Assembly (NCBI RefSeq): GCF_900098745.1
Contig: NZ_FQTT01000009.1
Location: forward strand, 186,001-250,000
Reading direction: 5' to 3'
Source: Actinomyces glycerinitolerans
Lineage (GTDB): Bacteria > Actinomycetota > Actinomycetes > Actinomycetales > Actinomycetaceae
Length of the DNA stretch: 64,000 bases
This document shows, piece after piece, positions 1 to 64,000 of the stretch (positions are counted from its first letter, which is position 1; each line of letters opens with the position of its first letter). The notes under the pieces are model-generated. The model was not told the DNA's origin. It made no database searches and saw only the letters and a program-made list of their open reading frames with translations. The position numbers were made by a program, and so were the translations under genes.

Positions 1-911
1 ACGGCGCAGAAGGCCGCGGTGAGCAGCATGGTGGAGATGAACATGGAGGTCACCCCGCTCTTCAGGCGGTACAGCAGTGCCGAGACCCACAGCGCGTTGC
101 CGCCGCGAAGGTAGCGGCGTGAGTGCTTCTGGATGCCGGTGATGGCCAGGAAGACGAACTGGCTCAGAACCAGGAATGTGCCCACCATGAAGCACCCGAT
201 CAGCACGTAGTTCAGCGTCTTCTCCAGTACGTGGTCGATCAGCGCCGGGGCGGTTCCTGCACAACGCGGGTAGAAGGTGAGCGCATAGCCGAGTAGCAGC
301 ACCACCGCCCCGACAACGGCCAGCGGGACGGAGAAGCGCACGCCCTTGGCCTCATGCCCCGGGGAGGAGAGCAGCTCGAGTATGGGGCGCCGGGACAGGC
401 CGCGAACCAGGAGCAGGGTGACCAGCACGAACACCACCGCGAATCCGATCGCCGTATCGCGAATCGGTGCCAGGGGCGTCTTCCAGGTTATGTTGGACAG
501 GCGGACGATGCGCGCCATGATCAGCACCGACAGATGGCCGAAGGCCGTCCCCACGAGCATGCCGACCACAATGGCGCTGGCCCCGATCAGGGAGTTCTCC
601 GCCAGCAGCATGCGCCGCAACTGGCGGCGCGACATGCCCATTGCCCGCAGCGTGCCGAAGGTGCGTCGGCGCCGATCCACGAAGGAGTAGATCGAAAGCG
701 ACAGGAACATGACCGCGAACACGAGCACGATCACCGAGGCCATCCGCATGAACAACTGGATGCTACTGTCGTCCTGATCCAGCTCGGGGTGATCGGCGTT
801 GACGGCGAAGATGAAGAAGATCGTGACGGTGAAGACGCTGCTCAACCAGTAGGCGATGTAGGTCTCCGTATCGCGCAGAACATTGTGCTTCGCGAACTGC
901 CAGAGGGTCAT
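1..911 (-). CDS. FtsX-like ABC permease, BceB type (3' end cut by window)
   Basis: Membrane subunit of a Bce-type ABC transporter that removes peptide antibiotics such as bacitracin-like or lantibiotic compounds from the cell surface. Only the N-terminal 303 codons lie in the window. They show about seven hydrophobic segments, an FtsX-like block (IYSFVDRRRRTFGTLRAMGMS) after the second segment, and no large extracellular domain yet, which in BceB lies further on. The start ATG overlaps the stop of the upstream ATPase gene by four bases (ATGA), so the two are translationally coupled. The substrate is inferred from the neighbouring kinase and regulator, not seen. A general FtsX/MacB-type permease is the alternative. 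Confidence 0.85.
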   Translation of the reverse strand, partial: MTLWQFAKHNVLRDTETYIAYWLSSVFTVTIFFIFAVNADHPELDQDDSSIQLFMRMASVIVLVFAVMFLSLSIYSFVDRRRRTFGTLRAMGMSRRQLRRMLLAENSLIGASAIVVGMLVGTAFGHLSVLIMARIVRLSNITWKTPLAPIRDTAIGFAVVFVLVTLLLVRGLSRRPILELLSSPGHEAKGVRFSVPLAVVGAVVLLLGYALTFYPRCAGTAPALIDHVLEKTLNYVLIGCFMVGTFLVLSQFVFLAITGIQKHSRRYLRGGNALWVSALLYRLKSGVTSMFISTMLLTAAFCA

Positions 912-1705
912 CGTCCCTCACCGCCGATGAGCTTGAGGACGTTCAGGATCTCATCGTAGAAGGCCAGTCGGTCGTCTTCCCGATACAGCTCGGAGTGCAC
1001 GGCGCCGTCCTTGATGAACACCACCCGTTTGCACCAGCTCGCGGTGCGTGCATCATGGGTGACCACGATGGTGGATACCCCTCGGCGCTCGTTGAGATCG
1101 GAGAAGATACGCATGACGTCCTGCGCGGCCGCGGAGTCGAGATTCCCGGTCGGCTCGTCCGCGAGCAGCAGCTGCGGTCCGTGAATGATCGCCCGTCCGA
1201 TGGCTGCCCGCTGCGCCTGACCGCCCGAAACCTCATGCACCCGGTGGGCCAGGACATCCCCGATGCCGAGCTGCTCTGCCACCGCCCGGGAGCGGCGTCG
1301 CATGCGGGCGGGGCTCTCATTCGCCGCCAGCATGAGCGGCAGCATGATGTTCTCCTGAATGGTCAGCGTGTCCACCAGGTTGAAGTCTTGAAACACGAAC
1401 CCCAGTCGTGTCCGCCGGAAGACTGCGGCCTCCTCCTCGCTCAGGTCGGCCGGATTCTGACCTCCTACGCGTACGGTGCCCGAGGTGACCGGCAGGATTC
1501 CCGCCACCAGATTCAGGACCGTGGACTTGCCACTACCCGAGGGCCCCATGATTGCCACCAGTTCGCCCGCGCCTATGCGCAGCGAGAGCTGATTGACGGC
1601 CTTGACCCTGACCGTGTCCCCGTAAATCTTGCTCACGCCCTCCAGCGACACCACGGCCGGTCCGGGCTCGTGTGTCACGGTGTTTCGCATTGCCGTTTCA
1701 GTCAT
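908..1705 (-). CDS. ABC transporter ATPase, BceA/LolD-like
   Basis: ATP-hydrolysing partner of the adjacent FtsX-type permease. About 265 residues, with Walker A GPSGSGKST, Q-loop FVFQDFN, signature VSGGQAQR, Walker B LLLADEPTGNLDS and switch His in VTHD, all typical of the MacB/BceA/LolD branch. I chose the ATG at 1705 because GGAAGGGG sits six bases upstream; an in-frame start at 1732 would add nine unconserved residues. It lies 85 bp downstream of the kinase gene, with an inverted repeat in the gap that may be the operator for the neighbouring response regulator. Confidence 0.92.
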   Translation of the reverse strand: MTETAMRNTVTHEPGPAVVSLEGVSKIYGDTVRVKAVNQLSLRIGAGELVAIMGPSGSGKSTVLNLVAGILPVTSGTVRVGGQNPADLSEEEAAVFRRTRLGFVFQDFNLVDTLTIQENIMLPLMLAANESPARMRRRSRAVAEQLGIGDVLAHRVHEVSGGQAQRAAIGRAIIHGPQLLLADEPTGNLDSAAAQDVMRIFSDLNERRGVSTIVVTHDARTASWCKRVVFIKDGAVHSELYREDDRLAFYDEILNVLKLIGGEGR

Positions 1706-1783
1706 TGCTTGCCCCTTCCGTGTGTTCGGCAACTGCCGTTAAAGCTATTGCCCGTACGGGGCGCGAACCATCGAAGCGGGTGA

Positions 1784-1812
1784 CCGCGGGTGACAATCGC
1801 TGTCACCTGCGG
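1784..1812. promoter_or_regulatory. inverted repeat upstream of the Bce-like ABC genes, candidate regulator operator
   Basis: An 11-bp stem (one G-T pair) around the core TGACA-ATCGC-TGTCA lies between the kinase stop and the ATPase start. In Bacillus, BceR-type regulators bind inverted repeats in front of their transporter genes, and this has the right place and symmetry. It could equally be a hairpin ending or attenuating the kinase transcript. No T-run follows it. Confidence 0.45.
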
Positions 1813-1817
1813 TGTGG

Positions 1818-2813
1818 TCAGGCAACCGCGGCTGTGCTTGTGCCGAAGCGCACGGTGACGGTGGTTCCCTCATCGACGGCCGAGGTGATCTGCAGCGAGT
1901 GTCCGAGGCGTTCGAGCACCTGCTTGACCAGGTACAGGCCCACCCCGGAGGACTGCGAGCCCGCTCGGCCATTTGAACCGGTGTAGTACAGGTCGCATAC
2001 GCGTGGCAGGTCGCGGGGACGTATGCCGCAGCCGGTATCAATGACACTCAGCTGCGCTCCCTCCGGTCGGGCGCCGATGCGTACCTCCACCGAGGATCCC
2101 GGTTCGGAGAACTTAACGGCGTTGTGGATCAGCTGGTCCGCGACGAAGCCGATCCACTTGCGATCCGTGTTCACCACGATGTCCTCACCGGTACAGGCGA
2201 CGCTCACTTCGCTCTGCAGGAACAGCCGCTGATTCTGTTGCATGACCCCACGTGCCAGATCACTCAGGTGCACCTGCTCGGTCACCAGATCGTTCTCGAA
2301 GCGCTCGATCCGGGCCAGACTCAGCACCAGATCCAACTGCCGCTGCAACCGGTCGAGCTCACAAAGAACAGGGAAGGGATCACGGCTCCCCTCGCCGTCC
2401 TGCACCAGCAGGCGGATGACACTGAGCGGCGTCTTCATCTGGTGCACCCACTGGACGATGTGGGTGCGCCACTGCTCGGTCGCCGCCTGCTGCTCCGTGA
2501 GCAGCCCCAGGTAGCGCTGGTAACTGGCGTTGCCGTGTTGGATGAAGGCATTGACGAGCGGATCGGTGGACTCCTGTCCGAGCAGCTCCTCCAGGACCCG
2601 GCCCGGGGAGCCGAGCCAGCGATACAGCCGCCGACGTCGGAAATACCGCACCGTAAGGGTCGCTACCAGCAGAAAACCGGACAGGCACAAGAAGTAGGTC
2701 ATGCCGCCGGTGGTGTTGAATCCGCCGACACCTTGGTAAAGCGGTAGCAGCCCTCCCACAACCAGGACGAATAGCATCACGATGCCCAGGTGCTCGCGCA
2801 GAAATAGTCTCAC
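1818..2813 (-). CDS. intramembrane-sensing histidine kinase, BceS-like
   Basis: Sensor kinase of 331 residues. Two N-terminal transmembrane helices (about residues 9-28 and 38-55) are joined by a very short loop, which defines the intramembrane-sensing class that takes its signal from a partner ABC transporter. The phospho-acceptor region is QWVHQMKTPLSVIRL, followed by an N-box (HNAVKF) and G-boxes (DTGCGI, GVGLYLV). The GTG start overlaps the TGA of the response regulator gene (GTGA). The ABC genes follow, giving the order regulator, kinase, ATPase, permease on the minus strand. Confidence 0.92.
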   Translation of the reverse strand: MRLFLREHLGIVMLFVLVVGGLLPLYQGVGGFNTTGGMTYFLCLSGFLLVATLTVRYFRRRRLYRWLGSPGRVLEELLGQESTDPLVNAFIQHGNASYQRYLGLLTEQQAATEQWRTHIVQWVHQMKTPLSVIRLLVQDGEGSRDPFPVLCELDRLQRQLDLVLSLARIERFENDLVTEQVHLSDLARGVMQQNQRLFLQSEVSVACTGEDIVVNTDRKWIGFVADQLIHNAVKFSEPGSSVEVRIGARPEGAQLSVIDTGCGIRPRDLPRVCDLYYTGSNGRAGSQSSGVGLYLVKQVLERLGHSLQITSAVDEGTTVTVRFGTSTAAVA

Positions 2814-3523
2814 GTGGTGCCTCCGCCACGCTCATCCGCGCCGACGACGAGCCGGTATCCGTATCCGCGCACGGCTCTGAGTTCAACTCCAACACGGTGT
2901 CCTGAGAGGCGGCCGCGTAGCCGGCGAATATTGACGGTGAGGGTGTTGTCCTCCACGTAGGCGGCGTCCTCCCAGGCGGAGGCGAGTAGCCGATCGCGTG
3001 AGGCCGCATCGGGATGCGCCTGCATCAGGGCCTGCAGCAGTTTCGTCTCCGTGAGTGACAGCTCGACCTCCTGGCCGCCGATGGCCGCCAGCTGCCGCCC
3101 GGGGAACAGAATTAAATCCCGCACCGTGAGCGCGTCCTCGGCATCCGCGGAACTCAAATCCCCGTAGGCGCGTCGAATCACACCACCGACCTTGGCCAGC
3201 AGCAGCTCCGGGTCGAAGGGTTTGGTCAGATAGTCGTCTGCGCCCGCTTCGATGCCTCGGACCTGGTCGCCGGTGGCGTCCCGGGCGGACACGATGATGA
3301 TAGGGATTTTGGAGACCTCCCTGATGCGGCGACACCAGTAGAAACCGTCGTAGCGCGGCAGATTCACGTCCAACAGGACGACGTCCGGATCAACGCGCTC
3401 GACCTCGTGCAGCAGGTTTCCGAAGTCGGATGCCGCGGTGCAGTCGTACTGGTAGCGCTCTAACAGGCCGATGATGCCGCGTGCCAGCGCCGCATCATCC
3501 TCCACCACCAGAACTCTGTACAC
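2810..3523 (-). CDS. OmpR/PhoB-family response regulator, BceR-like
   Basis: 237-residue regulator. The receiver domain has the acidic pocket (VVEDD), phospho-acceptor Asp in VVLLDVNLP, and Lys in YLTKPF; the C-terminal winged helix ends with the typical RAVRGYGYRL. The start is a GTG at 3523 with GGAG seven bases upstream. The frame stays open much further upstream, but that extension is antisense shadow of the LysR gene and is rejected. It is expected to activate the downstream transporter genes when the kinase detects peptide-loaded transporter. Confidence 0.93.
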   Translation of the reverse strand: MYRVLVVEDDAALARGIIGLLERYQYDCTAASDFGNLLHEVERVDPDVVLLDVNLPRYDGFYWCRRIREVSKIPIIIVSARDATGDQVRGIEAGADDYLTKPFDPELLLAKVGGVIRRAYGDLSSADAEDALTVRDLILFPGRQLAAIGGQEVELSLTETKLLQALMQAHPDAASRDRLLASAWEDAAYVEDNTLTVNIRRLRGRLSGHRVGVELRAVRGYGYRLVVGADERGGGTT

Positions 3524-3527
3524 GTGC

Positions 3528-4487
3528 TCAGCTCCTTCTCGGTGTTCTCGAGGTCGACCGCGGTCGCACCGACAGGCTAGTGGATGGTGCGGGCGTGTCG
3601 TCGTCGGCCAGCGAGGCGCGTAGCCGTTCCAGGAAGCGCTCCGCCATGGGGGAGTGAGCCTGCTGCCGCCGCCAGATGAGGTACATCCGCGACTCGAGTG
3701 CCGGCTCCAGCGGGCGGAAGGCCAGTCCGCTGGAGGGGCTGGTGTCCACCAGGTGGTCGAAGGTGAGCAGGTAGCCCAGGCCCTCGCGGGCGAAGACCGC
3801 GCCGTTGTAGGGCAGGCGGAAGGTGCCCTCAAGTTGCAGTTCGCCCATGCGGCTGCCGGCCCAGGCCGGGATGTCCCGTGCCCAGGACTGCTCCGAGCAG
3901 AAGAGCGGTAGTCCCGCCAGGTCGTCCACGGTGACGGCCTCCTTGCCGGCCAGGGCGTCGTCGTGCCGCAACACCACGCCCCACCTGTCCGCCACTGGCA
4001 GGGGCAGCGTCTCGTACCGGCTGAAGCGCTCGCCGTCGGGCTCCTCGACGATCGCCGCGAAGTCGAGCAGGCCCCGGTCCAGCTTCTCGGTGACCTGCTC
4101 GGTGTCGCCGCTGGTGACGTGGTAGCGCAGCCCGGGGCACTCCTGCTTGAGCAGCTTGAGCTGGCGGGCGAGCAGACCCACCTGGTAGGACTCGGCCAGC
4201 CCCAGGTACAGATCGCCTCCGGTGATGTCACCCAGGGTAAGGAAGTCGGCCTCGATACGGTCTGCCAGGCCGATTAGATCCTCGGCCCGTTCGCGCAGCA
4301 GTCGGCCCTCCTCGGTGAGCTCGATGCTGAAGGAGTGCCTGACGAACAGCTTGTGCCCCAACTCCCGCTCCAGCGCCTTCATCTGCTTCGAAAGCGTAGG
4401 CTGCGAGACGTTCAGCTGTGCGGCGGCTCGGGTCATGTTCTCCTCCCGGGCCACGGCGGCGAAGTACCGCAGTGTGCGTATCTCCAT
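3528..4487 (-). CDS. LysR-family transcriptional regulator
   Basis: 319 residues. An N-terminal helix-turn-helix (MEIRTLRYFAAVAREENM, AAAQLNVSQPTLSKQMKALE) is followed by a substrate-binding co-inducer domain. I start at the ATG at 4487, which begins the conserved MEIRTLRYF; a start at 4523 would add 12 unconserved residues. It is divergent from the alpha/beta hydrolase gene at 4640, and two palindromes of T-N11-A form lie between them, so it probably controls that gene and itself. Its last codons overlap the ribosome-binding region of the BceR-like gene, so readthrough into that operon is possible. Confidence 0.93.
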   Translation of the reverse strand: MEIRTLRYFAAVAREENMTRAAAQLNVSQPTLSKQMKALERELGHKLFVRHSFSIELTEEGRLLRERAEDLIGLADRIEADFLTLGDITGGDLYLGLAESYQVGLLARQLKLLKQECPGLRYHVTSGDTEQVTEKLDRGLLDFAAIVEEPDGERFSRYETLPLPVADRWGVVLRHDDALAGKEAVTVDDLAGLPLFCSEQSWARDIPAWAGSRMGELQLEGTFRLPYNGAVFAREGLGYLLTFDHLVDTSPSSGLAFRPLEPALESRMYLIWRRQQAHSPMAERFLERLRASLADDDTPAPSTSLSVRPRSTSRTPRRS

Positions 4488-4499
4488 GTCCAACAAGAT

Positions 4500-4536
4500 A
4501 TGCCAAGACGGCATGTCAGGCATGACAAATGGTCAT
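4500..4536. promoter_or_regulatory. two LysR-type operators in the divergent promoter region
   Basis: Two perfect 15-bp palindromes with T-N11-A spacing, ATGCC-AAGAC-GGCAT (4500-4514) and ATGAC-AAATG-GTCAT (4522-4536), are centred 22 bp apart, two helical turns. This matches the usual paired recognition and activation sites of LysR regulators. They lie between the LysR gene and the divergently transcribed hydrolase. Confidence 0.65.
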
Positions 4537-4639
4537 TAGCGTCATGTTGCCCGAGTGGTTAATTTAGATGCCGGAGGCGCTCCGCACCGTAACGGGGCGC
4601 CACGCACAGCCACAGATACAGAGAATGGAGCATCAGGAA

Positions 4640-5623
4640 ATGAGCACCGAAAACCTCGAACTGACCCAGGAGTGGGACAAGGTCTTCCCCCAGTCCGACG
4701 CCGTGGACCATGAGAAGGTCACCTTCCACACGCGCTTCGGCATCACCCTGGCCGCCGACCTGTACAAGCCGAAGGACGCCGACGGCAAGCTGCCCGCGCT
4801 GGCCGTGAGCGGGCCCTTCGGCGCCGTCAAGGAGCAGTCCAGTGGCCTGTACGCCCAGACCATGGCCGAGCGCGGCTTCCTCACGATCGCCTTCGACCCC
4901 AGCTTCACCGGCGAGTCCGGCGGCACGCCCCGCTACATGAACTCCCCGGACATCAACATCGAGGACTTCCAGGCCGCCGTCGACTTCCTGTCCGTGCGCG
5001 ACGACGTCGACCCCGAACGCGTCGGCATCATCGGCGTCTGCGGCTGGGGCGGCATGGCGCTGGCCGCCGCGGCCGCCGACCCGCGGATCAAGGCCACCGT
5101 GGTCTCCACCATGTACGACATGAGCCGGGTGGCCGCGAACGGCTACTTCGACTCCGCCGACTCCGCCGAGGCCCGCAATCAGACGCGCGCATCCGTGGCC
5201 GCCCAGCGCACCGCCGACTACCGCTCCGGCACCTACGCCCTGGCCGGCGGGGTAGTAGACCCGCTGCCCGAGGATGCTCCCGGCTTCGTCAAGGACTACT
5301 ACGCCTACTACAAGACGCCCCGCGGCTACCACCCCCGCTCCCTGAACTCCAACGACGGGTGGACGGTCATCGGTGGCTCCTCGCTGATGAACGCGACCCT
5401 GCTCGGCTACATCGAGGAGATCGAGAACGCCGTCATGATCGTCCACGGGGAGGCGGCCCACTCCTACTACATGGGTAAGGACGCCTTCGCCCGCCTGCAG
5501 GGCGACAACAAGGAATTCGTCTCCATCCCCGGCGCCTCCCACACCGACCTGTACGACGGCGGCGAGAACGGCGCCATCCCGTGGGAGAGGATCACCGAGT
5601 TCCTGCGCACCAACCTCGGCTGA
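4640..5623 (+). CDS. alpha/beta hydrolase with Cys nucleophile (dienelactone-hydrolase-like superfamily)
   Basis: 327-residue alpha/beta hydrolase. The nucleophile elbow reads GVCGWGG, so the nucleophile is Cys, as in dienelactone hydrolases and the YcjY-like group, instead of the usual Ser. A late His in the GASHTDLYD region completes the probable triad. The start at 4640 follows ATGGAG by nine bases; upstream in-frame ATGs at 4568 and 4625 are less likely. No signal peptide is visible, so it is cytoplasmic. It is divergent from a LysR gene that probably regulates it. The substrate is unknown. Confidence 0.85.
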   Translation: MSTENLELTQEWDKVFPQSDAVDHEKVTFHTRFGITLAADLYKPKDADGKLPALAVSGPFGAVKEQSSGLYAQTMAERGFLTIAFDPSFTGESGGTPRYMNSPDINIEDFQAAVDFLSVRDDVDPERVGIIGVCGWGGMALAAAAADPRIKATVVSTMYDMSRVAANGYFDSADSAEARNQTRASVAAQRTADYRSGTYALAGGVVDPLPEDAPGFVKDYYAYYKTPRGYHPRSLNSNDGWTVIGGSSLMNATLLGYIEEIENAVMIVHGEAAHSYYMGKDAFARLQGDNKEFVSIPGASHTDLYDGGENGAIPWERITEFLRTNLG

Positions 5624-5653
5624 GTCGCATCTTCGCGCAGCTCTGAGCACTCC

Positions 5654-5683
5654 GGGGTGGGCCGCCACACGGCGGCCCACCCC
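5654..5683 (+). terminator. terminator after the alpha/beta hydrolase gene
   Basis: A perfect 13-bp GC-rich stem (GGGGTGGGCCGCC with its complement) and a four-base ACAC loop lie 31 bp after the stop codon. There is no clear U-tract, as is common in high-GC actinobacteria. Confidence 0.75.
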
Positions 5684-5871
5684 GCTGGCTTGGCCTCGGC
5701 CTCCGACGGCTTTGAGGAGCTTGTCCCGGGTGACGTGCCGAGAGGAAAAGTGGTTCTTCCGGTTTGGGGGTGTGGTGGTTGTCTCGGGCTGCGGCAGGAG
5801 TGCTGCCGATGTCCTGGGACATGGCATGGGGTGGGGTGGGTGGCGTGGGGTGTCTGGTGCGCCGGCTGGGC

Positions 5872-5944
5872 GTTAACAACGCTACTTAACGCTCTGCTGT
5901 ATACCTCTGGGGCCTTCAGCAGACGGTTAACTGGCGTTGTTAAC
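5872..5944. repeat. 28-bp inverted repeat
   Basis: Arms at 5872-5899 and 5917-5944 match at 24 of 28 positions (GTTAACAACGC...TCTGCTG) around a 17-base centre. A diverged relative, with the TCTGCTG and GGCGTAGCAG motifs, lies near 6690-6755. The structure could form a cruciform or a long RNA hairpin. No transposase is nearby. Confidence 0.7.
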
Positions 5945-6164
5945 CCCGAAGTGGCGTAGCAGACGGCGACGCGGCGCAGTAGACGGCCCCGCTCCCGGGC
6001 GCCGGAGCTATCGGCAGCCAAGTGCAGCCAGGCCTGGAATGACGAGCCGGCGCCGTGGAGGTTTAACCCGCGTCCTCGAGCACTCCGCCCGGCCGCGGCG
6101 AGAGCGTCCCTACCGGGCCGAGGACGTCCTCGCCAGCCCGAACACGACCCCGCCGGCCACATGT

Positions 6165-6273
6165 CCTCGTCAGCCTCAGAACGTCCGCGCAGACCCCACG
6201 CCGACCTCGTGCGCCCGACCACGACCACCCGCGGGCCCGAACCACCACACCCACAATCCGCAGAGCCCGTGAA
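6165..6273. repeat. intergenic direct repeat, copy 1
   Basis: It begins CCTCGTCAGCCTCAGAACGT and ends CACCCACAATCCGCAGAGCC. The same beginning and end occur at 6850-7015, and a shorter relative of the end lies at 49308-49332. No coding function is apparent. Confidence 0.6.
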
Positions 6274-6289
6274 CATTCGATAGTGCTCT

Positions 6290-6419
6290 CAGCTGTCACA
6301 GATTGCACCACTTTGCTGGGACATGCCGGAATCTTGGTCGACAGAACCGCATGATTTCAACGATGTGCGCTAGGTGGCTCGTGTCCGGGCAGGTAAAGTG
6401 GTGCAATCAGTGACAGCTG
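6290..6419. repeat. 25-bp inverted repeat enclosing a copy of the 70-bp intergenic element
   Basis: Arms 6290-6314 and 6395-6419 match at 24 of 25 positions (CAGCTGTCAC[A/T]GATTGCACC...). The left arm is the end of a roughly 70-bp element running on the minus strand from 6362 to 6293, which starts CGTTGAAATCATGCGGTTC. Related copies lie at 30457-30525 and 48899-48967. Confidence 0.7.
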
Positions 6420-6849
6420 GGCGGCGGTCACCGTGGTGAACCGGCAGGCCCACCGGTTTCCTCGCCCGGAGACACGCCGGCCGCCACATCCACAAGCACG
6501 ACGAGCCGGTCCGGATGCCCTGGCGGGGTTGCTAGAGGACACGCCCCGGCCCTCGAGGACGCCTCCCGGGAGAGCGTCCTCGGCGGCCCGACGACGTCCC
6601 CGCCGACCCGAGCACGACCGCATCACCCCGACCACCACCCCCGCACCGCAGCCCCGGCCGGACCTCACACCCGCAAACCGGAAGCGCCTGTTTACTACGC
6701 CGGTTGGGTGTCTGCTGAAGGGGTCTGGGGAGGTCAAATTGGCGTAGCAGAGGCCGAAGGGGCGTACCCAACGACCGCGCCCTGGCCTCGATCCCACTCG
6801 CTCTACGCCCGTGGCACCGCCCCGAGGACATCCCCGCCGCCGGTGACGT

Positions 6850-7015
6850 CGTCGTCAGCCTCAGAACGTCCGCGCAGGACCCACGACCTCGTTTCCCGCA
6901 CGCCCGAGCACGACCTCATCGTCCCGAACACGACCACCAAGTCGGACCCGTCCGCGCCGAACACGACCACCCGCGAGCCCGAACCACCACACCCACAAAC
7001 GCGAAGAGCCGTGAA
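6850..7015. repeat. intergenic direct repeat, copy 2
   Basis: It shares GTCAGCCTCAGAACGTCCGC at its start and CCGAACCACCACACCCACAA at its end with 6165-6273, with a longer middle. The ACGCGAAGAGCC at 6999-7010 recurs at 49317-49328. Confidence 0.6.
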
Positions 7016-7080
7016 ACTATGGGCTGGCTGCGGTGAAAGTGGGCACCGATGGACATTTCTGCCGATGACTCGATGTCTGG

Positions 7081-8295
7081 TTAGACCGCCGCACGTGCCC
7101 GTGAGCGGCCGACACCCAGCCCGATCGCTCCGATGGCGACGGCGAACAGGGCGCATATCCCGCAGTACCCGAGCAGCGGCGTGAGCACCTGGGCGGAGGT
7201 CGAGCCGGCGTTGAAGGCGCCACCGGTGGCCAGGGTAGCCCAATATCCGGGTGTGAGCCGCGCGACCGCGATCACGGCGTCGGGCAGCATGTCCAGGGGG
7301 GCCCACGCGCCCGCTAGGACGGAGAATGCCATGCCGCCGATGACTGCGATGGCGTTCGCGGCGTTCTCCCCCAGTCGCAGTTGCCCCACGAGGAAGCCCA
7401 TGGCTACTCCATTCAGGGTATACGCGGCCAGCGCGAGACCGATCACCCCCAGCCGTGGTGCCGCATCCACGATGCGATCGGCGGCGAAAACCGCAGTGCC
7501 CAGGCAGAAGAACCACAACCATGCCACCAGACCCACTAGAAGACATGCGCCCAGCAGCCCCAGGCCGCGTGAGCGGCCGGTCACGGGCGCGGAAGACACG
7601 CGGGAGTGCACGGGAGGTCGGTTGAGGGAGGCCATGAGCACCGCAATCGCTACCACGCAGAAGGCCGTCAGCGGGAACAGTGAGAACAGCGTATACAGCT
7701 TCAAGGACTCCGGCAGAGGGAGTGCGTCTTGGGTGATGAGCCGAGCGGCGGAGCCGCCGCGCATTGAACCTTTTGCCAGGGTCACGGCCCGCTCCACGGA
7801 CTGTTCGGCGGACTGGGTGCCGGTGGCATCCGTGTTCAGGGCATGCAGATAGTCGTAGACCTGGTTCAGGTACGAGTCGGTGTGCACGTTCATGAGTGAG
7901 CCCATGTAGGACCGGTAGCTGACGACGGTCTCCACGGCGGGCGGCTGGGTTCCGTCCTGGGCCGCGGCCTGTAGCTCCTCGCCGAAGCCGGCGGGGATGA
8001 TCAGGATGTACTGGATGCGGTCCTTGGCGGTGGCGTCCTGGAGTGCCTGTTTGGTGTCTTCCAGCGGCCGGGTGTTGCCGACGGAGCCCACGTATTCGGC
8101 CAGTGCCCGGGATACCGCGGAGTCGTCGCGGTCGATCACGGCAACATCCGCCGTCACCTGGGTGACGCCGGCGTCGGTCGCGTTGCCGGAGCCGGTCCCG
8201 ACGAAGACAGCGCCCGCGCTCATGAGCACCAGGTAGATCAGGATGTAGAGGCGGTGGGCCACCAGAATCCGCAGCGAGGTCTTAAAGGTACTCAT
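7081..8295 (-). CDS. ABC-2 type transporter permease
   Basis: 404 residues. An N-terminal helix (about 11-34) is followed by a long extracytoplasmic region of roughly 170 residues and then five or six helices, the ABC-2/YhgE-DrrB layout. It is the last gene of a three-gene exporter operon and overlaps the preceding permease gene by 14 bases, so both permeases are probably made together as a heterodimer. The exported compound is unknown; drug or peptide export is the usual role. Confidence 0.88.
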   Translation of the reverse strand: MSTFKTSLRILVAHRLYILIYLVLMSAGAVFVGTGSGNATDAGVTQVTADVAVIDRDDSAVSRALAEYVGSVGNTRPLEDTKQALQDATAKDRIQYILIIPAGFGEELQAAAQDGTQPPAVETVVSYRSYMGSLMNVHTDSYLNQVYDYLHALNTDATGTQSAEQSVERAVTLAKGSMRGGSAARLITQDALPLPESLKLYTLFSLFPLTAFCVVAIAVLMASLNRPPVHSRVSSAPVTGRSRGLGLLGACLLVGLVAWLWFFCLGTAVFAADRIVDAAPRLGVIGLALAAYTLNGVAMGFLVGQLRLGENAANAIAVIGGMAFSVLAGAWAPLDMLPDAVIAVARLTPGYWATLATGGAFNAGSTSAQVLTPLLGYCGICALFAVAIGAIGLGVGRSRARAAV

Positions 8296-9430
8296 GGTTC
8301 GTCCTCCGCATGCGCATTAGGGCGATCAGCAGGAATATGACGCTCATACCCGCCAGCACGGCGCAGCTGCGAGCGAATGGCTCCAGGGAGTCGTAGTAGA
8401 GCAGCCCGTAGAAGCATCGGGTCGCCTGCCATAGGGGATTGAGCTGGGACGCCAGCGGGGCGCTGAGTTCGATGGCATTGGCCAGTCGCTGTGAGGCGGT
8501 GCCGTACAGCCCGCAGAACAGGGACAGTAGGCAACTGATTGCCGAGACTCCGCCCAGCGGCATCCGCGGGAAGGTTCCCAGGACCGAGCCGGCGGCGCAG
8601 GCCATGAGGCTGGAGATCCCGATTGCCAACAGGCATAGCGCCGTGTAGGGGCCGAAGTCCACACCCACCACGAATCGCATGAATATGAATGCCAGTACCA
8701 GGCAGGCCCAGGTGCATGCCCAGGCCGCGGAAAGCGTCCCCAGGAGCAGTCTCCAGCGCGGCAGTGCCCCCAGGTTGCGGCGCGCCGCCAGAGGCCCTGA
8801 AGGGGCGGTGATCTCCCGGATGGCGACTACCGCGATCGTCATACCCATGCCGCTGGTGAAGGCGAGCAGCGCGAAGTAATACGGCACCTCGGGCTTTCCG
8901 GGCACGCGGGTGACCTGGACCTCGGTGGTGAATGCGTGGCGGTCCTGTACTGCGGCGGCGGCATCCGCAGGCGGTGCTCCCGCGGCGATCAGCGAGGTGA
9001 TCTCGTCGCGGCTATGCACGTAGGTGTCCAGCATGGCGCGCAGTACCGGGGTGGTGGACAGGTCATTGCCTTCCGGGGACAGGTGCAGCACGGGCGTGCC
9101 ACTCTGGACCGCGATGTAGCCGACCACCGCGCCGTCGCGAACGGCCGCCTCGGCCTGCTCCGCGGTGTCGTAGGCCACGGGATCGAGCAGCCGCAGTTCG
9201 GCGTCGTCGGCGGAGACAGTGTCAAGGGCGCCGCCCAATCCCGCCGCGGCCGCGTAGGCATCATCATGAACGATCCCGACCCGGATGGGGTCGACGGCGT
9301 AACCCGCCTCCAGCCCGGAGAACATCATCATGAACATCAGGGACAGTGCGATCGGCATACCGAGTGTCCACAACAGCAGGATCCTGTCGCGCAGGAGTCG
9401 GAGCACCTGGTAACGGAAGACGGTGGGCAT
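8282..9430 (-). CDS. ABC-2 type transporter permease
   Basis: 382 residues with one N-terminal helix (about 14-38), a large extracytoplasmic loop, then helices in the C-terminal half. Same architecture as the following gene, to which it is only distantly similar, so the pair looks like an old duplication forming a heterodimeric channel. It starts directly after the stop of the ATPase gene. Confidence 0.88.
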   Translation of the reverse strand: MPTVFRYQVLRLLRDRILLLWTLGMPIALSLMFMMMFSGLEAGYAVDPIRVGIVHDDAYAAAAGLGGALDTVSADDAELRLLDPVAYDTAEQAEAAVRDGAVVGYIAVQSGTPVLHLSPEGNDLSTTPVLRAMLDTYVHSRDEITSLIAAGAPPADAAAAVQDRHAFTTEVQVTRVPGKPEVPYYFALLAFTSGMGMTIAVVAIREITAPSGPLAARRNLGALPRWRLLLGTLSAAWACTWACLVLAFIFMRFVVGVDFGPYTALCLLAIGISSLMACAAGSVLGTFPRMPLGGVSAISCLLSLFCGLYGTASQRLANAIELSAPLASQLNPLWQATRCFYGLLYYDSLEPFARSCAVLAGMSVIFLLIALMRMRRTNHEYL

Positions 9431-9431
9431 A

Positions 9432-10391
9432 TCAGGCCGCCTCGTCGCGCAGCGCCCGGCCGGTGATCTCCAGGAACACGTCGTTCAGGGTCGGCGGCTC
9501 GGAGGTCACCCGGCCACAAGTCACGTCCACCGCCGCCAGTGCCGCCAGCACGTCGGCTAGGTTGTGCGCCCCCGGCGCGCACTCGACGACCAGCTCGGGC
9601 GGCTCGTAGGTGACGGTGCGGACGTGCTCCGCTCGACGCACCTGCTCCAGCTCGCGCTCGCCGAGCTCGGCGGGGGAGACGACCTCCACGCGGATGCGCT
9701 CACCGGTGCCGATCATCGCCTTGAGCTCGCTGGCGGTGCCGCCGGCGATCTGCCTGCCCCGGTCCATGATGATGATCCGCGTGCAAAGCTGCTCCACCTC
9801 CTCCATGTAGTGACTGGTGTAGACGATGGTGGCGCCGCGGGTGTTGAGGTGTTTGATCCCGTCGAGGATGGCGCTGCGGCTCTGCGGGTCGACGGCCACG
9901 GTGGGTTCATCCAGGATGATTAGATCGGGGCGGTGCACGATGCCGCAGGCGATGTTCAGGCGGCGCAGCAGCCCGCCGGAGAGCTTCTTGGGGCGGAACC
10001 TGGCGAACCGCCCCAGGTCCACGAAGTCGATCGCCTCCTGCACCAGCTCGCGACGGCGGGCGCGATCGGAGACGTACAGGGCGCAGAAGGCGTCGATGTT
10101 CTCCCGGACTGTGAGCTCCTCGAAGACGGCCACCTCCTGCGGCACCACCCCGATTCGCCGCTTGAGCTCGTAGGCGGTGGCCGACATCGGCTCGCCGAAT
10201 ACGCGGATCTCGCCCCGGTTGTAGGTAAGCAGCTGCAGTATGCAATTGATCGCCGTGGTCTTACCCGAGCCGTTCGGGCCGAGCAGCCCGAGGATCTCGC
10301 CCGAGGCGACCTCCAGCGACAGCCCATCCACGGCTACCAGCTCCCCGTAGCGCTTGACCAGGTCATCAACGACCACCGCCATGTCGGACAC
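9432..10391 (-). CDS. ABC transporter ATPase, DrrA/CcmA-like
   Basis: 319 residues. Walker A GPNGSGKTT, Q-loop VPQE, signature KLSGGLLRR, Walker B LIILDEPTVAVD and H-loop YTSHY are all present, with a C-terminal extension of about 90 residues as in DrrA-type drug export ATPases. It is the first gene of the exporter operon, with the two ABC-2 permeases directly downstream. It is divergent from a NarL-type kinase/regulator pair across a 163-bp region, which suggests that pair controls the exporter. Confidence 0.92.
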   Translation of the reverse strand: MSDMAVVVDDLVKRYGELVAVDGLSLEVASGEILGLLGPNGSGKTTAINCILQLLTYNRGEIRVFGEPMSATAYELKRRIGVVPQEVAVFEELTVRENIDAFCALYVSDRARRRELVQEAIDFVDLGRFARFRPKKLSGGLLRRLNIACGIVHRPDLIILDEPTVAVDPQSRSAILDGIKHLNTRGATIVYTSHYMEEVEQLCTRIIIMDRGRQIAGGTASELKAMIGTGERIRVEVVSPAELGERELEQVRRAEHVRTVTYEPPELVVECAPGAHNLADVLAALAAVDVTCGRVTSEPPTLNDVFLEITGRALRDEAA

Positions 10392-10554
10392 GTCGTCTCC
10401 TTTCGCCCGTCGATCGGGTTCGGGGCCATGGTTGCGCGAGGCGGCACGGTGCCGGAAGTGCCTGCTGTCATGAGGTGGCGGCCCGGTCGTGACAAATGTC
10501 AGGGGCTGTCACCGTCCGCGCACTCGCCGCGCTGCCGTGGCTGATAATCGGTGC

Positions 10555-11685
10555 GTGAGGGAGCTGACGGACAGGACCGTGGTGCTGGCGGCCTGCGTCC
10601 CCCTGGTGCTGGTGTTCGGGATGCCCACGCCGACGACGATCGTGTGGTTCCTGGTTGCCGTCACCTGCAGTGGGACCTGTGCCGCCTGGGGGCGGTGGCC
10701 GGCCGTGGGTGCCCTGCCGGCCGCCTACCTGCTGGCGGGATGCGCGGACTCTGCGGCCGCCGTGGGAGTGCCACTGGCCGTCTATGAGCTGGTGGGGGCG
10801 GTCTCGGATCGGGGCCGTTGGGCATGGGGCGGCGCGGTGATCTGTGTGGCACCCCTGGTGTTGGCGCTGCGGCGCGATTCTGGGGCCGTTGTGTCGGTGG
10901 CGGCGGCCCTGGCGGCGGTGGCCGCCCTGCTGGCGGTGCGCACCGGGCAGGTGGACCGTGCCCGCAGCGCCTTGCACGCCGTTCGGGACGATCTACAGCA
11001 TCGGGTTACCGCGCTGCAGGAGACGCAGGCTCGGCTGGAGCAGGCTCAGGAGTACGAGACGCGTGCCGCGGCCTTGTCGGAGCGCACTCGGATTGCCCGG
11101 GAGATTCACGACGGCGTCGGGCACCTGCTCACTCGTCTGCTGTTCCAGGTGCACGCCGCCCAAGCCGCCCACCGGGATGACTCGGCTGCGGTGGCCGAAC
11201 TGAGGCAGATTGCGCAGACAGCTGACGAGGCGCTGTCGGCCATGCGCGCAGGGGTTCATGCCCTGGATGACACGGGCGAGGACCTGGCCGTGGCTCTCAA
11301 CCGGCTCGCTGTGGGCTGTGGCGTCGCGCAGGTGAGGGTCGATTGTGCTCCCGACGCGTCTCCACCGGCACTGGTGACGCGCTGCCTGGTCGCGGTGACA
11401 CGCGAGGCCCTGACCAACGCCGCCCGCCACGGCGAGGCGAGGACCGCCTGGGTGACGGTCGCGGACTTCCCCGGATTCTGGCGGCTGACGATCGCCAACG
11501 ACGGCTCCGTCCCGGCGTGGGCCGAGTCCCCACAGCCGCTGCTGAGCGCACGTCCGGACGCCGACGGCATGGGGCTCGGCACACGTTCCATGACCGATCG
11601 GGTCGAGTCCCTGGGGGGAACGCTCCGTATCCTGACTTCTCCGAGGTTCACGGTGCTCGCCACCATCCCGAAGGAGACCGCGTGA
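10555..11685 (+). CDS. NarL-type sensor histidine kinase
   Basis: 376 residues from the GTG at 10555; an ATG at 10489 is possible but adds a sequence without helix character. Several hydrophobic helices fill the first 130 residues with no sizeable extracytoplasmic domain. Then a coiled-coil linker, a HisKA_3 dimerisation box (RIAREIHDGVGHLL) and a GHKL ATPase domain (ALTNAARHG, DGMGLGTRSM). It overlaps its response regulator gene by four bases and faces the ABC exporter operon. Confidence 0.9.
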   Translation: MRELTDRTVVLAACVPLVLVFGMPTPTTIVWFLVAVTCSGTCAAWGRWPAVGALPAAYLLAGCADSAAAVGVPLAVYELVGAVSDRGRWAWGGAVICVAPLVLALRRDSGAVVSVAAALAAVAALLAVRTGQVDRARSALHAVRDDLQHRVTALQETQARLEQAQEYETRAAALSERTRIAREIHDGVGHLLTRLLFQVHAAQAAHRDDSAAVAELRQIAQTADEALSAMRAGVHALDDTGEDLAVALNRLAVGCGVAQVRVDCAPDASPPALVTRCLVAVTREALTNAARHGEARTAWVTVADFPGFWRLTIANDGSVPAWAESPQPLLSARPDADGMGLGTRSMTDRVESLGGTLRILTSPRFTVLATIPKETA

Positions 11686-12329
11686 AGGTACTAATCGTCG
11701 ACGACGATCGTCTGCTCGCCCATTCCCTGGCGACGATCCTGGGGGCCGAGGCGGATATCGACGTGGTCGGTGTGGGCGCCAGCGGCCTGGAGGCGGTAGC
11801 CGGTTTCCGGGACGCGCACCCCGACGTGGTGTTGTTGGACATACAGATGCCCGGAGCCGACGGCCTGGATGCGGCCGAGCAGATCCTCGCCCTGGATCCG
11901 GGCGCGAAGGTGGTCTTTCTGACCACCTTCGCCGACGATGAGTACATTGCACGGGCGCTGCAACTGGGGGCCCGCGGCTACCTGATCAAGCAGGACGTGG
12001 CGCAGATAGCCCCCGCGCTGCGGAGTGTCATGACCGGGATGAGCGTCCTGGAGGGGCGGGTACTCGAGCGAACCGCCGCCATGGGGATGGCGACGGGTGC
12101 GGCGACGCCCGGAGACGTACGCCCTCCGGCCTTTGCCGCGCTGACCGAGCGTGAGTACGAGGTGGTTCAGGCCATCAGCGGGGGGCTCGACAACGCCGAG
12201 ACGGCGGACCGGCTGCACCTGAGCGAGGGCACGGTGCGCAATCACATCAGCGCCATCCTGGCCAAGCTCGGCCTACGCAACCGCACCCAGATCGCGGTGC
12301 TCTACTACCGCGGCTCCAAGCTTCCCTGA
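11682..12329 (+). CDS. NarL/LuxR-family response regulator
   Basis: 215 residues. The receiver domain has VDDD, phospho-acceptor Asp in VVLLDIQMPG, and Lys in YLIKQD; the C-terminal LuxR helix-turn-helix runs from LTEREYEVVQAI to NHISAILAKLGLRNRTQ. The GTG start overlaps the kinase TGA (GTGA), so they are co-translated. The likely target is the divergent ABC exporter. Confidence 0.93.
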   Translation: MKVLIVDDDRLLAHSLATILGAEADIDVVGVGASGLEAVAGFRDAHPDVVLLDIQMPGADGLDAAEQILALDPGAKVVFLTTFADDEYIARALQLGARGYLIKQDVAQIAPALRSVMTGMSVLEGRVLERTAAMGMATGAATPGDVRPPAFAALTEREYEVVQAISGGLDNAETADRLHLSEGTVRNHISAILAKLGLRNRTQIAVLYYRGSKLP

Positions 12330-12360
12330 CCGCCGATGCCCGCTATGAAACGGGGCGCGC

Positions 12361-13266
12361 TCACACCCGCTCGATGAACCAGCCTCGTGGTGCCTGAAGG
12401 AGCCGGGCACGGCCGGTGTCGAGGAGGGGAGTGGCCAAGTCGCGTGCCTGATCCGGCCCACTCAGGTCCAGGGCTGCGCCGATCTCGACGTCGGACAGCA
12501 GCGGGTGGGCCGCCAACAGCTCATCAACCGCCGTCGTCGTCGGGCTGACGGCGGCCGGCTGCATCCGGCCGCCGGAGACGCGCTCGAGCGCAGCGGCGAG
12601 GGCGTCGTAGTCGCAGACCCCGCCCAGCAGCATCCTGACATCGCCGTAGCTGATCATGAATGCGGGCAGGCCCCTGATGCCCAGGGCCGCTCGGCGTTCG
12701 AGGCTCGCCCGCAGGGCCGCCCTGGCCGCCGGCCCGTCGAAGGCCGCCAGGAAGGTGCCGATGTCCAGGCCGCAGGCGCGCACCACCTCCACCAGCTCCT
12801 CGGTCGCGGTGGTGGGCCGGCATTCGACGACCGTCGCGAAGCGCAGCCGGTAGAGGAAACGCTCCGCCTGGCCGGGGGCGATCAACCGGACTGCCTCATA
12901 GGCGAGGTTGAGCGGGAGCGATGAGCGCCGGGCCGGGGAGAACAGGGAGAAGCCCTCCATGTTGATGGGCATACCCGCGAGCGGCTCCTCCTCGCGGTAG
13001 ATATCCGCCAGCCTGGCGTTGTAGGCGCGGATGCCGGCGGCCGCATCCAGAGTGCGCTCGGCCGGCGTCATGAAGTCGGACACGTCGCGCACCAGCAGGC
13101 CCATCGCGGTGTCGAACTCGACCGCACCCGGGAAGTGCGTCTCCACCCTGCGCAGAGCCGGTTCGCACTCCCATGACAGCCCCATCATGGGATCGGTGAA
13201 CTGGGTGATCAGCGCCTTGGGGCCAACCTGTTCGGGCGCCCCGTGCCCGCTTGCAGCCACAGACAT
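12361..13266 (-). CDS. DsbA-family (FrnE-like) thioredoxin-fold protein without CxxC
   Basis: About 301 residues, starting at the ATG at 13266 (GGAG five bases upstream). The N-terminal motif FTDPMMGLSWECEPALRR corresponds to the DPxCxWCW motif of FrnE/DsbA-like oxidoreductases but lacks the CxxC pair; one Cys remains nearby. The cis-Pro region (IRGLPAFMISYG) is kept, so the thioredoxin fold is likely intact. It has no signal peptide and is cytoplasmic. It sits beyond a flavodoxin-fold reductase and is separated from it by a hairpin. The role is probably binding or isomerase-like, not disulfide exchange; this is inference. Confidence 0.75.
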   Translation of the reverse strand: MSVAASGHGAPEQVGPKALITQFTDPMMGLSWECEPALRRVETHFPGAVEFDTAMGLLVRDVSDFMTPAERTLDAAAGIRAYNARLADIYREEEPLAGMPINMEGFSLFSPARRSSLPLNLAYEAVRLIAPGQAERFLYRLRFATVVECRPTTATEELVEVVRACGLDIGTFLAAFDGPAARAALRASLERRAALGIRGLPAFMISYGDVRMLLGGVCDYDALAAALERVSGGRMQPAAVSPTTTAVDELLAAHPLLSDVEIGAALDLSGPDQARDLATPLLDTGRARLLQAPRGWFIERV

Positions 13267-13344
13267 GTCCACTCCTAGGCGAAACGACGCCGGTCGAAGG
13301 TCATCCCGCCCACTGCCCAGACGGGTACGAGAGCCCTGCGCAGC

Positions 13345-13377
13345 CTCCTCGGCCGCGGGGGCTCCACGGCCGAGGAG
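13345..13377 (-). terminator. hairpin between reductase and DsbA-like genes
   Basis: A perfect 11-bp stem (CTCCTCGGCCG and its complement) with an 11-base loop lies eight bases after the reductase stop. It probably ends or attenuates the transcript before the DsbA-like gene. No U-tract is seen. Confidence 0.6.
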
Positions 13378-13384
13378 AGTGGAC

Positions 13385-13945
13385 TTACTCGAAGTCGCCG
13401 AGCGCGGGCACCTCGCCGGTCAGCCATGCCGTGTAGGCGTCGGCCTGAGCCTCCAGGTCGGCATCGGAGATGGCCATGGCGCCGGTGGTGACGAAGGGCC
13501 GCAGGAAACGGGTGCCGATCAGGTTGCTGGTCGCCTGCAGGGGACGCAGCAGGTCGGTGACCGTGTAGTGGAAGGCGCCCTCGTGGTCGTAGCGCTCGGT
13601 GGGGGCGCCGGGGGAGACGGCCACGCCGAGCTCCTTGCCGTGCAGGGCGGTGCCGGTGGAGCCGTAGGCCCAGCCGTGCTCCAGGACGTCGTCCTCCCAC
13701 TGCTTGAGCAGCGAGGGGGTTGAGTACCAGTACATGGGGAACTGCCAGACGATGCGGTCGGCGGCGGTCAGCACGGCCTTCTCGGCCTCGACGTCGATGC
13801 GGAAGTCCGGGTAGAGGGCGTACAGGTCCCGGACCTCGACGGGCGTGTCGGGGGTGCCGGCGGCCCGGGCGGCCTGCGCCAGGCGCGCGTTGACGCGCGA
13901 GCCTGCGTTCAGGCGGGGGTGGAAGACAAGGACGGTGGTCTTCAA
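13385..13945 (-). CDS. flavodoxin-fold NAD(P)H quinone reductase (MdaB/KefF-like)
   Basis: 186 residues, FMN-binding flavodoxin-like fold of the NQO1/KefF/MdaB group: N-terminal VLVFHPRLNAGSRVN, then DRIVWQFPMYWYSTPSLLKQWEDDVL, the family signature. It probably performs two-electron reduction of quinones or electrophiles with NAD(P)H. It starts at a TTG with AAGGAG five bases upstream. It lies downstream of the YCII gene, in the set divergent from a MerR regulator, which fits an electrophile or redox stress response. Confidence 0.88.
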   Translation of the reverse strand: MKTTVLVFHPRLNAGSRVNARLAQAARAAGTPDTPVEVRDLYALYPDFRIDVEAEKAVLTAADRIVWQFPMYWYSTPSLLKQWEDDVLEHGWAYGSTGTALHGKELGVAVSPGAPTERYDHEGAFHYTVTDLLRPLQATSNLIGTRFLRPFVTTGAMAISDADLEAQADAYTAWLTGEVPALGDFE

Positions 13946-14102
13946 GAGAACTCCTTCGAAGAGCGGATGCGACTGGTTGGTTTGGAGGGGAGCTCCCCGG
14001 GCGAAGTATGGCCTGCCGGGGAGACCGGCTCGGACTTCCCGGCCACGAACCTAAGTGTTCGCGGGTACCGGCTGCCAGGTACTGGCAGAGCCCGGCGCGG
14101 CC

Positions 14103-14399
14103 TCAGGACTCCAGCAGGTCGGCCAGGGCCGGTGCCCCCATGGTCGCCTTGAACTCGGCGACCTCGTAGGTGGCGCCTTCCGGGTGGTAGATGTCGCCGG
14201 CGAGGATCTCCTCGAGCGCCGCCCGGGACTCGGCGCGGGCGAGGATGATCCCGGCGCCCGAGCGGTCCCGGCGGGGTCCGAGCAGGAGGAAGTCCCCGGA
14301 CTCGACGTGGGAGGCGAACCAACGCCGGTGGGCGGCCAGGTGCTCGGCCGCTACGGCGTCGTCGACCTCTTCGGTGATGGTCAGATCGATGACGAACAC
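14103..14399 (-). CDS. YCII-domain protein
   Basis: 98 residues with the ferredoxin-like YCII fold: VFVIDLTITEEVDDAVAAEH, HRRWFASHVESGDFLLLGPR, GDIYHPEGATYEVAEFKA. The conserved His and Asp of the family appear in the HRRWF and SGDFLL stretches. It starts at GTG 14399 with AAGGAG five bases upstream. Family members are small, poorly characterised putative enzymes. It is the first gene of the set divergent from the MerR regulator. Confidence 0.85.
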   Translation of the reverse strand: MFVIDLTITEEVDDAVAAEHLAAHRRWFASHVESGDFLLLGPRRDRSGAGIILARAESRAALEEILAGDIYHPEGATYEVAEFKATMGAPALADLLES

Positions 14400-14514
14400 G
14401 AGTACTCCTTGAACAACATGAGTCGGCAGTCCCGCTGTGACGGGACTGCGCAAGAGCGGCGGTCGTGCTCGGCCCGGCGGAGCCGCAGCCGCGCACCTCG
14501 CCGATGGGGATAGT

Positions 14515-14543
14515 CTTCAAGTTGAAGTGAGCTTCAGGTCAAG
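14515..14543. promoter_or_regulatory. MerR-type operator/promoter
   Basis: The palindrome CTTCAA-G-TTGAAG is followed by a second overlapping dyad (TGAAG-TGAG-CTTCA) ending in TCAAG. CTTGAAGT/ACTTCAAG-like dyads are the usual sites of redox MerR regulators. It lies between the divergent YCII and merR genes, 46 bp before the merR start. Confidence 0.65.
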
Positions 14544-14588
14544 CGGCCGTCGGGCGGCCATCGTCACATTCGAAGGGTATGAGCCTAA

Positions 14589-15068
14589 ATGAGCACTCCA
14601 GCCGCAGTCGCGGAACGCACCTACACGATCGGGGAGGCCGCCCGGGAGACCGGCCTGACGACGTCGGCGCTGCGCTTCTACGACCGGGAGGGCCTCATTC
14701 CGGGCGTCGCCCGCACGGGCGGGGGAACGCGGCGTTTCACCGAGGACGACCTGGAGTGGATCCGGTACGTGGAGCGATTGAAGAAGTCCGGCATGCCCAT
14801 CAAGGAGATCCGCGAATATGTGCGGCTCTACTTCGAGGGGGACTCCACGATCGAAGCGCGTCGTCGCATGGTCCAGGCGCGTCGCCGCGAGGTCGTGCGC
14901 GAGCTGGAGGAACTGCAGACCACCCTCGACTTCATCGACTACAAATGTTGGTTTTACGAGGTTGCCGCGGCGACGGGATCCTGCGACGCCCCGCGAAACA
15001 TGCCGCTGGACCAGCTCCCGCCGCGGATACGACGCATCAAGGAGAGCTGCGGCATTCACCGCTACTGA
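14589..15068 (+). CDS. MerR-family transcriptional regulator
   Basis: 159 residues. N-terminal winged helix-turn-helix (TYTIGEAARETGLTTSALRFYDREGLI, GGTRRFTEDDLEWI) and a coiled-coil dimerisation helix (ARRRMVQARRREVVRELEELQTTLDFIDYK). C-terminal Cys residues (YKCWFY, GSCDAP, ESCGIH) could sense redox state or electrophiles, but no classical metal-binding pair is obvious. It is divergent from the YCII/quinone reductase genes, with a dyad between, so it probably controls both directions. Confidence 0.93.
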   Translation: MSTPAAVAERTYTIGEAARETGLTTSALRFYDREGLIPGVARTGGGTRRFTEDDLEWIRYVERLKKSGMPIKEIREYVRLYFEGDSTIEARRRMVQARRREVVRELEELQTTLDFIDYKCWFYEVAAATGSCDAPRNMPLDQLPPRIRRIKESCGIHRY

Positions 15069-15151
15069 CCTCGAGGCGCCTGCAGCCACGGCGCCGCAAC
15101 GCCATGCCCCTACCCGCGGCGCCGTGGCGAAACGCGGACCGGCGGTGCGAC

Positions 15152-15862
15152 TCAGCCGTCAACCACCACGAGCCCGGGATCATCCTGGTATGCGCCCGCG
15201 CAGATTCTCAAGACAAGCTCGACAACACGCGCGCCGCAACAATCGATTTCGGACTCACAATCCAGCAGATACGCCGAGACCGGAGCCCCGCCCTCGGCAG
15301 CCTCGAGGTTCACGGTCTCGACCAGCGACCTAATGGCAGAACGCGACGCGTTATACAGCGCCAGACCGGGGCGCGGCCGCATTCCGTAGAACGCCGTGTT
15401 GATGATAGTGCCACCGCTATCCTGCTCACGCATGATCTTGAGCGCTACGGCCGTGCTATTGATGACGCCCTGCAAGGCGGTGCCCATATAGGACCTCCAA
15501 TCCGATGGTTCGAGGTTGGCGACAGTCTTGCGGGGGTAAGTCGGGGCGTCGGGCATGAGTCCCATATTCGTGAAAACGATATCTATGCCGGAGTCAAAAT
15601 GCCTCCGTGCCGCATTGAATGCGGCATACGATTGCGCGTCCTCCTCCACCATGCATGAAAGAGCCCAGGCATGGCCTCCCGAATCCTCTACTTGGTTGAC
15701 GAGCCGGCCGGCTTCGGCGAGATTGTGAGTGAGCAGGCAAATACTCGCTCCGTGCCGCGCCAGGGTCAAGGCGACTTGAGCTCCCACTCCTGCTGTCGCG
15801 CCGGAGAGCACAGCCGTCTTCCCCTGCAACTCCAACCCGGCCGACTTCGGAATACAGGTCAT
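15152..15862 (-). CDS. short-chain dehydrogenase/reductase with altered catalytic residues
   Basis: 236 residues with a Rossmann nucleotide-binding motif (SGATAGVGAQVAL, the TGxxxGxG pattern). The usual NNAG is TNMG, the catalytic Ser region reads IINTAFYG, and the YxxxK motif is YNASR with Arg in place of Lys. Dehydrogenase activity is therefore doubtful or specialised. Its ATG directly follows the TAG of the hydrolase gene, so the two are in one operon. GC content is visibly lower than in surrounding genes. Confidence 0.8.
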   Translation of the reverse strand: MTCIPKSAGLELQGKTAVLSGATAGVGAQVALTLARHGASICLLTHNLAEAGRLVNQVEDSGGHAWALSCMVEEDAQSYAAFNAARRHFDSGIDIVFTNMGLMPDAPTYPRKTVANLEPSDWRSYMGTALQGVINSTAVALKIMREQDSGGTIINTAFYGMRPRPGLALYNASRSAIRSLVETVNLEAAEGGAPVSAYLLDCESEIDCCGARVVELVLRICAGAYQDDPGLVVVDG

Positions 15863-17125
15863 CTAGAATCTCTCCTCCAGCCATGATGCTACATAATCGA
15901 AGCAATTCTTGGTGGTGTCTCCGAACTCCCCTGGAAACTCTTCTGCGGACGTTTCGGGGGTGAAATTATGCCCAGCGCCCTCGACGAAGATCATGGACTT
16001 GTCGTCGGCCGTCATGTTCACATAGATCTGTTCAGCGGCCATGAACTCGTAGCTGCCGGTGTTACCCATGATCAGAGTGGGAGAACTAATATATTGAACG
16101 TTGCCCGGGGTATTGCAGTAGGCGCTATCCCATTCGATGCCGTACACGTGCGAGGAGTCGTAGTGGAAATTCTGGGTGCGCACAGCGCAGTTTGTTAGGA
16201 AGTTGCGTACGGTGGTCTGCTTCGTGGACAACCCATTGTTGGCGGCGGGATTGGGGAAGCTTCTGACCTTCCTCCTCGAGTGTACGACCTGCTCGGTTAT
16301 GCTTCCATCGGAGTGAATCACTGGCCAAGGATGCTCCGTATGGCACAGATAGTGCAAGTCTTGTGGGAATAGTCGGTTGCAAGGCGCGAATTGGTTCCCG
16401 CCGACGATGGTCATGGGCTCGTCGTCCAGAAATCTGCCTCTGCCGGCTTCAATCAGCGACAGGCGCTCGAGTGCGTAATCTATAAGCTCGTCGTTTCGCT
16501 CTGCCTGAGCGCGCAGGTATTCACGTACAAAACCGGGAGCATAGTTTGCGCCTCCGGCAGACCAGCCGTTGCCGGGAGCAAACAGATCGTAGCGGGGATC
16601 GATCTCCGTGCCCGATGATGCGTCTACCAGTCCCGGCTCAAGGCTGAGCAATGTCATGACGCCGTTTCCGAAGTTCGAGTCCAGCAGCAAAACGCCTTGG
16701 GCTGGCTCCAATTCGCCGACAGGCGCCAGCTTGATGATGCGTGAATCATCCCGAAATACGTCCTCGCTGTTTTCGGCTACGGCCTGATAGGCGCTGATCA
16801 AGCTCGCTCCGCCCGAATGTCCGAGCAGGACTATAGGGTTGGCTGGATATGTTCTTCTGGCGTACTCTACTGCCTTTCCGAGATCGCGAATCTTCTGGTC
16901 AAGAGTCTCTTCTGAATGATGAACTGCCCCTGCAACCACTGTGTAGCCGCGCTTCGCCAACTCAGGTCCCGGAATGAAACCGTAGTAGACGTCGTCGGAG
17001 TGCATTAGCACCACGGTCACGGGTTTCAGCAGCTTGGGGTCAATCGGTCGGTGTACAACAACGCCGGCGAATCCGTCGAAAGGCACATATTCGCTACTTG
17101 TTGGGCAGTATTTGTTCGTCGTCAT
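15863..17125 (-). CDS. alpha/beta hydrolase (Ser nucleophile), unknown substrate
   Basis: 420 residues. The nucleophile elbow is LLGHSGGASL (about residue 105), an Asp-containing stretch lies further on, and the catalytic His is probably in EGAGHNFTPE near the C terminus. The protein is longer than a minimal hydrolase, with an insert of about 150 residues in the middle. There is no signal peptide. It sits between a GPH symporter and an SDR in a LysR-linked operon, suggesting hydrolysis of an imported ester or lactone. Codon use is less GC-rich than in the window as a whole. Confidence 0.8.
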   Translation of the reverse strand: MTTNKYCPTSSEYVPFDGFAGVVVHRPIDPKLLKPVTVVLMHSDDVYYGFIPGPELAKRGYTVVAGAVHHSEETLDQKIRDLGKAVEYARRTYPANPIVLLGHSGGASLISAYQAVAENSEDVFRDDSRIIKLAPVGELEPAQGVLLLDSNFGNGVMTLLSLEPGLVDASSGTEIDPRYDLFAPGNGWSAGGANYAPGFVREYLRAQAERNDELIDYALERLSLIEAGRGRFLDDEPMTIVGGNQFAPCNRLFPQDLHYLCHTEHPWPVIHSDGSITEQVVHSRRKVRSFPNPAANNGLSTKQTTVRNFLTNCAVRTQNFHYDSSHVYGIEWDSAYCNTPGNVQYISSPTLIMGNTGSYEFMAAEQIYVNMTADDKSMIFVEGAGHNFTPETSAEEFPGEFGDTTKNCFDYVASWLEERF

Positions 17126-17183
17126 CTGTTCCTCTCCTTGTGTTCAGGGGCGCACGTCCTCTGACTGACTCAGATTCTCTGTT

Positions 17184-18587
17184 CTAGTCGGTTTGCACCG
17201 CTGTCTGTCGGGAGGCATGGCGTTCGTTGAGAACCTTGGTGACTTCAGGAAGCTTTGAATCTAGGTTGTAGAACGCGAGCGCGATCAGCATGATTGCGCA
17301 GCATGCGATAGGTATGTACAGGAATATCGAGTTGATCGAGATCATGGCGGACGCTGTTTGAGCCTCGGCGTCAGCCACGTACCCTCCCCAGTTGAGTACG
17401 TAGCCGACGAGCGCGCCTCCTACACCGGTTGCAATGCCTTCGAGCATGCTGCTAAGCGAGTAGGTGACTCCTTGTGCGCGGGTCCCGTTGCGGCATTCTC
17501 CGTAATCGATGCAGTCGGCGGCCATGGTGTACATGAGTGCAAGGCCGCAGCCGGTGCTCAGGCCGTTGATAATCATTCCTGCGTACAGAACCACGACGTT
17601 ACTCGGCACGGCCATGATGATTACGCGTGCGATGATTGCCGCGATCAGTCCGGCTGCGAATATCGACCTCTTACTGTACCGCTTGTTCAGTCTTGGTACT
17701 AGTGCGATTACGATGACTGATAGATAGGTGAGTACGGAGAGCGTGGGCATGAGGTTCGTGTTGTGTACCTGGTATTTGAGGTAGTACATCATGCCCGCGC
17801 TGTGGATCGTTGTGTACAGTGAGTTGAAGAAGTCCGCAACTAGCAGGGCGAACAGTGGGAAGTTGTTCCGGAGCGCACCCAGGTTCGCGAATGGGTTCTC
17901 CCGCTTCTTGCCGTGTCGCTCGGCGCGGTCTTCGGGATTGACGTTCTCATGGATGACGAAGTAGCAGAAGAGGCAGCATACAATCGCGAATATTCCATAA
18001 AGAATGGTCGTGCTGCTGTAGCCGAGCCGTTCGTTCCCCTGGCCGAAGAAGGTAACGAGCGGCACGGTGATGAGCGAGGCCATGGCGCCTGCAATCTGTC
18101 CGATGGTCATGCGCCACGAGTTGGCGGACTGGCGCTCGTTGGAGTCGGTGCTCATGTTGGGGAGAATGGCGCCGAGTGGAATATGTAGCGCGTTGTTGCA
18201 GATATTGTAGCCGTTGTACGATATGTATGCGAACGCGAGTCGCCAGGCGGGGCTCAGGTCGGGTGTGAAGAAACACAGGGCTCCAAATAGTCCCAGAGGA
18301 ACCGCTACGCCCGCGAACCAGGGGCGGGCCTTGCCTTTTCTGGTGTGTGTCGCGTCAACCATGAGGCCGATTACCGGCGCGGAAATCAGGTTGATGATTT
18401 GGGTGACCAGCATCATGGTTCCGACGGCGAGTGGGTTCAATTTTGCGACGTCGGTGTAGAAGTACGCGAGGTATGTCATGATGACGATGCGCAGCAGTGT
18501 AGTCGATGCGTCGCCGAGGCCATAGGCGAGTTTCGACACGACTGGAATTCTCCCAGTGATGATGTCGGAGTCTTTTGTGCGTTTCAT
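17184..18587 (-). CDS. GPH-family (MelB-like) sugar/glycoside:cation symporter
   Basis: 467 residues with about 12 hydrophobic helices. The loop after the second helix carries the family motif (LMVDATHTRKGKARPWF), and the N terminus KLAYGLGDASTTL is typical of the glycoside-pentoside-hexuronide:cation symporters. It should import a glycoside, uronide or similar organic solute with Na+ or H+. It lies in the operon between an amidohydrolase and an alpha/beta hydrolase and is probably the uptake step for their substrate. GC content is low for this genome, consistent with acquisition. Confidence 0.88.
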   Translation of the reverse strand: MKRTKDSDIITGRIPVVSKLAYGLGDASTTLLRIVIMTYLAYFYTDVAKLNPLAVGTMMLVTQIINLISAPVIGLMVDATHTRKGKARPWFAGVAVPLGLFGALCFFTPDLSPAWRLAFAYISYNGYNICNNALHIPLGAILPNMSTDSNERQSANSWRMTIGQIAGAMASLITVPLVTFFGQGNERLGYSSTTILYGIFAIVCCLFCYFVIHENVNPEDRAERHGKKRENPFANLGALRNNFPLFALLVADFFNSLYTTIHSAGMMYYLKYQVHNTNLMPTLSVLTYLSVIVIALVPRLNKRYSKRSIFAAGLIAAIIARVIIMAVPSNVVVLYAGMIINGLSTGCGLALMYTMAADCIDYGECRNGTRAQGVTYSLSSMLEGIATGVGGALVGYVLNWGGYVADAEAQTASAMISINSIFLYIPIACCAIMLIALAFYNLDSKLPEVTKVLNERHASRQTAVQTD

Positions 18588-18659
18588 CTGGTGTGCACTT
18601 CCTGGTTCGGTATTGTTGATTGCTGTTCGGCTTGGTCGACGCGGTAGGTCGTCGGGTTG

Positions 18660-19697
18660 TTATGAGTCGAGGCGATATAGTGCGTTGGCGTTGCCGGCCA
18701 GAATGAGGTCCTTGTCCTCGTCGGTGATGTCGAGGCTGCGTACGAAGGCGGGGCCGTCGAGCAGCCACTCCTTCCGTACGGGGTATGAGGTGCCCCAGAC
18801 GATGTGGTCGGCGCCGAGCACCTTGACCGCGCATTCGAGTGCCGCCGTGCCCCATGGCTGTGCGTGGCTCATCTCGAAGTAGACGTGGTCACGCAGGCGC
18901 TGGGCGAGCGAGCCGTCGTCGGCCTGGAAGCGCTGGACGGCCTCCTGGCGCATGCTCGGCCGGGGCAGTAGCATCTCTTGGATGGCGAAGAAGCCGCCGC
19001 CGAGCATCGAGTGCACCATCTTGAGTCTCGGGTAGCGCATGAAGAAGTCTGAGAAGAGCTCTCGGCCGACGGCTGTGATCTGATCCTGGCAGCGCCCGTA
19101 GGAGCGGCGCAGGTTGTTGTAGCCGAGGAGCGAGCGCGCTTCTACAGGAACGGGGACGTGGTGCACATACACGGTGGCGCCGGCGTCGTTGAGGGTTTCG
19201 AAGAGGGGAGCGAACATCGTGTCGTCGAGGTAGTGGTTGCCGTAGTGGGCGCACAGCTGCACGCCCGCGAATCCCAAATCGTCTAGGCAACGGTGTATTT
19301 CGGCATCCACGCGCGGACCTCCGATGGCCGGCACCACGGCTAAGGGCGCCATGCGGCTGCCCGTGGATTCGGCGTAGGCCGCCATGCCGTCGTTGAAGCG
19401 CCTGCACATCTCCAACGACATCCACTCGTTGCAGCCGGGGACCTTGAGTACCGCCTTGTCGACGCCCGCGGCGTCCATATCGGCGAGCATCGTCTGGAGC
19501 ACGTAGTCGCCTTGGACGTAGTTAAGGGCGGGGAAACCGGCGGGTTTCTCGACAATGAGCTGGTTGATACCGTCCTTGCAAGTGCGATAGACATTGATGT
19601 CGAAAGCTCGCGGCACCTCGGAGATGAACCGGTCGAGTGCTTCCGCGTCTGTGAACAGCTCCTCCGGGAACCAGTACATGTTTGCGTCGATGATCAT
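18660..19697 (-). CDS. amidohydrolase-2 family (COG2159-type) protein with altered metal site
   Basis: 345 residues, TIM-barrel fold of the ACMSD/resorcylate decarboxylase group (VQLCAHYGNHYLDD, VYVHHVPV, YPRLKMVHSMLGGGFF). The N-terminal DxHxH metal motif is replaced by IDANMYWFPE, and the usual GSDYP is WGTSYP, so metal binding at the canonical site is probably changed or lost. Members of this group act as decarboxylases, hydratases or hydrolases on small aromatic acids or lactones. It is the first gene of the operon downstream of the LysR gene. Confidence 0.78.
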   Translation of the reverse strand: MIIDANMYWFPEELFTDAEALDRFISEVPRAFDINVYRTCKDGINQLIVEKPAGFPALNYVQGDYVLQTMLADMDAAGVDKAVLKVPGCNEWMSLEMCRRFNDGMAAYAESTGSRMAPLAVVPAIGGPRVDAEIHRCLDDLGFAGVQLCAHYGNHYLDDTMFAPLFETLNDAGATVYVHHVPVPVEARSLLGYNNLRRSYGRCQDQITAVGRELFSDFFMRYPRLKMVHSMLGGGFFAIQEMLLPRPSMRQEAVQRFQADDGSLAQRLRDHVYFEMSHAQPWGTAALECAVKVLGADHIVWGTSYPVRKEWLLDGPAFVRSLDITDEDKDLILAGNANALYRLDS

Positions 19698-19825
19698 GTG
19701 ACCTCCTAAGCGCGCCGTCGCATCCTTGCCCTTCGGATCGGCTCCGAGGATCGTCTTCTTTGACTGCGTCGGTTAGAGTTTAGGAAGCCAGTTATTCTGC
19801 AACAATTCGATTTTCCGGCGGATTT

Positions 19826-19840
19826 ATTCCAAATCAGAAT
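19826..19840. promoter_or_regulatory. candidate LysR box upstream of the catabolic operon
   Basis: The dyad ATTC-N7-GAAT has T-N11-A spacing and lies in the 164-bp AT-rich gap between the LysR gene and the amidohydrolase gene, about 130 bp before the latter's start. This is the expected place for the regulator's site. Confidence 0.45.
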
Positions 19841-19861
19841 TGCCTGGTCATGGGGTGGAGG

Positions 19862-20776
19862 TCATCGGCGCGAAGCCGCGTCGTCGCCGTATATCGGCAG
19901 GTAGGCGAGGAACTTCTGCGCCGCGGGGGACAGTTCCCCATCCCTCCTGAAGTAGACCTTCACTCGGGTGGTGACGGTTGGATCCACGTCGACGATGGAG
20001 ACGTCGTCGCGCGCGAGGTAGAGTACGGGCTTGCGCATGAGTAGCGAGACGCCCATGCCGCGTGACACCAGGTCGAGGATGTTCTCGGCGCGACTGCCCT
20101 GGTAGCGCACCTGGGGTACGAACCCCTCGGCCGCGCAGGCGTCGGCAATCAGGGAGTACATCACCGTGCCCTTGGGTAGCAGTAGGAATTCTTCGCCGTC
20201 CAGATCTCCGAGGCGGATGCGGCCGGTGTCCGCCAATGGATGAGAACGCGGCAGCACCGCCACGAGGTGGTCATCAGTGAAGGGGACCGTGCTGAACTCC
20301 TCGCGGTCTCCGTCGCCGACGCCACTACCCGATTCCCGAATGAACGCCAGCTCGAGCTTGTGCTTGAGGAGCAGGCGTTTGAGTTCGTCGGCGTCGCCCT
20401 CAACGAGTCGTAGGCGTTCGCTGATGTTGTCCTGCTCGAAGCGGGCGAGCAGTTGTGTGATGCCGTAGGGAGCCATCACGGGGATGCTGCCTATGTCCAG
20501 GACCTCCCGCTCATTCTCGGAGCTGTTGAAGATCGCCCGACGCAACTCGTAGTCCAGGTGGGCGATCTTTTTGGCATAGGGCAGGAAGAGTTTGCCCGCC
20601 GGACTCAGTTCGACGTGGCGCGTGGAACGGTTGAATAGGGTGACGCCCAGCTCCTTCTCCAACGACTTGATGTGCTTTGACAGCGATGACTGAGCGATGA
20701 ACAGCTGGTTGCTCGCCTCCAGAAAGTTCCGTGTCTGGGCGAGCACGACAAATTCCTTACAGCGTTCGGTGTCCAT
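19862..20776 (-). CDS. LysR-family transcriptional regulator
   Basis: 304 residues: helix-turn-helix at the N terminus (FLEASNQLFIAQSSLSKHIKSLEKELG) and a periplasmic-binding-like inducer domain. It is on the same strand as and directly upstream of the amidohydrolase, symporter, hydrolase and SDR genes, and a T-N11-A dyad is in the gap, so it is the likely regulator of that cluster. LysR genes are more often divergent; here co-orientation leaves open that it is co-transcribed. Confidence 0.92.
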   Translation of the reverse strand: MDTERCKEFVVLAQTRNFLEASNQLFIAQSSLSKHIKSLEKELGVTLFNRSTRHVELSPAGKLFLPYAKKIAHLDYELRRAIFNSSENEREVLDIGSIPVMAPYGITQLLARFEQDNISERLRLVEGDADELKRLLLKHKLELAFIRESGSGVGDGDREEFSTVPFTDDHLVAVLPRSHPLADTGRIRLGDLDGEEFLLLPKGTVMYSLIADACAAEGFVPQVRYQGSRAENILDLVSRGMGVSLLMRKPVLYLARDDVSIVDVDPTVTTRVKVYFRRDGELSPAAQKFLAYLPIYGDDAASRR

Positions 20777-20913
20777 GGGCGCTCCCTCGTCGTGCTTCGA
20801 GCTGTAGCTGGATCATAAGGGCGAGTGGCCTAGGCCTCGCTATCCTGAAGGCTGTCCCGGCCGACAAGTATGGTTAGGCGGCCAGTAGGCAGGCGTAGAG
20901 GAGGTGCACGCTC

Positions 20914-22380
20914 ATGTCCGCGGTAACCATGGCACTGGCGCTGCGGCGCCTGCGAGAGGAGTCCCCGATCCTGGGGCTCATGCGCCAGGAAACCATGCCC
21001 TTCGTCGCTGCGGAGCTCGCCGAACACCTGGGAGGTGACGACCGCAGCCTGCCCGCCGCCGAACTCTACGAGCTCATAGACGCCGACCTGGACGAGCTGC
21101 GCCGCCAGGGCTTCGAACTTGATCGCACAGCCCGTGCCTACTGCGCCGATTGGCTGCGTTCCGGCCTGCTGGTGCGGCATCCGGCACCGGCGGGGCGTGG
21201 GGAGGTCTTCGAACTATCGCCTGCCGGACACGACGCCATCCGCTTCCTGGAGAAGCTGGCCGAGCCGCGCACCACCGTCACCGAGTCGCGCCTGACCATG
21301 ATCATGGACGAGCTGGAGCGCCTGGCGCACGACACCGACGACTCCCTCGGCTCCCGCCTGGCCGCCCTGGAGGCGGAGCGCGAGCGCCTCGACGAGCGCA
21401 TCGCCCGCACCCGGGCCGGTGACTTCGAACCGGCCGACCCGCAGGTCGCCGCCGCCCGACTGATGGATGTCATGCGCGATGCCCGCGATGTTCCGGCCGA
21501 TTTCGCACGTGTGCGTCAGTCCATGGCCTCCCTCAACCGGCGTCTGCGTCAGAACCTCATCGAGGACGACTCCCCACAAGGCGACGTGCTCGAGGACGTC
21601 TTCCTGGGGGTGGACCGCATCCATGACAGCCCCGAGGGCCGTTCCTTCGATGCCTTCCACGCCCTGGTCATGGACGCCGAGTCCGGCAGCCGCTTCACCG
21701 ACGCCGTCGACGCCCTAGCGACGCGTCCGCTCACCGAGCACGTGCCCGCAGGCACCATGGCCTACCTGGGCGACTACCTGCTGCGGCTGCAGGAGGAGTC
21801 CCTGGACGTGTCCCGCACCATGGGTGACTTCTCTCGCTCCCTGCGCCAGTTCGTCCAGTCCCGTCAATTCGAGGCCTACCGGGAGCTGGGGGAGAGGCTG
21901 CGCGCCGCCCAGCACGCCGGCGTGGAGGCGGCCGGCTCCCTGCGGCTGCTGGACCGCATGGAATGGCAGATGGAGCTCACGACGGCGAGCCTGCGCTCCG
22001 TGGGGCGTCTGGCCCTGCACGTGCCCTCCGAGGTGGAGGCGCCCCGGCAGGTCACCACCCGCCGCGGGACCGCCGTGGACTGGCAGACGCTGCACGCCCT
22101 GGTACGCGAGTCCGAGATCGACTTCGAGGAGCTGCGCACCAACGTGGCCCGGACCCTGCGCGACCTGGGCCCGGCAACCATCGCCCAGGTGCTGGAGCAT
22201 CGTCCCGCCACCCAAGGGCTCGCCTCCGTCGTCGGCCTGTATGTGCTCGGCACCCGCTACGGGCGGCCGACCGGGCAGTCCGAGCACGTTTCTTGGAAGC
22301 AGGGGGACGTGACGGTTGCGGCCCGGGTAACCAGCACCTACCGTTTCGAGCAGCCCGAACCCTTCGAGGAGCCGCGATGA
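20914..22380 (+). CDS. jetA: Wadjet system protein JetA (DUF3375, MukF-like)
   Basis: 488 residues, kleisin-like subunit of the Wadjet SMC complex that recognises and cleaves small circular plasmids. The sequence has the DUF3375 layout: an N-terminal winged-helix region (LRRLREESPILGLMRQETMPFVAAELAEHL), a helical middle with coiled coil (residues about 120-200), and a C-terminal domain. GAGGAGG lies nine bases before the ATG. It is the first of four overlapping or adjacent genes jetABCD, the type I order, which supports the call more than this sequence alone. Confidence 0.9.
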   Translation: MSAVTMALALRRLREESPILGLMRQETMPFVAAELAEHLGGDDRSLPAAELYELIDADLDELRRQGFELDRTARAYCADWLRSGLLVRHPAPAGRGEVFELSPAGHDAIRFLEKLAEPRTTVTESRLTMIMDELERLAHDTDDSLGSRLAALEAERERLDERIARTRAGDFEPADPQVAAARLMDVMRDARDVPADFARVRQSMASLNRRLRQNLIEDDSPQGDVLEDVFLGVDRIHDSPEGRSFDAFHALVMDAESGSRFTDAVDALATRPLTEHVPAGTMAYLGDYLLRLQEESLDVSRTMGDFSRSLRQFVQSRQFEAYRELGERLRAAQHAGVEAAGSLRLLDRMEWQMELTTASLRSVGRLALHVPSEVEAPRQVTTRRGTAVDWQTLHALVRESEIDFEELRTNVARTLRDLGPATIAQVLEHRPATQGLASVVGLYVLGTRYGRPTGQSEHVSWKQGDVTVAARVTSTYRFEQPEPFEEPR

Positions 22381-23204
22381 CCACGTCCCCGGACGACGTC
22401 GAAACCCCGACAGTCGCGTCCGCCTTCACGGGGCCCGAAGCCGCCGCCCCGGACGGGCTCGCTGCGGCCGACTCCCAGGCTGCCGATGCCCTGTGGCCTG
22501 GGGACACGGGCACTCTTCCGGCCGAGGTTCGTGCCGTGCTGGTGCGCCTGGTGCAAGGACCCTACGTCTCCCAGACTACGGCCCCGAACCTGTGGGCCAC
22601 CCTGGTGGCCCATGAGCGCATTGTCCGCTCCCGTCTGGCCGACCTCTTCCTGGACCTCGCCGTGGATCTGGATGAGGAGATCGCCTTTGCCCGCAATGCC
22701 GACACCGACGGCACCGGACCCGGGCTCATGCGCAAGGTGACGCTCAGTTTTGCCGACACCGCCCTGCTGTTGCACCTGCGTCACTTGCTGCTTCGCGCCG
22801 CGGCCGCGGGGGAGCGCGCCTACGTCGGCCTGGAGGAGATGGTCGACAACCTGTCCCAGTACCGCGACCCGGGCGACACCGACCTGGCCCTGGTGGCCAG
22901 GCGCGCCCGTGCCGCCGTCAAACGCATGGTCGACTACAAGATCCTCACCCCGCTGGAGGCGGACGACCGCTACGAGATCATGCCCATCCTCGCCCTGATC
23001 GTCACCTCGGACGTCGTGGCCGGCCTGGAGGCCGAGTACAGGGCGGCCCGCGGCCAGCAGACAAACGGCGTCGAAGACTTCGAAGGCGGCGGGGACTCGA
23101 CCGGATCCGGGGAGGCAGAGGCCACCGGGACCCTGAACGGGCTCGGCGCGACCGTGAAGACTGACTCTGATACTGGTTCTGATGAGGAGCAGCTCGATGC
23201 CTGA
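22377..23204 (+). CDS. jetB: Wadjet system protein JetB (DUF4194, MukE-like)
   Basis: 275 residues. The core (about residues 45-225) matches the DUF4194/MukE-like subunit: LVQGPYVSQTTAPNLWATLVAHERIVRSRL, then two winged-helix parts ending in ADDRYEIMPILALIVTSD. N-terminal 40 and C-terminal 45 residues are low-complexity, Ala/Gly/acidic extensions. The ATG overlaps the jetA stop (ATGA), so the two subunits are co-translated. It bridges the kleisin JetA and the ATPase heads of JetC. Confidence 0.9.
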   Translation: MTTSPDDVETPTVASAFTGPEAAAPDGLAAADSQAADALWPGDTGTLPAEVRAVLVRLVQGPYVSQTTAPNLWATLVAHERIVRSRLADLFLDLAVDLDEEIAFARNADTDGTGPGLMRKVTLSFADTALLLHLRHLLLRAAAAGERAYVGLEEMVDNLSQYRDPGDTDLALVARRARAAVKRMVDYKILTPLEADDRYEIMPILALIVTSDVVAGLEAEYRAARGQQTNGVEDFEGGGDSTGSGEAEATGTLNGLGATVKTDSDTGSDEEQLDA

Positions 23205-26200
23205 CCTCTTCGACGCCCTCGAGACCATGGACTCCGGCACCGCCGCCGCCGATCCGGCGCCCGGCCAGTTCCGACTCGCTGAAATACAGCTGGTCAATTG
23301 GGGCACCTTCACCGAACGTCACCCGATCACCGTGCCACGCCGCGGCCTGCTGCTGACCGGCGAGTCCGGATCGGGCAAGTCCTCCGTCCTCGACGCCATG
23401 ACCGCGATCATGGTGCCGCCCGGCGAGGCCCGCTTCAACGCCGCCGCTTCCGGCACCACCGCCGGTGACCGCGAACGCAGCCTCATGTCCTACGTGCGCG
23501 GCGCCTACCGCAAGCAGTCCGACGACGAGACCCAGGAGATCCGCACCGCCCACCTGCGCACGGGCCCCACCAGCTCGGCCATCTCAATGACCTGGACCAA
23601 CGGTGTACCGGGCCGCGATGCCGACGGCGGCGTGCGTGCGCCCGTCACCGCCGTCAGCGCCGTACGCGTCTTCCATGTAAAGGGCAACTCCCTGGCCGCC
23701 CAGGACTTATCCAGCGCCTTCGTGCTGTTGGACGGCCCGGTAGACCTGACCGAGTGGGTGCCGCTGATTCACCGGGGCATCAACGCCCGGCGCATCACCG
23801 GTGCCTTCCCCGGCGCCCAGGTGTACGGCCGCTACCCCAACTTCGGCAACGCACTGCGCCGCCGGCTGGGCATCGGCACGCTCACCGCCCAGCGTCTCCT
23901 TCACCGCACCCTGGCCGCCAAGTCCTTGAATTCACTGGATGCGCTGCTGCGCACCTTCATGTTGGACGAGCCCGATACCTTCCGGCTCGCCGACACCGCC
24001 GTAGAACAGTTCGTACAGCTGCGGGCGGCGCACGCCGCCGTCGTCGATGCTCGCGAGCAGGTGGAGGTGCTCGACCCGCTGCGCCAGGACTGGAAGCGTC
24101 GCGAGATCGCACAGCGCACCCGTGACCAGGCCCGCCGTCACCAGGACCTGCTGCCCGTCTACGAGGCCCGCGTCAACCGTGATGAGGCCCAGCGCGAACT
24201 TGGCCGCATCCGTACCCGGCTCACCGAACTGGACACCCAGCAGATGCAGCTGCGCGCCGACATCGAGGCTAACGAGGCGGATCAGCAGACCACCCGTGAC
24301 GCCATCGTCCAGGGAGGCGGCGGTCGGCTCACCGAAGCGGAGAACGCCCTGGCGGAGGCAGAGACCGCCGTCGAACACACTCGGCGCGCCCGGAGCGACT
24401 ACTTCGATCAGCTGGCGGCGCTCAACGTCGACGCGCCTGCCGGTCGCACCGAGCATGCCCGCGTCACCCGCGCCCTGCAGGAGGAGGCCGACCGCCTTGC
24501 CGCCGTCCAGGACGCGGACCGCCTGGCCGAACCCATTGCCCGGCGCACCGAGGCCGACGCCAGGCTGACCGCACTCAGGCAGGAACTCGTCTCTCTGGCC
24601 CGCCGCCGCTCCCGAATCGACTCCCGCCGCAGCGAACTGCGCGACCGCCTCGCCGACGCCGTCGGGCAGCCGCCCGCTGCCCTGCCTTATGCCGGTGAGC
24701 TAGCCGACATCACCGCGCCGGAATGGGCCGGAGCCCTGGAACGCCTCATGGGCGGCTTCGCCCGCACCCTGGTGGTGCCCGAAGCACTCTTCGCACAGGT
24801 CGCGCGGCTCATCAACGACCAGCACCTGGGGCTGCGCCTGGAGTTCCTGCGCGCCGACCTGACCGATACTCGTGTGGAGGCGACCGACCCGCGGGCGGCG
24901 GCACGCAAGCTCGCCGTCGCCCCGGGACGCTTCGAGGACTGGATGCGTGCCGAGCTGTCTCGGCGCTTCCCGCACGTATGTGTAGACGACGTCGCCGAGC
25001 TCTCCGAGCATGGCCGGGCCCTGACCATGCAGGGGCTCGTGAAGGGCGGCGCCCGGCACATCAAGGATGACCGTTTCCGCATTGATGACACCTCCCGCTG
25101 GGTCATCGGCACCCGTAACGAGGAGTTGGTGGAGGAACTGCGCGCGCGCCTGGACCGGGCTGAGCGAGACCGGGAGCACGCCCAACGGCAGATCGAGACG
25201 CTGGAAGATGAGCGCCGCGAGCGGGTGCGGCGTGCCAACGCCTACACACGCGTGGCTGCGGTCGGCTGGGAGGAGATCGACGTCACCGCCCGCCAGGAGC
25301 GTGCCGCCCGCCTGCGCGCCGAGCTGGACGCGCTCAGGCGGGCCCTCGAATCGGCGGACAAGGACCTGGCGCCCCTGCGTCGTCGCCATGAGCAGTTGCG
25401 TGAGCAGGGGCGCCGCATGCGTGCGGAACTCGAGGAGAGCCAGGCCACGCGAGGTAGCCTGGAAGAGGCAGCCCGCCGCTGTGAGCAGACCATCGCTGAC
25501 GCCGAGCAGCTGCTGGCCGGGCGCGAGCTGACCGAGACGGAGGCGCAGGAGCTGCAGGAGCGACTGCGCGCGCACGGACGCACCCTGAACCGGGCGAGCA
25601 TCGGTAGGCTCGTCGGCCTCGTCCGCCAGGAGCTGCAAACCGAGGAGAGGCGCGCGCAAGGCGCCCTCGGAAGCGCCGAGAATCGGCTGTTGCGCCAGCA
25701 GCGTCTGTACGCCCAGCAGTGGCCCGGCCGTGCCGTCAACCTGGTGCCCGACGACGTGGCTTCGGCGCCTGACTTTCTACTGCTGCTTGACCAGCTGCGC
25801 TCCGACCGGCTGCCGGAGTTCGAGGAGCGCTTCCACAAGCTGCTGGCGGAGCAGTCGCAAAACAACCTGGGGCAGCTGGCCTTCCGAATCCAGGGGGCCG
25901 ACCGGCAGGTGCGCAAGCGCATCATGGCGGTCAACGAGTCGCTGGCCGCCACACCCTTCGACCGCGAGAAGCAGCACTGGCTGCGCATCGAGACGCGCTC
26001 GTGCCGGTCCGGAGAGGTGACGGACTTCCTGACCGACCTCAAGGCCATCACCGAGGGCGCCTTCAACCGGGATGACGCCGCCGGAGCCGAGGCGCGCTTC
26101 GAAAGGATGAACACCCTGCTTGAGCGGCTCGGCTCCGCCGAGACCACGGACCGCAGCTGGCGGCGCCGCGTACTGGACACGCGCCTGCACATCACCTTCG

Positions 26201-26676
26201 TGGCCGTCGAGTACGACGCCTCCGACGCCATGATCGACGTCTACGAGGGCAGCGGCGGCCGCTCCGGCGGGCAGGGGCAGAAGCTCGTCACCTTCTGCCT
26301 GGCGGCGGCGCTGCGCTACCAGCTCGCTGACGCCGGCACCGAGGTGCCCCGCTACGGGACCGTCGCCCTGGATGAGGCGTTTGACAAGACCGACGTGAAC
26401 TTCACCCGGGCGAGCCTGGAGGTCTTCGACTCCTTCCGCTTCCAGCTGGTGCTGGCCACCCCGCTGAAGATGCTGCAGGTGATCGGCCCGTATGTGGGTG
26501 GCGCGGCCACCGTCTCCAACCCGACGGGGCAGGATTCACAGATCGGGCAGATCCTCATTGAGGACGGGCGCGGAGTCGCCGACGACGGCGCCGCGGTGCC
26601 CGCGGACGCCGCGTCGGATGCAGGGGACGCGGGCTCCAGCGAGTCGGCCGGGATTGCCGACGGCGAGGCGGGCTGA
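23197..26676 (+). CDS. jetC: Wadjet system SMC-like ATPase JetC (MukB-like)
   Basis: About 1159 residues, the motor of the Wadjet complex that extrudes DNA loops and activates the nuclease on small circles. Walker A GESGSGKS is at residues 55-62, long coiled coils flank a central hinge, and the C-terminal head carries the signature SGGQGQK (about 1023) and Walker B VALDEAF (about 1056). I start at ATG 23197, seven bases after GAGGAG; an ATG at 23182 adds five residues. The start lies inside the end of jetB. An acidic, Ala-rich tail of about 45 residues follows the head and is probably unstructured. Confidence 0.93.
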   Translation: MPDLFDALETMDSGTAAADPAPGQFRLAEIQLVNWGTFTERHPITVPRRGLLLTGESGSGKSSVLDAMTAIMVPPGEARFNAAASGTTAGDRERSLMSYVRGAYRKQSDDETQEIRTAHLRTGPTSSAISMTWTNGVPGRDADGGVRAPVTAVSAVRVFHVKGNSLAAQDLSSAFVLLDGPVDLTEWVPLIHRGINARRITGAFPGAQVYGRYPNFGNALRRRLGIGTLTAQRLLHRTLAAKSLNSLDALLRTFMLDEPDTFRLADTAVEQFVQLRAAHAAVVDAREQVEVLDPLRQDWKRREIAQRTRDQARRHQDLLPVYEARVNRDEAQRELGRIRTRLTELDTQQMQLRADIEANEADQQTTRDAIVQGGGGRLTEAENALAEAETAVEHTRRARSDYFDQLAALNVDAPAGRTEHARVTRALQEEADRLAAVQDADRLAEPIARRTEADARLTALRQELVSLARRRSRIDSRRSELRDRLADAVGQPPAALPYAGELADITAPEWAGALERLMGGFARTLVVPEALFAQVARLINDQHLGLRLEFLRADLTDTRVEATDPRAAARKLAVAPGRFEDWMRAELSRRFPHVCVDDVAELSEHGRALTMQGLVKGGARHIKDDRFRIDDTSRWVIGTRNEELVEELRARLDRAERDREHAQRQIETLEDERRERVRRANAYTRVAAVGWEEIDVTARQERAARLRAELDALRRALESADKDLAPLRRRHEQLREQGRRMRAELEESQATRGSLEEAARRCEQTIADAEQLLAGRELTETEAQELQERLRAHGRTLNRASIGRLVGLVRQELQTEERRAQGALGSAENRLLRQQRLYAQQWPGRAVNLVPDDVASAPDFLLLLDQLRSDRLPEFEERFHKLLAEQSQNNLGQLAFRIQGADRQVRKRIMAVNESLAATPFDREKQHWLRIETRSCRSGEVTDFLTDLKAITEGAFNRDDAAGAEARFERMNTLLERLGSAETTDRSWRRRVLDTRLHITFVAVEYDASDAMIDVYEGSGGRSGGQGQKLVTFCLAAALRYQLADAGTEVPRYGTVALDEAFDKTDVNFTRASLEVFDSFRFQLVLATPLKMLQVIGPYVGGAATVSNPTGQDSQIGQILIEDGRGVADDGAAVPADAASDAGDAGSSESAGIADGEAG

Positions 26677-26677
26677 G

Positions 26678-27967
26678 GTGGCTCGCACAGCCGGCTCAGC
26701 CGGGACGACCGGCAGCCGTATGCGCTCCCCGCAGCGGGTGCGCGAGTTGCTCGCCGTGCGCTACCGGCGCGGCGTCGTGAACTGGCTGGCCGGGGCCGAC
26801 TCCGAGTGGCCGTTGACGCTGCCGCTGCACCCGCCCACCGCGGCGCAGGCCCGCAGGGCCCCGGCCGACGTCGCCGACTGGATCGCCGCCTGGGAGAGGG
26901 CCGCCTCCGGCGCCCTGCCGTGGCGCGTGAGCATCGAGGAGCGCGCCTGGTCCGGCTTCGGTCGGCAGCGCGTGCCGGTGCGGGTGGTGGTCGACGGCCC
27001 CAGCGCGGTGGCCCGGTTGACCGGGAACCTGGAGGACTGGAACCTGCTCGACGGCCGTGTGGACCACCTGACTCGCCGCTGGGGCGCGGGCGCCGACGCT
27101 GTGCGGCAAGTCTGTGCCAGCGCCATTGGCCGGGTACTGGCCGCGGTGCGCCAGTGCGACGCGGAGGATTTCGATCGGGCCCTGCGCGTCATCGACTGGC
27201 TGACCGCCCACCCCGATTCCGGCCTGTTGCTGCGGCAGGTGCCGGTGGAGGGTATGGACACCAAATGGCTGGAGCATCACCGCGCCCTGGTGCAGACGCT
27301 CCTGGAGGCGCGCCGGCATCTGGGCGACCTGCCCGGCGGGCGGGAGCTGGGCCTGCGCCGGGAGGAACGGCCACGTGACGTGGTTGTCCTCGACCCGGTG
27401 TTGCGTCCGCGCGCCCCAGGCGCGCTCGTCACCGCTGGCATCCGGCATTTGCGCCTGGACACCAAGCAGCTGACCACCATGTGGACGGCGGGCACCCGCC
27501 CGGCCCCCGGCGTGGTCGTCGTGTGCGAGAACCGGCAATCACTGCTGTCGCTGCCGGACCTGGACGGTGTGATCGCCGTCCACGGCGGCGGCTACGCCGT
27601 CGACGTCCTGGGCATGCTGCCCTGGGCGACCGGACTGCCACTGGTGTACTGGGGCGACCTGGACCAGGACGGCTTCGCCATCCTCGACCGGCTGCGCCAC
27701 CACCACGGCAATGTGACCTCCGTGCTCATGGATACCGCCACCCTGGAGCACCACCGCACCCTGTGTGTTCCCGATCCGCACCCGCAGGTCGGGCGGGCGA
27801 CCAGACTCACGCCCGCTGAGGAGGAGACGCGAACGGCGCTACTAGATGCCGGGGGAGTGCGCCTGGAGCAGGAACGCATCGCCTGGGACTGGGCCGAGCC
27901 GCGCCTGCGCGCCGCCGTCGCCCGTGCTCGCGGCCGGAGAAGGACGTCGGGGCCGCCCGGCGTATAG
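26678..27967 (+). CDS. jetD: Wadjet system Toprim nuclease JetD (DUF3322/DUF2220)
   Basis: 429 residues from GTG 26678, or 415 from ATG 26720. An N-terminal DUF3322-like domain is followed by a DUF2220 Toprim domain resembling topoisomerase VI subunit A. The Toprim acidic residues are visible: Glu in VVVVCENRQSL (about residue 280) and Asp-x-Asp in YWGDLDQDG (about residue 324). In Wadjet, JetD cuts plasmid DNA once JetABC has fully looped the circle. It starts one base after the jetC stop and completes the operon. Confidence 0.92.
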   Translation: MARTAGSAGTTGSRMRSPQRVRELLAVRYRRGVVNWLAGADSEWPLTLPLHPPTAAQARRAPADVADWIAAWERAASGALPWRVSIEERAWSGFGRQRVPVRVVVDGPSAVARLTGNLEDWNLLDGRVDHLTRRWGAGADAVRQVCASAIGRVLAAVRQCDAEDFDRALRVIDWLTAHPDSGLLLRQVPVEGMDTKWLEHHRALVQTLLEARRHLGDLPGGRELGLRREERPRDVVVLDPVLRPRAPGALVTAGIRHLRLDTKQLTTMWTAGTRPAPGVVVVCENRQSLLSLPDLDGVIAVHGGGYAVDVLGMLPWATGLPLVYWGDLDQDGFAILDRLRHHHGNVTSVLMDTATLEHHRTLCVPDPHPQVGRATRLTPAEEETRTALLDAGGVRLEQERIAWDWAEPRLRAAVARARGRRRTSGPPGV

Positions 27968-27979
27968 TCCCGGAGAGTC

Positions 27980-29404
27980 ATGACAGCTTCGAACGTATTC
28001 GAGCGGCGTCTGGACGCCCGCCTCGTCATCGCCGTGGTCGCCATCGGCGTCATGTCCTTCGCCGGTGTGGTGGTGGAGACCGCCATGAACATCGCCTTTC
28101 CGGCCCTCATGGCGGAGTTCGGGATCGCCACCTCCACCGTCCAGTGGATCACCACCGGCTACTTGCTGGTGCTCGCCGTGATCATGCCGATCTCCTCCCT
28201 GCTGAACCGTCGCTTCCGCACCCGCGGCCTGTTTGTGGCCGCAGGACTGGCGTTCCTGGCTGGCACCCTGCTGTGCGCACTCGCTCCCGGCTTCGCCCCG
28301 CTCGTCCTCGGCCGCCTCATTCAGGGCGTCGGCGCGGGCATCGCCCTGCCACTTATGTTCAACCTGGTCCTGGAACAGGCGCCCCTGGAGCGGCTCGGCA
28401 TGATGATGGGCATCGCCACACTAATCACCGCGATCGCTCCGGCGGTGGGGCCATCGCTGGGAGGCTTCCTCATCGGAGCCTACGGTTGGCGCTCGGTGTT
28501 CTGGGTGCTCGTCCCCTTCCTACTGGTCTCACTCCTCCTGGGCGTGGCCACGATCCGACAGTCCCATCCGACGGCGCCCGCGCCCTTCTCGCCGGTTCAG
28601 TTCCTGCTCCTGGCCACCGGTTTCACGGCCCTGGTGATCGCCACCAGCTCCGCCTCCACCGCCGGGTTCGCCAGCCCGCGCGTGCTGGGGCTGCTGGTAC
28701 TCGCCGTCGTCCTCGTAGCGGCGTTCTGCCTGGTATCGGCGCGCTCGCAGGCCCCGTTGCTGCGCGTCGGGGTCTTCCGCCGCCCCGTGTTCACCCTCTC
28801 GATCCTGTACGTGGTGCTCGTCCAGGCGACCGTGCTCGCCCTGGGCTATCTGATCCCCTACTACGCGCAAGTCGCCGACGCCATGGGTGCCTTCGCGGCC
28901 GGCTGCCTGCTGTTACCCGGCTGCATCGTGGGTGCCTGCCTGACACCGTTCGGCGGGCGTGTGCTCGACGCCCTCGGCCCCGCTCGCCCGATCCGCACCG
29001 GCGCTGCCTTCGGCGTGGCAACGCTGGTTCTCTTCGCTCTGATCGGCACCTCTGGCTCGGCCACGCGCATGGCCTGGATCTATGTCCTCATGCCCATCTG
29101 CCAGGGCCTGTCCGTCTCCAACTCCATGACCAACGGGCTGCGCACGCTCCCTGACGACCTTCAGCCCGACGGCAACGCCGCTTTCAACACCATTCAGCAG
29201 CTCGGCGGCGCGATCGGCACCGCCGTGGCGGCCACGATCGTCGCCACCGCCCAGGTCGCCCGCCCCGACGACGTCGCCGCGGCCACCACCGCCGGCACCC
29301 GTATCGTCTTCTGGACGCTGCTGGGCGTCATGCTTGTCGCCGCACTGCTCGCCGTCGTCGCCACCGGGCGCCAAAACCGGCCCCTCGCCGATGCCGTCCG
29401 GTAG
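27980..29404 (+). CDS. MFS multidrug exporter, DHA2 (EmrB/QacA) family
   Basis: 474 residues, about 14 helices. Motif A-like region after helix 2 (SSLLNRRFRTRGLF), the antiporter motif C region in helix 5 (AIAPAVGPSLGGFLIGAYGWRSVFW) and the N-terminal VVVETAMNIAFPALMAEF of DHA2 proton-driven exporters. It starts 12 bases after jetD on the same strand and could be read through from the Wadjet operon, but it is not a known Wadjet component. Substrate unknown. Confidence 0.9.
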   Translation: MTASNVFERRLDARLVIAVVAIGVMSFAGVVVETAMNIAFPALMAEFGIATSTVQWITTGYLLVLAVIMPISSLLNRRFRTRGLFVAAGLAFLAGTLLCALAPGFAPLVLGRLIQGVGAGIALPLMFNLVLEQAPLERLGMMMGIATLITAIAPAVGPSLGGFLIGAYGWRSVFWVLVPFLLVSLLLGVATIRQSHPTAPAPFSPVQFLLLATGFTALVIATSSASTAGFASPRVLGLLVLAVVLVAAFCLVSARSQAPLLRVGVFRRPVFTLSILYVVLVQATVLALGYLIPYYAQVADAMGAFAAGCLLLPGCIVGACLTPFGGRVLDALGPARPIRTGAAFGVATLVLFALIGTSGSATRMAWIYVLMPICQGLSVSNSMTNGLRTLPDDLQPDGNAAFNTIQQLGGAIGTAVAATIVATAQVARPDDVAAATTAGTRIVFWTLLGVMLVAALLAVVATGRQNRPLADAVR

Positions 29405-29608
29405 CCCCGGGCGCCGGCGTGATATCGGCGGGCGATTACCGGGCGGATTATTACGACAATCCTTCCCGGAGGGCGACCTGGGCACATAGGCTCGCGTCGC
29501 GTCCGGAGCGGTCGTTGTCGATCGAGCCCGGCGCCGCCTAGATCGTTCACCGTCCCTCCGAACCTCCCCGCCACTCGGCAACTCCCGATAGAAAGGCCTC
29601 TTGGACAC

Positions 29609-30385
29609 ATGGACCGCAACTACTTCGACCTGACCGGGCAAGTCGCCCTCGTCACCGGCTGCTCCTCCGGCCTGGGCGTGCAGATGGCCAAGGCGCTGGC
29701 GTCCGCCGGCGCCGGCATCGTCGCCGTCGCCCGCCGCGTGCCCCGCATCGAGGCGGTCGCCGCCGAGATCGCGGAGGAATACGGCGTACCTACCCTGGCC
29801 CTGCGCTGCGACATCACGGACACGGCCAACGTCGAGGCGGTTGTGGATGCGGTACTGGAGAAGTTCGGGCGGCTCGACATCGTGGTGAACAACGCGGGCA
29901 CCGGTGCAGTTGGGCCGGCGGAGACCATCACCGACGAGCAGTTCGTCAGCGAGGTCGACATCGACCTGCTCGGCTCCTTCCGCGTGGCCCGCGCCGCCGC
30001 CAACAAGGCCATGATCCCCTCCAGCTACGGGCGCATCATCAACATCTCCTCCATGTACGGGTTGGTAGGCAATATGGTGGCCGGGTCCGCCCCCTACCAC
30101 GCCGCGAAGGGCGGGATGGTCAACCTGACCCGGGCGCTGGCGGCCGAGTGGGGCAAGTACGGCATCACCGTCAACGCGATCTGCCCCGGCTACTTCTACA
30201 CCGAGCTGACCGCCGATACGCTCGAATCCGAGTTCTTCCAGGAGCACGCCAAGCGCACGATCCCGCTTGGCCGCTACGGCGCGGAGGGTGAGCTCGACAC
30301 CGCGACCCTGTTCCTGGCCTCGCCCGCCTCCGCCTACGTCACCGGCACGGCCATCCCCGTGGACGGCGGTTACACAGCCATTTGA
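29609..30385 (+). CDS. SDR-family oxidoreductase
   Basis: 258 residues, classical SDR: TGCSSGLG cofactor motif, NNAGTG, Ser in INISSMYG, YHAAKGG (YxxxK), and the C-terminal PVDGGYTAI. Closest in style to gluconate 5-dehydrogenase or 3-oxoacyl-ACP reductase-like enzymes acting on sugars, polyols or steroids; the substrate cannot be told. An AGAAAGG ribosome-binding site precedes the start. It converges on another SDR gene across a 155-bp gap. Confidence 0.88.
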   Translation: MDRNYFDLTGQVALVTGCSSGLGVQMAKALASAGAGIVAVARRVPRIEAVAAEIAEEYGVPTLALRCDITDTANVEAVVDAVLEKFGRLDIVVNNAGTGAVGPAETITDEQFVSEVDIDLLGSFRVARAAANKAMIPSSYGRIINISSMYGLVGNMVAGSAPYHAAKGGMVNLTRALAAEWGKYGITVNAICPGYFYTELTADTLESEFFQEHAKRTIPLGRYGAEGELDTATLFLASPASAYVTGTAIPVDGGYTAI

Positions 30386-30456
30386 CAGCCGGGCGGCAGC
30401 GCATTGTCACAGATGGAGACAAACGCGCCCCGGGCCTCGAATCGCGTTTTGCGAAT

Positions 30457-30525
30457 CGTTGGAATCACGCGGTTTCCGAACCGGCTCGAGCGGATGGTTC
30501 CGGTGTTTGTCACCGATTTTGACAG
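30457..30525 (+). repeat. 70-bp intergenic element, copy at 30.5 kb
   Basis: It starts CGTTGGAATCACGCGGTTTC and ends near ATTTTGACAGTC, 69 bp long, in the gap between two convergent SDR genes. Relatives with the same ends and nearly the same length lie on the minus strand at 6293-6362 and 48899-48967. Confidence 0.6.
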
Positions 30526-30540
30526 TCGGCCACTGAAAGG

Positions 30541-31311
30541 TCAGAGGAAGGCGCCGTTGCACACCTGGATCACCTGGCCGCGCACGGCCCGTCCCATCTT
30601 CGAGGCCAGATACAGGCAGGCGTAGGCCTGGTCCATGGGGTCGCACTCCGGCCCGGGGAAGTAGACGTAGTGCTGGGAATGCTCCAGCATCTTCTGTCCC
30701 CCAGGCTGCTCGCCGGCCTTGTTGGCCAGGTGCGCCGGAGTGACGGTGGAACCGGGCGCGACGGCGTTGCAACGAATATCCGTGTCGTTGAGCAGCATCG
30801 CCACGTTCTTCGTCAGCGTGTTCAGCCCGCCCTTGGTGGAGGTGTAGGCGGCGCCGCAGAAGGGACGCTCCCCGTTGACCGAGGAGATGTTGATGATGCA
30901 GCCCGCGTTCTTTGGTCTGAAGATCTTCAGCGCCTCGCGGATGTAGCGCATGGGGCCGGCGAGGTTGGTGTTCATGACGTAGAGCATCCAGTCGTCGTCG
31001 GTGTCATCAATCGTCTTCTGCTCACCGATGCCGGCGTTGTTTATCAGGATATCCAGGTCTCCGAACTCTTCCAGCACGCGGGCGAAGACCCGCTCGGTGT
31101 CCTCCAGGCTGGTGACGTCGGCGACGACGCCGATCGCCCGTCCGCCCTTGGCGCGGATGGCCTCGACGACCTCATCGAGCTGCTCGGCGTGGCGGGCGGT
31201 GACCGCGACGGCGGCCCCCTCCTCGGCGAACAGCTCGGCCATCGTGCGTCCCATGCCGTAACTGGCTCCAGTTATTAGGGCGACCTGGCCCTTGAGCATC
31301 TGTGCTTCCAT
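30541..31311 (-). CDS. SDR-family oxidoreductase
   Basis: 256 residues from ATG 31311 (GGAG ten bases upstream). TGASYGMG cofactor motif, NNAGIG, Ser in INISSVNG and YTSTKGG catalytic Tyr/Lys are intact. The C-terminal third, with FPGPECDPMDQAY, is unlike the common 3-oxoacyl reductases, so a specialised substrate is likely. It converges on the SDR at 29609 and is divergent from a methyltransferase gene. Confidence 0.88.
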   Translation of the reverse strand: MEAQMLKGQVALITGASYGMGRTMAELFAEEGAAVAVTARHAEQLDEVVEAIRAKGGRAIGVVADVTSLEDTERVFARVLEEFGDLDILINNAGIGEQKTIDDTDDDWMLYVMNTNLAGPMRYIREALKIFRPKNAGCIINISSVNGERPFCGAAYTSTKGGLNTLTKNVAMLLNDTDIRCNAVAPGSTVTPAHLANKAGEQPGGQKMLEHSQHYVYFPGPECDPMDQAYACLYLASKMGRAVRGQVIQVCNGAFL

Positions 31312-31542
31312 GATCGGATGGTCTCCTTCGAGCTGGGTGTGGCGGCGGTCGTTTTCGCCGGCTGATGCGCCGAATGCCGGCATGCGCCTTCATGTTAGGT
31401 GGTGCGGCGTGGGGCAGCGTGGTCCTGAGAGTGCTCCCCAGCGGGGGAGTGGTGGACGAGTCGGGCTTGCCTCGGCGGATACTTTCGGAGTGTGTTGTGC
31501 CACCCTGTAACTTAGATGTGAGGCGAGGCTAAACTAGCTCGC

Positions 31543-32409
31543 ATGACCGATGAGGGATCTGCCGCCGAGACCACTGCTTCTGACGCCACCGAACCCGTGA
31601 CCGCTGGGCCGGGTTCCCCCGAACCGCCCCTGCCCTACGCCGACCGCCCCGTCGCGACCGCACCCGGCCACTGGGTGCTCGCCCGCGCGGGCAAACGCGT
31701 CCTGCGTCCAGGTGGCGCCGCCCTGTCCGCCGCCATGCTCGAGCACGCCCACCTGGCCGGCGCCGACGTCGTCGAACTCGCCCCAGGGCTGGGCCGCACC
31801 GCCGCCGAGGTCATCGCCGCCGACCCGGCCTCCTACATCGCCATCGACCGGGACCCCGACGCCGCCCGCAGGGTTGCCGCGGTGGTCGGCGATCGCGGAC
31901 GTGTCCGCCGGGGCGAGGCCGCCAATACCGGCCTGCCCGATGCCAGTGCCGACGTGGTGATCGGCGAGGCCATGCTGACCATGCAGGGCGACAAGGCCAA
32001 GGCGACAATCGCCGCGGAGGCGGCCCGGGTGCTGCGTCCCGGAGGTCGCTACGCCATCCACGAGTTGGGCGTGGTTCCGGACGACATCAATGAGGCCCGC
32101 TACACCGAGCTGCGCAAGGACCTGGCGCGCGCCATCCACGTCAACGCCCGCCCCATGACGGCGGCCGCCTGGCGGCAGCTGCTACAGGAGGCCGGCCTCG
32201 TGGTCGACTGGGTGGACACCGCCCCCATGGCGCTGATGAAGCTCGGCCGCAACCTGCGCGACGAGGGCCTGGGCGGTTTTGCGCGCATCGCCCGCAACGT
32301 CATCGCCGACCGGGAGCTACGGCAGCGCATGCTAACGATGCGCCGCACCTTCAAGCGCTACGAGCAGGACATGGTGGGCATCGCCCTGGTTGCCCATAAG
32401 CCCGCGTAA
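31543..32409 (+). CDS. class I SAM-dependent methyltransferase
   Basis: 288 residues. SAM-binding motif I VVELAPGLGRTAAEV, motif II acidic residue in YIAIDRDPDA, and the post-motif LRPGGRYAIHEL typical of Methyltransf_11/25 enzymes. The first 30 residues are low complexity. The substrate is unknown; no biosynthetic partners are adjacent, though a C-terminal segment rich in Arg may bind an acidic partner. It converges on the sdh operon. Confidence 0.85.
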   Translation: MTDEGSAAETTASDATEPVTAGPGSPEPPLPYADRPVATAPGHWVLARAGKRVLRPGGAALSAAMLEHAHLAGADVVELAPGLGRTAAEVIAADPASYIAIDRDPDAARRVAAVVGDRGRVRRGEAANTGLPDASADVVIGEAMLTMQGDKAKATIAAEAARVLRPGGRYAIHELGVVPDDINEARYTELRKDLARAIHVNARPMTAAAWRQLLQEAGLVVDWVDTAPMALMKLGRNLRDEGLGGFARIARNVIADRELRQRMLTMRRTFKRYEQDMVGIALVAHKPA

Positions 32410-32434
32410 AGCCGACGACGGCGGCGCCTGCAAC

Positions 32435-32469
32435 GGTCTGCCGAACAAGACTTGGGCGGTCGGCAGGCC
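32435..32469. terminator. hairpin between convergent methyltransferase and sdhB genes
   Basis: Arms GGTCTGCCGA and TCGGCAGGCC pair at 9 of 10 positions plus a G-T pair, with a 15-base loop, in the 91-bp gap between the two stop codons. It could serve both directions. Confidence 0.45.
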
Positions 32470-32500
32470 GGCCAAGAGGGGATGTGTCAGCCCGGCGGTC

Positions 32501-33256
32501 TCAGTTGTCGCGGCTGTGCCCGCGCAGGCCGGCCCGCAGCGCCTCCCGGTTCAGGGCTGCGATAGCCGTCAGCGGGATGCCCGCCGGGCAGGCCGGCACG
32601 CACTCCCCGTACAGCGAGCAGGGGCCGAACAGCTCGCCCACCGCCTGCGTCATGCGCCGGGCCCGCCGGGAGCGCTCGTGGCGCCCTTGCGGCATCAGCG
32701 ACAGATGCGCCAGCTTCGCCCCGGCGAACAACATGGCCGCACCGTTGGGGCAGGCGGCCACGCACGCACCACAGCCGATGCAGGCGGCGAAGTCGAGCGC
32801 CTGCTCGGCCTGCTGATAGGGCTGCGGCACGGAGTCGGCGTCGGGCGCCGTGCCCGCGGCCACGTCCACCGTTCCACCGGCGCGGATCAATTCGTCCAGG
32901 GCGGTGCGGTCCACCACCAGGTCGCGGATGACCGGGAAGGCCGCCGAGCGCCAGGGCTCCAGGCGGAAGCGCGTCACTCCGGGGAAGGCCCGCAGGTGCT
33001 GGCGGCAGGCGGGGGTGTTGTCCTGCGGTCCGTGCGGCTTGCCGTTGACGAGGAAGCCGCACATGCCGCATACGCCCTCGCGGCAGTCGGACTCGAACAC
33101 GACCGGTTCGCCGCCGCCCTCAATGATCTGGTCGTTGAGGCGGTCCAGCAGCTCGAGCAGGCTCATCTCCGGCTCGGCGTCGTCCACGGTGTAGGACTCG
33201 AAGCGGCCGCGGGCGCGTGGCCCGTCCTGCCGCCAGATCTCCAGTTCCACTCTCAT
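32501..33256 (-). CDS. sdhB: succinate dehydrogenase/fumarate reductase iron-sulfur subunit
   Basis: 251 residues. Ligands for the [2Fe-2S] cluster are Cys58, 63, 66 and 84 (SDCREGVCGMC, TPAC). The C-terminal domain has CIGCGACVAACP (159-169) and CSLYGECVPACP (213-223) for the [4Fe-4S] and [3Fe-4S] centres. It passes electrons between the SdhA flavin and the membrane quinone site. Its ATG overlaps the sdhA stop (ATGA). Order sdhC-sdhA-sdhB is that of the Bacillus-type three-subunit enzyme; direction (oxidase or fumarate reductase) cannot be told. Confidence 0.95.
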   Translation of the reverse strand: MRVELEIWRQDGPRARGRFESYTVDDAEPEMSLLELLDRLNDQIIEGGGEPVVFESDCREGVCGMCGFLVNGKPHGPQDNTPACRQHLRAFPGVTRFRLEPWRSAAFPVIRDLVVDRTALDELIRAGGTVDVAAGTAPDADSVPQPYQQAEQALDFAACIGCGACVAACPNGAAMLFAGAKLAHLSLMPQGRHERSRRARRMTQAVGELFGPCSLYGECVPACPAGIPLTAIAALNREALRAGLRGHSRDN

Positions 33257-35211
33257 CGGTAATCCCTCACCTGCATCGGTACCAGCGAGAAGGTCAGCGG
33301 CTCGCTGCGGCGCGTGTGCCGACCGGAGGCGTCGGTCAGCCAGGCGGACACGGTGCACCAGTCGGCGTCGTCGCGCTTGGCCTCGCCCTCGGCGGTGGCG
33401 TACTCCTCCCGGAAGTGCGCCCCGGCGGACTCGCGTCGATCCAGTGCGTCCAGGATCATCACCTCGGCCAGCTCCAGGAAGTCGGCCACCCGCAGCGCCT
33501 TCTCCAGCTCCTGATTGAGCCGCTCTGCGCCGCCGACGATCTTCACATCCGCCCAGAACTCCTCGCGCAGTGCCCGCACCTGCTCCAGCCCGTGGCGCAG
33601 TCCCGCCTCCGAGCGGCTCACGCCGCAGTCGGCGTACAGGATCTCGCCCAGGCGCCGGTGGAACCAGACGGGTCGGTGCGTGCCGCCCACCGCCAGCAGC
33701 CGCTCCACCCGGCTGCGGGCGTCGGCGAGGGTGGCGGTCACCTCCGGGGCATCGTCGGCGAGCACGCCGGTGCCCACCAGCCCGGCCAGGTAGTTCGGCA
33801 CCGACAGCGGCAGCGTGAACCAGCCGTCCACGGAGGCGCTCAGCAGGGAGTTGGCGCCCAGCCGGTTGGCGCCGTGGTAGTTGTTGGACGCCTCCCCGCC
33901 CACGAACAGGCCCGGGACGGTGGACATCTGGTCGAAGTCCACCCACAGGCCGCCCATGGTGAAGTGGGCACCCGGGGCGATGCGCATGGGCACCTCGTAG
34001 GGGTCCTCGCCGGTGGCGTCCAGGTACATGTCGAACAGGTTGCCGTAGCGGGCGGCGATCACCGGCTTGCCCAGGCGCTGTAGGGCGTCGCGGAAGTCCA
34101 GGTACACGGAGTTGTGCAGCGGGCCGACGCCGTGCCCGGACTCGATCTGCTCGCGGGCGTTGCGGGAGGCGACGTCGCGCGGGGTGAGGTTGCCGAAGGC
34201 CGGATACTTGCGCTCCAGGTAGTAATCGCGCTCGTCCTCGGGGATGTCGTTCGGGGGTCGGTCGTCCCCGGGCCGCTTGGGCACCCAGATCCGCCCGTCG
34301 TTGCGCAGGGACTCGCTCATCAGCGTGGTCTTGGACTGCCAGTGCGAACTGACCGGCAAGGCGGTGGGGTGGAACTGCACCATGCAGGCGGAGGCGAAGG
34401 CCGCGCCGCGGCGGTGGGCCCGCCAGGTGGCCGAGGCGTTGGAGGCCATCGCCAGAGTGGAGTAGTGGAAGACGGAGCCGTAGCCGCCGGTTGCCAGCAC
34501 GACGGCGTGCGCCGTCCAGGCCCGGATCTGGCCGGTGAGCAGGTCGCGGGTGACGATTCCCTGGGCGCGGCCGTCGGCGACGATCAGATCCAGCATCTCG
34601 GTGCGGGCGTGCATGTGCACGCTTCCGGCGGCGATCTGCTCCTGGAGCGCCTGGGCGCAGGCGACCTCCAACTGCTGGCCGGTCTGCCCGCGCGTGTAGT
34701 AGGTGCGGGACACCTGCACGCCGCCGAAGGAGCGGGTGGCCAGCTGGCCGCCGTACTCGCGGGCGAAGGGGGCGCCGATGGCGTACATGTGGTCGATGAC
34801 CCGCACCGACTCCATCCCCAGGCGCACCACGTCGGCCTCGCGGCCGCGGTAGTCGCCGCCCTTGACGGAGTCCTTCACGAACCGGTTCAGGGAGTCGCCG
34901 TCGACCTTGCGGGCGCGGGCGGCGTTGATCCCGCCCTGCGCGGCCACGGAGTGGGCCCGCCGGGGCAGGTCGTGCAGGCTGAAGCACTCCACCCGGTAGC
35001 CCAGGCGGCCCAGGGTGGCGGCGGCCCCGCTGCCGGCCAGGCCCGTGCCGACGACGATCACGGTCAGGCGCCGTCGGTTGGCGGGGTTGACCAGCCGGTA
35101 CTCGTCGCGCCGGCGCGTCCAGGCCTGCTCGGGCGGGCAGTCGGGCAGGTGCGGGTCCAGATCGGGGCCGACGTCGTAGAGGTTGTCGACCGGGGGTGGT
35201 ACAGGGCTCAT
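33253..35211 (-). CDS. sdhA: succinate dehydrogenase/fumarate reductase flavoprotein subunit
   Basis: 652 residues. FAD dinucleotide-binding motif VVGTGLAGSGAA (about 54-65), the flavin-linking His region RRAHSVAAQGGINAA, and active-site stretches FHPTALP and RIAPGAHFTMGG. I start at ATG 35211, which overlaps the sdhC stop by four bases; the longer open frame upstream is a shadow of sdhC. It interconverts succinate and fumarate at the inner face of the membrane. Confidence 0.95.
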   Translation of the reverse strand: MSPVPPPVDNLYDVGPDLDPHLPDCPPEQAWTRRRDEYRLVNPANRRRLTVIVVGTGLAGSGAAATLGRLGYRVECFSLHDLPRRAHSVAAQGGINAARARKVDGDSLNRFVKDSVKGGDYRGREADVVRLGMESVRVIDHMYAIGAPFAREYGGQLATRSFGGVQVSRTYYTRGQTGQQLEVACAQALQEQIAAGSVHMHARTEMLDLIVADGRAQGIVTRDLLTGQIRAWTAHAVVLATGGYGSVFHYSTLAMASNASATWRAHRRGAAFASACMVQFHPTALPVSSHWQSKTTLMSESLRNDGRIWVPKRPGDDRPPNDIPEDERDYYLERKYPAFGNLTPRDVASRNAREQIESGHGVGPLHNSVYLDFRDALQRLGKPVIAARYGNLFDMYLDATGEDPYEVPMRIAPGAHFTMGGLWVDFDQMSTVPGLFVGGEASNNYHGANRLGANSLLSASVDGWFTLPLSVPNYLAGLVGTGVLADDAPEVTATLADARSRVERLLAVGGTHRPVWFHRRLGEILYADCGVSRSEAGLRHGLEQVRALREEFWADVKIVGGAERLNQELEKALRVADFLELAEVMILDALDRRESAGAHFREEYATAEGEAKRDDADWCTVSAWLTDASGRHTRRSEPLTFSLVPMQVRDYR

Positions 35212-36008
35212 GCGATCACTCCGCTCAGCACCAGCAGGGGCAGCATGCCGTTGCAGATGGCGATGGCCAGGGCGACGGCGATGGCGATTACCAGGCAGAC
35301 GCGGCGCAGCCGGGTGCCGGTGCCGCCAAGATCGTTGACGACCGACCACAGTCCCTGCGCCAGGTGCACGCCGATGAGCAGCATGATCAGGCTGTAGAAG
35401 ATCGCCATGGGCGGGCGCGACAGGCTGGCGATCAGGTTCTCGTACGCATAGGCGGTCATTTGCCCGTCGGAGTGGGTGGCGGCCGTGAAGCCGCCGGAGG
35501 CCACCAGGCGGCCGATGGTCAGGTCGAGCAGGTGCACCGCGATAAACACCAGCATCAGGCCGCCGGTGATGATCATGCTGCGGGCTCCGAGCGTGCGCGG
35601 GCGCATGTTCTGCCTGCGGAAGGAGCCGCGGGCCTTCCGGCCCCGCCACCAAAGGGTGATGCCTCCCGTCACGTGCAGGATCAGGCAGGTGCCCAACACC
35701 AGCCGCAGAATCCACAGCACGCCCTCGTGGGGGACGAGCGGGTAGCCGATCTCCCGCAGCCAGGCGGCGTAGTTGTTGTAGGACTCGGCGCCCTGGAAGG
35801 CCTTGAGGTTGCCGATCATGTGGACGAGCACGAACAGCGCCATGATGGTGCCGGTGATCGCCATGGTCGTCTTCAGCGCGGTGTAGGACACGCGGTGCCG
35901 GTGTTGCGGACGCGGTGTGGGCAGATCGCCGCGCGGGGGCGCCTGTGATGCGCCAGCCGGTGCAGCGGTGCCGGCGTCCGGGGTGTGGGAGCGGGTTTGT
36001 GCGGGCAT
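35208..36008 (-). CDS. sdhC: succinate dehydrogenase cytochrome b subunit
   Basis: 266 residues. About 50 polar residues precede five hydrophobic helices with conserved His residues for two haems (LFVLVHMIGNL, LILHVTGGI, FIAVHLLDLTI, GVHLAQGL), the single-subunit b558 type. I take ATG 36008, with GGGGAG before it, as the start; 36050 is possible. It anchors SdhAB and reduces or oxidises quinone. First gene of the sdhCAB operon. Confidence 0.92.
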   Translation of the reverse strand: MPAQTRSHTPDAGTAAPAGASQAPPRGDLPTPRPQHRHRVSYTALKTTMAITGTIMALFVLVHMIGNLKAFQGAESYNNYAAWLREIGYPLVPHEGVLWILRLVLGTCLILHVTGGITLWWRGRKARGSFRRQNMRPRTLGARSMIITGGLMLVFIAVHLLDLTIGRLVASGGFTAATHSDGQMTAYAYENLIASLSRPPMAIFYSLIMLLIGVHLAQGLWSVVNDLGGTGTRLRRVCLVIAIAVALAIAICNGMLPLLVLSGVIA

Positions 36009-36217
36009 CAGAGCTCCCCTCGACGACGATGTCCTGCGGGCGTCACCCATGGGTGTTCAGGTACACGCTTATCGTAACGCGTGTCACAAAATGCTGGGCG
36101 CCGGTGGGCGTATGTCTTGTATGGCGACCGGCGACGTATCGCAGAATGGTCGTTTAGGGGGTACGGGCGTGAACGCCGCGGTGCCCGGCCCCGGTTCACG
36201 GCGAGGCCTGCGAGTCC

Positions 36218-37198
36218 CTACCGGGAGGCGGTCTGCGGATCGAATTCGATGCCCTTGCCGCCGCGGGACAGAGCCTCCACCGCCCCGGACTGGGAGTTGC
36301 GGCGGAACAGCACATTCGACGCGCCCGCCAGCGCACTGGCCGCCACCACGCGCGGCTCCTTGAACAGCCCGTGCGAGCCGGGCACCACCCCGCCCTGCGG
36401 CATCAGTGACACGCGGGTGCCCGCGGTGACGAACAGGCCGGCTTCAACCACGCAGTCATTGCCGAGCGGAATCCCCAGGCCCGAGTTGGCGCCCAACAGG
36501 CAGCGCTCGCCCAGCGCCACCCGGCGTCCGTCCCCGCCCGAGGGCAGGCCCATGGTGGAGGCGCCGCCACCGATGTCGGAGCCGTCGCCGACGACCACGC
36601 CCTGGGCGACGTTGCCCTCCACCATGGAGCGTCCGAGCGTGCCCGCGTTGTAGTTGACGAAGCCGCCGTGCATCACGGTGGTGCCTTCGGACAGGTAGGC
36701 GCCCAGACGCACGTTCGCGGCGTCACCGATGCGTACCCCGGAGGGCAGCACGTAGTCGGTCATGCGTGGGAACTTGTCCACGGACAGCACCTGCGCGGGC
36801 CGCCCCAGGGAGGCTTGCAGGCGGATGCGCGTGGCTTCGAAGTTCTCCACCGCGCAGGGGCCGGCCGACGTCCACACCACGTTGGGCAGGCGGGAGAAGA
36901 GGCCGTCAAGATTGATCGTGTTCGGGCGCACCAGCCGGTGCGAGAGCATGTGCAGGCGCAGGTAGGCGCCGGCCACCGTCTGCGGGGCGTCGTCCAGGTC
37001 GGCGGAGGTGCGCACCACCGTGGTGTGCACGCCGCGGGCCGGGTCGCGGCGCTCCATGGAACTGAGCGTGGCCAGCAGGTCGGCGTCGCCGTCGTCGGGC
37101 GCCTCGCCCAGGACCGGCCGCGGATACCAGACATCCAGGGTGTTGCCGTCGTCGGTCACGGTCGCCAGGCCGAGACCCCATGCGCTGCGAGTCGTCAT
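36218..37198 (-). CDS. dapD: 2,3,4,5-tetrahydropyridine-2,6-dicarboxylate N-succinyltransferase
   Basis: 326 residues, actinobacterial DapD. The N-terminal domain begins SAWGLGLATVT; the left-handed parallel beta-helix runs through VRIGDAANVRLGAYLSEGTTVMHG and NVAQGVVVGDGSDIGGGASTMG. It succinylates tetrahydrodipicolinate in the lysine/diaminopimelate pathway, needed for the cell wall. The start at 37198 gives the family's usual N terminus. Monocistronic and divergent from the phosphatase gene. Confidence 0.93.
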   Translation of the reverse strand: MTTRSAWGLGLATVTDDGNTLDVWYPRPVLGEAPDDGDADLLATLSSMERRDPARGVHTTVVRTSADLDDAPQTVAGAYLRLHMLSHRLVRPNTINLDGLFSRLPNVVWTSAGPCAVENFEATRIRLQASLGRPAQVLSVDKFPRMTDYVLPSGVRIGDAANVRLGAYLSEGTTVMHGGFVNYNAGTLGRSMVEGNVAQGVVVGDGSDIGGGASTMGLPSGGDGRRVALGERCLLGANSGLGIPLGNDCVVEAGLFVTAGTRVSLMPQGGVVPGSHGLFKEPRVVAASALAGASNVLFRRNSQSGAVEALSRGGKGIEFDPQTASR

Positions 37199-37348
37199 GG
37201 ATGCACCATACGGGACGGCGGGCGGTGGTGCACGGTGCGCACTGGGTGGTGGCGTCGTCGGGGCGCGCAGGCCGCGGTGGCGGGCCCGTCGGCGGAGTGT
37301 GCCGGGCCGACGTCGCCAGCGTCGATCGGGGCGTGCAAGAATCGCGAC

Positions 37349-38077
37349 ATGGCGCGTACCACCATTCACCTCATGCGGCACGGCGAGGTCCACAACCCCG
37401 AGGGCGTGCTCTACGGGCGCCTGCCGGGATACCACCTCTCCGAGCTCGGCCGGCAGATGGCCGACCAGGTAGCCGACGTCCTATCCGCCTCCGGTCACGA
37501 CATCGCCGCCGTGATCACCTCCCCGCTGGAGCGGGCGCGCGAATCCGGCGCCCCCACCGCGGCCGCCTTCGGCCTGACCCCAACCAGCGACCCGCGTCTG
37601 ATCGAGGCCGACAACCACTTCGAGGGCGTGCCCGTGAACCGGGACCGGAAGATTCTGGCGCGCCCCGAGAACTGGCGCTACTACGTAAACCCGCTGCGCC
37701 CCAGTTGGGGGGAGCCGTACACGCAGCTGGTGGCCCGCATGAGCGATGCCGTCCGCGCGGCGATCCCGCAGGTCGAGGGGCGTGAGGCCCTGCTGGTGTC
37801 CCATCAACTGCCCGTTTGGGCGCTGCGCCTGTACCTGGAGGGGCGACCGCTGGCCCACGACCCGCGGCGGCGCCAGTGCGCGCTCGCCTCACTGACGTCG
37901 CTCACCTTCGACGGGCGCACCCTGGTGGGGCTGTCCTACTGGGAGCCCGCCGGCGACCTGCTGCGCCGCGCCGAGGACATGGTGCCGGGAACCTCCGCCG
38001 CCGCCGAGAACATCGGGTCCGGCGAGGCCGAGACGCCCAACGCCGACGACGCCGAGCGCGTCACGCGGGACGCATGA
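37349..38077 (+). CDS. histidine phosphatase (phosphoglycerate mutase-like) family protein
   Basis: 242 residues. The catalytic phosphohistidine motif HLMRHGEVHNPEG is at the N terminus, with Arg/Glu in TSPLERARESG and the second His in LLVSHQLPVW. The first codons are the conserved core start, so ATG 37349 is secure. The C-terminal 40 residues are acidic and Ala-rich. It overlaps the next gene by four bases. In many actinobacteria such a phosphatase precedes cytochrome-biogenesis genes, but those are not here. Confidence 0.9.
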   Translation: MARTTIHLMRHGEVHNPEGVLYGRLPGYHLSELGRQMADQVADVLSASGHDIAAVITSPLERARESGAPTAAAFGLTPTSDPRLIEADNHFEGVPVNRDRKILARPENWRYYVNPLRPSWGEPYTQLVARMSDAVRAAIPQVEGREALLVSHQLPVWALRLYLEGRPLAHDPRRRQCALASLTSLTFDGRTLVGLSYWEPAGDLLRRAEDMVPGTSAAAENIGSGEAETPNADDAERVTRDA

Positions 38078-38895
38078 CCGGCACCCCTATGCCACCGGGG
38101 TCGTTCCGACCCGAAGACGATCACTCCTCGCGTGCGGCCGCCCATGGGTCGGGCGCGGGCGAGTTGGTGCCCGCCCGGGCCGCCGACCTCGTTCCCGCCG
38201 CCCCGTCACGTCCGGCCCCGCAGCGGCCCTGGACCGGGCAGGACTTCGTGTGGTGGAACACCGCCGGCGTGCTCACCGCACTGCGGGCGGGACGCCGCCC
38301 CAACCCCGTCTCCCCGATGGTCGACCCCATTCGCGCCGCCTTCTCCGGTGAGGAGGTCATGCTGGCCACCTGCGATGCGGAGATGCTGGTGTGGCGGCGT
38401 GGCGACGCTACCTACAACCCCTCCCGGGGCTTCTTCCTGGCCGGCGGGCCGGTGGGGTTGGCGCTGACCGCCGCCTTCTTCGGCGGGCAGGCCTACCTGA
38501 ATTCCCGGCGCAAGCGGGCCGCCGAGGCCGACGCCGTGGAGAAGTGGCGGCACCTGGCCTACGCCCGGCTGACGGTGTCCACTCACGGCATCTACCTGGG
38601 TACGGGTGAGGGCGTCATGCCGATCGCCTTCGCCGACGTGCAGGAGGTGCAGCTGACCGGCGTGGGTGAGGTGGTGATGGCGGCGGCCAATGCCTCCGGC
38701 TCGGCGCGGTGGAAGCTGCGCGGCCAGTGGGCGGAGCTGGTGCTGGTCATGTGGGCGACCCGGTACATGCCCGGGCACCCTCAGCTGGTGGGCCGCACCT
38801 GGCTGCCGGCCGACTGGTTCGCGCACGCCGCCGCGTGGGGCTACACCGTGGACACCTCCAACTGGCCCCGCTACCAGCCGCGCGCCCTGGACTGA
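38074..38895 (+). CDS. hypothetical protein with one transmembrane segment
   Basis: 273 residues, not recognised. After about 45 Pro/Ala-rich residues comes WTGQDFVWWNTAGVLTALRAGRRPNP, a Gly-rich hydrophobic segment (FFLAGGPVGLALTAAFFGG) and a C-terminal domain (VSTHGIYLGTGEGVMPIAFADVQEVQLTGVGEVVM) that resembles pleckstrin-like beta folds of actinobacterial membrane proteins. It is translationally coupled to the phosphatase gene. Its last 85 bases are duplicated about 440 bp downstream. Confidence 0.75.
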   Translation: MTGTPMPPGSFRPEDDHSSRAAAHGSGAGELVPARAADLVPAAPSRPAPQRPWTGQDFVWWNTAGVLTALRAGRRPNPVSPMVDPIRAAFSGEEVMLATCDAEMLVWRRGDATYNPSRGFFLAGGPVGLALTAAFFGGQAYLNSRRKRAAEADAVEKWRHLAYARLTVSTHGIYLGTGEGVMPIAFADVQEVQLTGVGEVVMAAANASGSARWKLRGQWAELVLVMWATRYMPGHPQLVGRTWLPADWFAHAAAWGYTVDTSNWPRYQPRALD

Positions 38896-38971
38896 GCCAG
38901 GCTGGGTGTGGGATCATGACAGGGATCCGAGCGGCGGCAACCGCCCGACTCCCCGGGAAACCGGGCGTCGC

Positions 38972-39124
38972 TCAGTGCCTTAAGACACTGAGAAGAGCTG
39001 TCAGGGCCCAGATCAATGGCGGAGTTGTTTGGACTACGGTCCGCCAAATCTGGGCCCTTTGCTCACCCGTCATCCCCTTCCGCTTCTGCGCCTTGCGGCG
39101 GTGCTTCCGCTTCTTGGATGACAT
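38972..39124 (-). CDS. small basic membrane protein (50 residues)
   Basis: A 50-residue frame with a very strong AAGGAGGTGA ribosome-binding site 11 bases before the ATG. Residues 1-17 are highly basic (KKRKHRRKAQKRK); residues 34-48 (TPPLIWALTALLSVL) form one short hydrophobic helix. The 3' part of the frame coincides with a strong hairpin at 39004-39057. I do not recognise the family. It could be a small membrane-bound peptide or a regulatory leader. The basic N terminus and ribosome-binding site argue that it is translated. Confidence 0.55.
   Translation of the reverse strand: MSSKKRKHRRKAQKRKGMTGEQRAQIWRTVVQTTPPLIWALTALLSVLRH
39004..39057. terminator. strong hairpin inside the small ORF region
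   Basis: GGGCCCAGAT..GGCGGA pairs with TCCGCCA.ATCTGGGCCC (two-base bulge), loop 16 bases, followed by TTT on the plus strand. It could terminate transcription from the upstream plus-strand gene pair or fold within the minus-strand small mRNA. Confidence 0.6.
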
Positions 39125-39240
39125 GCCCAGTCTCACCTCCTTACGGTGCGCTCCCCGGCTGAGCTGTGCTGAGTCGTTCCGGGGACGCGCCGTGGAGGCA
39201 GGTCAATCATCGCAGAAGTACTGCCTATGCGGGTTCTATG

Positions 39241-39335
39241 GCCTGTCGGCAGACCGGTTTGTGCACGCCGCCGCCTAGGGCTACACCGTGGACACCTCCA
39301 ACTGGCCCCGCTACCAGCCACGTGCCCTGGGCTGA
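39241..39335 (+). pseudogene. duplicated 3' fragment of the hypothetical membrane protein gene
   Basis: About 85 bp nearly identical to the end of the gene at 38074-38895 (source 38811-38895): GCTACACCGTGGACACCTCC and the following codons are the same. The Trp codon TGG is TAG here, giving an in-frame stop, and upstream sequence is absent. It is a dead copy left by local duplication; the small basic ORF lies between the two copies. Confidence 0.85.
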
Positions 39336-39389
39336 CGCGCCCGCGCGGGTGAAGCCGTGGCGGCGCCGGCCTCGGCGGGAGCCGTCGAG

Positions 39390-41198
39390 CTATTCGGTCT
39401 GCCGGGTGGCGACGGCGCGGCCGCGAGCGGCGCTGACGGCGAAGGCAGCCACGCCGATCGCCAGGCTTGCCGCCGCGATCGCGGCCCAGCGCCCCGGGTA
39501 GGTGCCCGCCGCCTGAATCCAGCCCCATGGCGCCAGCTGCCAAAGCGGCGTCGCCACCAGCACCTCGTTGCCGTCGATGATCAGGCCCATCAGGAACAGG
39601 CCCACGCCCACGCCGACCGTCACCGCCGTACCGGCCACCTCCGCCACCGCATGCGCGAGCGCCGCCAGCATGAAGACTACGAACGGCATCACCATGAACG
39701 TGTACACGGGGGCGCCCAGTCCGCCCAGTTCGGAGTCGGTAGGGAACAGCGGCGCCCCCAGGCGGGCGATGGCCCACGCCGGAATCAGCGCCGCGGCCAG
39801 TAGCGCCATCGCCCAGGTCAGCGTCGACGCCGTCAGAGCAGCCGGTCGGGCCCGCAGCACCAGGCCCCGCCAGGCGTCGGCCTGCGCCCGCCACGCCGTC
39901 GCCCCCGCCACCCAGGCGGCAATCGGCGCGCCCGCCAGGGTGAACAGCGGCAGCGCGTACGCGGCGGAGTAGACCGCCTGCGTCAGTCCCAGGAGCCCCA
40001 GCAGCACGGCCGTCAGCATCAGCCACAGCCGCCAGGGCAGGCCGAGGGCCACCGCGCGGAAGGCACTGCGCGAGCCCGGCGATGTCAGTCCGGCCAGAAC
40101 CGCAGGGGACAGGCTGTGTTGTGGTGCGTGCGCAATTCGGCCGGCTACGACCGTCCTCCCGGCGGGAACAGCATGGCCCTGGGTGAGCGCCGGCCCGACG
40201 GGCCCGGACGGCGCAGAGATCGAGGCGTCCGGTGCAGAGACCGGCGTGGGCATCGTGTCCAGCGGACCGGTCGAGGCGGGTTCGGCGGCTTGTGTCCGCG
40301 CCCAGAAACGTGGGCGAAGAGTGAAAAGGCGCTGAACGGCGAGAGCCCCCGCCGCCCGGCGCGCGCCCGTGAGCGCACTAGCCCGCCGAGCCCCCAGTAG
40401 TACGGCGCCGACGCCGAGCAGGCACAACCCGGCGCTGCCCAGCGCGCCCGGCGCCACCGGATAGTTCCACACCGGTGAGCCCGCCTCCAGGGAGATGCCG
40501 TTGGCATGCACCTCCAACAGCGGCAGGGTCGGGCGCATCGCCCAGGTCCACGGCCGCGCCCACCAGGTCGGTGTCTCCGCCTGCAACGCGCCCGCGGCCG
40601 ACCACACCAGTGCCAGCGCCGGGGCCAGGCCGACGGCGATGCCGCCAAGCCACTGGCCCAGGGCCAGCCCCCACACGCTCGCACCAGTGACCGATACCCA
40701 CATCACCAAGGCGAACAACAGGTACTGGGACCACGGCCCCCAGCCGGCGCCGCGAATGAGTGCGTCGATGACGATCGGGGCCAGGAGGAGCGCCTGAGAT
40801 ACCAGTGCGGAGACGGCGAGCACGGACACCCTCGCCGTCGCCGAAAGCGCCGGAGATACGCCCCGCCAGGCGGTCCCTCCCGCCCGGTGGCGCCGTTCGC
40901 GCCAGGCGGCCATGACACCGGTCAACGCCCCCATGGGCAGGGCGAAGGCGGCGGGGTAGGGGTTCAGCCACGGCAACACGCCGTCGTTCCAGCCGTCGGC
41001 GGTAAGGGCGGCATGCGCCACCAGCAGGGCATGCAGGGAGAAGACCACAACCGCCACCGGAATGCCCCAGGTAGCGGTGCGGCGGCTGCGCCCCAGCTCG
41101 GCGCGCAGCACGGCTCCGAGCCCCGGCAGGCGTCGCGGACGGGCACCCGGCAGGGAATCCGCTCGGGTGGTGATGGGAACTGAGGTTGCAGTGCTCAT
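39390..41198 (-). CDS. ABC transporter permease, lantibiotic-immunity (ABC-2) type, double-length
   Basis: 602 residues with two halves of about six helices each, separated by a polar, Pro/Ala-rich linker (about 300-365). This looks like a fusion of the two permeases (EpiE/EpiG-like) found in lantibiotic self-protection transporters. Motifs in the first half (ELGRSRRTATWGIPVAVVVF, LPMGALTGVMAAWRERRHRAGGTAWR) fit that group. Its start overlaps the ATPase stop. Downstream of a NarL-type two-component pair on the same strand. Confidence 0.82.
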   Translation of the reverse strand: MSTATSVPITTRADSLPGARPRRLPGLGAVLRAELGRSRRTATWGIPVAVVVFSLHALLVAHAALTADGWNDGVLPWLNPYPAAFALPMGALTGVMAAWRERRHRAGGTAWRGVSPALSATARVSVLAVSALVSQALLLAPIVIDALIRGAGWGPWSQYLLFALVMWVSVTGASVWGLALGQWLGGIAVGLAPALALVWSAAGALQAETPTWWARPWTWAMRPTLPLLEVHANGISLEAGSPVWNYPVAPGALGSAGLCLLGVGAVLLGARRASALTGARRAAGALAVQRLFTLRPRFWARTQAAEPASTGPLDTMPTPVSAPDASISAPSGPVGPALTQGHAVPAGRTVVAGRIAHAPQHSLSPAVLAGLTSPGSRSAFRAVALGLPWRLWLMLTAVLLGLLGLTQAVYSAAYALPLFTLAGAPIAAWVAGATAWRAQADAWRGLVLRARPAALTASTLTWAMALLAAALIPAWAIARLGAPLFPTDSELGGLGAPVYTFMVMPFVVFMLAALAHAVAEVAGTAVTVGVGVGLFLMGLIIDGNEVLVATPLWQLAPWGWIQAAGTYPGRWAAIAAASLAIGVAAFAVSAARGRAVATRQTE

Positions 41199-42007
41199 CG
41201 CCGCACCTCCTGCCCACGGCGGTCCGCGGCCCCGGTGACGGCGGCGAGGAAGACGTCCTCCAGGTCCTGGCCGGCCACCGCGAACTCGGTCAGCGGCCCC
41301 TCATAGACCATGCGCCCACCCGCGAGCACCCCGACGTCGTCGCAAGTGCGCGCCATCTCCCCGAGCACATGGCTGGACACGATGACGGTGCGTCCACCCG
41401 CGGCCAGTTCACGCAGCAGGTCGCGCAGCCAGATGATGCCCTGCGGGTCCAGGCCGCTCTGCGGCTCGTCCAGCACCAGCACCTCCGGGTCGCCCAGCAG
41501 CGCCATCGCCAGGGCGAGGCGCACTTTCATGCCGGTGGAGAAGCTCCCGGCCCGTTTGCGACCGGCCCGCCCCAGGCCGACCTGTTCCAGCAGCGGGTCG
41601 ATCACCTCGACGGTGGTGCCGGTCAGCAGACAGTGGATGTGCAGGTTGCGGCGGGCGGACAACTGCGGGTAGAACGCCGGGCCGTTTATGCTCGCCCCCA
41701 CGTGGCTGAGACTCTCGCGGGTCAAGGGCCTGCCCAGCACCTCGATCGAGCCGGCGTCGGGTCGCAACAGCCCCAGCGCGGTGTTGAAGGTGGTGGACTT
41801 GCCGGCGCCGTTGAGCCCCAACAAACCGTAGACCCGCCCCGGGCGCGCGGTCAGGTTGAGTCCCATCAGTACTTTCTGCCTGCCGTAGCTCACCTCCACA
41901 TTACGCAGTGCCAGCCCGGGCGGGGCGGTGAGGTCCGCGGCCGGCCGGGACGAGTCGGCGGTGGAAGCGGGAGATGACGTGGGCGGTGACAATGGTGCTG
42001 TAGCCAT
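41195..42007 (-). CDS. ABC transporter ATPase, BcrA/lantibiotic-export type
   Basis: 270 residues. Walker A GLNGAGKST, signature-region FSTGMKVRLALAMALL, Walker B VLVLDEPQSGLD and H-loop VSSHVLGE are clear; the FSTGM variant is typical of BcrA/NisF-like ATPases. A 30-residue low-complexity N terminus precedes the domain. It pairs with the double-length permease, and a kinase/regulator pair is 107 bp upstream in the same direction. Confidence 0.92.
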   Translation of the reverse strand: MATAPLSPPTSSPASTADSSRPAADLTAPPGLALRNVEVSYGRQKVLMGLNLTARPGRVYGLLGLNGAGKSTTFNTALGLLRPDAGSIEVLGRPLTRESLSHVGASINGPAFYPQLSARRNLHIHCLLTGTTVEVIDPLLEQVGLGRAGRKRAGSFSTGMKVRLALAMALLGDPEVLVLDEPQSGLDPQGIIWLRDLLRELAAGGRTVIVSSHVLGEMARTCDDVGVLAGGRMVYEGPLTEFAVAGQDLEDVFLAAVTGAADRRGQEVRR

Positions 42008-42114
42008 GAGGCCAGAATCCGCTCGGGCGCCTGCCGGCGGATCCCCACAAGGGACACGAGCACAGCCACCGGCCGCGTAAAGGCCTCCTCCGAAAGGGGG
42101 AGAGAGGTTGCCGT

Positions 42115-42912
42115 CTACAGGCCTGGGTCGACCATCCCGGACCTGAGCGCGTGGATCACCAGCTCCACCCGGTTGCGGCAGCCGGTGTGTCCGAGCAGCG
42201 CCTTGACATGGGTCTTCACGGTCGACTCGGCGATGTATAGGCGCGCGGCAATCTCCGGGTTGGTCATTCCCCGGCAGACCAGCTCGAGCACGTCGCGCTC
42301 GCGGCCGGTCAGCGTCTCGCCGGGCAGGAGCCCGACCTCGGTCCTGGGACGTTCGGCGGGCTCCGCGTCGACCGGGGAAGAGACGGGCGTGGCAGCCGAA
42401 TCGACCGCTGCCGCAGCCGGACCGGCTGCGGCCTGCTCGGGTTCTCCCTCCAGCGCGCGCAGTACGTAGGGGGTGATCACCGGGTCCAGCCAGGCCTGTC
42501 CGGCGGCGACGGCGTGAACGGCCGCCAGTAGGTCGGTCGGGCCGGAGTCCTTCAGCAGGAAGCCGACGGCCCCGGCCCGCAGCGCTCCCAGCACCAGCTC
42601 CTCCTCCTGGAACGTGGTGAGCATGAGTACCCGTGTGGGGCTGTCGCCGTCGCGGCCGCTCAGGGCGGTATCGGATAGCAGCCGCCGCGTGGCGGCGATG
42701 CCGTCCAGTCCCGGCATGCGGATGTCCATCAGCACCACGTCTGCCGGCTCGCCACGGCCCCTGGCGCGGCGCAGCGACTCCAGCGCCGCCCGGCCGTCAT
42801 GAGCGGTGGCCACTACGGTCATGTCCGCCTGGGCGTCCAGCAGGGAACGGAAGGCCGCGACCAGGAGTTGCTGATCGTCGACGACGGCGATACGCAGCCG
42901 GTCCTGGTTCAT
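42115..42912 (-). CDS. NarL/LuxR-family response regulator
   Basis: 265 residues. Receiver domain with VVDDQ, phospho-Asp in DVVLMDIRMPG, Lys in FLLKDSG; LuxR helix-turn-helix LTGRERDVLELVCRGMTNPEIAARLYIAESTVKTHVKALLGH. An Ala-rich linker of about 50 residues joins them. Its ATG overlaps the kinase stop (ATGA). It probably controls the ABC genes that follow. Confidence 0.93.
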   Translation of the reverse strand: MNQDRLRIAVVDDQQLLVAAFRSLLDAQADMTVVATAHDGRAALESLRRARGRGEPADVVLMDIRMPGLDGIAATRRLLSDTALSGRDGDSPTRVLMLTTFQEEELVLGALRAGAVGFLLKDSGPTDLLAAVHAVAAGQAWLDPVITPYVLRALEGEPEQAAAGPAAAAVDSAATPVSSPVDAEPAERPRTEVGLLPGETLTGRERDVLELVCRGMTNPEIAARLYIAESTVKTHVKALLGHTGCRNRVELVIHALRSGMVDPGL

Positions 42913-44321
42913 CGATGCTCCTCGGGGTCGTGGCTGAAGTCAGCCGGGAAGACGGCGTCGAGCAGGAAGTACGCCCCGGCGTCGTCGCTCGGGCCGGCCT
43001 CCAACCGGCCCTCGACCAGACGCAGCCGCTCGGCCATACCGGTCAGTCCATATCCGTGTTCGTGGCCGTTATCCCCGTCCGCGGCCAAAGTGGATACGCC
43101 GCCGGGCAACGGGTTGGTTATACGCACCCGGCAGCTGTCGTCGTGCCGGGCAATGGTGATCCGGGCGGTGCCGTCGCCGTGCCTGGCCGCATTGGTCAGG
43201 CCCTCGGTGACCACCCGAATCAATGTCAGCCGCTGCAACGCCGTCCAGGAGTCGTTCCAGGCGGCGAGTTCGGCCGCAGTGGGCAGCGCGGCTTCGACCT
43301 CCACGCCGGTGGCGCGCGCCTGTGCCACCAGTTCCGGCAGCGCGGTCAGGTCCGCCACCGGGGCCGGCGGCCCCTGAGTCGTTGAGCTGCGCAACAGGGC
43401 CACCAGTTCGCGGGTGGAGGCGAGCGCGGCCGCGGAGGCATCGCGCACCGCCGTAAGGGAATCGCGGGCGGCCTCGGGGGTACCCAGGGCGAGCCCGGTA
43501 TCCGCCTGCACCTTGACCACGGTCAGGCCGTGGCCGACCAGATCGTGCAGCTCCCGCGCAACGGCCAGGCGCTCCGCAGACACCGCTTGGGCGGCGGCCA
43601 GCCGGGATGCTGCGGCGACGGTACGGTCCATGGACTCCGCGCCGGCACGTCGACTGAGCGCCCACAGGTAGGTGACGGTCACTACGAGCACGCAGGCCAG
43701 GGCGAACCCGAAGGGCGGATAGTTGAACATGTCGGCGGTATGGGGGTTGACCGCGTACACCGTCTGCGGGTTGATCACCGCCCCGACCAGTGCGGCCAGC
43801 AGCCCCGCCACGCCCCAGCGCCGGTCCGCGGCCCAGCGGGTGAGTGCATGCAACGCCGTCGGCACCGCCACGATGATCGGGGAGAGGCCGAGGTTGACCG
43901 GGGTGACGCGCAGCAGCGCCACGTAGGCCACCATCGCCAGGTAGACGACCACGCCCGAAACCGTGGGGGAGCGGTGGCGGAAGGGCTGAGCCGCGGTCAC
44001 CGTCAGGGCTACGAGCATGTTCGCCACATAGGCCGGGTGCGGGCCCCAGGTGTACACCAGTGTGAAGTCGGCCAGCACCACGACCGCCAACAGAATCGTG
44101 AGCACCGCGTCGCTGAGCGGAATCCGGTAGCGGGTGGGGCCGATCAGACGGCAGTGCCGACGCCAGTCCAGGGCGGTCGGTGCCGGGAACCCTGTAGGAG
44201 TCGCGGTGGTGACCGGAGCGTCCGCGGCGGGGACATCGCCGTCGGAGGAGCTGCCGCGAGCGGTGTCGGCGAGAGGAGTCACGATGCCGGGGAGTTGTCG
44301 GAGGGAATGACGGACGCGCAC
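42909..44321 (-). CDS. NarL-type sensor histidine kinase
   Basis: 470 residues from a GTG at 44321. A 60-residue low-complexity N terminus precedes about five or six helices, then a HisKA_3 box (LAVARELHDLVGHGLTVVKVQ) and a GHKL ATPase domain (EGLTNAARHGDG, GYGLTGMAERL). No extracytoplasmic sensor domain is evident, so the signal is probably sensed in or at the membrane. First gene of a kinase-regulator-ATPase-permease set; divergent from prfB. Confidence 0.9.
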   Translation of the reverse strand: MRVRHSLRQLPGIVTPLADTARGSSSDGDVPAADAPVTTATPTGFPAPTALDWRRHCRLIGPTRYRIPLSDAVLTILLAVVVLADFTLVYTWGPHPAYVANMLVALTVTAAQPFRHRSPTVSGVVVYLAMVAYVALLRVTPVNLGLSPIIVAVPTALHALTRWAADRRWGVAGLLAALVGAVINPQTVYAVNPHTADMFNYPPFGFALACVLVVTVTYLWALSRRAGAESMDRTVAAASRLAAAQAVSAERLAVARELHDLVGHGLTVVKVQADTGLALGTPEAARDSLTAVRDASAAALASTRELVALLRSSTTQGPPAPVADLTALPELVAQARATGVEVEAALPTAAELAAWNDSWTALQRLTLIRVVTEGLTNAARHGDGTARITIARHDDSCRVRITNPLPGGVSTLAADGDNGHEHGYGLTGMAERLRLVEGRLEAGPSDDAGAYFLLDAVFPADFSHDPEEHR

Positions 44322-44547
44322 AACCCGCCGTGTTCCTCAAGCGTCAGCGCGAGGATGTAGGGAACGACATGCACGTATCCACCCTAACCGGAACCGGTCT
44401 TGCGAGTGCGGCTCCGTTGGGTAGGTTGCGGAGGGCGGCCGGTGACGGCGGTCCTGCTGGACGGGCAGCGGCTCAGGATGGCGTTGCGGTCGCCGTTGCT
44501 ATCCCGTCTGTCGGGGCCGGCCCCGGGTCTGTTCTAGACTCGGGCCC

Positions 44548-45669
44548 GTGGCCACAGACTTTCCCGCCGAGATTGAGCAGCTCCGACACACCTACGCCTC
44601 CGTCGTCGCCGTGACGGACCCGGAGGCGCTGCGCGGACGCATCGCCGAGCTGTCCGAGCAGGCCGCCGCCCCCAACCTGTGGGACGACGCCGACGCCGCC
44701 CAGGCCGTCACGTCCGCTCTGGCGCACGCACAGGCCGACCTCAAGCGGGTGGAAGCACTGGGCGGGCGCATCGACGACCTGGAGACCATGGTCGAGATGG
44801 CGGGGGAGGAGTCCGGCGATGATGCGGCGGAGCTGCTCGCCGAGGCCGAGCGCGACCTGGTCGGCGTGCGCAAGGACCTGTCCGACCTGGAGATCCGCAC
44901 CCTGCTGTCCGGCGAGTACGACCAGCGCGACGCCGTGGTAACCATCCGCTCCGGGGCGGGCGGCGTTGACGCCGCCGACTTCGCGGAAATGCTGCTGCGC
45001 ATGTACACCCGCTGGGCGGAGCGTCACGAATACCCGATCAAGATCCTCAACACCTCCTACGCCGAGGAGGCGGGGCTGAAGTCCGTCACCTTCGAGGTGC
45101 ACGCCCCCTACGCCTACGGCACGCTCAGCGTGGAGGGCGGCACCCACCGCCTGGTGCGCATCAGCCCCTTCGACAACCAGGGGCGCCGTCAGACCTCCTT
45201 CGCCGCCGTCGAAGTCATCCCACTGATCGAGTCCACCGACCACATCGACATCCCCGAGACGGATATCCGCATCGACGTGTTCCGCTCCTCCGGGCCCGGC
45301 GGCCAGTCCGTGAACACCACCGACTCGGCCGTGCGCATCACGCACCTGCCCACCGGGCTGGTGGTGTCCATGCAGGATGAGAAGTCCCAAATCCAGAACC
45401 GCGCCGCCGCCATGCGCGTGCTCCAGTCGCGCCTGCTGCTGCTCAAGCAGCAGGAGGAGGACGCCAAGAAGAAGGAGCTTGCCGGCGACGTCAAGGCCTC
45501 CTGGGGCGACCAGATGCGCTCCTACGTGCTCAACCCCTACCAGATGGTCAAGGACCTGCGCACCGGCTACGAGGTCGGCAACCCCGACTCCGTGTTCGAC
45601 GGCGACATCGACGGCTTCATCGACGCCGGCATCCGCTGGCGCAAGCAGCAGGAGCAGGCCGCCGACTGA
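44548..45669 (+). CDS. prfB: peptide chain release factor 2
   Basis: 373 residues. Stop-codon recognition motif SPF in VRISPFDNQ and the catalytic GGQ in [20 protein letters not shown]. It releases peptides at UGA and UAA codons. The reading frame is continuous from GTG 44548, with no internal UGA frameshift site as in E. coli, which is usual in actinobacteria. Divergent from the kinase gene and convergent with an ATP-grasp gene. Confidence 0.95.
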
Positions 45670-45808
45670 GCCGCAATTGGCTGGCGACGCAATCGCCTGC
45701 GTGAGCCGGCCGTACTTCGCCTAGACCGGCCTGCCGGTCGATCGGTATCACACTCGCCAACTCGTCAGCGTCGGGAATGCCCCGGCCGTGCAGCTGTCGC
45801 CCGGCACG

Positions 45809-47113
45809 TCACGCTCCGCCTCGCTTGGATGAGGCGACCCGGATATCGCAGGCGTCAATCGCGTCGGCCAGCCTGGCCTCGACCGCAGGCTCGTCATCGG
45901 CGCACGCCAAGACTGCGGCGGGACGCGCGCGAAACTCATTGACGGCGTGGACCGTGTCTCCGGGGCGGCATTCCCAAAAGACGTCGGTCCCGGCCGGGAG
46001 TTCTCTACTGAGGCTGGTGCCGACGACGGTTCCGGCGGCGGTCTCGACGAAGCGCACGCCTGCGTGGCGACTGATCTCCGGGGTCGGCGGCAGCGGCTCT
46101 CCGCGCAGGGAGTCGACCAACTCGCCGTAAAAGTCCAATCCCGGGCACACCGCAGACACCAGGTCGGGGGCGATGAAGTCTCCGCCCTGCCGGACGTGGA
46201 ACTCACCCCATACGATTTCATTCTCAGGTGTCACCCAGAACTCGACGTGCAGGTGCCCGCACCGAATCCCCAGCGCATCGATGCACGTCTGGAGCTGCTC
46301 CCGCAGGTGACATGACGGCGGGATCCTGTCGGGCCCGGCCGGCTGAAGATGGCCAGTCTCGACAAAGCTCTCGTTGGTCGTCTTGGCGGTCGTCGTGTAG
46401 ACGCGGACCTGCCCGTCAACGGTGAGGCCCTCGACAGAGAACTCCGTACCTGTCACGAACTCCTCCAGACAGTAACCTCCTGCGACGACATCGGGACCAA
46501 GATCGGGCAACTCGTCCAGCGAAGCGATGTGGTGGACCCCTACGCTGCCCATCCCGGTAGCCGGCTTGACGATCCAGCCGCCGGGGGCTGGAGGCGGTGT
46601 CTTCACTCCCTCTCCGGCCGCATTGCCGAACAGCGGTGTTCCGTCCGCCGCGGCCCCTATGATCCGCAGACTCTGCGGCTGACGCACACCGGCCTGACGC
46701 AGAGCCTCGCGGCAGGCAGGCTTGTCCTGGATCAGCCTGATGCAGGCCTCGTCGTTGGCCATGGTCCCCAGCGCGCGGGCAAGCTGACTGTTTTGCAGCT
46801 GATAGTTCTCTCGGAGCGCGGCGGACAGCACCACTTCGCCCGGGCAGCGCGCTCGAATATCCTGCACCGCCGCAGTGGTCTGCTCCGCGTCGAGTCCGCT
46901 CGCGTAGGGGCCGGGCACCGTGACCAGGCAGTCGATCGGGATGGGTGGGTTCTGGTGTTGTAGGGGCTCATGGAAATCCACGCCGCAGATGCGCAGCTTC
47001 CGCTCCCGGCAGGACTTCAGAAAGCCTTGAAACCAGTGCGCCGACGCGTGCGACCCGGAGGTGGTGACGCCGACAAGCACCGCCCAGGCGGATGTGTCGT
47101 CAGGCAAGGACAC
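45809..47113 (-). CDS. ATP-grasp ligase-like protein
   Basis: 434 residues. N-terminal Rossmann-like domain, then an ATP-grasp fold: nucleotide-loop GGWIVKPATGMGSVGVHHI, EEFVTGTEFSVEGLTVDGQ, and metal-binding HLHVEFWVTPENEIVWGEFHVRQGGDF. This layout is that of carnosine synthase, L-amino acid ligase (BacD-like) and similar carboxylate-amine ligases, so it probably forms an amide bond using ATP. Starts at GTG 47113. It stands alone, beside a broken toxin gene, without recognisable partners, so the product is unknown. Confidence 0.82.
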   Translation of the reverse strand: MSLPDDTSAWAVLVGVTTSGSHASAHWFQGFLKSCRERKLRICGVDFHEPLQHQNPPIPIDCLVTVPGPYASGLDAEQTTAAVQDIRARCPGEVVLSAALRENYQLQNSQLARALGTMANDEACIRLIQDKPACREALRQAGVRQPQSLRIIGAAADGTPLFGNAAGEGVKTPPPAPGGWIVKPATGMGSVGVHHIASLDELPDLGPDVVAGGYCLEEFVTGTEFSVEGLTVDGQVRVYTTTAKTTNESFVETGHLQPAGPDRIPPSCHLREQLQTCIDALGIRCGHLHVEFWVTPENEIVWGEFHVRQGGDFIAPDLVSAVCPGLDFYGELVDSLRGEPLPPTPEISRHAGVRFVETAAGTVVGTSLSRELPAGTDVFWECRPGDTVHAVNEFRARPAAVLACADDEPAVEARLADAIDACDIRVASSKRGGA

Positions 47114-47223
47114 TTAACCATCCCTCTCTTCCAAAACCGGCGTGCGCGTAGTGGACACCGGTCGCCTCAATGAGCTTATAGGTTGTGCCGGTGGCATGGC
47201 GCCTGCGGGCGTCTTCAGCCCGG

Positions 47224-47469
47224 TCAGCGGTAAACGTCGCGGCGGTGTCCGAGCGTGACCACAACGACGACGAGTCGGCCGTCGTCGATCGTGTAGATGA
47301 TGCTGTATCTGCCCAAATCGCCCACGCGTACGCGCCAGGCGGGGCGGCCTTTGAGAGGACGGCATCCGGGACGGCACGGGTTGGTGGCAAGCAGAGCGAT
47401 CGCCCCCTGGAGTCGGCGCTGATCCCGCTTGTCGATGCGTCGTAGGGCTTTGAGCGGTCTGATGTCGAA
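47224..47469 (-). pseudogene. RelE/ParE-family toxin, truncated at its start
   Basis: The minus-strand frame from 47469 to the TGA at 47224 reads FDIRPLKALRRIDKRDQ, then WRVRVGDLGRY, YTIDDGRLVVVVVTLGHRR and DVYR, the whole core of a RelE/ParE mRNA interferase including the C-terminal YR. A stop codon lies immediately before FDIR and there is no start codon, so the first residues and promoter are missing. A 59-bp palindrome begins two bases beyond the break. No antitoxin gene is recognisable beside it. About 81 residues remain. Confidence 0.7.
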
Positions 47470-47471
47470 TC

Positions 47472-47530
47472 ACGACCTTGGGGTGCGTTTCACGACCCCG
47501 GGGAGGTCGCGAAACGCACCCCAAGGTCGT
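47472..47530. repeat. 59-bp near-perfect palindrome
   Basis: The 20-bp arms ACGACCTTGGGGTGCGTTTC and complement pair perfectly; after one mismatch a further CGACC/GGTCG pairs around CCGGGGA. It abuts the broken 5' end of the RelE-like gene. It could be the hairpin of a small mobile repeat or a terminator. Confidence 0.8.
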
Positions 47531-47826
47531 AAACCGTCAACCGTCATCGGAGACTTGGAAGGCGGCGGCACATACGCCGGCGGCACTTGCGGCGGCGGCC
47601 GGACGGGCACCGCCGGCGACGGCGACAGTGCCGCGATCTTGTCGCCCGCCTTGGCCATACTTGGCCTGACCATTCGGCTCATGTCCTTGAACCATAGCCG
47701 GAGCCCCGCGCGGATCCGGAATGGATAGGGGCTCTCGGGGAGGTCCCTGACGGGTCCCTGAATCCGCGGCGTGTCGTCCCTGGTTATCGTCGCAGCCCCT
47801 GGAGTCGGTGACTTGCGCCACTTAGC
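47531..47826. other. gene-free stretch between palindrome and CPBP protease gene
   Basis: About 300 bp, GC-rich with runs of GGC triplets. A minus-strand frame here encodes only a Pro-rich segment without a ribosome-binding site, and I do not count it as a gene. The end must hold the promoter of the protease gene. Confidence 0.5.
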
Positions 47827-48777
47827 GTGACCTATATGAGCCTACGCGAGATCACCGGGACGGAAGCCAATACGGAACCGAAGTTGGAGGCGCGAACGAG
47901 CCGACCGGGCCCGGGCGGCGCCGCGGCACGGGTGGCGATCGCCATCGTGGTCATGGTGCTGAGTGCCACGGTACCAACGCTAATCATGGCCATACCGGGA
48001 GTGCAGGCACTGCTGGACGGAAAAGTCTTCGGCCGGAGCAGCGCAGGGTTGCTGGTGGTTTGTCTGGCGGTGCTCGTGATCATGTCCTTGGCGACGGCGT
48101 GCGCCTACCAGTGCACTAGGCTGCTGATCACTCGCCTGGACCACGCGCGTCTCTCAGATCTGGCAATGCGCCCGAGTCCGCGTGCACTGGCCTGGTGCCT
48201 GGGCATGATCGCCGTCGCCTTCGCGATCATGCCGATGGCCGGAGCCGTAGGCGAAGCGCTCGGCATCCCCCGAGTGGAGCCCGCCATGCCGGGCGACACG
48301 TGGTGGTCCGCGATCCTGATCCAGATCGCTCTGGGGTTCTTCCTGCAGGGGATCCCTGAGGAACTGGTGTGGCGTGGTTGGTTGTTCCGCTCACTCGGCT
48401 CCACCCGGACGGCGGCGGCCGTATCGCTACTCGCCTTCACCGTCATGCACTTGATCTCTCAGGGCGGTCAGGAGGGGTGGGGCGAGCGCGTCATTTACCT
48501 GGCCATGCCCTTCGGCTTTGGAGCGGCAGCGATGGCGGCACGCTGGGTCTCGGGCTCGACCTGGGCGGCCGTAGGCGCGCACGGCGGATTTCACCTGTCG
48601 AATCTTTTGGCGGTGAGTACCGGCGTTCCCGTTGACGAGCCAGTCACCTGGATTGTCGTCGGCTGTCTGTGGTTGGTCGCAGGGGTGATCGTGCTGCTAC
48701 TTCACAAGGCTCGCGCCGGTCGGCCCCGCGCGTATGCCCGGAACACCTACGACGTCAATCAACCACAGAATCTCTGA
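47827..48777 (+). CDS. CPBP-family intramembrane metalloprotease
   Basis: 316 residues (GTG 47827, or ATG 47836). About eight helices with the three Abi/CPBP motifs: EELVWRGWLF (EExxxR), FTVMHLI (FxxxH) and GAHGGFHLSNLL (HxxxN/D). Such proteases resemble CAAX prenyl endopeptidases, and several give immunity to bacteriocins or process small peptides. The neighbourhood has no bacteriocin precursor that I can see. Confidence 0.9.
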   Translation: MTYMSLREITGTEANTEPKLEARTSRPGPGGAAARVAIAIVVMVLSATVPTLIMAIPGVQALLDGKVFGRSSAGLLVVCLAVLVIMSLATACAYQCTRLLITRLDHARLSDLAMRPSPRALAWCLGMIAVAFAIMPMAGAVGEALGIPRVEPAMPGDTWWSAILIQIALGFFLQGIPEELVWRGWLFRSLGSTRTAAAVSLLAFTVMHLISQGGQEGWGERVIYLAMPFGFGAAAMAARWVSGSTWAAVGAHGGFHLSNLLAVSTGVPVDEPVTWIVVGCLWLVAGVIVLLLHKARAGRPRAYARNTYDVNQPQNL

Positions 48778-49611
48778 GCCGGGAGCGCTGTCAACGGGCT
48801 TGTTTGGTTTGTTGGAGTGGGGGTGGGGTGTTGTGGGCTTGGTTGGGTTGGGTGCTGGCGGGGGTGGGGTGTGCCCGGGTGCCGCGCCGTGGGGCGGAAT
48901 GTCCAGATTCGGCACTAAGGCCGTCGACGACCGCTGGGGCCGTTTCTGAAACCGCATGATTCCAACGTTCTGCCCACGGCCGTCGGCAGCGTCGGAGTCG
49001 TTTATGCCGATCCTGGACACTTTGGGCAGCCACGCGCGGGAACGAGCGCCGACGGCGGGCCGTGGGCGGACAGGCCGCGGTGAGGCCGGGCGGTCCCGGC
49101 GGCCGCGCCTGTCTCGGCCCCCTACTTGGACCGAGTCCCTCCAGTTGGACCGCGAATCTGCGGTTGGACCGCCTGAGAGCGCGTCTGGGGCCGTCCAAGC
49201 GCAGCCAGACAGTCCGAGTACAGCCGGACGGTCCAAGCAGGCGCGGGTTAGCCGGTCGAACCGCAAACAGCCACACACCCGAGACACCACCCCAACCCCC
49301 GTCTCTACACCCTTAAACGCGAAGAGCCCGTAAGTCCGGTGCGCACACGGGTTCCTTGCGGGGCGGTCGGCTCATTGGCGGTTCGCCCGGTATGTCGGCA
49401 CCCACGCGGGTTCCTTACCGACAGTCGTGGGCGTGGCGGAGGTGAGTGTACGGCGTCACTGGCCCGCGCCGTCGTCGTCGGCCCGCGGCTCCCGTAGGCT
49501 GGGTGATGGTGTGCGCCGACGACGCGATCCGCACCCCGGCGCGGCCGGGGAGCGTCGTCGTCGGGGCACGAGCGAATCCGAGAAACCCCTTTTGAAAGGC
49601 GTATCAGACCT
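48778..49611. other. gene-free, repeat-containing intergenic region
   Basis: About 830 bp with no supported gene. It holds a dense G-run tract (48819-48869: seven or eight runs of three or more G within about 50 bases), a copy of the 70-bp element (48899-48967, minus), and the motif ACGCGAAGAGCC at 49317-49328 shared with 6999-7010. Imperfect repeats of CACGCGGGTTCCTTnC occur at 49340-49420. The last part carries the ettA promoter. Confidence 0.65.
48899..48967 (-). repeat. 70-bp intergenic element, copy at 48.9 kb
   Basis: On the minus strand it starts CGTTGGAATCATGCGGTTTC and ends GTGCCGAATCTGGACAT, 69 bp. Copies lie at 6293-6362 (minus) and 30457-30525 (plus). After the first motif, this copy and the 30.5-kb copy also share GAAaCGGCccCaGCGG-like sequence. 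Confidence 0.65.
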
Positions 49612-51294
49612 GTGGCTGAATTCATCTACCAGATGATCAAGGCGCGCAAGGCGCACGGTGACAAGGTCATCCTGGATGATGTCACCATGGCTTTCCTCCC
49701 GGGAGCCAAGATCGGCATGGTTGGCCCCAACGGTGCCGGCAAGTCCTCGATCCTGAAGATCATGGCCGGCATCGACCAGCCCTCCAACGGCGAGGCCCGG
49801 TTGTCGCCGGGCTACAGCGTCGGCATCCTGCTGCAGGAGCCGCCGCTGAACGAGGACAAGACCGTGCTCGGCAACGTGGAGGAGGGCGTGGCCGAGCTCA
49901 AGGGCAAGCTCGACCGGTTCAACGAGATCTCCGCCGCCATGGCCGACCCCGACGCCGACTTCGACGCGCTCATGGCCGAGATGGGGACCCTGCAGGACGA
50001 GCTCGACGCCGCCAATGCCTGGGACCTCGACTCGCAGCTGGAGCAGGCGATGGACGCCCTGCGCTGCCCGCCGCCGGACGCCGAGGTGAAGAACCTGTCC
50101 GGTGGTGAGCGCCGCCGCGTCGCCCTGTGCAAGCTGCTGCTGGAGGCGCCCGACCTGCTGCTGCTGGACGAGCCCACGAACCACCTCGACGCCGAGTCCG
50201 TGCTCTGGCTCGAGCAGCACCTGAAGACCTACAAGGGCGCCGTCATCGCCGTCACCCACGACCGGTACTTCCTGGACCACGTGGCCGAGTGGATCGCCGA
50301 GGTCGACCGCGGGCACCTCTACCCCTACGAGGGCAACTACTCCACCTACCTGGAGACCAAGGAGAAGCGCCTGGAAATCCAGGGCAAGAAGGACGCCAAG
50401 CTCGCCAAGCGTCTGAAGGACGAGCTGGAGTGGGTGCGCTCCTCCGCGCGCGGTCGCCAGGCCAAGTCCAAGGCGCGTCTGGCCCGCTATGAGGAGATGG
50501 CCGCGGAGGCCGAGCGCACCCGCAAGCTCGACTTCGAGGAGATTCAGATTCCGCCGGGCCCGCGCCTGGGTAACCAGGTTCTGGAGGCCACCAACCTCAA
50601 GAAGGGTTTCGATGGTCGTACGCTGATCGACAACCTGTCCTTCACGCTGCCGCGCAACGGCATCGTCGGCATCGTGGGCCCGAACGGGGTCGGCAAGACC
50701 ACCCTGTTCAAGACGATTGTGGGCCTGGAGCCGCTCGACGGCGGGGAGCTCAAGATCGGCAAGACGGTCAAGCTGTCCTACGTGGACCAGAACCGCGCCG
50801 GAATCGACCCGAAGAAGACCCTGTGGGAGGTCGTCTCCGACGGGCTGGATTACATCCAGGTCGGCCAGGTGGAGATGCCCTCGCGCGCCTACGTGGCCTC
50901 CTTCGGCTTCAAGGGCGCCGACCAGCAGAAGCCGGCCGGGGTGCTGTCCGGTGGTGAGCGCAACCGTCTGAACCTGGCGCTCACGCTGAAGCAGGCCGGC
51001 AATCTGATCCTGCTGGACGAGCCCACCAACGACCTCGACGTCGAGACGCTGTCCTCGCTGGAGAACGCGTTGCTGAACTTCGCGGGCTGCTCGGTGGTCA
51101 TCACCCACGACCGCTGGTTCCTGGACCGCGTGGCCACCCATATCCTGGCCTGGGAGGGCACCGAGGAGAACCCGGCCTCCTGGTACTGGTTCGAGGGGAA
51201 CTTCGCCTCCTATGAGGAGAACAAGGTCCAGCGCCTGGGCGCCGAGGCCGCCCGCCCCCACCGCGTCACCTACAGGAAGCTCACGCGCGACTGA
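49612..51294 (+). CDS. ettA: energy-dependent translational throttle protein, ABC-F ATPase
   Basis: 560 residues with two ABC domains: GPNGAGKSS ... LSGGERRRVALCKLL ... LLLLDEPTNHLD, then GPNGVGKTT ... LSGGERNRLNLALTL ... LILLDEPTNDLD, separated by the ABC-F linker helices (EKRLEIQGKKDAKLAKRLKDEL). Starts at GTG 49612. It binds the ribosomal E site and gates entry into elongation according to the ATP/ADP ratio. The C terminus YRKLTRD is the EttA type. Its last codons are the first part of a 77-bp tandem repeat. Confidence 0.95.
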   Translation: MAEFIYQMIKARKAHGDKVILDDVTMAFLPGAKIGMVGPNGAGKSSILKIMAGIDQPSNGEARLSPGYSVGILLQEPPLNEDKTVLGNVEEGVAELKGKLDRFNEISAAMADPDADFDALMAEMGTLQDELDAANAWDLDSQLEQAMDALRCPPPDAEVKNLSGGERRRVALCKLLLEAPDLLLLDEPTNHLDAESVLWLEQHLKTYKGAVIAVTHDRYFLDHVAEWIAEVDRGHLYPYEGNYSTYLETKEKRLEIQGKKDAKLAKRLKDELEWVRSSARGRQAKSKARLARYEEMAAEAERTRKLDFEEIQIPPGPRLGNQVLEATNLKKGFDGRTLIDNLSFTLPRNGIVGIVGPNGVGKTTLFKTIVGLEPLDGGELKIGKTVKLSYVDQNRAGIDPKKTLWEVVSDGLDYIQVGQVEMPSRAYVASFGFKGADQQKPAGVLSGGERNRLNLALTLKQAGNLILLDEPTNDLDVETLSSLENALLNFAGCSVVITHDRWFLDRVATHILAWEGTEENPASWYWFEGNFASYEENKVQRLGAEAARPHRVTYRKLTRD

Positions 51295-51453
51295 GCCGAG
51301 TCAAGCCGAGCTTGCTCGAGCTTGCGAGGCGATGGAGTCGCGTTGGTTGCGGGGCGAACACGCGCGACTGAGCCGAGTCAAGCCGAGCTTGCTCGAGCTT
51401 GCGAGGCGATGGAGTCGCGTTGGTTGCGGGGCGAACACGCGCGACTGAGCCGA
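51282..51453 (+). repeat. 77-bp tandem repeat at the end of ettA (2.2 copies)
   Basis: Copies at 51282-51358 and 51359-51435 are identical apart from junction bases, and a third begins at 51436 and stops after 18 bases. Each unit starts with the last codons and stop of ettA (CACGCGCGACTGAGCCGA) and contains short inverted repeats (CGCGACT/AGTCGCG; CTTGCTCGAGCTTGC), so the 3' end of the mRNA has repeated stem-loops. This is probably a replication-slippage expansion. Confidence 0.9.
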
Positions 51454-51473
51454 TGCGACACTTTGTGCCCTGT

Positions 51474-51534
51474 TACGACGTTTTGCACCCTGGTGTGCGG
51501 CGTTTTGCTGCACACCAGGGTGCAAAAGCTCGTA
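51474..51534. terminator. long hairpin downstream of ettA
   Basis: A perfect 17-bp stem TTTTGCACCCTGGTGTG with its complement at 51511-51527, extended outwards by TACGA/TCGTA past a two-base mismatch; 13-base loop. The left side also contains related direct repeats (CGACACTTTGTGCCCTG, CGACGTTTTGCACCCTG). It may act as terminator or belong to a repeat family. Confidence 0.65.
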
Positions 51535-51625
51535 GTAGACGCTCGCGAGGGAATAACGCGGGAAGGGGAAGGCGGCCTGAGCCCGTCTCCGTCTCCCCGC
51601 ACGCGTTGGCGTCGACAACCCGATA

Positions 51626-51672
51626 AAACGGGTGGGGCCCCGGATCGTTGAGATCCGGGGCCCCACCCGTTT
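51626..51672. terminator. bidirectional terminator between ettA and the surface protein gene
   Basis: A perfect 21-bp stem (AAACGGGTGGGGCCCCGGAT-C and complement) with a five-base GTTGA loop, flanked by A-rich and T-rich ends, lies 44 bp after the surface protein's stop codon. The classic shape suits both directions. Confidence 0.85.
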
Positions 51673-51715
51673 CGCTGCCGGGCCGAAGCTCAGCTGGGCA
51701 GGCGGACGATCGGCG

Positions 51716-53041
51716 TCACTCGCGAGCCCGGGCGCGCTGGAGTGCGACCGCGCCGGCGATCAGCAGTGAGCCTGCGCCGAGTACGAGCACCAGGCTGTTG
51801 GCGCCGGTGCGGGCCAGTGAGCGGTGCGGCGACGGCGTAGAGGAGGTGGTGACGACCACGCGGCTTGTGCTGGGGGTCGCCGAGGCGGTTGCAGCCGGGC
51901 TCTCCGACTCGCTCGGGGTCGCGGAGGGCGACTCGGAAGGAGTGGCGGACTCGGTCGGCGTGGGCGACTCGCTCGGGGTCGTGGAGGGAGCAGGAGACTC
52001 GCTCGGAGTCGGGACGACCGGCACGTTGCCGCTGGCGGAGCCGCCGCCGTTGCGGAGGATCACTTCGGTCTCACGCTCCAAGGTGTTGCTGCCGAAGACC
52101 AGCGAGGCGGTGTCCGTCCACGGGCCGGCGCCGCGGAAGTTCATGGGCAGGGTGATTCGGGCGAACTGTCCCGCGGGAATTACGACCGTTCCACTGATGG
52201 TCTTGTCGGTGCAGCTGGTGACGTTCACCTGCGCGGCGGTGCCGCCGGTGGGGTCCCCCCACTCGTTGCGTCCCGTGTACGAGTGGGCGGTGGCGCTGCA
52301 GGTGAAGGTCTGGTCGGGTGAGGTGAGCTCATCACTCCAATTCAGCGTCACCGAGTCGGCTCCGGCGGCCATCTCCGGGGTGACAGTGGGTGTCTGGATG
52401 GTCACGCTGCCCGCACTGACGCCATCAGCGTCAGGTGCAGGGGCGGAGCCGAACTTGGCGAGATAACTGGGCATCTCGGTGCAGTTGCCCTCGCACACGC
52501 CGACGGGCACCTCGACGGTGGTGACCTCGCCATTGATGTTGAACGTGAGGGTCTCGGTGCTGGAAGGAGTGATCGCGCTGGTCAGCCGGGTGTCGACCCA
52601 GCCGGACAGGGACACGTCCTGGTGAGACTCGACGTAGTCGGTCAGTGTGATGACCAGGCGGCCATTCGTGCCGTCCTCATCGGCCCGGTAGGTCATGGTG
52701 GCGGCGGTTTCGCCGCTCTCGGTGTTGAGGTTCCAGGTGGTTCCGGAATCGAACCGCAGCTCGGCGGGAGTACCGATCTCATAGGTCTGACCGGCGCAGT
52801 GGCCGTTATTGAGCGTGAGGTCGAACTGTAGCTTCAGCATTTCCCAGGCGACCGCCGTGTTTTCGGCGGACACCGGTTGATCGTTTTTGAGAAGCGAGAC
52901 GTCGGGGGTCTCGGTGGTGGTGGTGCACGTGTCTTCGGCGGCGCTTGCCGAGCTGATGAAAGTAGCGGGGACGATCATCACCAGGGCCAATGCCCCGAGA
53001 GCAAGTACCGCCAGAAGGTGAGAGGCGGTGCGGGAGCGCAT
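51716..53041 (-). CDS. LAxTG-anchored cell-surface protein (adhesin-like)
   Basis: 441 residues. Signal peptide at residues 1 to about 35 (cleavage near SSASA-A). Residues 40-330 are two or more beta-rich domains with Cys residues (CTTTTETPDVSL, VCEGNCTE), like the Ig-type adhesion domains of collagen- or fibrinogen-binding proteins. A Ser/Pro/Glu/Thr-rich wall-spanning stretch (about 345-400) precedes the sorting signal LARTG (409-413), a hydrophobic helix and RARARE. A class E/housekeeping sortase that takes LAxTG probably anchors it. GGAG four bases before the ATG. Ligand unknown. Confidence 0.85.
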   Translation of the reverse strand: MRSRTASHLLAVLALGALALVMIVPATFISSASAAEDTCTTTTETPDVSLLKNDQPVSAENTAVAWEMLKLQFDLTLNNGHCAGQTYEIGTPAELRFDSGTTWNLNTESGETAATMTYRADEDGTNGRLVITLTDYVESHQDVSLSGWVDTRLTSAITPSSTETLTFNINGEVTTVEVPVGVCEGNCTEMPSYLAKFGSAPAPDADGVSAGSVTIQTPTVTPEMAAGADSVTLNWSDELTSPDQTFTCSATAHSYTGRNEWGDPTGGTAAQVNVTSCTDKTISGTVVIPAGQFARITLPMNFRGAGPWTDTASLVFGSNTLERETEVILRNGGGSASGNVPVVPTPSESPAPSTTPSESPTPTESATPSESPSATPSESESPAATASATPSTSRVVVTTSSTPSPHRSLARTGANSLVLVLGAGSLLIAGAVALQRARARE

Positions 53042-53447
53042 GGGACTCCTTTCTCATGCCGTTATCGGGAGAGTGTTTTGTATCCAGGACCGTCGCGACG
53101 ACTGCGCGCTCCCGCCTTCTCGTGGTGACAACCGACGTGTCAGGCAGGAGCGCGTAGGTTCGCGGCGCTAGGTCTCAATTCGGCAGCATACCCTTAACTG
53201 TGCGTCTCTAAGCGCGTTTGTGCGGCATCGCATGTAATAAGCTGTTGCGTTTATCACCAAGTCGCTAGCAACGATGTTGCGAGCAATCTCGTGTGATGTC
53301 GTTCGTGCGCACGCCCCTTGCTGCGACGTCGGCCGGCGGTCCGAGACGGTGTCGGGCGAAGATGGTGTCGGCCCCGGCCGGCGTCGGCCCGGACCGGTGC
53401 CAGGCCGAGATTGAGCCGGCCCGGACCGGTGTTGCGTCGAGACGGTG
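53042..53447. other. gene-free stretch with imperfect tandem repeats
   Basis: The first 240 bp hold the promoter region of the surface protein gene. From about 53338, GAGACGGTGTCnGGC and GCCCGGACCGGTG each occur twice, interleaved with shorter GGTGTCGGCC variants, running into the end of the thioesterase gene. No gene is evident. Confidence 0.55.
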
Positions 53448-54458
53448 TCAGGCCGAGGGCTGCGGATCCGCGGCCTCCGGAATCGGCCCGCCGTCGTCGC
53501 CCTCGGCCACCCGAATCGCCCAGTCGCCGCTCCCGTGCGAAGTAGCCGTCGGAGTGCGGATCATGCCCTCCTGCGCGATCGTGGAGACCAGGCGCCCGGC
53601 GGAGTCGAACACCTCCGCCCGGGCCATGGAGCGCCCGCCCTGGGAAGTGGGGGAGTCCTGCACGAACAGCAGCCAATCCCCCGCGTCGACGTCGCGGTGG
53701 AACCACTGGGCGTGGTCCAGGGTGGCCAGGCTCATGCCCTCGCTGCGCCAGGACAACCCCTGACTGCGCAGCGCGGGCTCCAGCATGACCTGGTCGCACA
53801 TGTAGGTCAGCAGTGCCCGATGCACCGTCTGGGTGGTGTCCGGTGGAAGCGCCCCGCGCGAGCGCACCCACAGGTGCTGGCGGCCCTCCGTCTGCTTGCC
53901 GGGGCGCAGGTAGATGTTGCCCTCCACGTGGCGGATGTCGAAGGCGGTGGTGCGTCCCAGGAACTTGGCCACCGGGTGATCGATGGAGCGGAAGATCTCC
54001 AGCGCACTGGTCAGCTCCTCCGGCGGCGGCACGTCGGGCGCCTCTAGCTGCACCTCGGTGCCCTCCTGCTGCTCCTGGAAGGAGGAGACCATCGTCAGGA
54101 TCGGCGCCCCGCCCTGGGTCGTGGTGGTGCGGCGCTGGGAGAAGGAGCGGCCATCATGCATCCGCTCCACCTCGAAGCGCAGCGGTTCGCCCGGCTTGCC
54201 GCCGCGCATGAAGAAGGCGTGCACCGAGTGCGGCTGCCGGGGGCCGTCGCCGTCGTCAACCATCGTGGCGGCGGCCGCCAATAGGCCCTGTGCAACTACC
54301 TGTCCGCCGTAGATGCGTCCGGAGATCTGGGGAAGCGAGGAACCCGTGAACGCCTCCGTCCCGTCCCCCGCGCCGACCACCTCCTCAAGAGCGAGGATCC
54401 GTGTGACGGACCCGAGCGGTTCGGTGGTGGCGGGGGGAACGGGATACGGATGCGTCAA
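53448..54458 (-). CDS. tesB: acyl-CoA thioesterase II (TesB-like)
   Basis: 336 residues, double hot-dog fold. The first half has GRIYGGQVVAQGLLAAAATM and HSVHAFFMRGGKPGEPLRFEVERMHDGRSFSQRR; the second has MSLATLDHAQWFHRDVDAGDWLLFVQDSPTSQGGRSMARAEVF, the usual TesB blocks with the catalytic Asp in LDHAQWFH. It hydrolyses acyl-CoA to free acid and CoA. Starts with TTG overlapping the ptsI stop (TTGA), so it is coupled to ptsI, an unusual partner. Confidence 0.92.
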   Translation of the reverse strand: MTHPYPVPPATTEPLGSVTRILALEEVVGAGDGTEAFTGSSLPQISGRIYGGQVVAQGLLAAAATMVDDGDGPRQPHSVHAFFMRGGKPGEPLRFEVERMHDGRSFSQRRTTTTQGGAPILTMVSSFQEQQEGTEVQLEAPDVPPPEELTSALEIFRSIDHPVAKFLGRTTAFDIRHVEGNIYLRPGKQTEGRQHLWVRSRGALPPDTTQTVHRALLTYMCDQVMLEPALRSQGLSWRSEGMSLATLDHAQWFHRDVDAGDWLLFVQDSPTSQGGRSMARAEVFDSAGRLVSTIAQEGMIRTPTATSHGSGDWAIRVAEGDDGGPIPEAADPQPSA

Positions 54459-56152
54459 AGACCGAGCTCCTCCAGGATGGGCAGTTCGGCGCGCACCGCC
54501 TGCCGGGCCTCCTCGGCGGTCGCCGAGCTGGTCGCGATACCGGCAAGCCGCTGGCACTCGGCCAGGTCCACCGACTTCAGCACGGCGTCGACGTCGGGCA
54601 GGGCGCGGGCGGTCATGGACAGGCTGGCCACGCCCAGGCCCACCAGCACCGTCGCCAGTGCCGGGTCGGCGGCGGCCTCACCGCACACGCCCACCGGGCG
54701 CCCGTGCGGGGCGGCGCCGTCGCAGGCCTCCTTGATCAGGCGCAGCACGGCCGGCTGCCAGGCGGTGGAGAGGTCCGCCAGTGAGGACAGCAGCCGGTCG
54801 GCGGCCATCACGTACTGGGTCAGATCGTTGGTGCCGATGGAGGCGAAGTCGGCGTACTCGAACATCTTGTCCGCCATGATCGCCGCCGACGGCACCTCGA
54901 TCATCATGCCGGCCGTCTGCAGGCCGTAGGAGCGGGCCTTCTCGGTGAAGGCCTTGGCCTCCTCCGCCGTGGAGATCATGGGGGCCATCACCCAAACCTT
55001 GGCGTTGGTCTCGGCCTCGGCCTTGGCCAGGGCCTCCAGCTGATGGTCAAGAACCTCCGGGTCGCGGCGGGTGGTGCGGTAGGCGCGCACGCCCAGGGCC
55101 GGGTTGGCCTCGGTGGCGTCGGTGAGGAAGGGCAGTGGCTTGTCGGCGCCGGCGTCCAGCGTGCGCACCACCACCTTCTTGCCGGGGAAGGCCGCCAGGA
55201 CCGCCTTGTAAGCCTCGACCTGGTCGTCGACGCTGGGCTCCTCGGGCTGGTCCAGGAAGCAGAACTCGGTGCGGAACAGGCCCACGCCCATGGCGTTGGC
55301 CTCTGCGGCCGAGCGGGCGGCGGCGCCGTCGCCCACGTTGGCGAGCAGCTGCACCTCGTGGCCGTCCTTGGTGGCGCCGTCCCCGTTGAATACGCGCACG
55401 CGGCTGGCCAGCTCGCGGGCGCGCCGCAGCTGATCCTCGCTGGGGTCGACGACGATGGTGCCCTTGGTACCGTCCACCAGGACGATGTCACCGTCGGACA
55501 GCTGGTCGGTGACGGCGGAGCCGGTGCCGACGATAGCGGGGATGCCCAGGGCGCGGGCGAGGATCGCGGTGTGGGAGGTCGGGCCGCCCTCGGAGGTCAC
55601 GAAGGCGACGACCTTCTCCGGGTCCAGCAGGGCCGTGTCGGCGGGGGCGAGGTCCTCGGCTACGAGCACGAAGGGCTCGGGCAGGCGGGGAATGCCGGGC
55701 ATGGGGGAGTCGGTCAGCACTGCGACGATGCGGTCGCGCACGTCCTGAACGTCGCGCGTGCGCTCGGCCATGTAGCCGCCGAGCGACTCCAACATGGAGG
55801 CGAGCGTCCCCGCCGCTTCCCACACGGCCCGCTCGGGCACCAGGCGGCGCTCGCGGATCATGGCTTGCGCCGAGGAAGTCAGGGTCGGGTCGGCGGCCAT
55901 CTGTGCGGTGGTCTCCAGCAGGGTGCGGCCGTCGCCCTTGGCCTCGGCGGCGGACAGCTCGAGGCCCTTCTTCACGGTCTGTGCGGCCGCGGCAACGCGG
56001 TCGCACTCCTTCTCGGTGTCACGGCTCGGATCCAACGTGGCGATCTCGGGTTCGGAAATGCCGGGGGCCATGCGGGCGACGGGGCCGGCGATGAGCCCGG
56101 GGCTCACGCCAATACCGGCTAGAGAGTTGGGGTTTGCGGCGGACGGGGCCAT
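54455..56152 (-). CDS. ptsI: phosphotransferase system enzyme I
   Basis: 565 residues from ATG 56152, with GAGGAG six bases upstream. The phosphorylated His is His194 in GGPTSHTAILAR; the PEP-binding TIM barrel carries GLFRTEFCFLD, RTLDAGADKPLPF, GMMIEVPSAA and DLTQYVMAADR. It moves phosphate from PEP to HPr at the start of all PTS sugar uptake. HPr is not in the window. Divergent from an EIIB-domain gene. Confidence 0.95.
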   Translation of the reverse strand: MAPSAANPNSLAGIGVSPGLIAGPVARMAPGISEPEIATLDPSRDTEKECDRVAAAAQTVKKGLELSAAEAKGDGRTLLETTAQMAADPTLTSSAQAMIRERRLVPERAVWEAAGTLASMLESLGGYMAERTRDVQDVRDRIVAVLTDSPMPGIPRLPEPFVLVAEDLAPADTALLDPEKVVAFVTSEGGPTSHTAILARALGIPAIVGTGSAVTDQLSDGDIVLVDGTKGTIVVDPSEDQLRRARELASRVRVFNGDGATKDGHEVQLLANVGDGAAARSAAEANAMGVGLFRTEFCFLDQPEEPSVDDQVEAYKAVLAAFPGKKVVVRTLDAGADKPLPFLTDATEANPALGVRAYRTTRRDPEVLDHQLEALAKAEAETNAKVWVMAPMISTAEEAKAFTEKARSYGLQTAGMMIEVPSAAIMADKMFEYADFASIGTNDLTQYVMAADRLLSSLADLSTAWQPAVLRLIKEACDGAAPHGRPVGVCGEAAADPALATVLVGLGVASLSMTARALPDVDAVLKSVDLAECQRLAGIATSSATAEEARQAVRAELPILEELGL

Positions 56153-56338
56153 GCGGTTCTCCTCAACGGCGATGGAGATGAGTGTCACGGCTCATTGTGC
56201 ACCGACTTGGGCGCTTGGGGAACGATTTTGCCATCGGATGAATGACGATTGACAGATAAGCGGCCCGCGGACCCGTCCCCTGAGCGCCCCGAACTGCGAT
56301 AAAGTGACGGCGAGCACGAGGAACCCCGAGGAGCACGC

Positions 56339-56569
56339 ATGAGTACTGCAGCTGAGATCGTCGCCGGCCTGGGTGGGCGCGAGAACATTTCCGACTTGGA
56401 GCCCTGCATCACCCGTCTGCGGGTGGAGGTAGTCGACCAGGACAAGGTCGACGAGGAGGCCCTGCGCGCCACCGGCGCCTTCGGCGTGGTCCGCTCCGGC
56501 CGCGTGGTGCAGGTGGTTGTCGGCCCGACCGCGGACACCCTCGCACAGGAGATCGCCGAACTCGACTGA
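56339..56569 (+). CDS. PTS EIIB domain protein, glucose/N-acetylglucosamine type
   Basis: 76 residues, a free-standing PTS EIIB domain. The phosphocysteine is Cys23 in LEPCITRLRVEV, followed by the GVVRSGRVVQVVVGPTAD end of the domain. It receives phosphate from EIIA and passes it to the sugar held by EIIC. It is divergent from ptsI; the matching EIIA is at 59056 and the nearby EIIC is a pseudogene, so it either serves another EIIC or has lost its partner. Confidence 0.9.
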   Translation: MSTAAEIVAGLGGRENISDLEPCITRLRVEVVDQDKVDEEALRATGAFGVVRSGRVVQVVVGPTADTLAQEIAELD

Positions 56570-56576
56570 TTCGGCC

Positions 56577-56609
56577 GGTCGGCCGCCGCTTCCTTCCCGG
56601 CGGCCGACC
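56577..56609 (+). terminator. terminator after the EIIB gene
   Basis: Perfect 11-bp stem GGTCGGCCGCC with complement, 11-base loop, eight bases after the stop codon. Confidence 0.7.
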
Positions 56610-56881
56610 CGCTCGGCCGCCGCATTGGGCCGCCGGGACCCGCCCAGCGTCAGCGGTGGGTGGGGATGAGAAGGAGCCCGGCCCGCCGTCGTCGGCGTGG
56701 GCGACTGGCGTTGGCACGGATCGTGTGAAACGCTTGCTGCAAGAGATGTTCTCGTCTGCCGTGCCGACCGCGCGGTCGCATCGGTGCAGCCGGCGGATCA
56801 TCCCTTGAAATCACCTTCCCGCGCCCCATGCAACCGGGGACGCCCTCGCGCGCACGCGCGACCGAGCACGAGGCAACCGCC
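56610..56881. other. malQ upstream region
   Basis: About 270 bp without a gene. It contains GTGTGAAACG, then the palindrome CTTGC-T-GCAAG (56733-56743). Repeats of CTTGCAG type are known in actinobacterial maltose promoters, so this may be a regulator site for malQ. Confidence 0.4.
56733..56743. promoter_or_regulatory. candidate maltose-regulator (LacI-type) operator
   Basis: An 11-bp perfect palindrome CTTGC-T-GCAAG about 140 bp before the malQ start. It resembles the CTTGCAG repeats of streptomycete mal/amylase promoters. No regulator gene is adjacent. Confidence 0.35.
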
Positions 56882-59038
56882 ATGACCGACTCCAACGCCG
56901 CATCCGACATCCCCGACGAGCGCCTGAAGCAGCTTGCCGAGGCCCACGGGGTCTCCACCGAGTACTGGGACTACCACGGCAACCTCGCCGCGCCTTCCCG
57001 CACCACGCTGGTCGCCGTCCTGGGCGCCCTGGGCGTCAAGGCGAGTGACCCGCAGGAGGTCGAGGAGTCCCTGCGTGAGGTCGACATCGCCCCCTGGCGG
57101 CGCACCCTTCCCCCCACCGTGGTGGTGCGGGTCGGCACGCAGTCGACCATCCCCGTACACCTGCCCGACGGCGCTCACGTCCGGGTGCACATCAAGCTGG
57201 AGGAGGGCGACACCCTGCAGCTGCTGCAGGCCGACGACTGGACCGCCCCCCGCGAGGTCGACGGCGTGCTCACTGGCCAGGCCTCCTTCGTCATCCCCGA
57301 CGATCTGCCGCTGGGCTGGCACACGATCATCGCCGACGTCGACGCCGGTCCGGACGGCGGCAGCTCCTCGGCGAGCGCCGCGCTGGCCGTCACCCCCGAC
57401 CACCTCGACCTGCCCTCCTCCTTGGGAGGCCGCGGCTGGGGCGTCATGGCCCAGCTGTACTCCATACGCTCCCACGGCTCCTGGGGCATCGGCGACGCCG
57501 ATGATCTCACCGAGCTGGTCGGCTTCCTGGGTGACGAGGGCGCCGACTTCCTGCTCATCAACCCGATGCACGCCGCCGAGCCCGTCGGCGAGATGACGCC
57601 CTCGCCCTATCTGCCGGTCACCCGCCGCTTCGTCAACCCCATCTACATCCGTCCCGAGAACATCCTGGAGGTCTCGCGCCTGTCCGGGCCGCGCCGCTCC
57701 CTGGTGCAGTGGGCGCATGAGGAGGTGGCCGAGGCCAACCTCAGCGCCGACGCCATCGACCGTGACACCGCCTGGAAGGCCAAGCGTGAGGCCCTGGAGG
57801 TCATCTTCGCCGCCGGCCGCTCCCGCTCCCGTCAGCGCGACTTCGAGCGCTTCCGCGACGCCCAGGGCGTGGGGCTGGAGCGCTTCGCCCTGTGGTGCGC
57901 GCTGATGGAGAAGTACGGCAGCTTCGCGGACTGGCCCGACAACCTCAAGGACGCCTCCAGCGCCTTCGTTGCGAACGAGGCCCGCACGCTGGCGGACCGC
58001 ATCGACTTCTACGCCTGGTTGCAGTGGATCGTCGATGAGCAGCTGGGGCGGGCCCAGGCCCAGGCCAAGGCCTCCGGTATGAGCCTGGGGCTGATGGACG
58101 ACCTTGCTGTCGGCGTGCACCCGCAGGGTGCGGACGTGTGGGCCGAGCCGGACGCCTTCGCCTCCGGCGTCGGGGTTGGCGCCCCGCCGGACATGTACAA
58201 CCAGCTGGGCCAGAACTGGTCCCAGCCGCCGTGGGACCCCAACCGGTTGGCGGAGACGGCCTATGCCCCGCTGCGGGAGATGGTCGGCACGGTGCTGCGG
58301 CACGCGGGGGCACTGCGCATCGACCACGTGATCGGCCTGTTCCGCCTGTGGTGGATTCCCGACGGCCTGCGCGCCGATCAGGGCGCTTACGTGCGCTATG
58401 ACCACGAGGCGATGATCGGCGTCGTCCTGTTGGAGGCGCACCGTGCCGGCGCCGTCATCATTGGCGAGGACCTGGGCACCGTGGAGCCGTGGGTCCGCGA
58501 GTACCTGGCCAGCCGCGGCGTGCTGGGTACCTCCGTGCTCTGGTTCGAGAAGGACGAGGACGACTGGCCGCTGGAGCCGGGCGCCTATCGGCACCTGGCC
58601 CTGTCCACCGTGAACACTCACGACCTGCCGCCCACCGCCGGCTATCTGGCCGACGAGCACGTGGCGCTGCGCGAGCGGCTCGGGCTGCTCACCGAGCCCG
58701 TCGAGCAGGTGCGCACCGAGGCCCGCATCGAGCGCGAGCGCATGCTGACGCGCCTGCGCGAGCACAACCTGCTGGCGGACAATCCCTCCGAGCGTGAGAC
58801 CGTGGAGGCGCTGTACCGCTATGTGGTGCGCACCCCCTCGGCGCTGGTCGGCGTGTCACTGGTAGACGGTGTCGGCGAGCGCCGCGCCCAGAACCAGCCC
58901 GGCACCGACAAGGAGTACCCGAACTGGAAGATGCCGCTGGCGGACGGGTCGGGTGAAGTGGTGCTGATGGAGGACCTGCCGGAAAACGTGCGCCTGGCCA
59001 GCCTGCTGGGGGCCGTGCGCAACGAGTTCAATCGCTGA
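56882..59038 (+). CDS. malQ: 4-alpha-glucanotransferase (amylomaltase)
   Basis: 718 residues from ATG 56882. An N-terminal extension of about 160 residues, usual in actinobacteria, precedes the GH77 barrel: YSIRSHGSWGIGDADDLTELV, ALRIDHVIGLFRLWWIP (nucleophile Asp), VIIGEDLGTVEPWVREYL (acid/base Glu), and VNTHDLPPTAGYL (third acid). It transfers maltosyl units and makes longer dextrins during maltose and glycogen use. Flanked by PTS genes on both sides. Confidence 0.95.
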   Translation: MTDSNAASDIPDERLKQLAEAHGVSTEYWDYHGNLAAPSRTTLVAVLGALGVKASDPQEVEESLREVDIAPWRRTLPPTVVVRVGTQSTIPVHLPDGAHVRVHIKLEEGDTLQLLQADDWTAPREVDGVLTGQASFVIPDDLPLGWHTIIADVDAGPDGGSSSASAALAVTPDHLDLPSSLGGRGWGVMAQLYSIRSHGSWGIGDADDLTELVGFLGDEGADFLLINPMHAAEPVGEMTPSPYLPVTRRFVNPIYIRPENILEVSRLSGPRRSLVQWAHEEVAEANLSADAIDRDTAWKAKREALEVIFAAGRSRSRQRDFERFRDAQGVGLERFALWCALMEKYGSFADWPDNLKDASSAFVANEARTLADRIDFYAWLQWIVDEQLGRAQAQAKASGMSLGLMDDLAVGVHPQGADVWAEPDAFASGVGVGAPPDMYNQLGQNWSQPPWDPNRLAETAYAPLREMVGTVLRHAGALRIDHVIGLFRLWWIPDGLRADQGAYVRYDHEAMIGVVLLEAHRAGAVIIGEDLGTVEPWVREYLASRGVLGTSVLWFEKDEDDWPLEPGAYRHLALSTVNTHDLPPTAGYLADEHVALRERLGLLTEPVEQVRTEARIERERMLTRLREHNLLADNPSERETVEALYRYVVRTPSALVGVSLVDGVGERRAQNQPGTDKEYPNWKMPLADGSGEVVLMEDLPENVRLASLLGAVRNEFNR

Positions 59039-59055
59039 GGGCGGGTGGCTGCCGG

Positions 59056-59604
59056 TCAGATCCAGGTGAACAGGGGCGCGCCGGCCTCCACGTGTCCGCC
59101 CGCGGCACCGGTGGTGACCTGCGCGCCCTCGGCCTGGAGGGCGATGACCGGCACGATCGGGTTGCGGCCACCGGCCTCGACGGCGGCCGGGCACCAGGTG
59201 ACCACGGGGTCGCCGACGGCGACGGCGTCGCCCTCGGCGACGTGCAGCGTGAAGCCGGCGCCTTCGAGTTGAACCGTGTCCAGCCCCAGGTGCACCAGGA
59301 CACTGCGTCCCGCAGTGCCGGTCACGATGAAGGCGTGGGGGTGAATCTTGGCGACCGTCCCGGCGACGGGGGCGACCGCGCTGACCTCGCCTCCGCCCGC
59401 GCGGTCGGGGTCGATCGCCGCTCCTGGGCCGAGCATGCCGGTGGCGAAGACCGGGTCGGGAACATCGCCGACGGCGATCACGCGCCCGGCCAGGGGCGAG
59501 CGGACGACGGCGCTCTCCGCGTCCTCGGCGCCGGCGGCGAAGGTGCCTGCCGCATCCCCGTCCGATCCGGTCGGGATGCCAACGCCGCTCGATGCCTGAA
59601 ACAT
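59056..59604 (-). CDS. PTS EIIA domain protein, glucose type (Crr-like)
   Basis: 182 residues. The EIIA-Glc fold is clear: VVRSPLAGRVIAVGDVPDPVFATGMLGPGAAI, then His90 in KIHPHAFIVT and phospho-His105 in SVLVHLGLDTV. ATG 59604 has AAGGAGG six bases upstream. The first 30 residues are a linker-like extension. It is convergent with malQ and divergent from the broken EIIC gene; besides passing phosphate it may have regulatory roles. Confidence 0.92.
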   Translation of the reverse strand: MFQASSGVGIPTGSDGDAAGTFAAGAEDAESAVVRSPLAGRVIAVGDVPDPVFATGMLGPGAAIDPDRAGGGEVSAVAPVAGTVAKIHPHAFIVTGTAGRSVLVHLGLDTVQLEGAGFTLHVAEGDAVAVGDPVVTWCPAAVEAGGRNPIVPVIALQAEGAQVTTGAAGGHVEAGAPLFTWI

Positions 59605-59799
59605 GTGTGTCCTCCTTGGTTCGCCGCATGTCTGCCGTGACGGTGCGGGTCGGTCGACGGCATGCATATGGCGCCATCACCCAGTCGGCCGGAAGTGACC
59701 GGCGCTCCCGGCCATGGTAGCGGCAGGGTCACCCGCCCCGTCCTTGACAATCAGCGGCGCAGGGCTTGCACTGGAAGCGCCGGTTCGAACGCGTTCAAG

Positions 59800-60493
59800 G
59801 ACGAGCCTCAATCTGGCCCTGATTTTCGCGGTCGGCGTGGCCATCGGCTTCGCGAGGAAGTCGGACGGCTCCACCGCCATTGCGGGCCTGTTCGGCTACC
59901 TGGTGCTCCAGGGCGTGTTCGGCGCACTGGCACCCTACTGGGGTGCGGGCGGCGAGACGCCGGCGGAGAACACCATTAACTACGGCGTGCTCGGCGGCAT
60001 TGTCATCGGCATCGTGGCGGCGAGGCTGTGGCAGCGGTACTACCGCATCAAATTGCCCGACTGGCTTGCCTTCTTCGGCGGTCGCCGCTTCGTCCCGATC
60101 ATCACCTCGGTGGCGGCGATCGGCGTCGCCCTGGTCATGGGGCCCTGTATCCCGCCTTCAACTGGCTCATCAACGAGCAACTGGGCGGCTGGCTGATGAC
60201 GGCCGGCACGGAGGGAGGTGTTGCTGCGGCCCTGGCGATTTGGCGCAGCGCCCTGCCCGCCAAGCGCAAGGCCACCGGTGCGCTGATGATCTCCGTGGCC
60301 CTGACCGCCTTTGTCACCGGCATCACCAAGCTGCTGGAGTACGCCTTCGCCTATGTCGCCTTCCCGCTGTACGCGGTCCACGCCGTGCTCACCGGTATTC
60401 AAGACCCCCGGCCGCGAGGCGGACGACGCCGACGCCTTTGCGGCCGCCCAGGACGCCGCGGCGAAGAGCTCCGGTAAGTCCGCGGCCCATTGA
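59800..60493 (+). pseudogene. PTS EIIC (glucose/N-acetylglucosamine type), degraded
   Basis: Fragments of a PTS EIIC are readable in changing frames: LNLALIFAVGVAIGFARKSD to ITSVAAIGVALVMG in one frame, a frameshift near 60140, then YPAFNWLINEQLGGWLMTAG, an internal deletion, AAALAIWRSALPAKRKATGA to YVAFPLYAVHAVLTG, and finally the C-terminal tail back in the first frame ending at 60493. The N-terminal helices and the central sugar-binding region are missing. It cannot make a transporter. Confidence 0.85.
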
Positions 60494-60552
60494 CCGGTGC
60501 GCGTCGCAGCCCACGTGTTTCGGGCAATCCGCTCCCCAGAGCCGCAGAGGGT

Positions 60553-60594
60553 CCGAGGGCGTGGAACCCGAGTCTCCGGGTTCCACGCCCTCGG
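60553..60594. terminator. terminator downstream of pepN and the EIIC pseudogene
   Basis: Perfect 18-bp stem CCGAGGGCGTGGAACCCG with complement and a six-base loop, 28 bp after the pepN stop on the minus strand. It can act in both directions. Confidence 0.85.
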
Positions 60595-60621
60595 CGGCAC
60601 GCGCAATTGGGCCGGTGAGTA

Positions 60622-63213
60622 TCAGCCCTCGGCGGGGCGGGCGCAGGCCTGCACGCTCATCACGCGGCGCGTGTCGTCCAGGTTCTCGCTGACGATGCGG
60701 CGGAAGGCCGCGGGCGCATCCGCGTGGGCGGCCAGCCAGCTCTCCAGCGCCGCGGCCGGGGCGACGTCGGGCAGTCCCACGGTGGCGGACGACCACAGGC
60801 GCTCCAGCAGGTTCTCGGCCATGTGGAAGGTGCGCGAGTTCCAGATGCCGTCGGCCTCCTTGACGTACTCGGAGACGTAGGGGGCCAGCAGCTCGGGGTT
60901 GCGCTCCACCATGTTGAAGCCGGCGAGCATCTTCACCTGCGTTTCATTGGGCAGGCCGGCGTTGTCCACCAGCTCGCGCCAGGCGGCGGCCTTTGCCTCC
61001 GCGGTGGGGACGGCGGCGCGTGCTTGGGCGGCGCGCTCGCGGCCCGTGGTGGTGCGGTCGCGCGCCTCCTCCGCGGCGATCTCCGCCTCGCCACACCGGC
61101 CGGCGGCGACCAGCCCCACCCGCAGCTCCCAGCGCAGGTCCTGATCCACAACCAGGCCCGGCAGGGTGGCGGATCCGTCCAGCCAGGCGGCGACGACGTC
61201 GAGCTGGGGGGTGGTGACGGCGTGGGCGGCGACGGCGCGCACCAGCTGCAGCTGGGTGTCGCTGCCAGCCTCGGCCGCGCGCGCCAGGTCCAGCAGCGTG
61301 TCGGTAGTCGATACGGCCGCATCCCGACGTGTGGCCGGGGGCAGATAGGCCGACAGGCAGGTCGCCACCCGCGCCAGCAGCCCCTGCACCACGCTCGAGT
61401 GCGTCTCGGTGCGCAGCGCGCGCAGTGCAGCAGCCAGGAAGTCCGCGGCCGGCAGCTCGCCGTCGCGCACCATGTCCCAGGCGCTGGCCACCAGCACCGA
61501 ACGCGGCAGTGAGGCGGTGAAGGCGTCCACGTGCGCCAGCCCGGTGGCGAGCGAGGCGGCGTCCAGACGCACCTTGGCGTAGGTGAGATCGTCGTCGTTC
61601 AGCAGCAGGACGTCGGGGCGGACGGTGCCGACCAGCTCGGGCACCTCGGTGCGCGCGCCGGCGACATCGAGCTCAATGCGGCCGGTGCGCTCAAGGGTGG
61701 CCGGGGCCTGGGCGCCGAGCGCATAGGCGCCCAGCACCACCCGGTGGGGGCGCAGCGACGCCGGGGAGGCCGCCGGGATCTCCTGCACGATCCCCGCGGA
61801 GGTGATCACGCCGTCGGCGTTCGTGTCCAGCTCCAGGCGCAGCGTGGTCACACCCGCCTCCTGCAGCCACACGCGGGTCCAGGCGGACAGGTCGCGGCCG
61901 GAGACCCGCTCCAGCTCACCGAGCAGGTCGGCCAGGGTGGCGTTGGCGTAGGCGTGGGCCGCCAGGTAGTTCTTGATGCCGGCGAAGAAGGACTCGCGTC
62001 CCACATAGGCCACCAGCGCGGACAGCACGGAGGCGCCCTTGGCGTAGGTGATGCCGTCGAAGTTGACCTCCACATCGTGCAGGTCGTTGATGTCCGCGGC
62101 GATCGGGTGGGTGGAGGAGAGCTGGTCCTGGTTGTAGGCCCAGTTCTTCTCAAGCACCTGGAAGGTGGTCCAGGCGTCGGTCCAGCGGGTGGTCTCGGCA
62201 ACGGCGAGCGTGGAGCAGTACTCGGCGAAGGACTCGTTCAGCCACAGGTCGTCCCACCACTTCATGGTGACCAGGTCCCCGAACCACATGTGTGCCAGCT
62301 CGTGGAGGATGGTCTCGGCGCGGCGCTCGACGCGTGCCTGCACCGGCCGGGAACGGAAGATGTAGTCGTCGCGGTGGGTGACGATGCCGGCGTTCTCCAT
62401 GGCCCCGGCGTTGAACTCGGGCACGAAGGCCTGGTCGTACTTGGTGAAGGCGTACGGGGTGCCGAACAGCTCTTCGTAGTAGGCGAAGCCGTTCTTGGTG
62501 ATCGACAGGATCTCCTCGGCGTCCATGAACTCCGCCAGGCTCTTGCGGCAGTACACGCCCAGGGGGACGGTGCGGCCATCGGCGGCCGTGTAGACGTCGG
62601 TGGCCCCGACATAGGGGCCGGCCACGATCGCCGTGATGTAGGAGCTGATGCGCTCGCAGGGCTCAAAGGCGAAGGTGTGCGTGCCTGCGGCGGCCGGCGT
62701 GGGCGCGGGGGTGGGGGAGTTGGACAACACCGTCCAGCCCTCGGGCACGGTGACGGTGAAGCGGAAGGTGGCCTTCAGGTCGGGCTGCTCGAACACGGTG
62801 TACATGCGACGGGCGTCGGGCACCTCGAACTGCGTGTACAGGTAGGTCTCGCCGTCGGCCGGGTCGGTGAAGCGGTGCAGGCCCTCGCCGGTGTGCATGT
62901 AGGCGCAGTCGGCAACCACGGTCAGCTCATTGTCCGCGCGCAGGTCCGCCAGCGCGATGCGGGAGTCAGCGAACACCCGCTCCGGGTCCAGGGCGGTGCC
63001 GTTGAGCGTCACTGCGTGGACGGCCGGGGCGATCAGGTCGATGAAGGTGGAGGCCCCCGGGGTGGCGGTGAAGCGGACCGTCGTGGTGGAGCGGAAGGTG
63101 GCGTTGGCGGGATCCGCGGCGCCGGACAGATCCAGGACGACGTCGTAGCTGTCGGTGGAGACGACGGCGGCGCGTGCCGCCGCCTCCTCGCGGGTGAGGT
63201 TCTGACCGGGCAC
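60622..63213 (-). CDS. pepN: aminopeptidase N (M1 family)
   Basis: 863 residues from GTG 63213, with AAGGAG before it. The exopeptidase motif GAMENAG and the zinc motif HELAH (residues 304-308) with the third ligand in NESFAEY are intact. The C-terminal ERAP1-like helical domain is complete. Cytoplasmic zinc aminopeptidase with broad specificity that recycles peptides. Monocistronic. Confidence 0.95.
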   Translation of the reverse strand: MPGQNLTREEAAARAAVVSTDSYDVVLDLSGAADPANATFRSTTTVRFTATPGASTFIDLIAPAVHAVTLNGTALDPERVFADSRIALADLRADNELTVVADCAYMHTGEGLHRFTDPADGETYLYTQFEVPDARRMYTVFEQPDLKATFRFTVTVPEGWTVLSNSPTPAPTPAAAGTHTFAFEPCERISSYITAIVAGPYVGATDVYTAADGRTVPLGVYCRKSLAEFMDAEEILSITKNGFAYYEELFGTPYAFTKYDQAFVPEFNAGAMENAGIVTHRDDYIFRSRPVQARVERRAETILHELAHMWFGDLVTMKWWDDLWLNESFAEYCSTLAVAETTRWTDAWTTFQVLEKNWAYNQDQLSSTHPIAADINDLHDVEVNFDGITYAKGASVLSALVAYVGRESFFAGIKNYLAAHAYANATLADLLGELERVSGRDLSAWTRVWLQEAGVTTLRLELDTNADGVITSAGIVQEIPAASPASLRPHRVVLGAYALGAQAPATLERTGRIELDVAGARTEVPELVGTVRPDVLLLNDDDLTYAKVRLDAASLATGLAHVDAFTASLPRSVLVASAWDMVRDGELPAADFLAAALRALRTETHSSVVQGLLARVATCLSAYLPPATRRDAAVSTTDTLLDLARAAEAGSDTQLQLVRAVAAHAVTTPQLDVVAAWLDGSATLPGLVVDQDLRWELRVGLVAAGRCGEAEIAAEEARDRTTTGRERAAQARAAVPTAEAKAAAWRELVDNAGLPNETQVKMLAGFNMVERNPELLAPYVSEYVKEADGIWNSRTFHMAENLLERLWSSATVGLPDVAPAAALESWLAAHADAPAAFRRIVSENLDDTRRVMSVQACARPAEG

Positions 63214-63417
63214 AAAAGCTCCTTCAGTCGTAGTGGCAGATGCTCTGGGAACCGCGGTGTGGGCCGCGACGCCCCGGGCGATTGTCCCACCGCGCGCCGG
63301 GGGCCAGAAATCGTGGCAGGCGTCGTGGGCCTGAGCCGCGCTCAAGCCGACCAGAGCGATCGGTGTGATCGAATCTGGCGGGCAAAAAGATCGAAAATTG
63401 CGTCTTGCGCGAACTAG

Positions 63418-63434
63418 ATGATCGATGCGATCAT
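63418..63434. promoter_or_regulatory. palindromic operator candidate upstream of the binding-protein gene
   Basis: ATGATCG-ATG-CGATCAT is a perfect 17-bp palindrome 61 bp before the start codon of the sugar-binding lipoprotein. Position and form suit a LacI- or GntR-type repressor site. Confidence 0.5.
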
Positions 63435-63494
63435 TTACGTACCCGCGCAGACCGCATCGGAGCGGAGCGCCTTCAATGAGGAAGTTGTGGTGAC

Positions 63495-64000
63495 ATGAAC
63501 AATCTTCGATCCAAACCGCTAGCCGCTCTGTGTGCGGCGGCCGTGTCGATGGGCCTGCTCGCGGCCTGCACCCCCGCTGACGAGGGCGGATCCGGAGCCT
63601 CCGGTGGTGGAGCTGGTGTGGATGTCGTCTCGCTGGTGGACGCGGAGGGCAAGACGCCTATCGAGGACATCGAGGGTGAACTCGGCGAACCGACGGGCAG
63701 CTCAGACATCCGCCTGTGCTACATCACCAGGACGCTGTCCAACGAGTACTGGAGTTACGAACGCGATGGCTTCGAACAGACGGCGCAGGAGTACGGCGTC
63801 GAGTACCAGACCTATGCAGTCAACGACGAAGCATCGATCACTGAGCAGCTGGACAAGGCCCAGTCGGCGATGAAGTCAGGGTGCTCGGCAATCTTGGCGT
63901 CACCGATCTCCGCTACGGCTCTGGACTCGGTATTCGAGAGCGCTATCTCCCAGGGAATCCCGGTCATCATCCTCAACGATGCAGCCAGCAGCGTCGCGGG
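63495..64000 (+). CDS. ABC transporter substrate-binding lipoprotein, sugar type (5' part)
   Basis: The first 168 codons lie in the window. A lipoprotein signal peptide ends in the lipobox LLAAC (Cys25), followed by a Gly/Ser linker and the start of a periplasmic-binding-protein type 1 fold (IRLCYITRTLSNEYWSYERDGFEQTAQEYG, then ILASPISATALDSVFESAISQGIPVIIL). This is the family of ribose, galactose and inositol binding proteins. A permease and ATPase are expected beyond the window. Confidence 0.88.
   Translation, partial: MNNLRSKPLAALCAAAVSMGLLAACTPADEGGSGASGGGAGVDVVSLVDAEGKTPIEDIEGELGEPTGSSDIRLCYITRTLSNEYWSYERDGFEQTAQEYGVEYQTYAVNDEASITEQLDKAQSAMKSGCSAILASPISATALDSVFESAISQGIPVIILNDAASSVA

Follow-up and report, generated by a model that had tools for sequence, protein, structure and literature searches.

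The repeated element is a non-coding miniature unit of strictly fixed geometry. The full unit is of about 120 bp and comprises a 21-bp end, a spacer of ~29 bp, an 18-bp centre, a second spacer of ~31 bp and a 21-bp inverted end; in the common layout the end reads TGTC-N10-ACAAACG and the centre, AACCGCATGATTYCAACG, is asymmetric and little changed between copies. Bases 11-15 of the ends vary between elements and between species and agree within one element. Since the copies are repeated in bursts, some of them sharply bounded, and carry matched ends, we lean, if only slightly, towards reading the unit as a miniature non-coding mobile element with REPIN-like habits that would be moved by a putative mobiliser encoded elsewhere.

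Layout of the element and census of its copies

The initial annotation described a 70-bp intergenic element in three copies in the window (the whole stretch of 64,000 nucleotides that was analysed). The 19-bp end on which it was based, CGTTGAAATCATGCGGTTC, does occur at all three places when up to 3 mismatches are allowed (shuffling the window gives an expectation of 0.01), and the distance of about 70 bp from it to a TGTC-type end holds. Printed with their flanks, however, nearly all matches to the centre turned out to lie midway in a symmetric element of greater size, so that the 70 bp comprise the centre and one half only of a true element of 120-122 bp. The initial annotation was right that a unit of constant length recurs between genes, its ends conserved and its filling variable; the unit that it delimited and the size that it gave were wrong.

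Copy 1 is an element of 122 bp on the plus strand (6294-6415), with the end class TGCACCACTTT and inverted arms that reach 6290-6419; it consists of the left end TGTCACAGATTGCACCACTTT (6294-6314, plus strand), the asymmetric centre AACCGCATGATTTCAACG (6345-6362, plus strand) and the inverted right end TGTCACTGATTGCACCACTTT (6395-6415, minus strand), which equals the left end in 20 of 21 bases. The 25-bp inverted repeat reported at 6290-6314 and 6395-6419 is real, but the second inverted end is not a peculiarity of this copy, as had been proposed, and is also present at 30405-30425 and 48999-49019. Copy 2 (30405-30524, minus strand, 120 bp; centre AACCGCGTGATTCCAACG at 30457-30474, minus strand) occupies the space separating two convergent SDR genes, whose predicted stops are 19 and 16 bp away. 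Copy 3 (48900-49019, plus strand, 120 bp; centre AACCGCATGATTCCAACG at 48950-48967, plus strand) carries the code CGGCA at both ends, and the repeated sequence continues outside the element. Copies 2 and 3 belong to the commoner end class, which starts with TGTC and finishes with ACAAACG or nearly so. The sequence GTGCAATCTGTGACAG, proposed as the end common to all three, fits loosely, but copy 1 has the class TGTC-N6-(A/T)TGCACCACTTT and is thus a member of a second, less common end class.

The genome-wide search for further copies, suggested by the initial annotation, gave 48 matches to the 18-bp centre (up to 3 mismatches) in the 3.7-Mb genome and 0 for the reversed control. For the anatomy, 44 of 49 centre-match sites in this genome were retained; 33 of the 44 copies were exactly 120 bp long with the centre at positions 51-68. 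A covariance model, likewise suggested there, was built from 41 copies (A1) and used to score the best 150 of 4903 first-look candidates. It detected 53 elements, all scoring 55.9 bits or more, with 24.7 bits for the best match outside them; copy 1 scored 82.5 bits (G000:C9:192290-192419). Because an element matched on both strands is counted more than once by the model, these 53 distinct places were counted by hand. The common-end pattern gave 55 matches against 0 in the control, and all 55 lie inside the 53 elements.

The census is a lower bound since ten more places (L114-L120 and L076-L078), chosen from the matches of an earlier search, were missed by the model. These are inverted pairs spanning 130-133 bp with the end class of copy 1, TGTC-N6-(A/T)TGCACCACTTT or near. 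The best centre match was at the expected place (56-57), with 11-13 of 18 bases, in six of the ten, and elsewhere or no better than chance in the other four; some of their centres read ...GATTNCGCGG. Near-copies of copy 1 lie at C4:107147-107276 and C9:555562-555692. In several copies (edges at L058, L010, L066, L067 and L168) a variant outer end, AATGATGCTCC or near, replaces AATGTCC. At C19 ~451661-451774 (L075), a centre match is accompanied by a perfect 15-bp inverted repeat, GTTGCACACTGGAGC, at -45 and +47, and is perhaps an element with quite different ends.

Comparison of 96 model matches from several species indicated that 75 were likewise 120 bp long and 15 longer by one base; including 8 flank bases, 90 measured 128 or 129 and the rest 119, 127, 130 (two) and 131 (two). 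Spacer identity between copies was about 41%. The centre read in reverse, AATCATGCGGTT, may resemble the IHF consensus.

Matches to the model at E <= 1e-6 were found in 37 of 49 genomes of the genus, this one included, and none at this threshold in the other 12; such zeros are not proof of absence because the model misses places of the copy-1 type. One genome with zero in the genus search, G010, had one match at 4.1e-6 in the family search, in which elements were detected (E <= 1e-5) in 38 of 200 sampled genomes and in 3 of 36 genera. The candidates scored were the best 70 per genome in the genus search, 150 in two deeper searches and 17 in the family search. Genome G032 carries elements at at least 92 distinct places, as counted by hand among the matches listed. 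An exact pattern occurred in 32 stretches of named genomes, all of A. ruminicola, A. ruminis and A. succiniciruminis. Copy 1 had no match in phage and plasmid records, and neither of the two exact centre matches in viral contigs had inverted ends.

The matched code at the two ends

Bases 12-15 were the same at both ends in 77 of the 96 elements, with 23 different 4-mers at these positions, while 2000 shuffles averaged 15.6 and never exceeded 28; in a wider set the figure was 179 of 221. The set of 96 was derived from 148 matches after removal of 49 opposite-strand matches, two elements doubled through overlapping loci and one partial match. The model pairs both ends, so that its matches lean to matched ends. 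The initial 33 copies had been retrieved through their centre, and in these, positions 13 and 14 agreed at 0.97 against 0.63 and 0.49 expected.

Among the 96 elements, the agreement between the ends was 0.85-0.95 at positions 11-15 and 0.54 and 0.53 at positions 6 and 7, near the expectation of 0.43 and 0.47. Passive matching by quasi-palindrome correction, in which replication template switching copies one arm onto the other, would change blocks of neighbouring bases together at both ends, as is indeed seen here. We nevertheless consider it very improbable, since the matching is sharp, falling off within four bases, and since positions 11-15 are the least changed part of the ends in place: in the 25 pairs with genome G041 that are described below, 5 of 250 bases differed at positions 11-15, 13/200 at positions 1-4, 22/300 at positions 5-10 and 11/300 at positions 16-21.

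The initial annotation had also offered a structured RNA or a protein-binding array. Transversions accounted for 73 of 149 end mismatches in the first set and for 173 of 339 in the 96 elements (81/133 at positions 11-21). As about half of the mismatches are transversions, an RNA stem fits less well than a pair of protein sites that share one specificity on double-stranded DNA, and the protein-binding option gains support, in the form of matched ends, from this share and from the sharp matching at bases 11-15. The one weak sign for RNA is that transitions of the G-U type (minus strand) exceeded other transitions, 47 to 29 in the first set and, in the 96 elements, 61 to 35 at positions 5-10; at positions 11-21 there was no such excess (25 versus 27). 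Complementarity of the spacers (columns 22-50) was about as expected in the 33 centre-found copies, with scattered small excesses such as column 42, and a self-facing GACA at positions 14-17, able to fold the end on itself, was present in 170 of 442 ends.

The elements are mostly intergenic. Using a crude gene finder, 39 of the 53 had clear neighbours (17 convergent, 17 tandem and 5 divergent contexts), nine overlapped a predicted ORF and five had no neighbour within reach; where inspected, the adjoining genes were ordinary and varied. A structured RNA or bidirectional terminator between convergent genes would agree with this share of convergent contexts, 17/39 compared with 10/44 for adjacent genes across the window (hand count), and with copy 2, which almost fills its convergent gap. 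Considering the transversions, the lack of consistent complementarity in the spacers and the lack of any Rfam match in the window (0 at gathering scores), we hold this explanation to be the least credible, with hardly any likelihood left to it.

Elements with like interiors can differ by an entire code at both ends. Pairs with at least 70% identical spacers comprised 19 with a concerted code change, 255 unchanged and 127 one-sided or unmatched; the 19 share members and are not independent. The clearest change affects both ends, TGCCA in G032 versus TGTTG in G005, in elements whose interiors are up to 86% alike: of the 24 distinct elements read in G032, 23 have TGCCA and the remaining one has TGTTG, which is also the code of all five distinct elements from G005. 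In the place occupied by copy 2 of the window, genome G028 has GGTCACAAACG at both ends and the present genome GGTGACAAACA and GGAGACAAACG.

Amplification, persistence in place and neighbouring genes

Two copies 1.1 kb apart on contig C11 of this genome are identical over 120 bp, and the identity ends 7 and 3 bp outside; a copy pair in G023 differs by 4 mismatches and its likeness ends 2 and 2 bp outside. In G032, the 27 places read carry 24 distinct elements, one sequence being present at two places and another at three. For 22 of the 24, the mean pairwise identity in 20-bp bins was 1.00 at the ends and 0.79-0.80 in the interiors, falling towards 0.3 in the flanks, in a set restricted to elements with TGTC...GACA whose ends match in no fewer than 15 of 21 bases, a choice that favours intact ends. 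The range of copy numbers, the two identical 120-bp copies and this recent burst support the MITE-like option of the initial annotation.

The identical G032 elements also share about 66 bp leftward, with a single place excepted, and 50 bp or more rightward. The left edge near -66, AAGGTTATTCTGGG, bounds the amplified unit in most G032 copies read, while the right edge is ragged; the unit amplified in G032 thus exceeds 120 bp. Extra flank also accompanies the CGGCA group in this genome, and for both reasons the TGTC ends may not be transposition ends.

Several orthologous slots hold an element of another lineage, code or orientation (L318 versus window copy 3, L294/L159, L288/L160, L245/L106, L299/L101 and L312/L161), and where the window has copy 2, G023 carries a copy whose nearest lineage is placed elsewhere in the present genome (spacers 0.78 alike to L091). 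A clean pair of filled and empty sites for a single element was not found, the empty sites differing by larger blocks, and reading of the flanks by eye revealed no consistent target duplication. At 36127-36210 the window has 84 bp where G028 has 756 bp with an element (L260), the flanks otherwise matching.

The site of copy 1 is of the same kind. Its gap, between genes ending at 5623 and 7081, is composed of several repeat modules, and the orthologous sites differ greatly in size: 90 bp in G027 and G028 against 1262 bp here, 223 bp in G034 against 1387 bp and 367 bp in G024 against 1451 bp. These differences indicate that copy 1 arrived with or into a composite block, from which its own insertion cannot be isolated. 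Modules of the GAGGACGTCC / CGACCACGACCACC kind (6150-6226, 6571-6642, 6837-6938, 6203-6273 and 6945-7015) build the block around it. A different palindromic repeat of 113 bp, 73% identical to its own reverse complement, lies at 5852-5964, and many of the listed matches in relatives from the search with the copy-1 gap fall on it.

Twenty-five same-lineage pairs with genome G041 were compared in place. Differences amounted to 4/450 in the centre, 74/1506 in the spacers and 38/1044 in the ends; the centre differed from the spacers at p = 2.5e-5, while the ends as a whole did not differ significantly from them (p = 0.14). Sixteen pairs with G023 or G028 gave 19/288, 164/967 and 56/667, respectively. 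Constraint in place thus acts on the centre, and the spacers drift. The flanks, on 31 well-aligned sides of at most 12% divergence each, differed at 106 of 3700 positions (2.9%), so neither the spacers nor the whole element (129/3006) evolve more slowly than their surroundings; an overall flank divergence of 12.8% is inflated by stretches that do not align. No indels occurred in the 25 elements, against 4.9 expected at the flank rate; this zero is partly built in, as the pairs were hand-picked as same-lineage from a scan accepting only 119-122 bp, and the model, which tolerates indels, also shows little change of length. Around L336:1505 (G032) and L337:1505 (G005), the 120-bp element is identical and the surrounding ~3 kb are 89% identical.

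An invertible switch was considered, but all 25 pairs, chosen as same-lineage, keep place and orientation. Among the flipped slots only L298/L166 may be of the same lineage (spacers 52 and 58% alike), and no orientation bias was seen by eye along the G023 chromosome.

Such persistence fits a host function too. A chromosome-structuring or regulatory element kept by selection, with a dimeric protein bound at both ends and a different protein at the centre, would account for same-lineage copies in the same place across species, for the constrained centre (4/450 versus 74/1506), for slots that retain an element of another lineage, for the distribution of contexts (17 convergent, 17 tandem and 5 divergent of 39) and for the scarcity of decayed copies, given the step from 55.9 to 24.7 bits, though the model misses ten elements of the copy-1 type. 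We regard a host site as unlikely because 12 of the 49 genomes had no match at E <= 1e-6, because of the burst in G032 and the ordinary and varied neighbours, and because several codes per genome would hardly be tolerable for one regulator. The mobile reading remains the one that we prefer.

As a lead from the sequences, elements may border gene gains and losses. On contig C14 (~133.8-145.7 kb, L264), two elements enclose 11.6 kb with a CRISPR-Cas locus, which comprises Cas2, a Cas4-Cas1 fusion, Cas3 and two GSU005x Cas proteins, together with an array containing 18 occurrences of a 24-mer at intervals of about 72 bp; the corresponding two elements of G041 are 240 bp apart, and the locus is absent there. 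The GSU005x proteins are presumably Csb1/Csb2 and the locus of type I-G/I-U. On contig C7, a 3.7-kb DHDPS/DcuAB/LacI block stands between two elements; G041 has a single element there, which is like one C7 element in its left half and like the other in its right half, the switch being near the centre. Near 71.9 kb of C7, the edge of an element forms one limit of a gene-containing block of ~867 bp, and in G023 an extra ~1.1 kb is bounded by two near-identical copies.

These four cases would suit elements that serve as crossover points for gene cassettes, through a site-specific recombinase or homologous recombination. Other homology breaks, however, lie 6-60 bp outside the element, and no recombinase gene was linked to the elements; in the 3.7-kb case plain homologous recombination suffices, the left halves being ~93% alike. 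We therefore judge this explanation rather improbable, and return to a mobile element in what follows.

Proposed mechanism and relation to known systems

A single protein may bind both ends as double-stranded DNA and read bases 11-15, as we infer from the matched code. The conserved asymmetric centre and the fixed length together suggest a bend at the centre that lets the ends meet: the centre would be a second site, perhaps a bending site, by which the two 50-bp arms are folded onto each other, which would explain both the fixed length and the indifference to the spacer sequence. A transposase or recombinase encoded elsewhere would act on the paired ends, and the elements would spread. Should the specificity of this reader shift, only copies with both ends of the new code would spread, and species would consequently differ in their dominant code.

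Counted against the mobile reading are that no single-element empty site, no target duplication and no Y1 or rve transposase was found in the genomes searched, that the unit amplified in G032 is larger, that the pairs with G041 keep their place and that the ends are not significantly slower than the spacers. The rve transposase domain PF00665 had no match in this genome (controls 6/14) and the Y1 transposase PF01797 none in the 49 genomes of the genus (controls 5/14); an insertion sequence with the ends of the element was not found in this genome either, 0 of the 55 end-pattern matches lying outside elements. The elements are MITE-like in being short, non-coding and present in many copies with inverted repeats, but an rve-type MITE is not supported in this genome, which has no PF00665 match.

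The elements may further represent a new class of small mobile DNA, characterised by an identical, fast-changing code at the ends, a fixed-length folding scaffold with a conserved centre, a reader that is non-rve (this genome) and non-Y1 (the genus), lineages that switch the code at both ends, and a dominant code specific to the species; we put this forward as a doubtful possibility. Small intergenic mobile elements are common, and for many the mobilising enzyme is not known. Here the variable end bases offer a ready readout of the bases read by the putative protein, the strict length and conserved centre predict a defined protein-DNA complex, and the like interiors under different codes in G032 and G005 make the co-evolution of element and reader directly testable. 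That some elements appear to border gene gains and losses, including that of a CRISPR-Cas locus, adds to their interest.

No published description of the element was found in a limited literature search. By habit, the nearest known kind is the REPIN, an inverted doublet of REP sequences (Bertels and Rainey 2011, PMC3116915). As portrayed in the parts of that paper cited here, the likeness includes inverted conserved ends that form one unit, a length-sensitive spacer, intergenic location, many copies, several end types per genome and changes on both sides. The present elements differ in having no consistent pairing of the spacer halves and in their conserved asymmetric 18-bp centre (PMC3116915). 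The hairpin ends and the transposase that define REPINs (PMC3116915) are not found, since a self-facing GACA is present in 170 of 442 ends only and no transposase of the Y1 family, to which RAYTs belong, was found in the 49 genomes; membership was rejected on these two grounds.

The Correia/NEMIS elements of Neisseria (~107 and ~155 bp) are similar in size and have inverted ends, and the IHF site inside their 155-bp form may be likened to the internal site here (PMC2229807). Going by the description in the portions of that source consulted, they differ from the present elements, which have many matched codes (23 4-mers), belong to an unrelated phylum and showed no filled/empty site (PMC2229807). 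ERIC/RU-1 (127 bp) and RUP (107 bp) resemble the present elements in size, intergenic place and inverted repeats, but RUP corresponds to an insertion sequence of the IS630 type and has TA targets, and no such partner insertion sequence was found for the present elements; in the same portions, neither is described as combining a conserved centre with matched variable ends (PMC2229807).

Dimers of GTAG- and CGTC-tagged REPs were described by Di Nocera 2013 (PMC3733652), in whose main text the word stem 'actino' is absent. Each of these REPs is a tagged hairpin, unlike most ends here, which fail the GACA test, and the CGTC group is presented, in the sections cited, as being without a known transposase (PMC3733652). 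In common with the present elements, these dimers are inverted, often of equal elements, have similar spacer lengths and are likewise located mostly between convergent and co-directional genes (PMC3733652).
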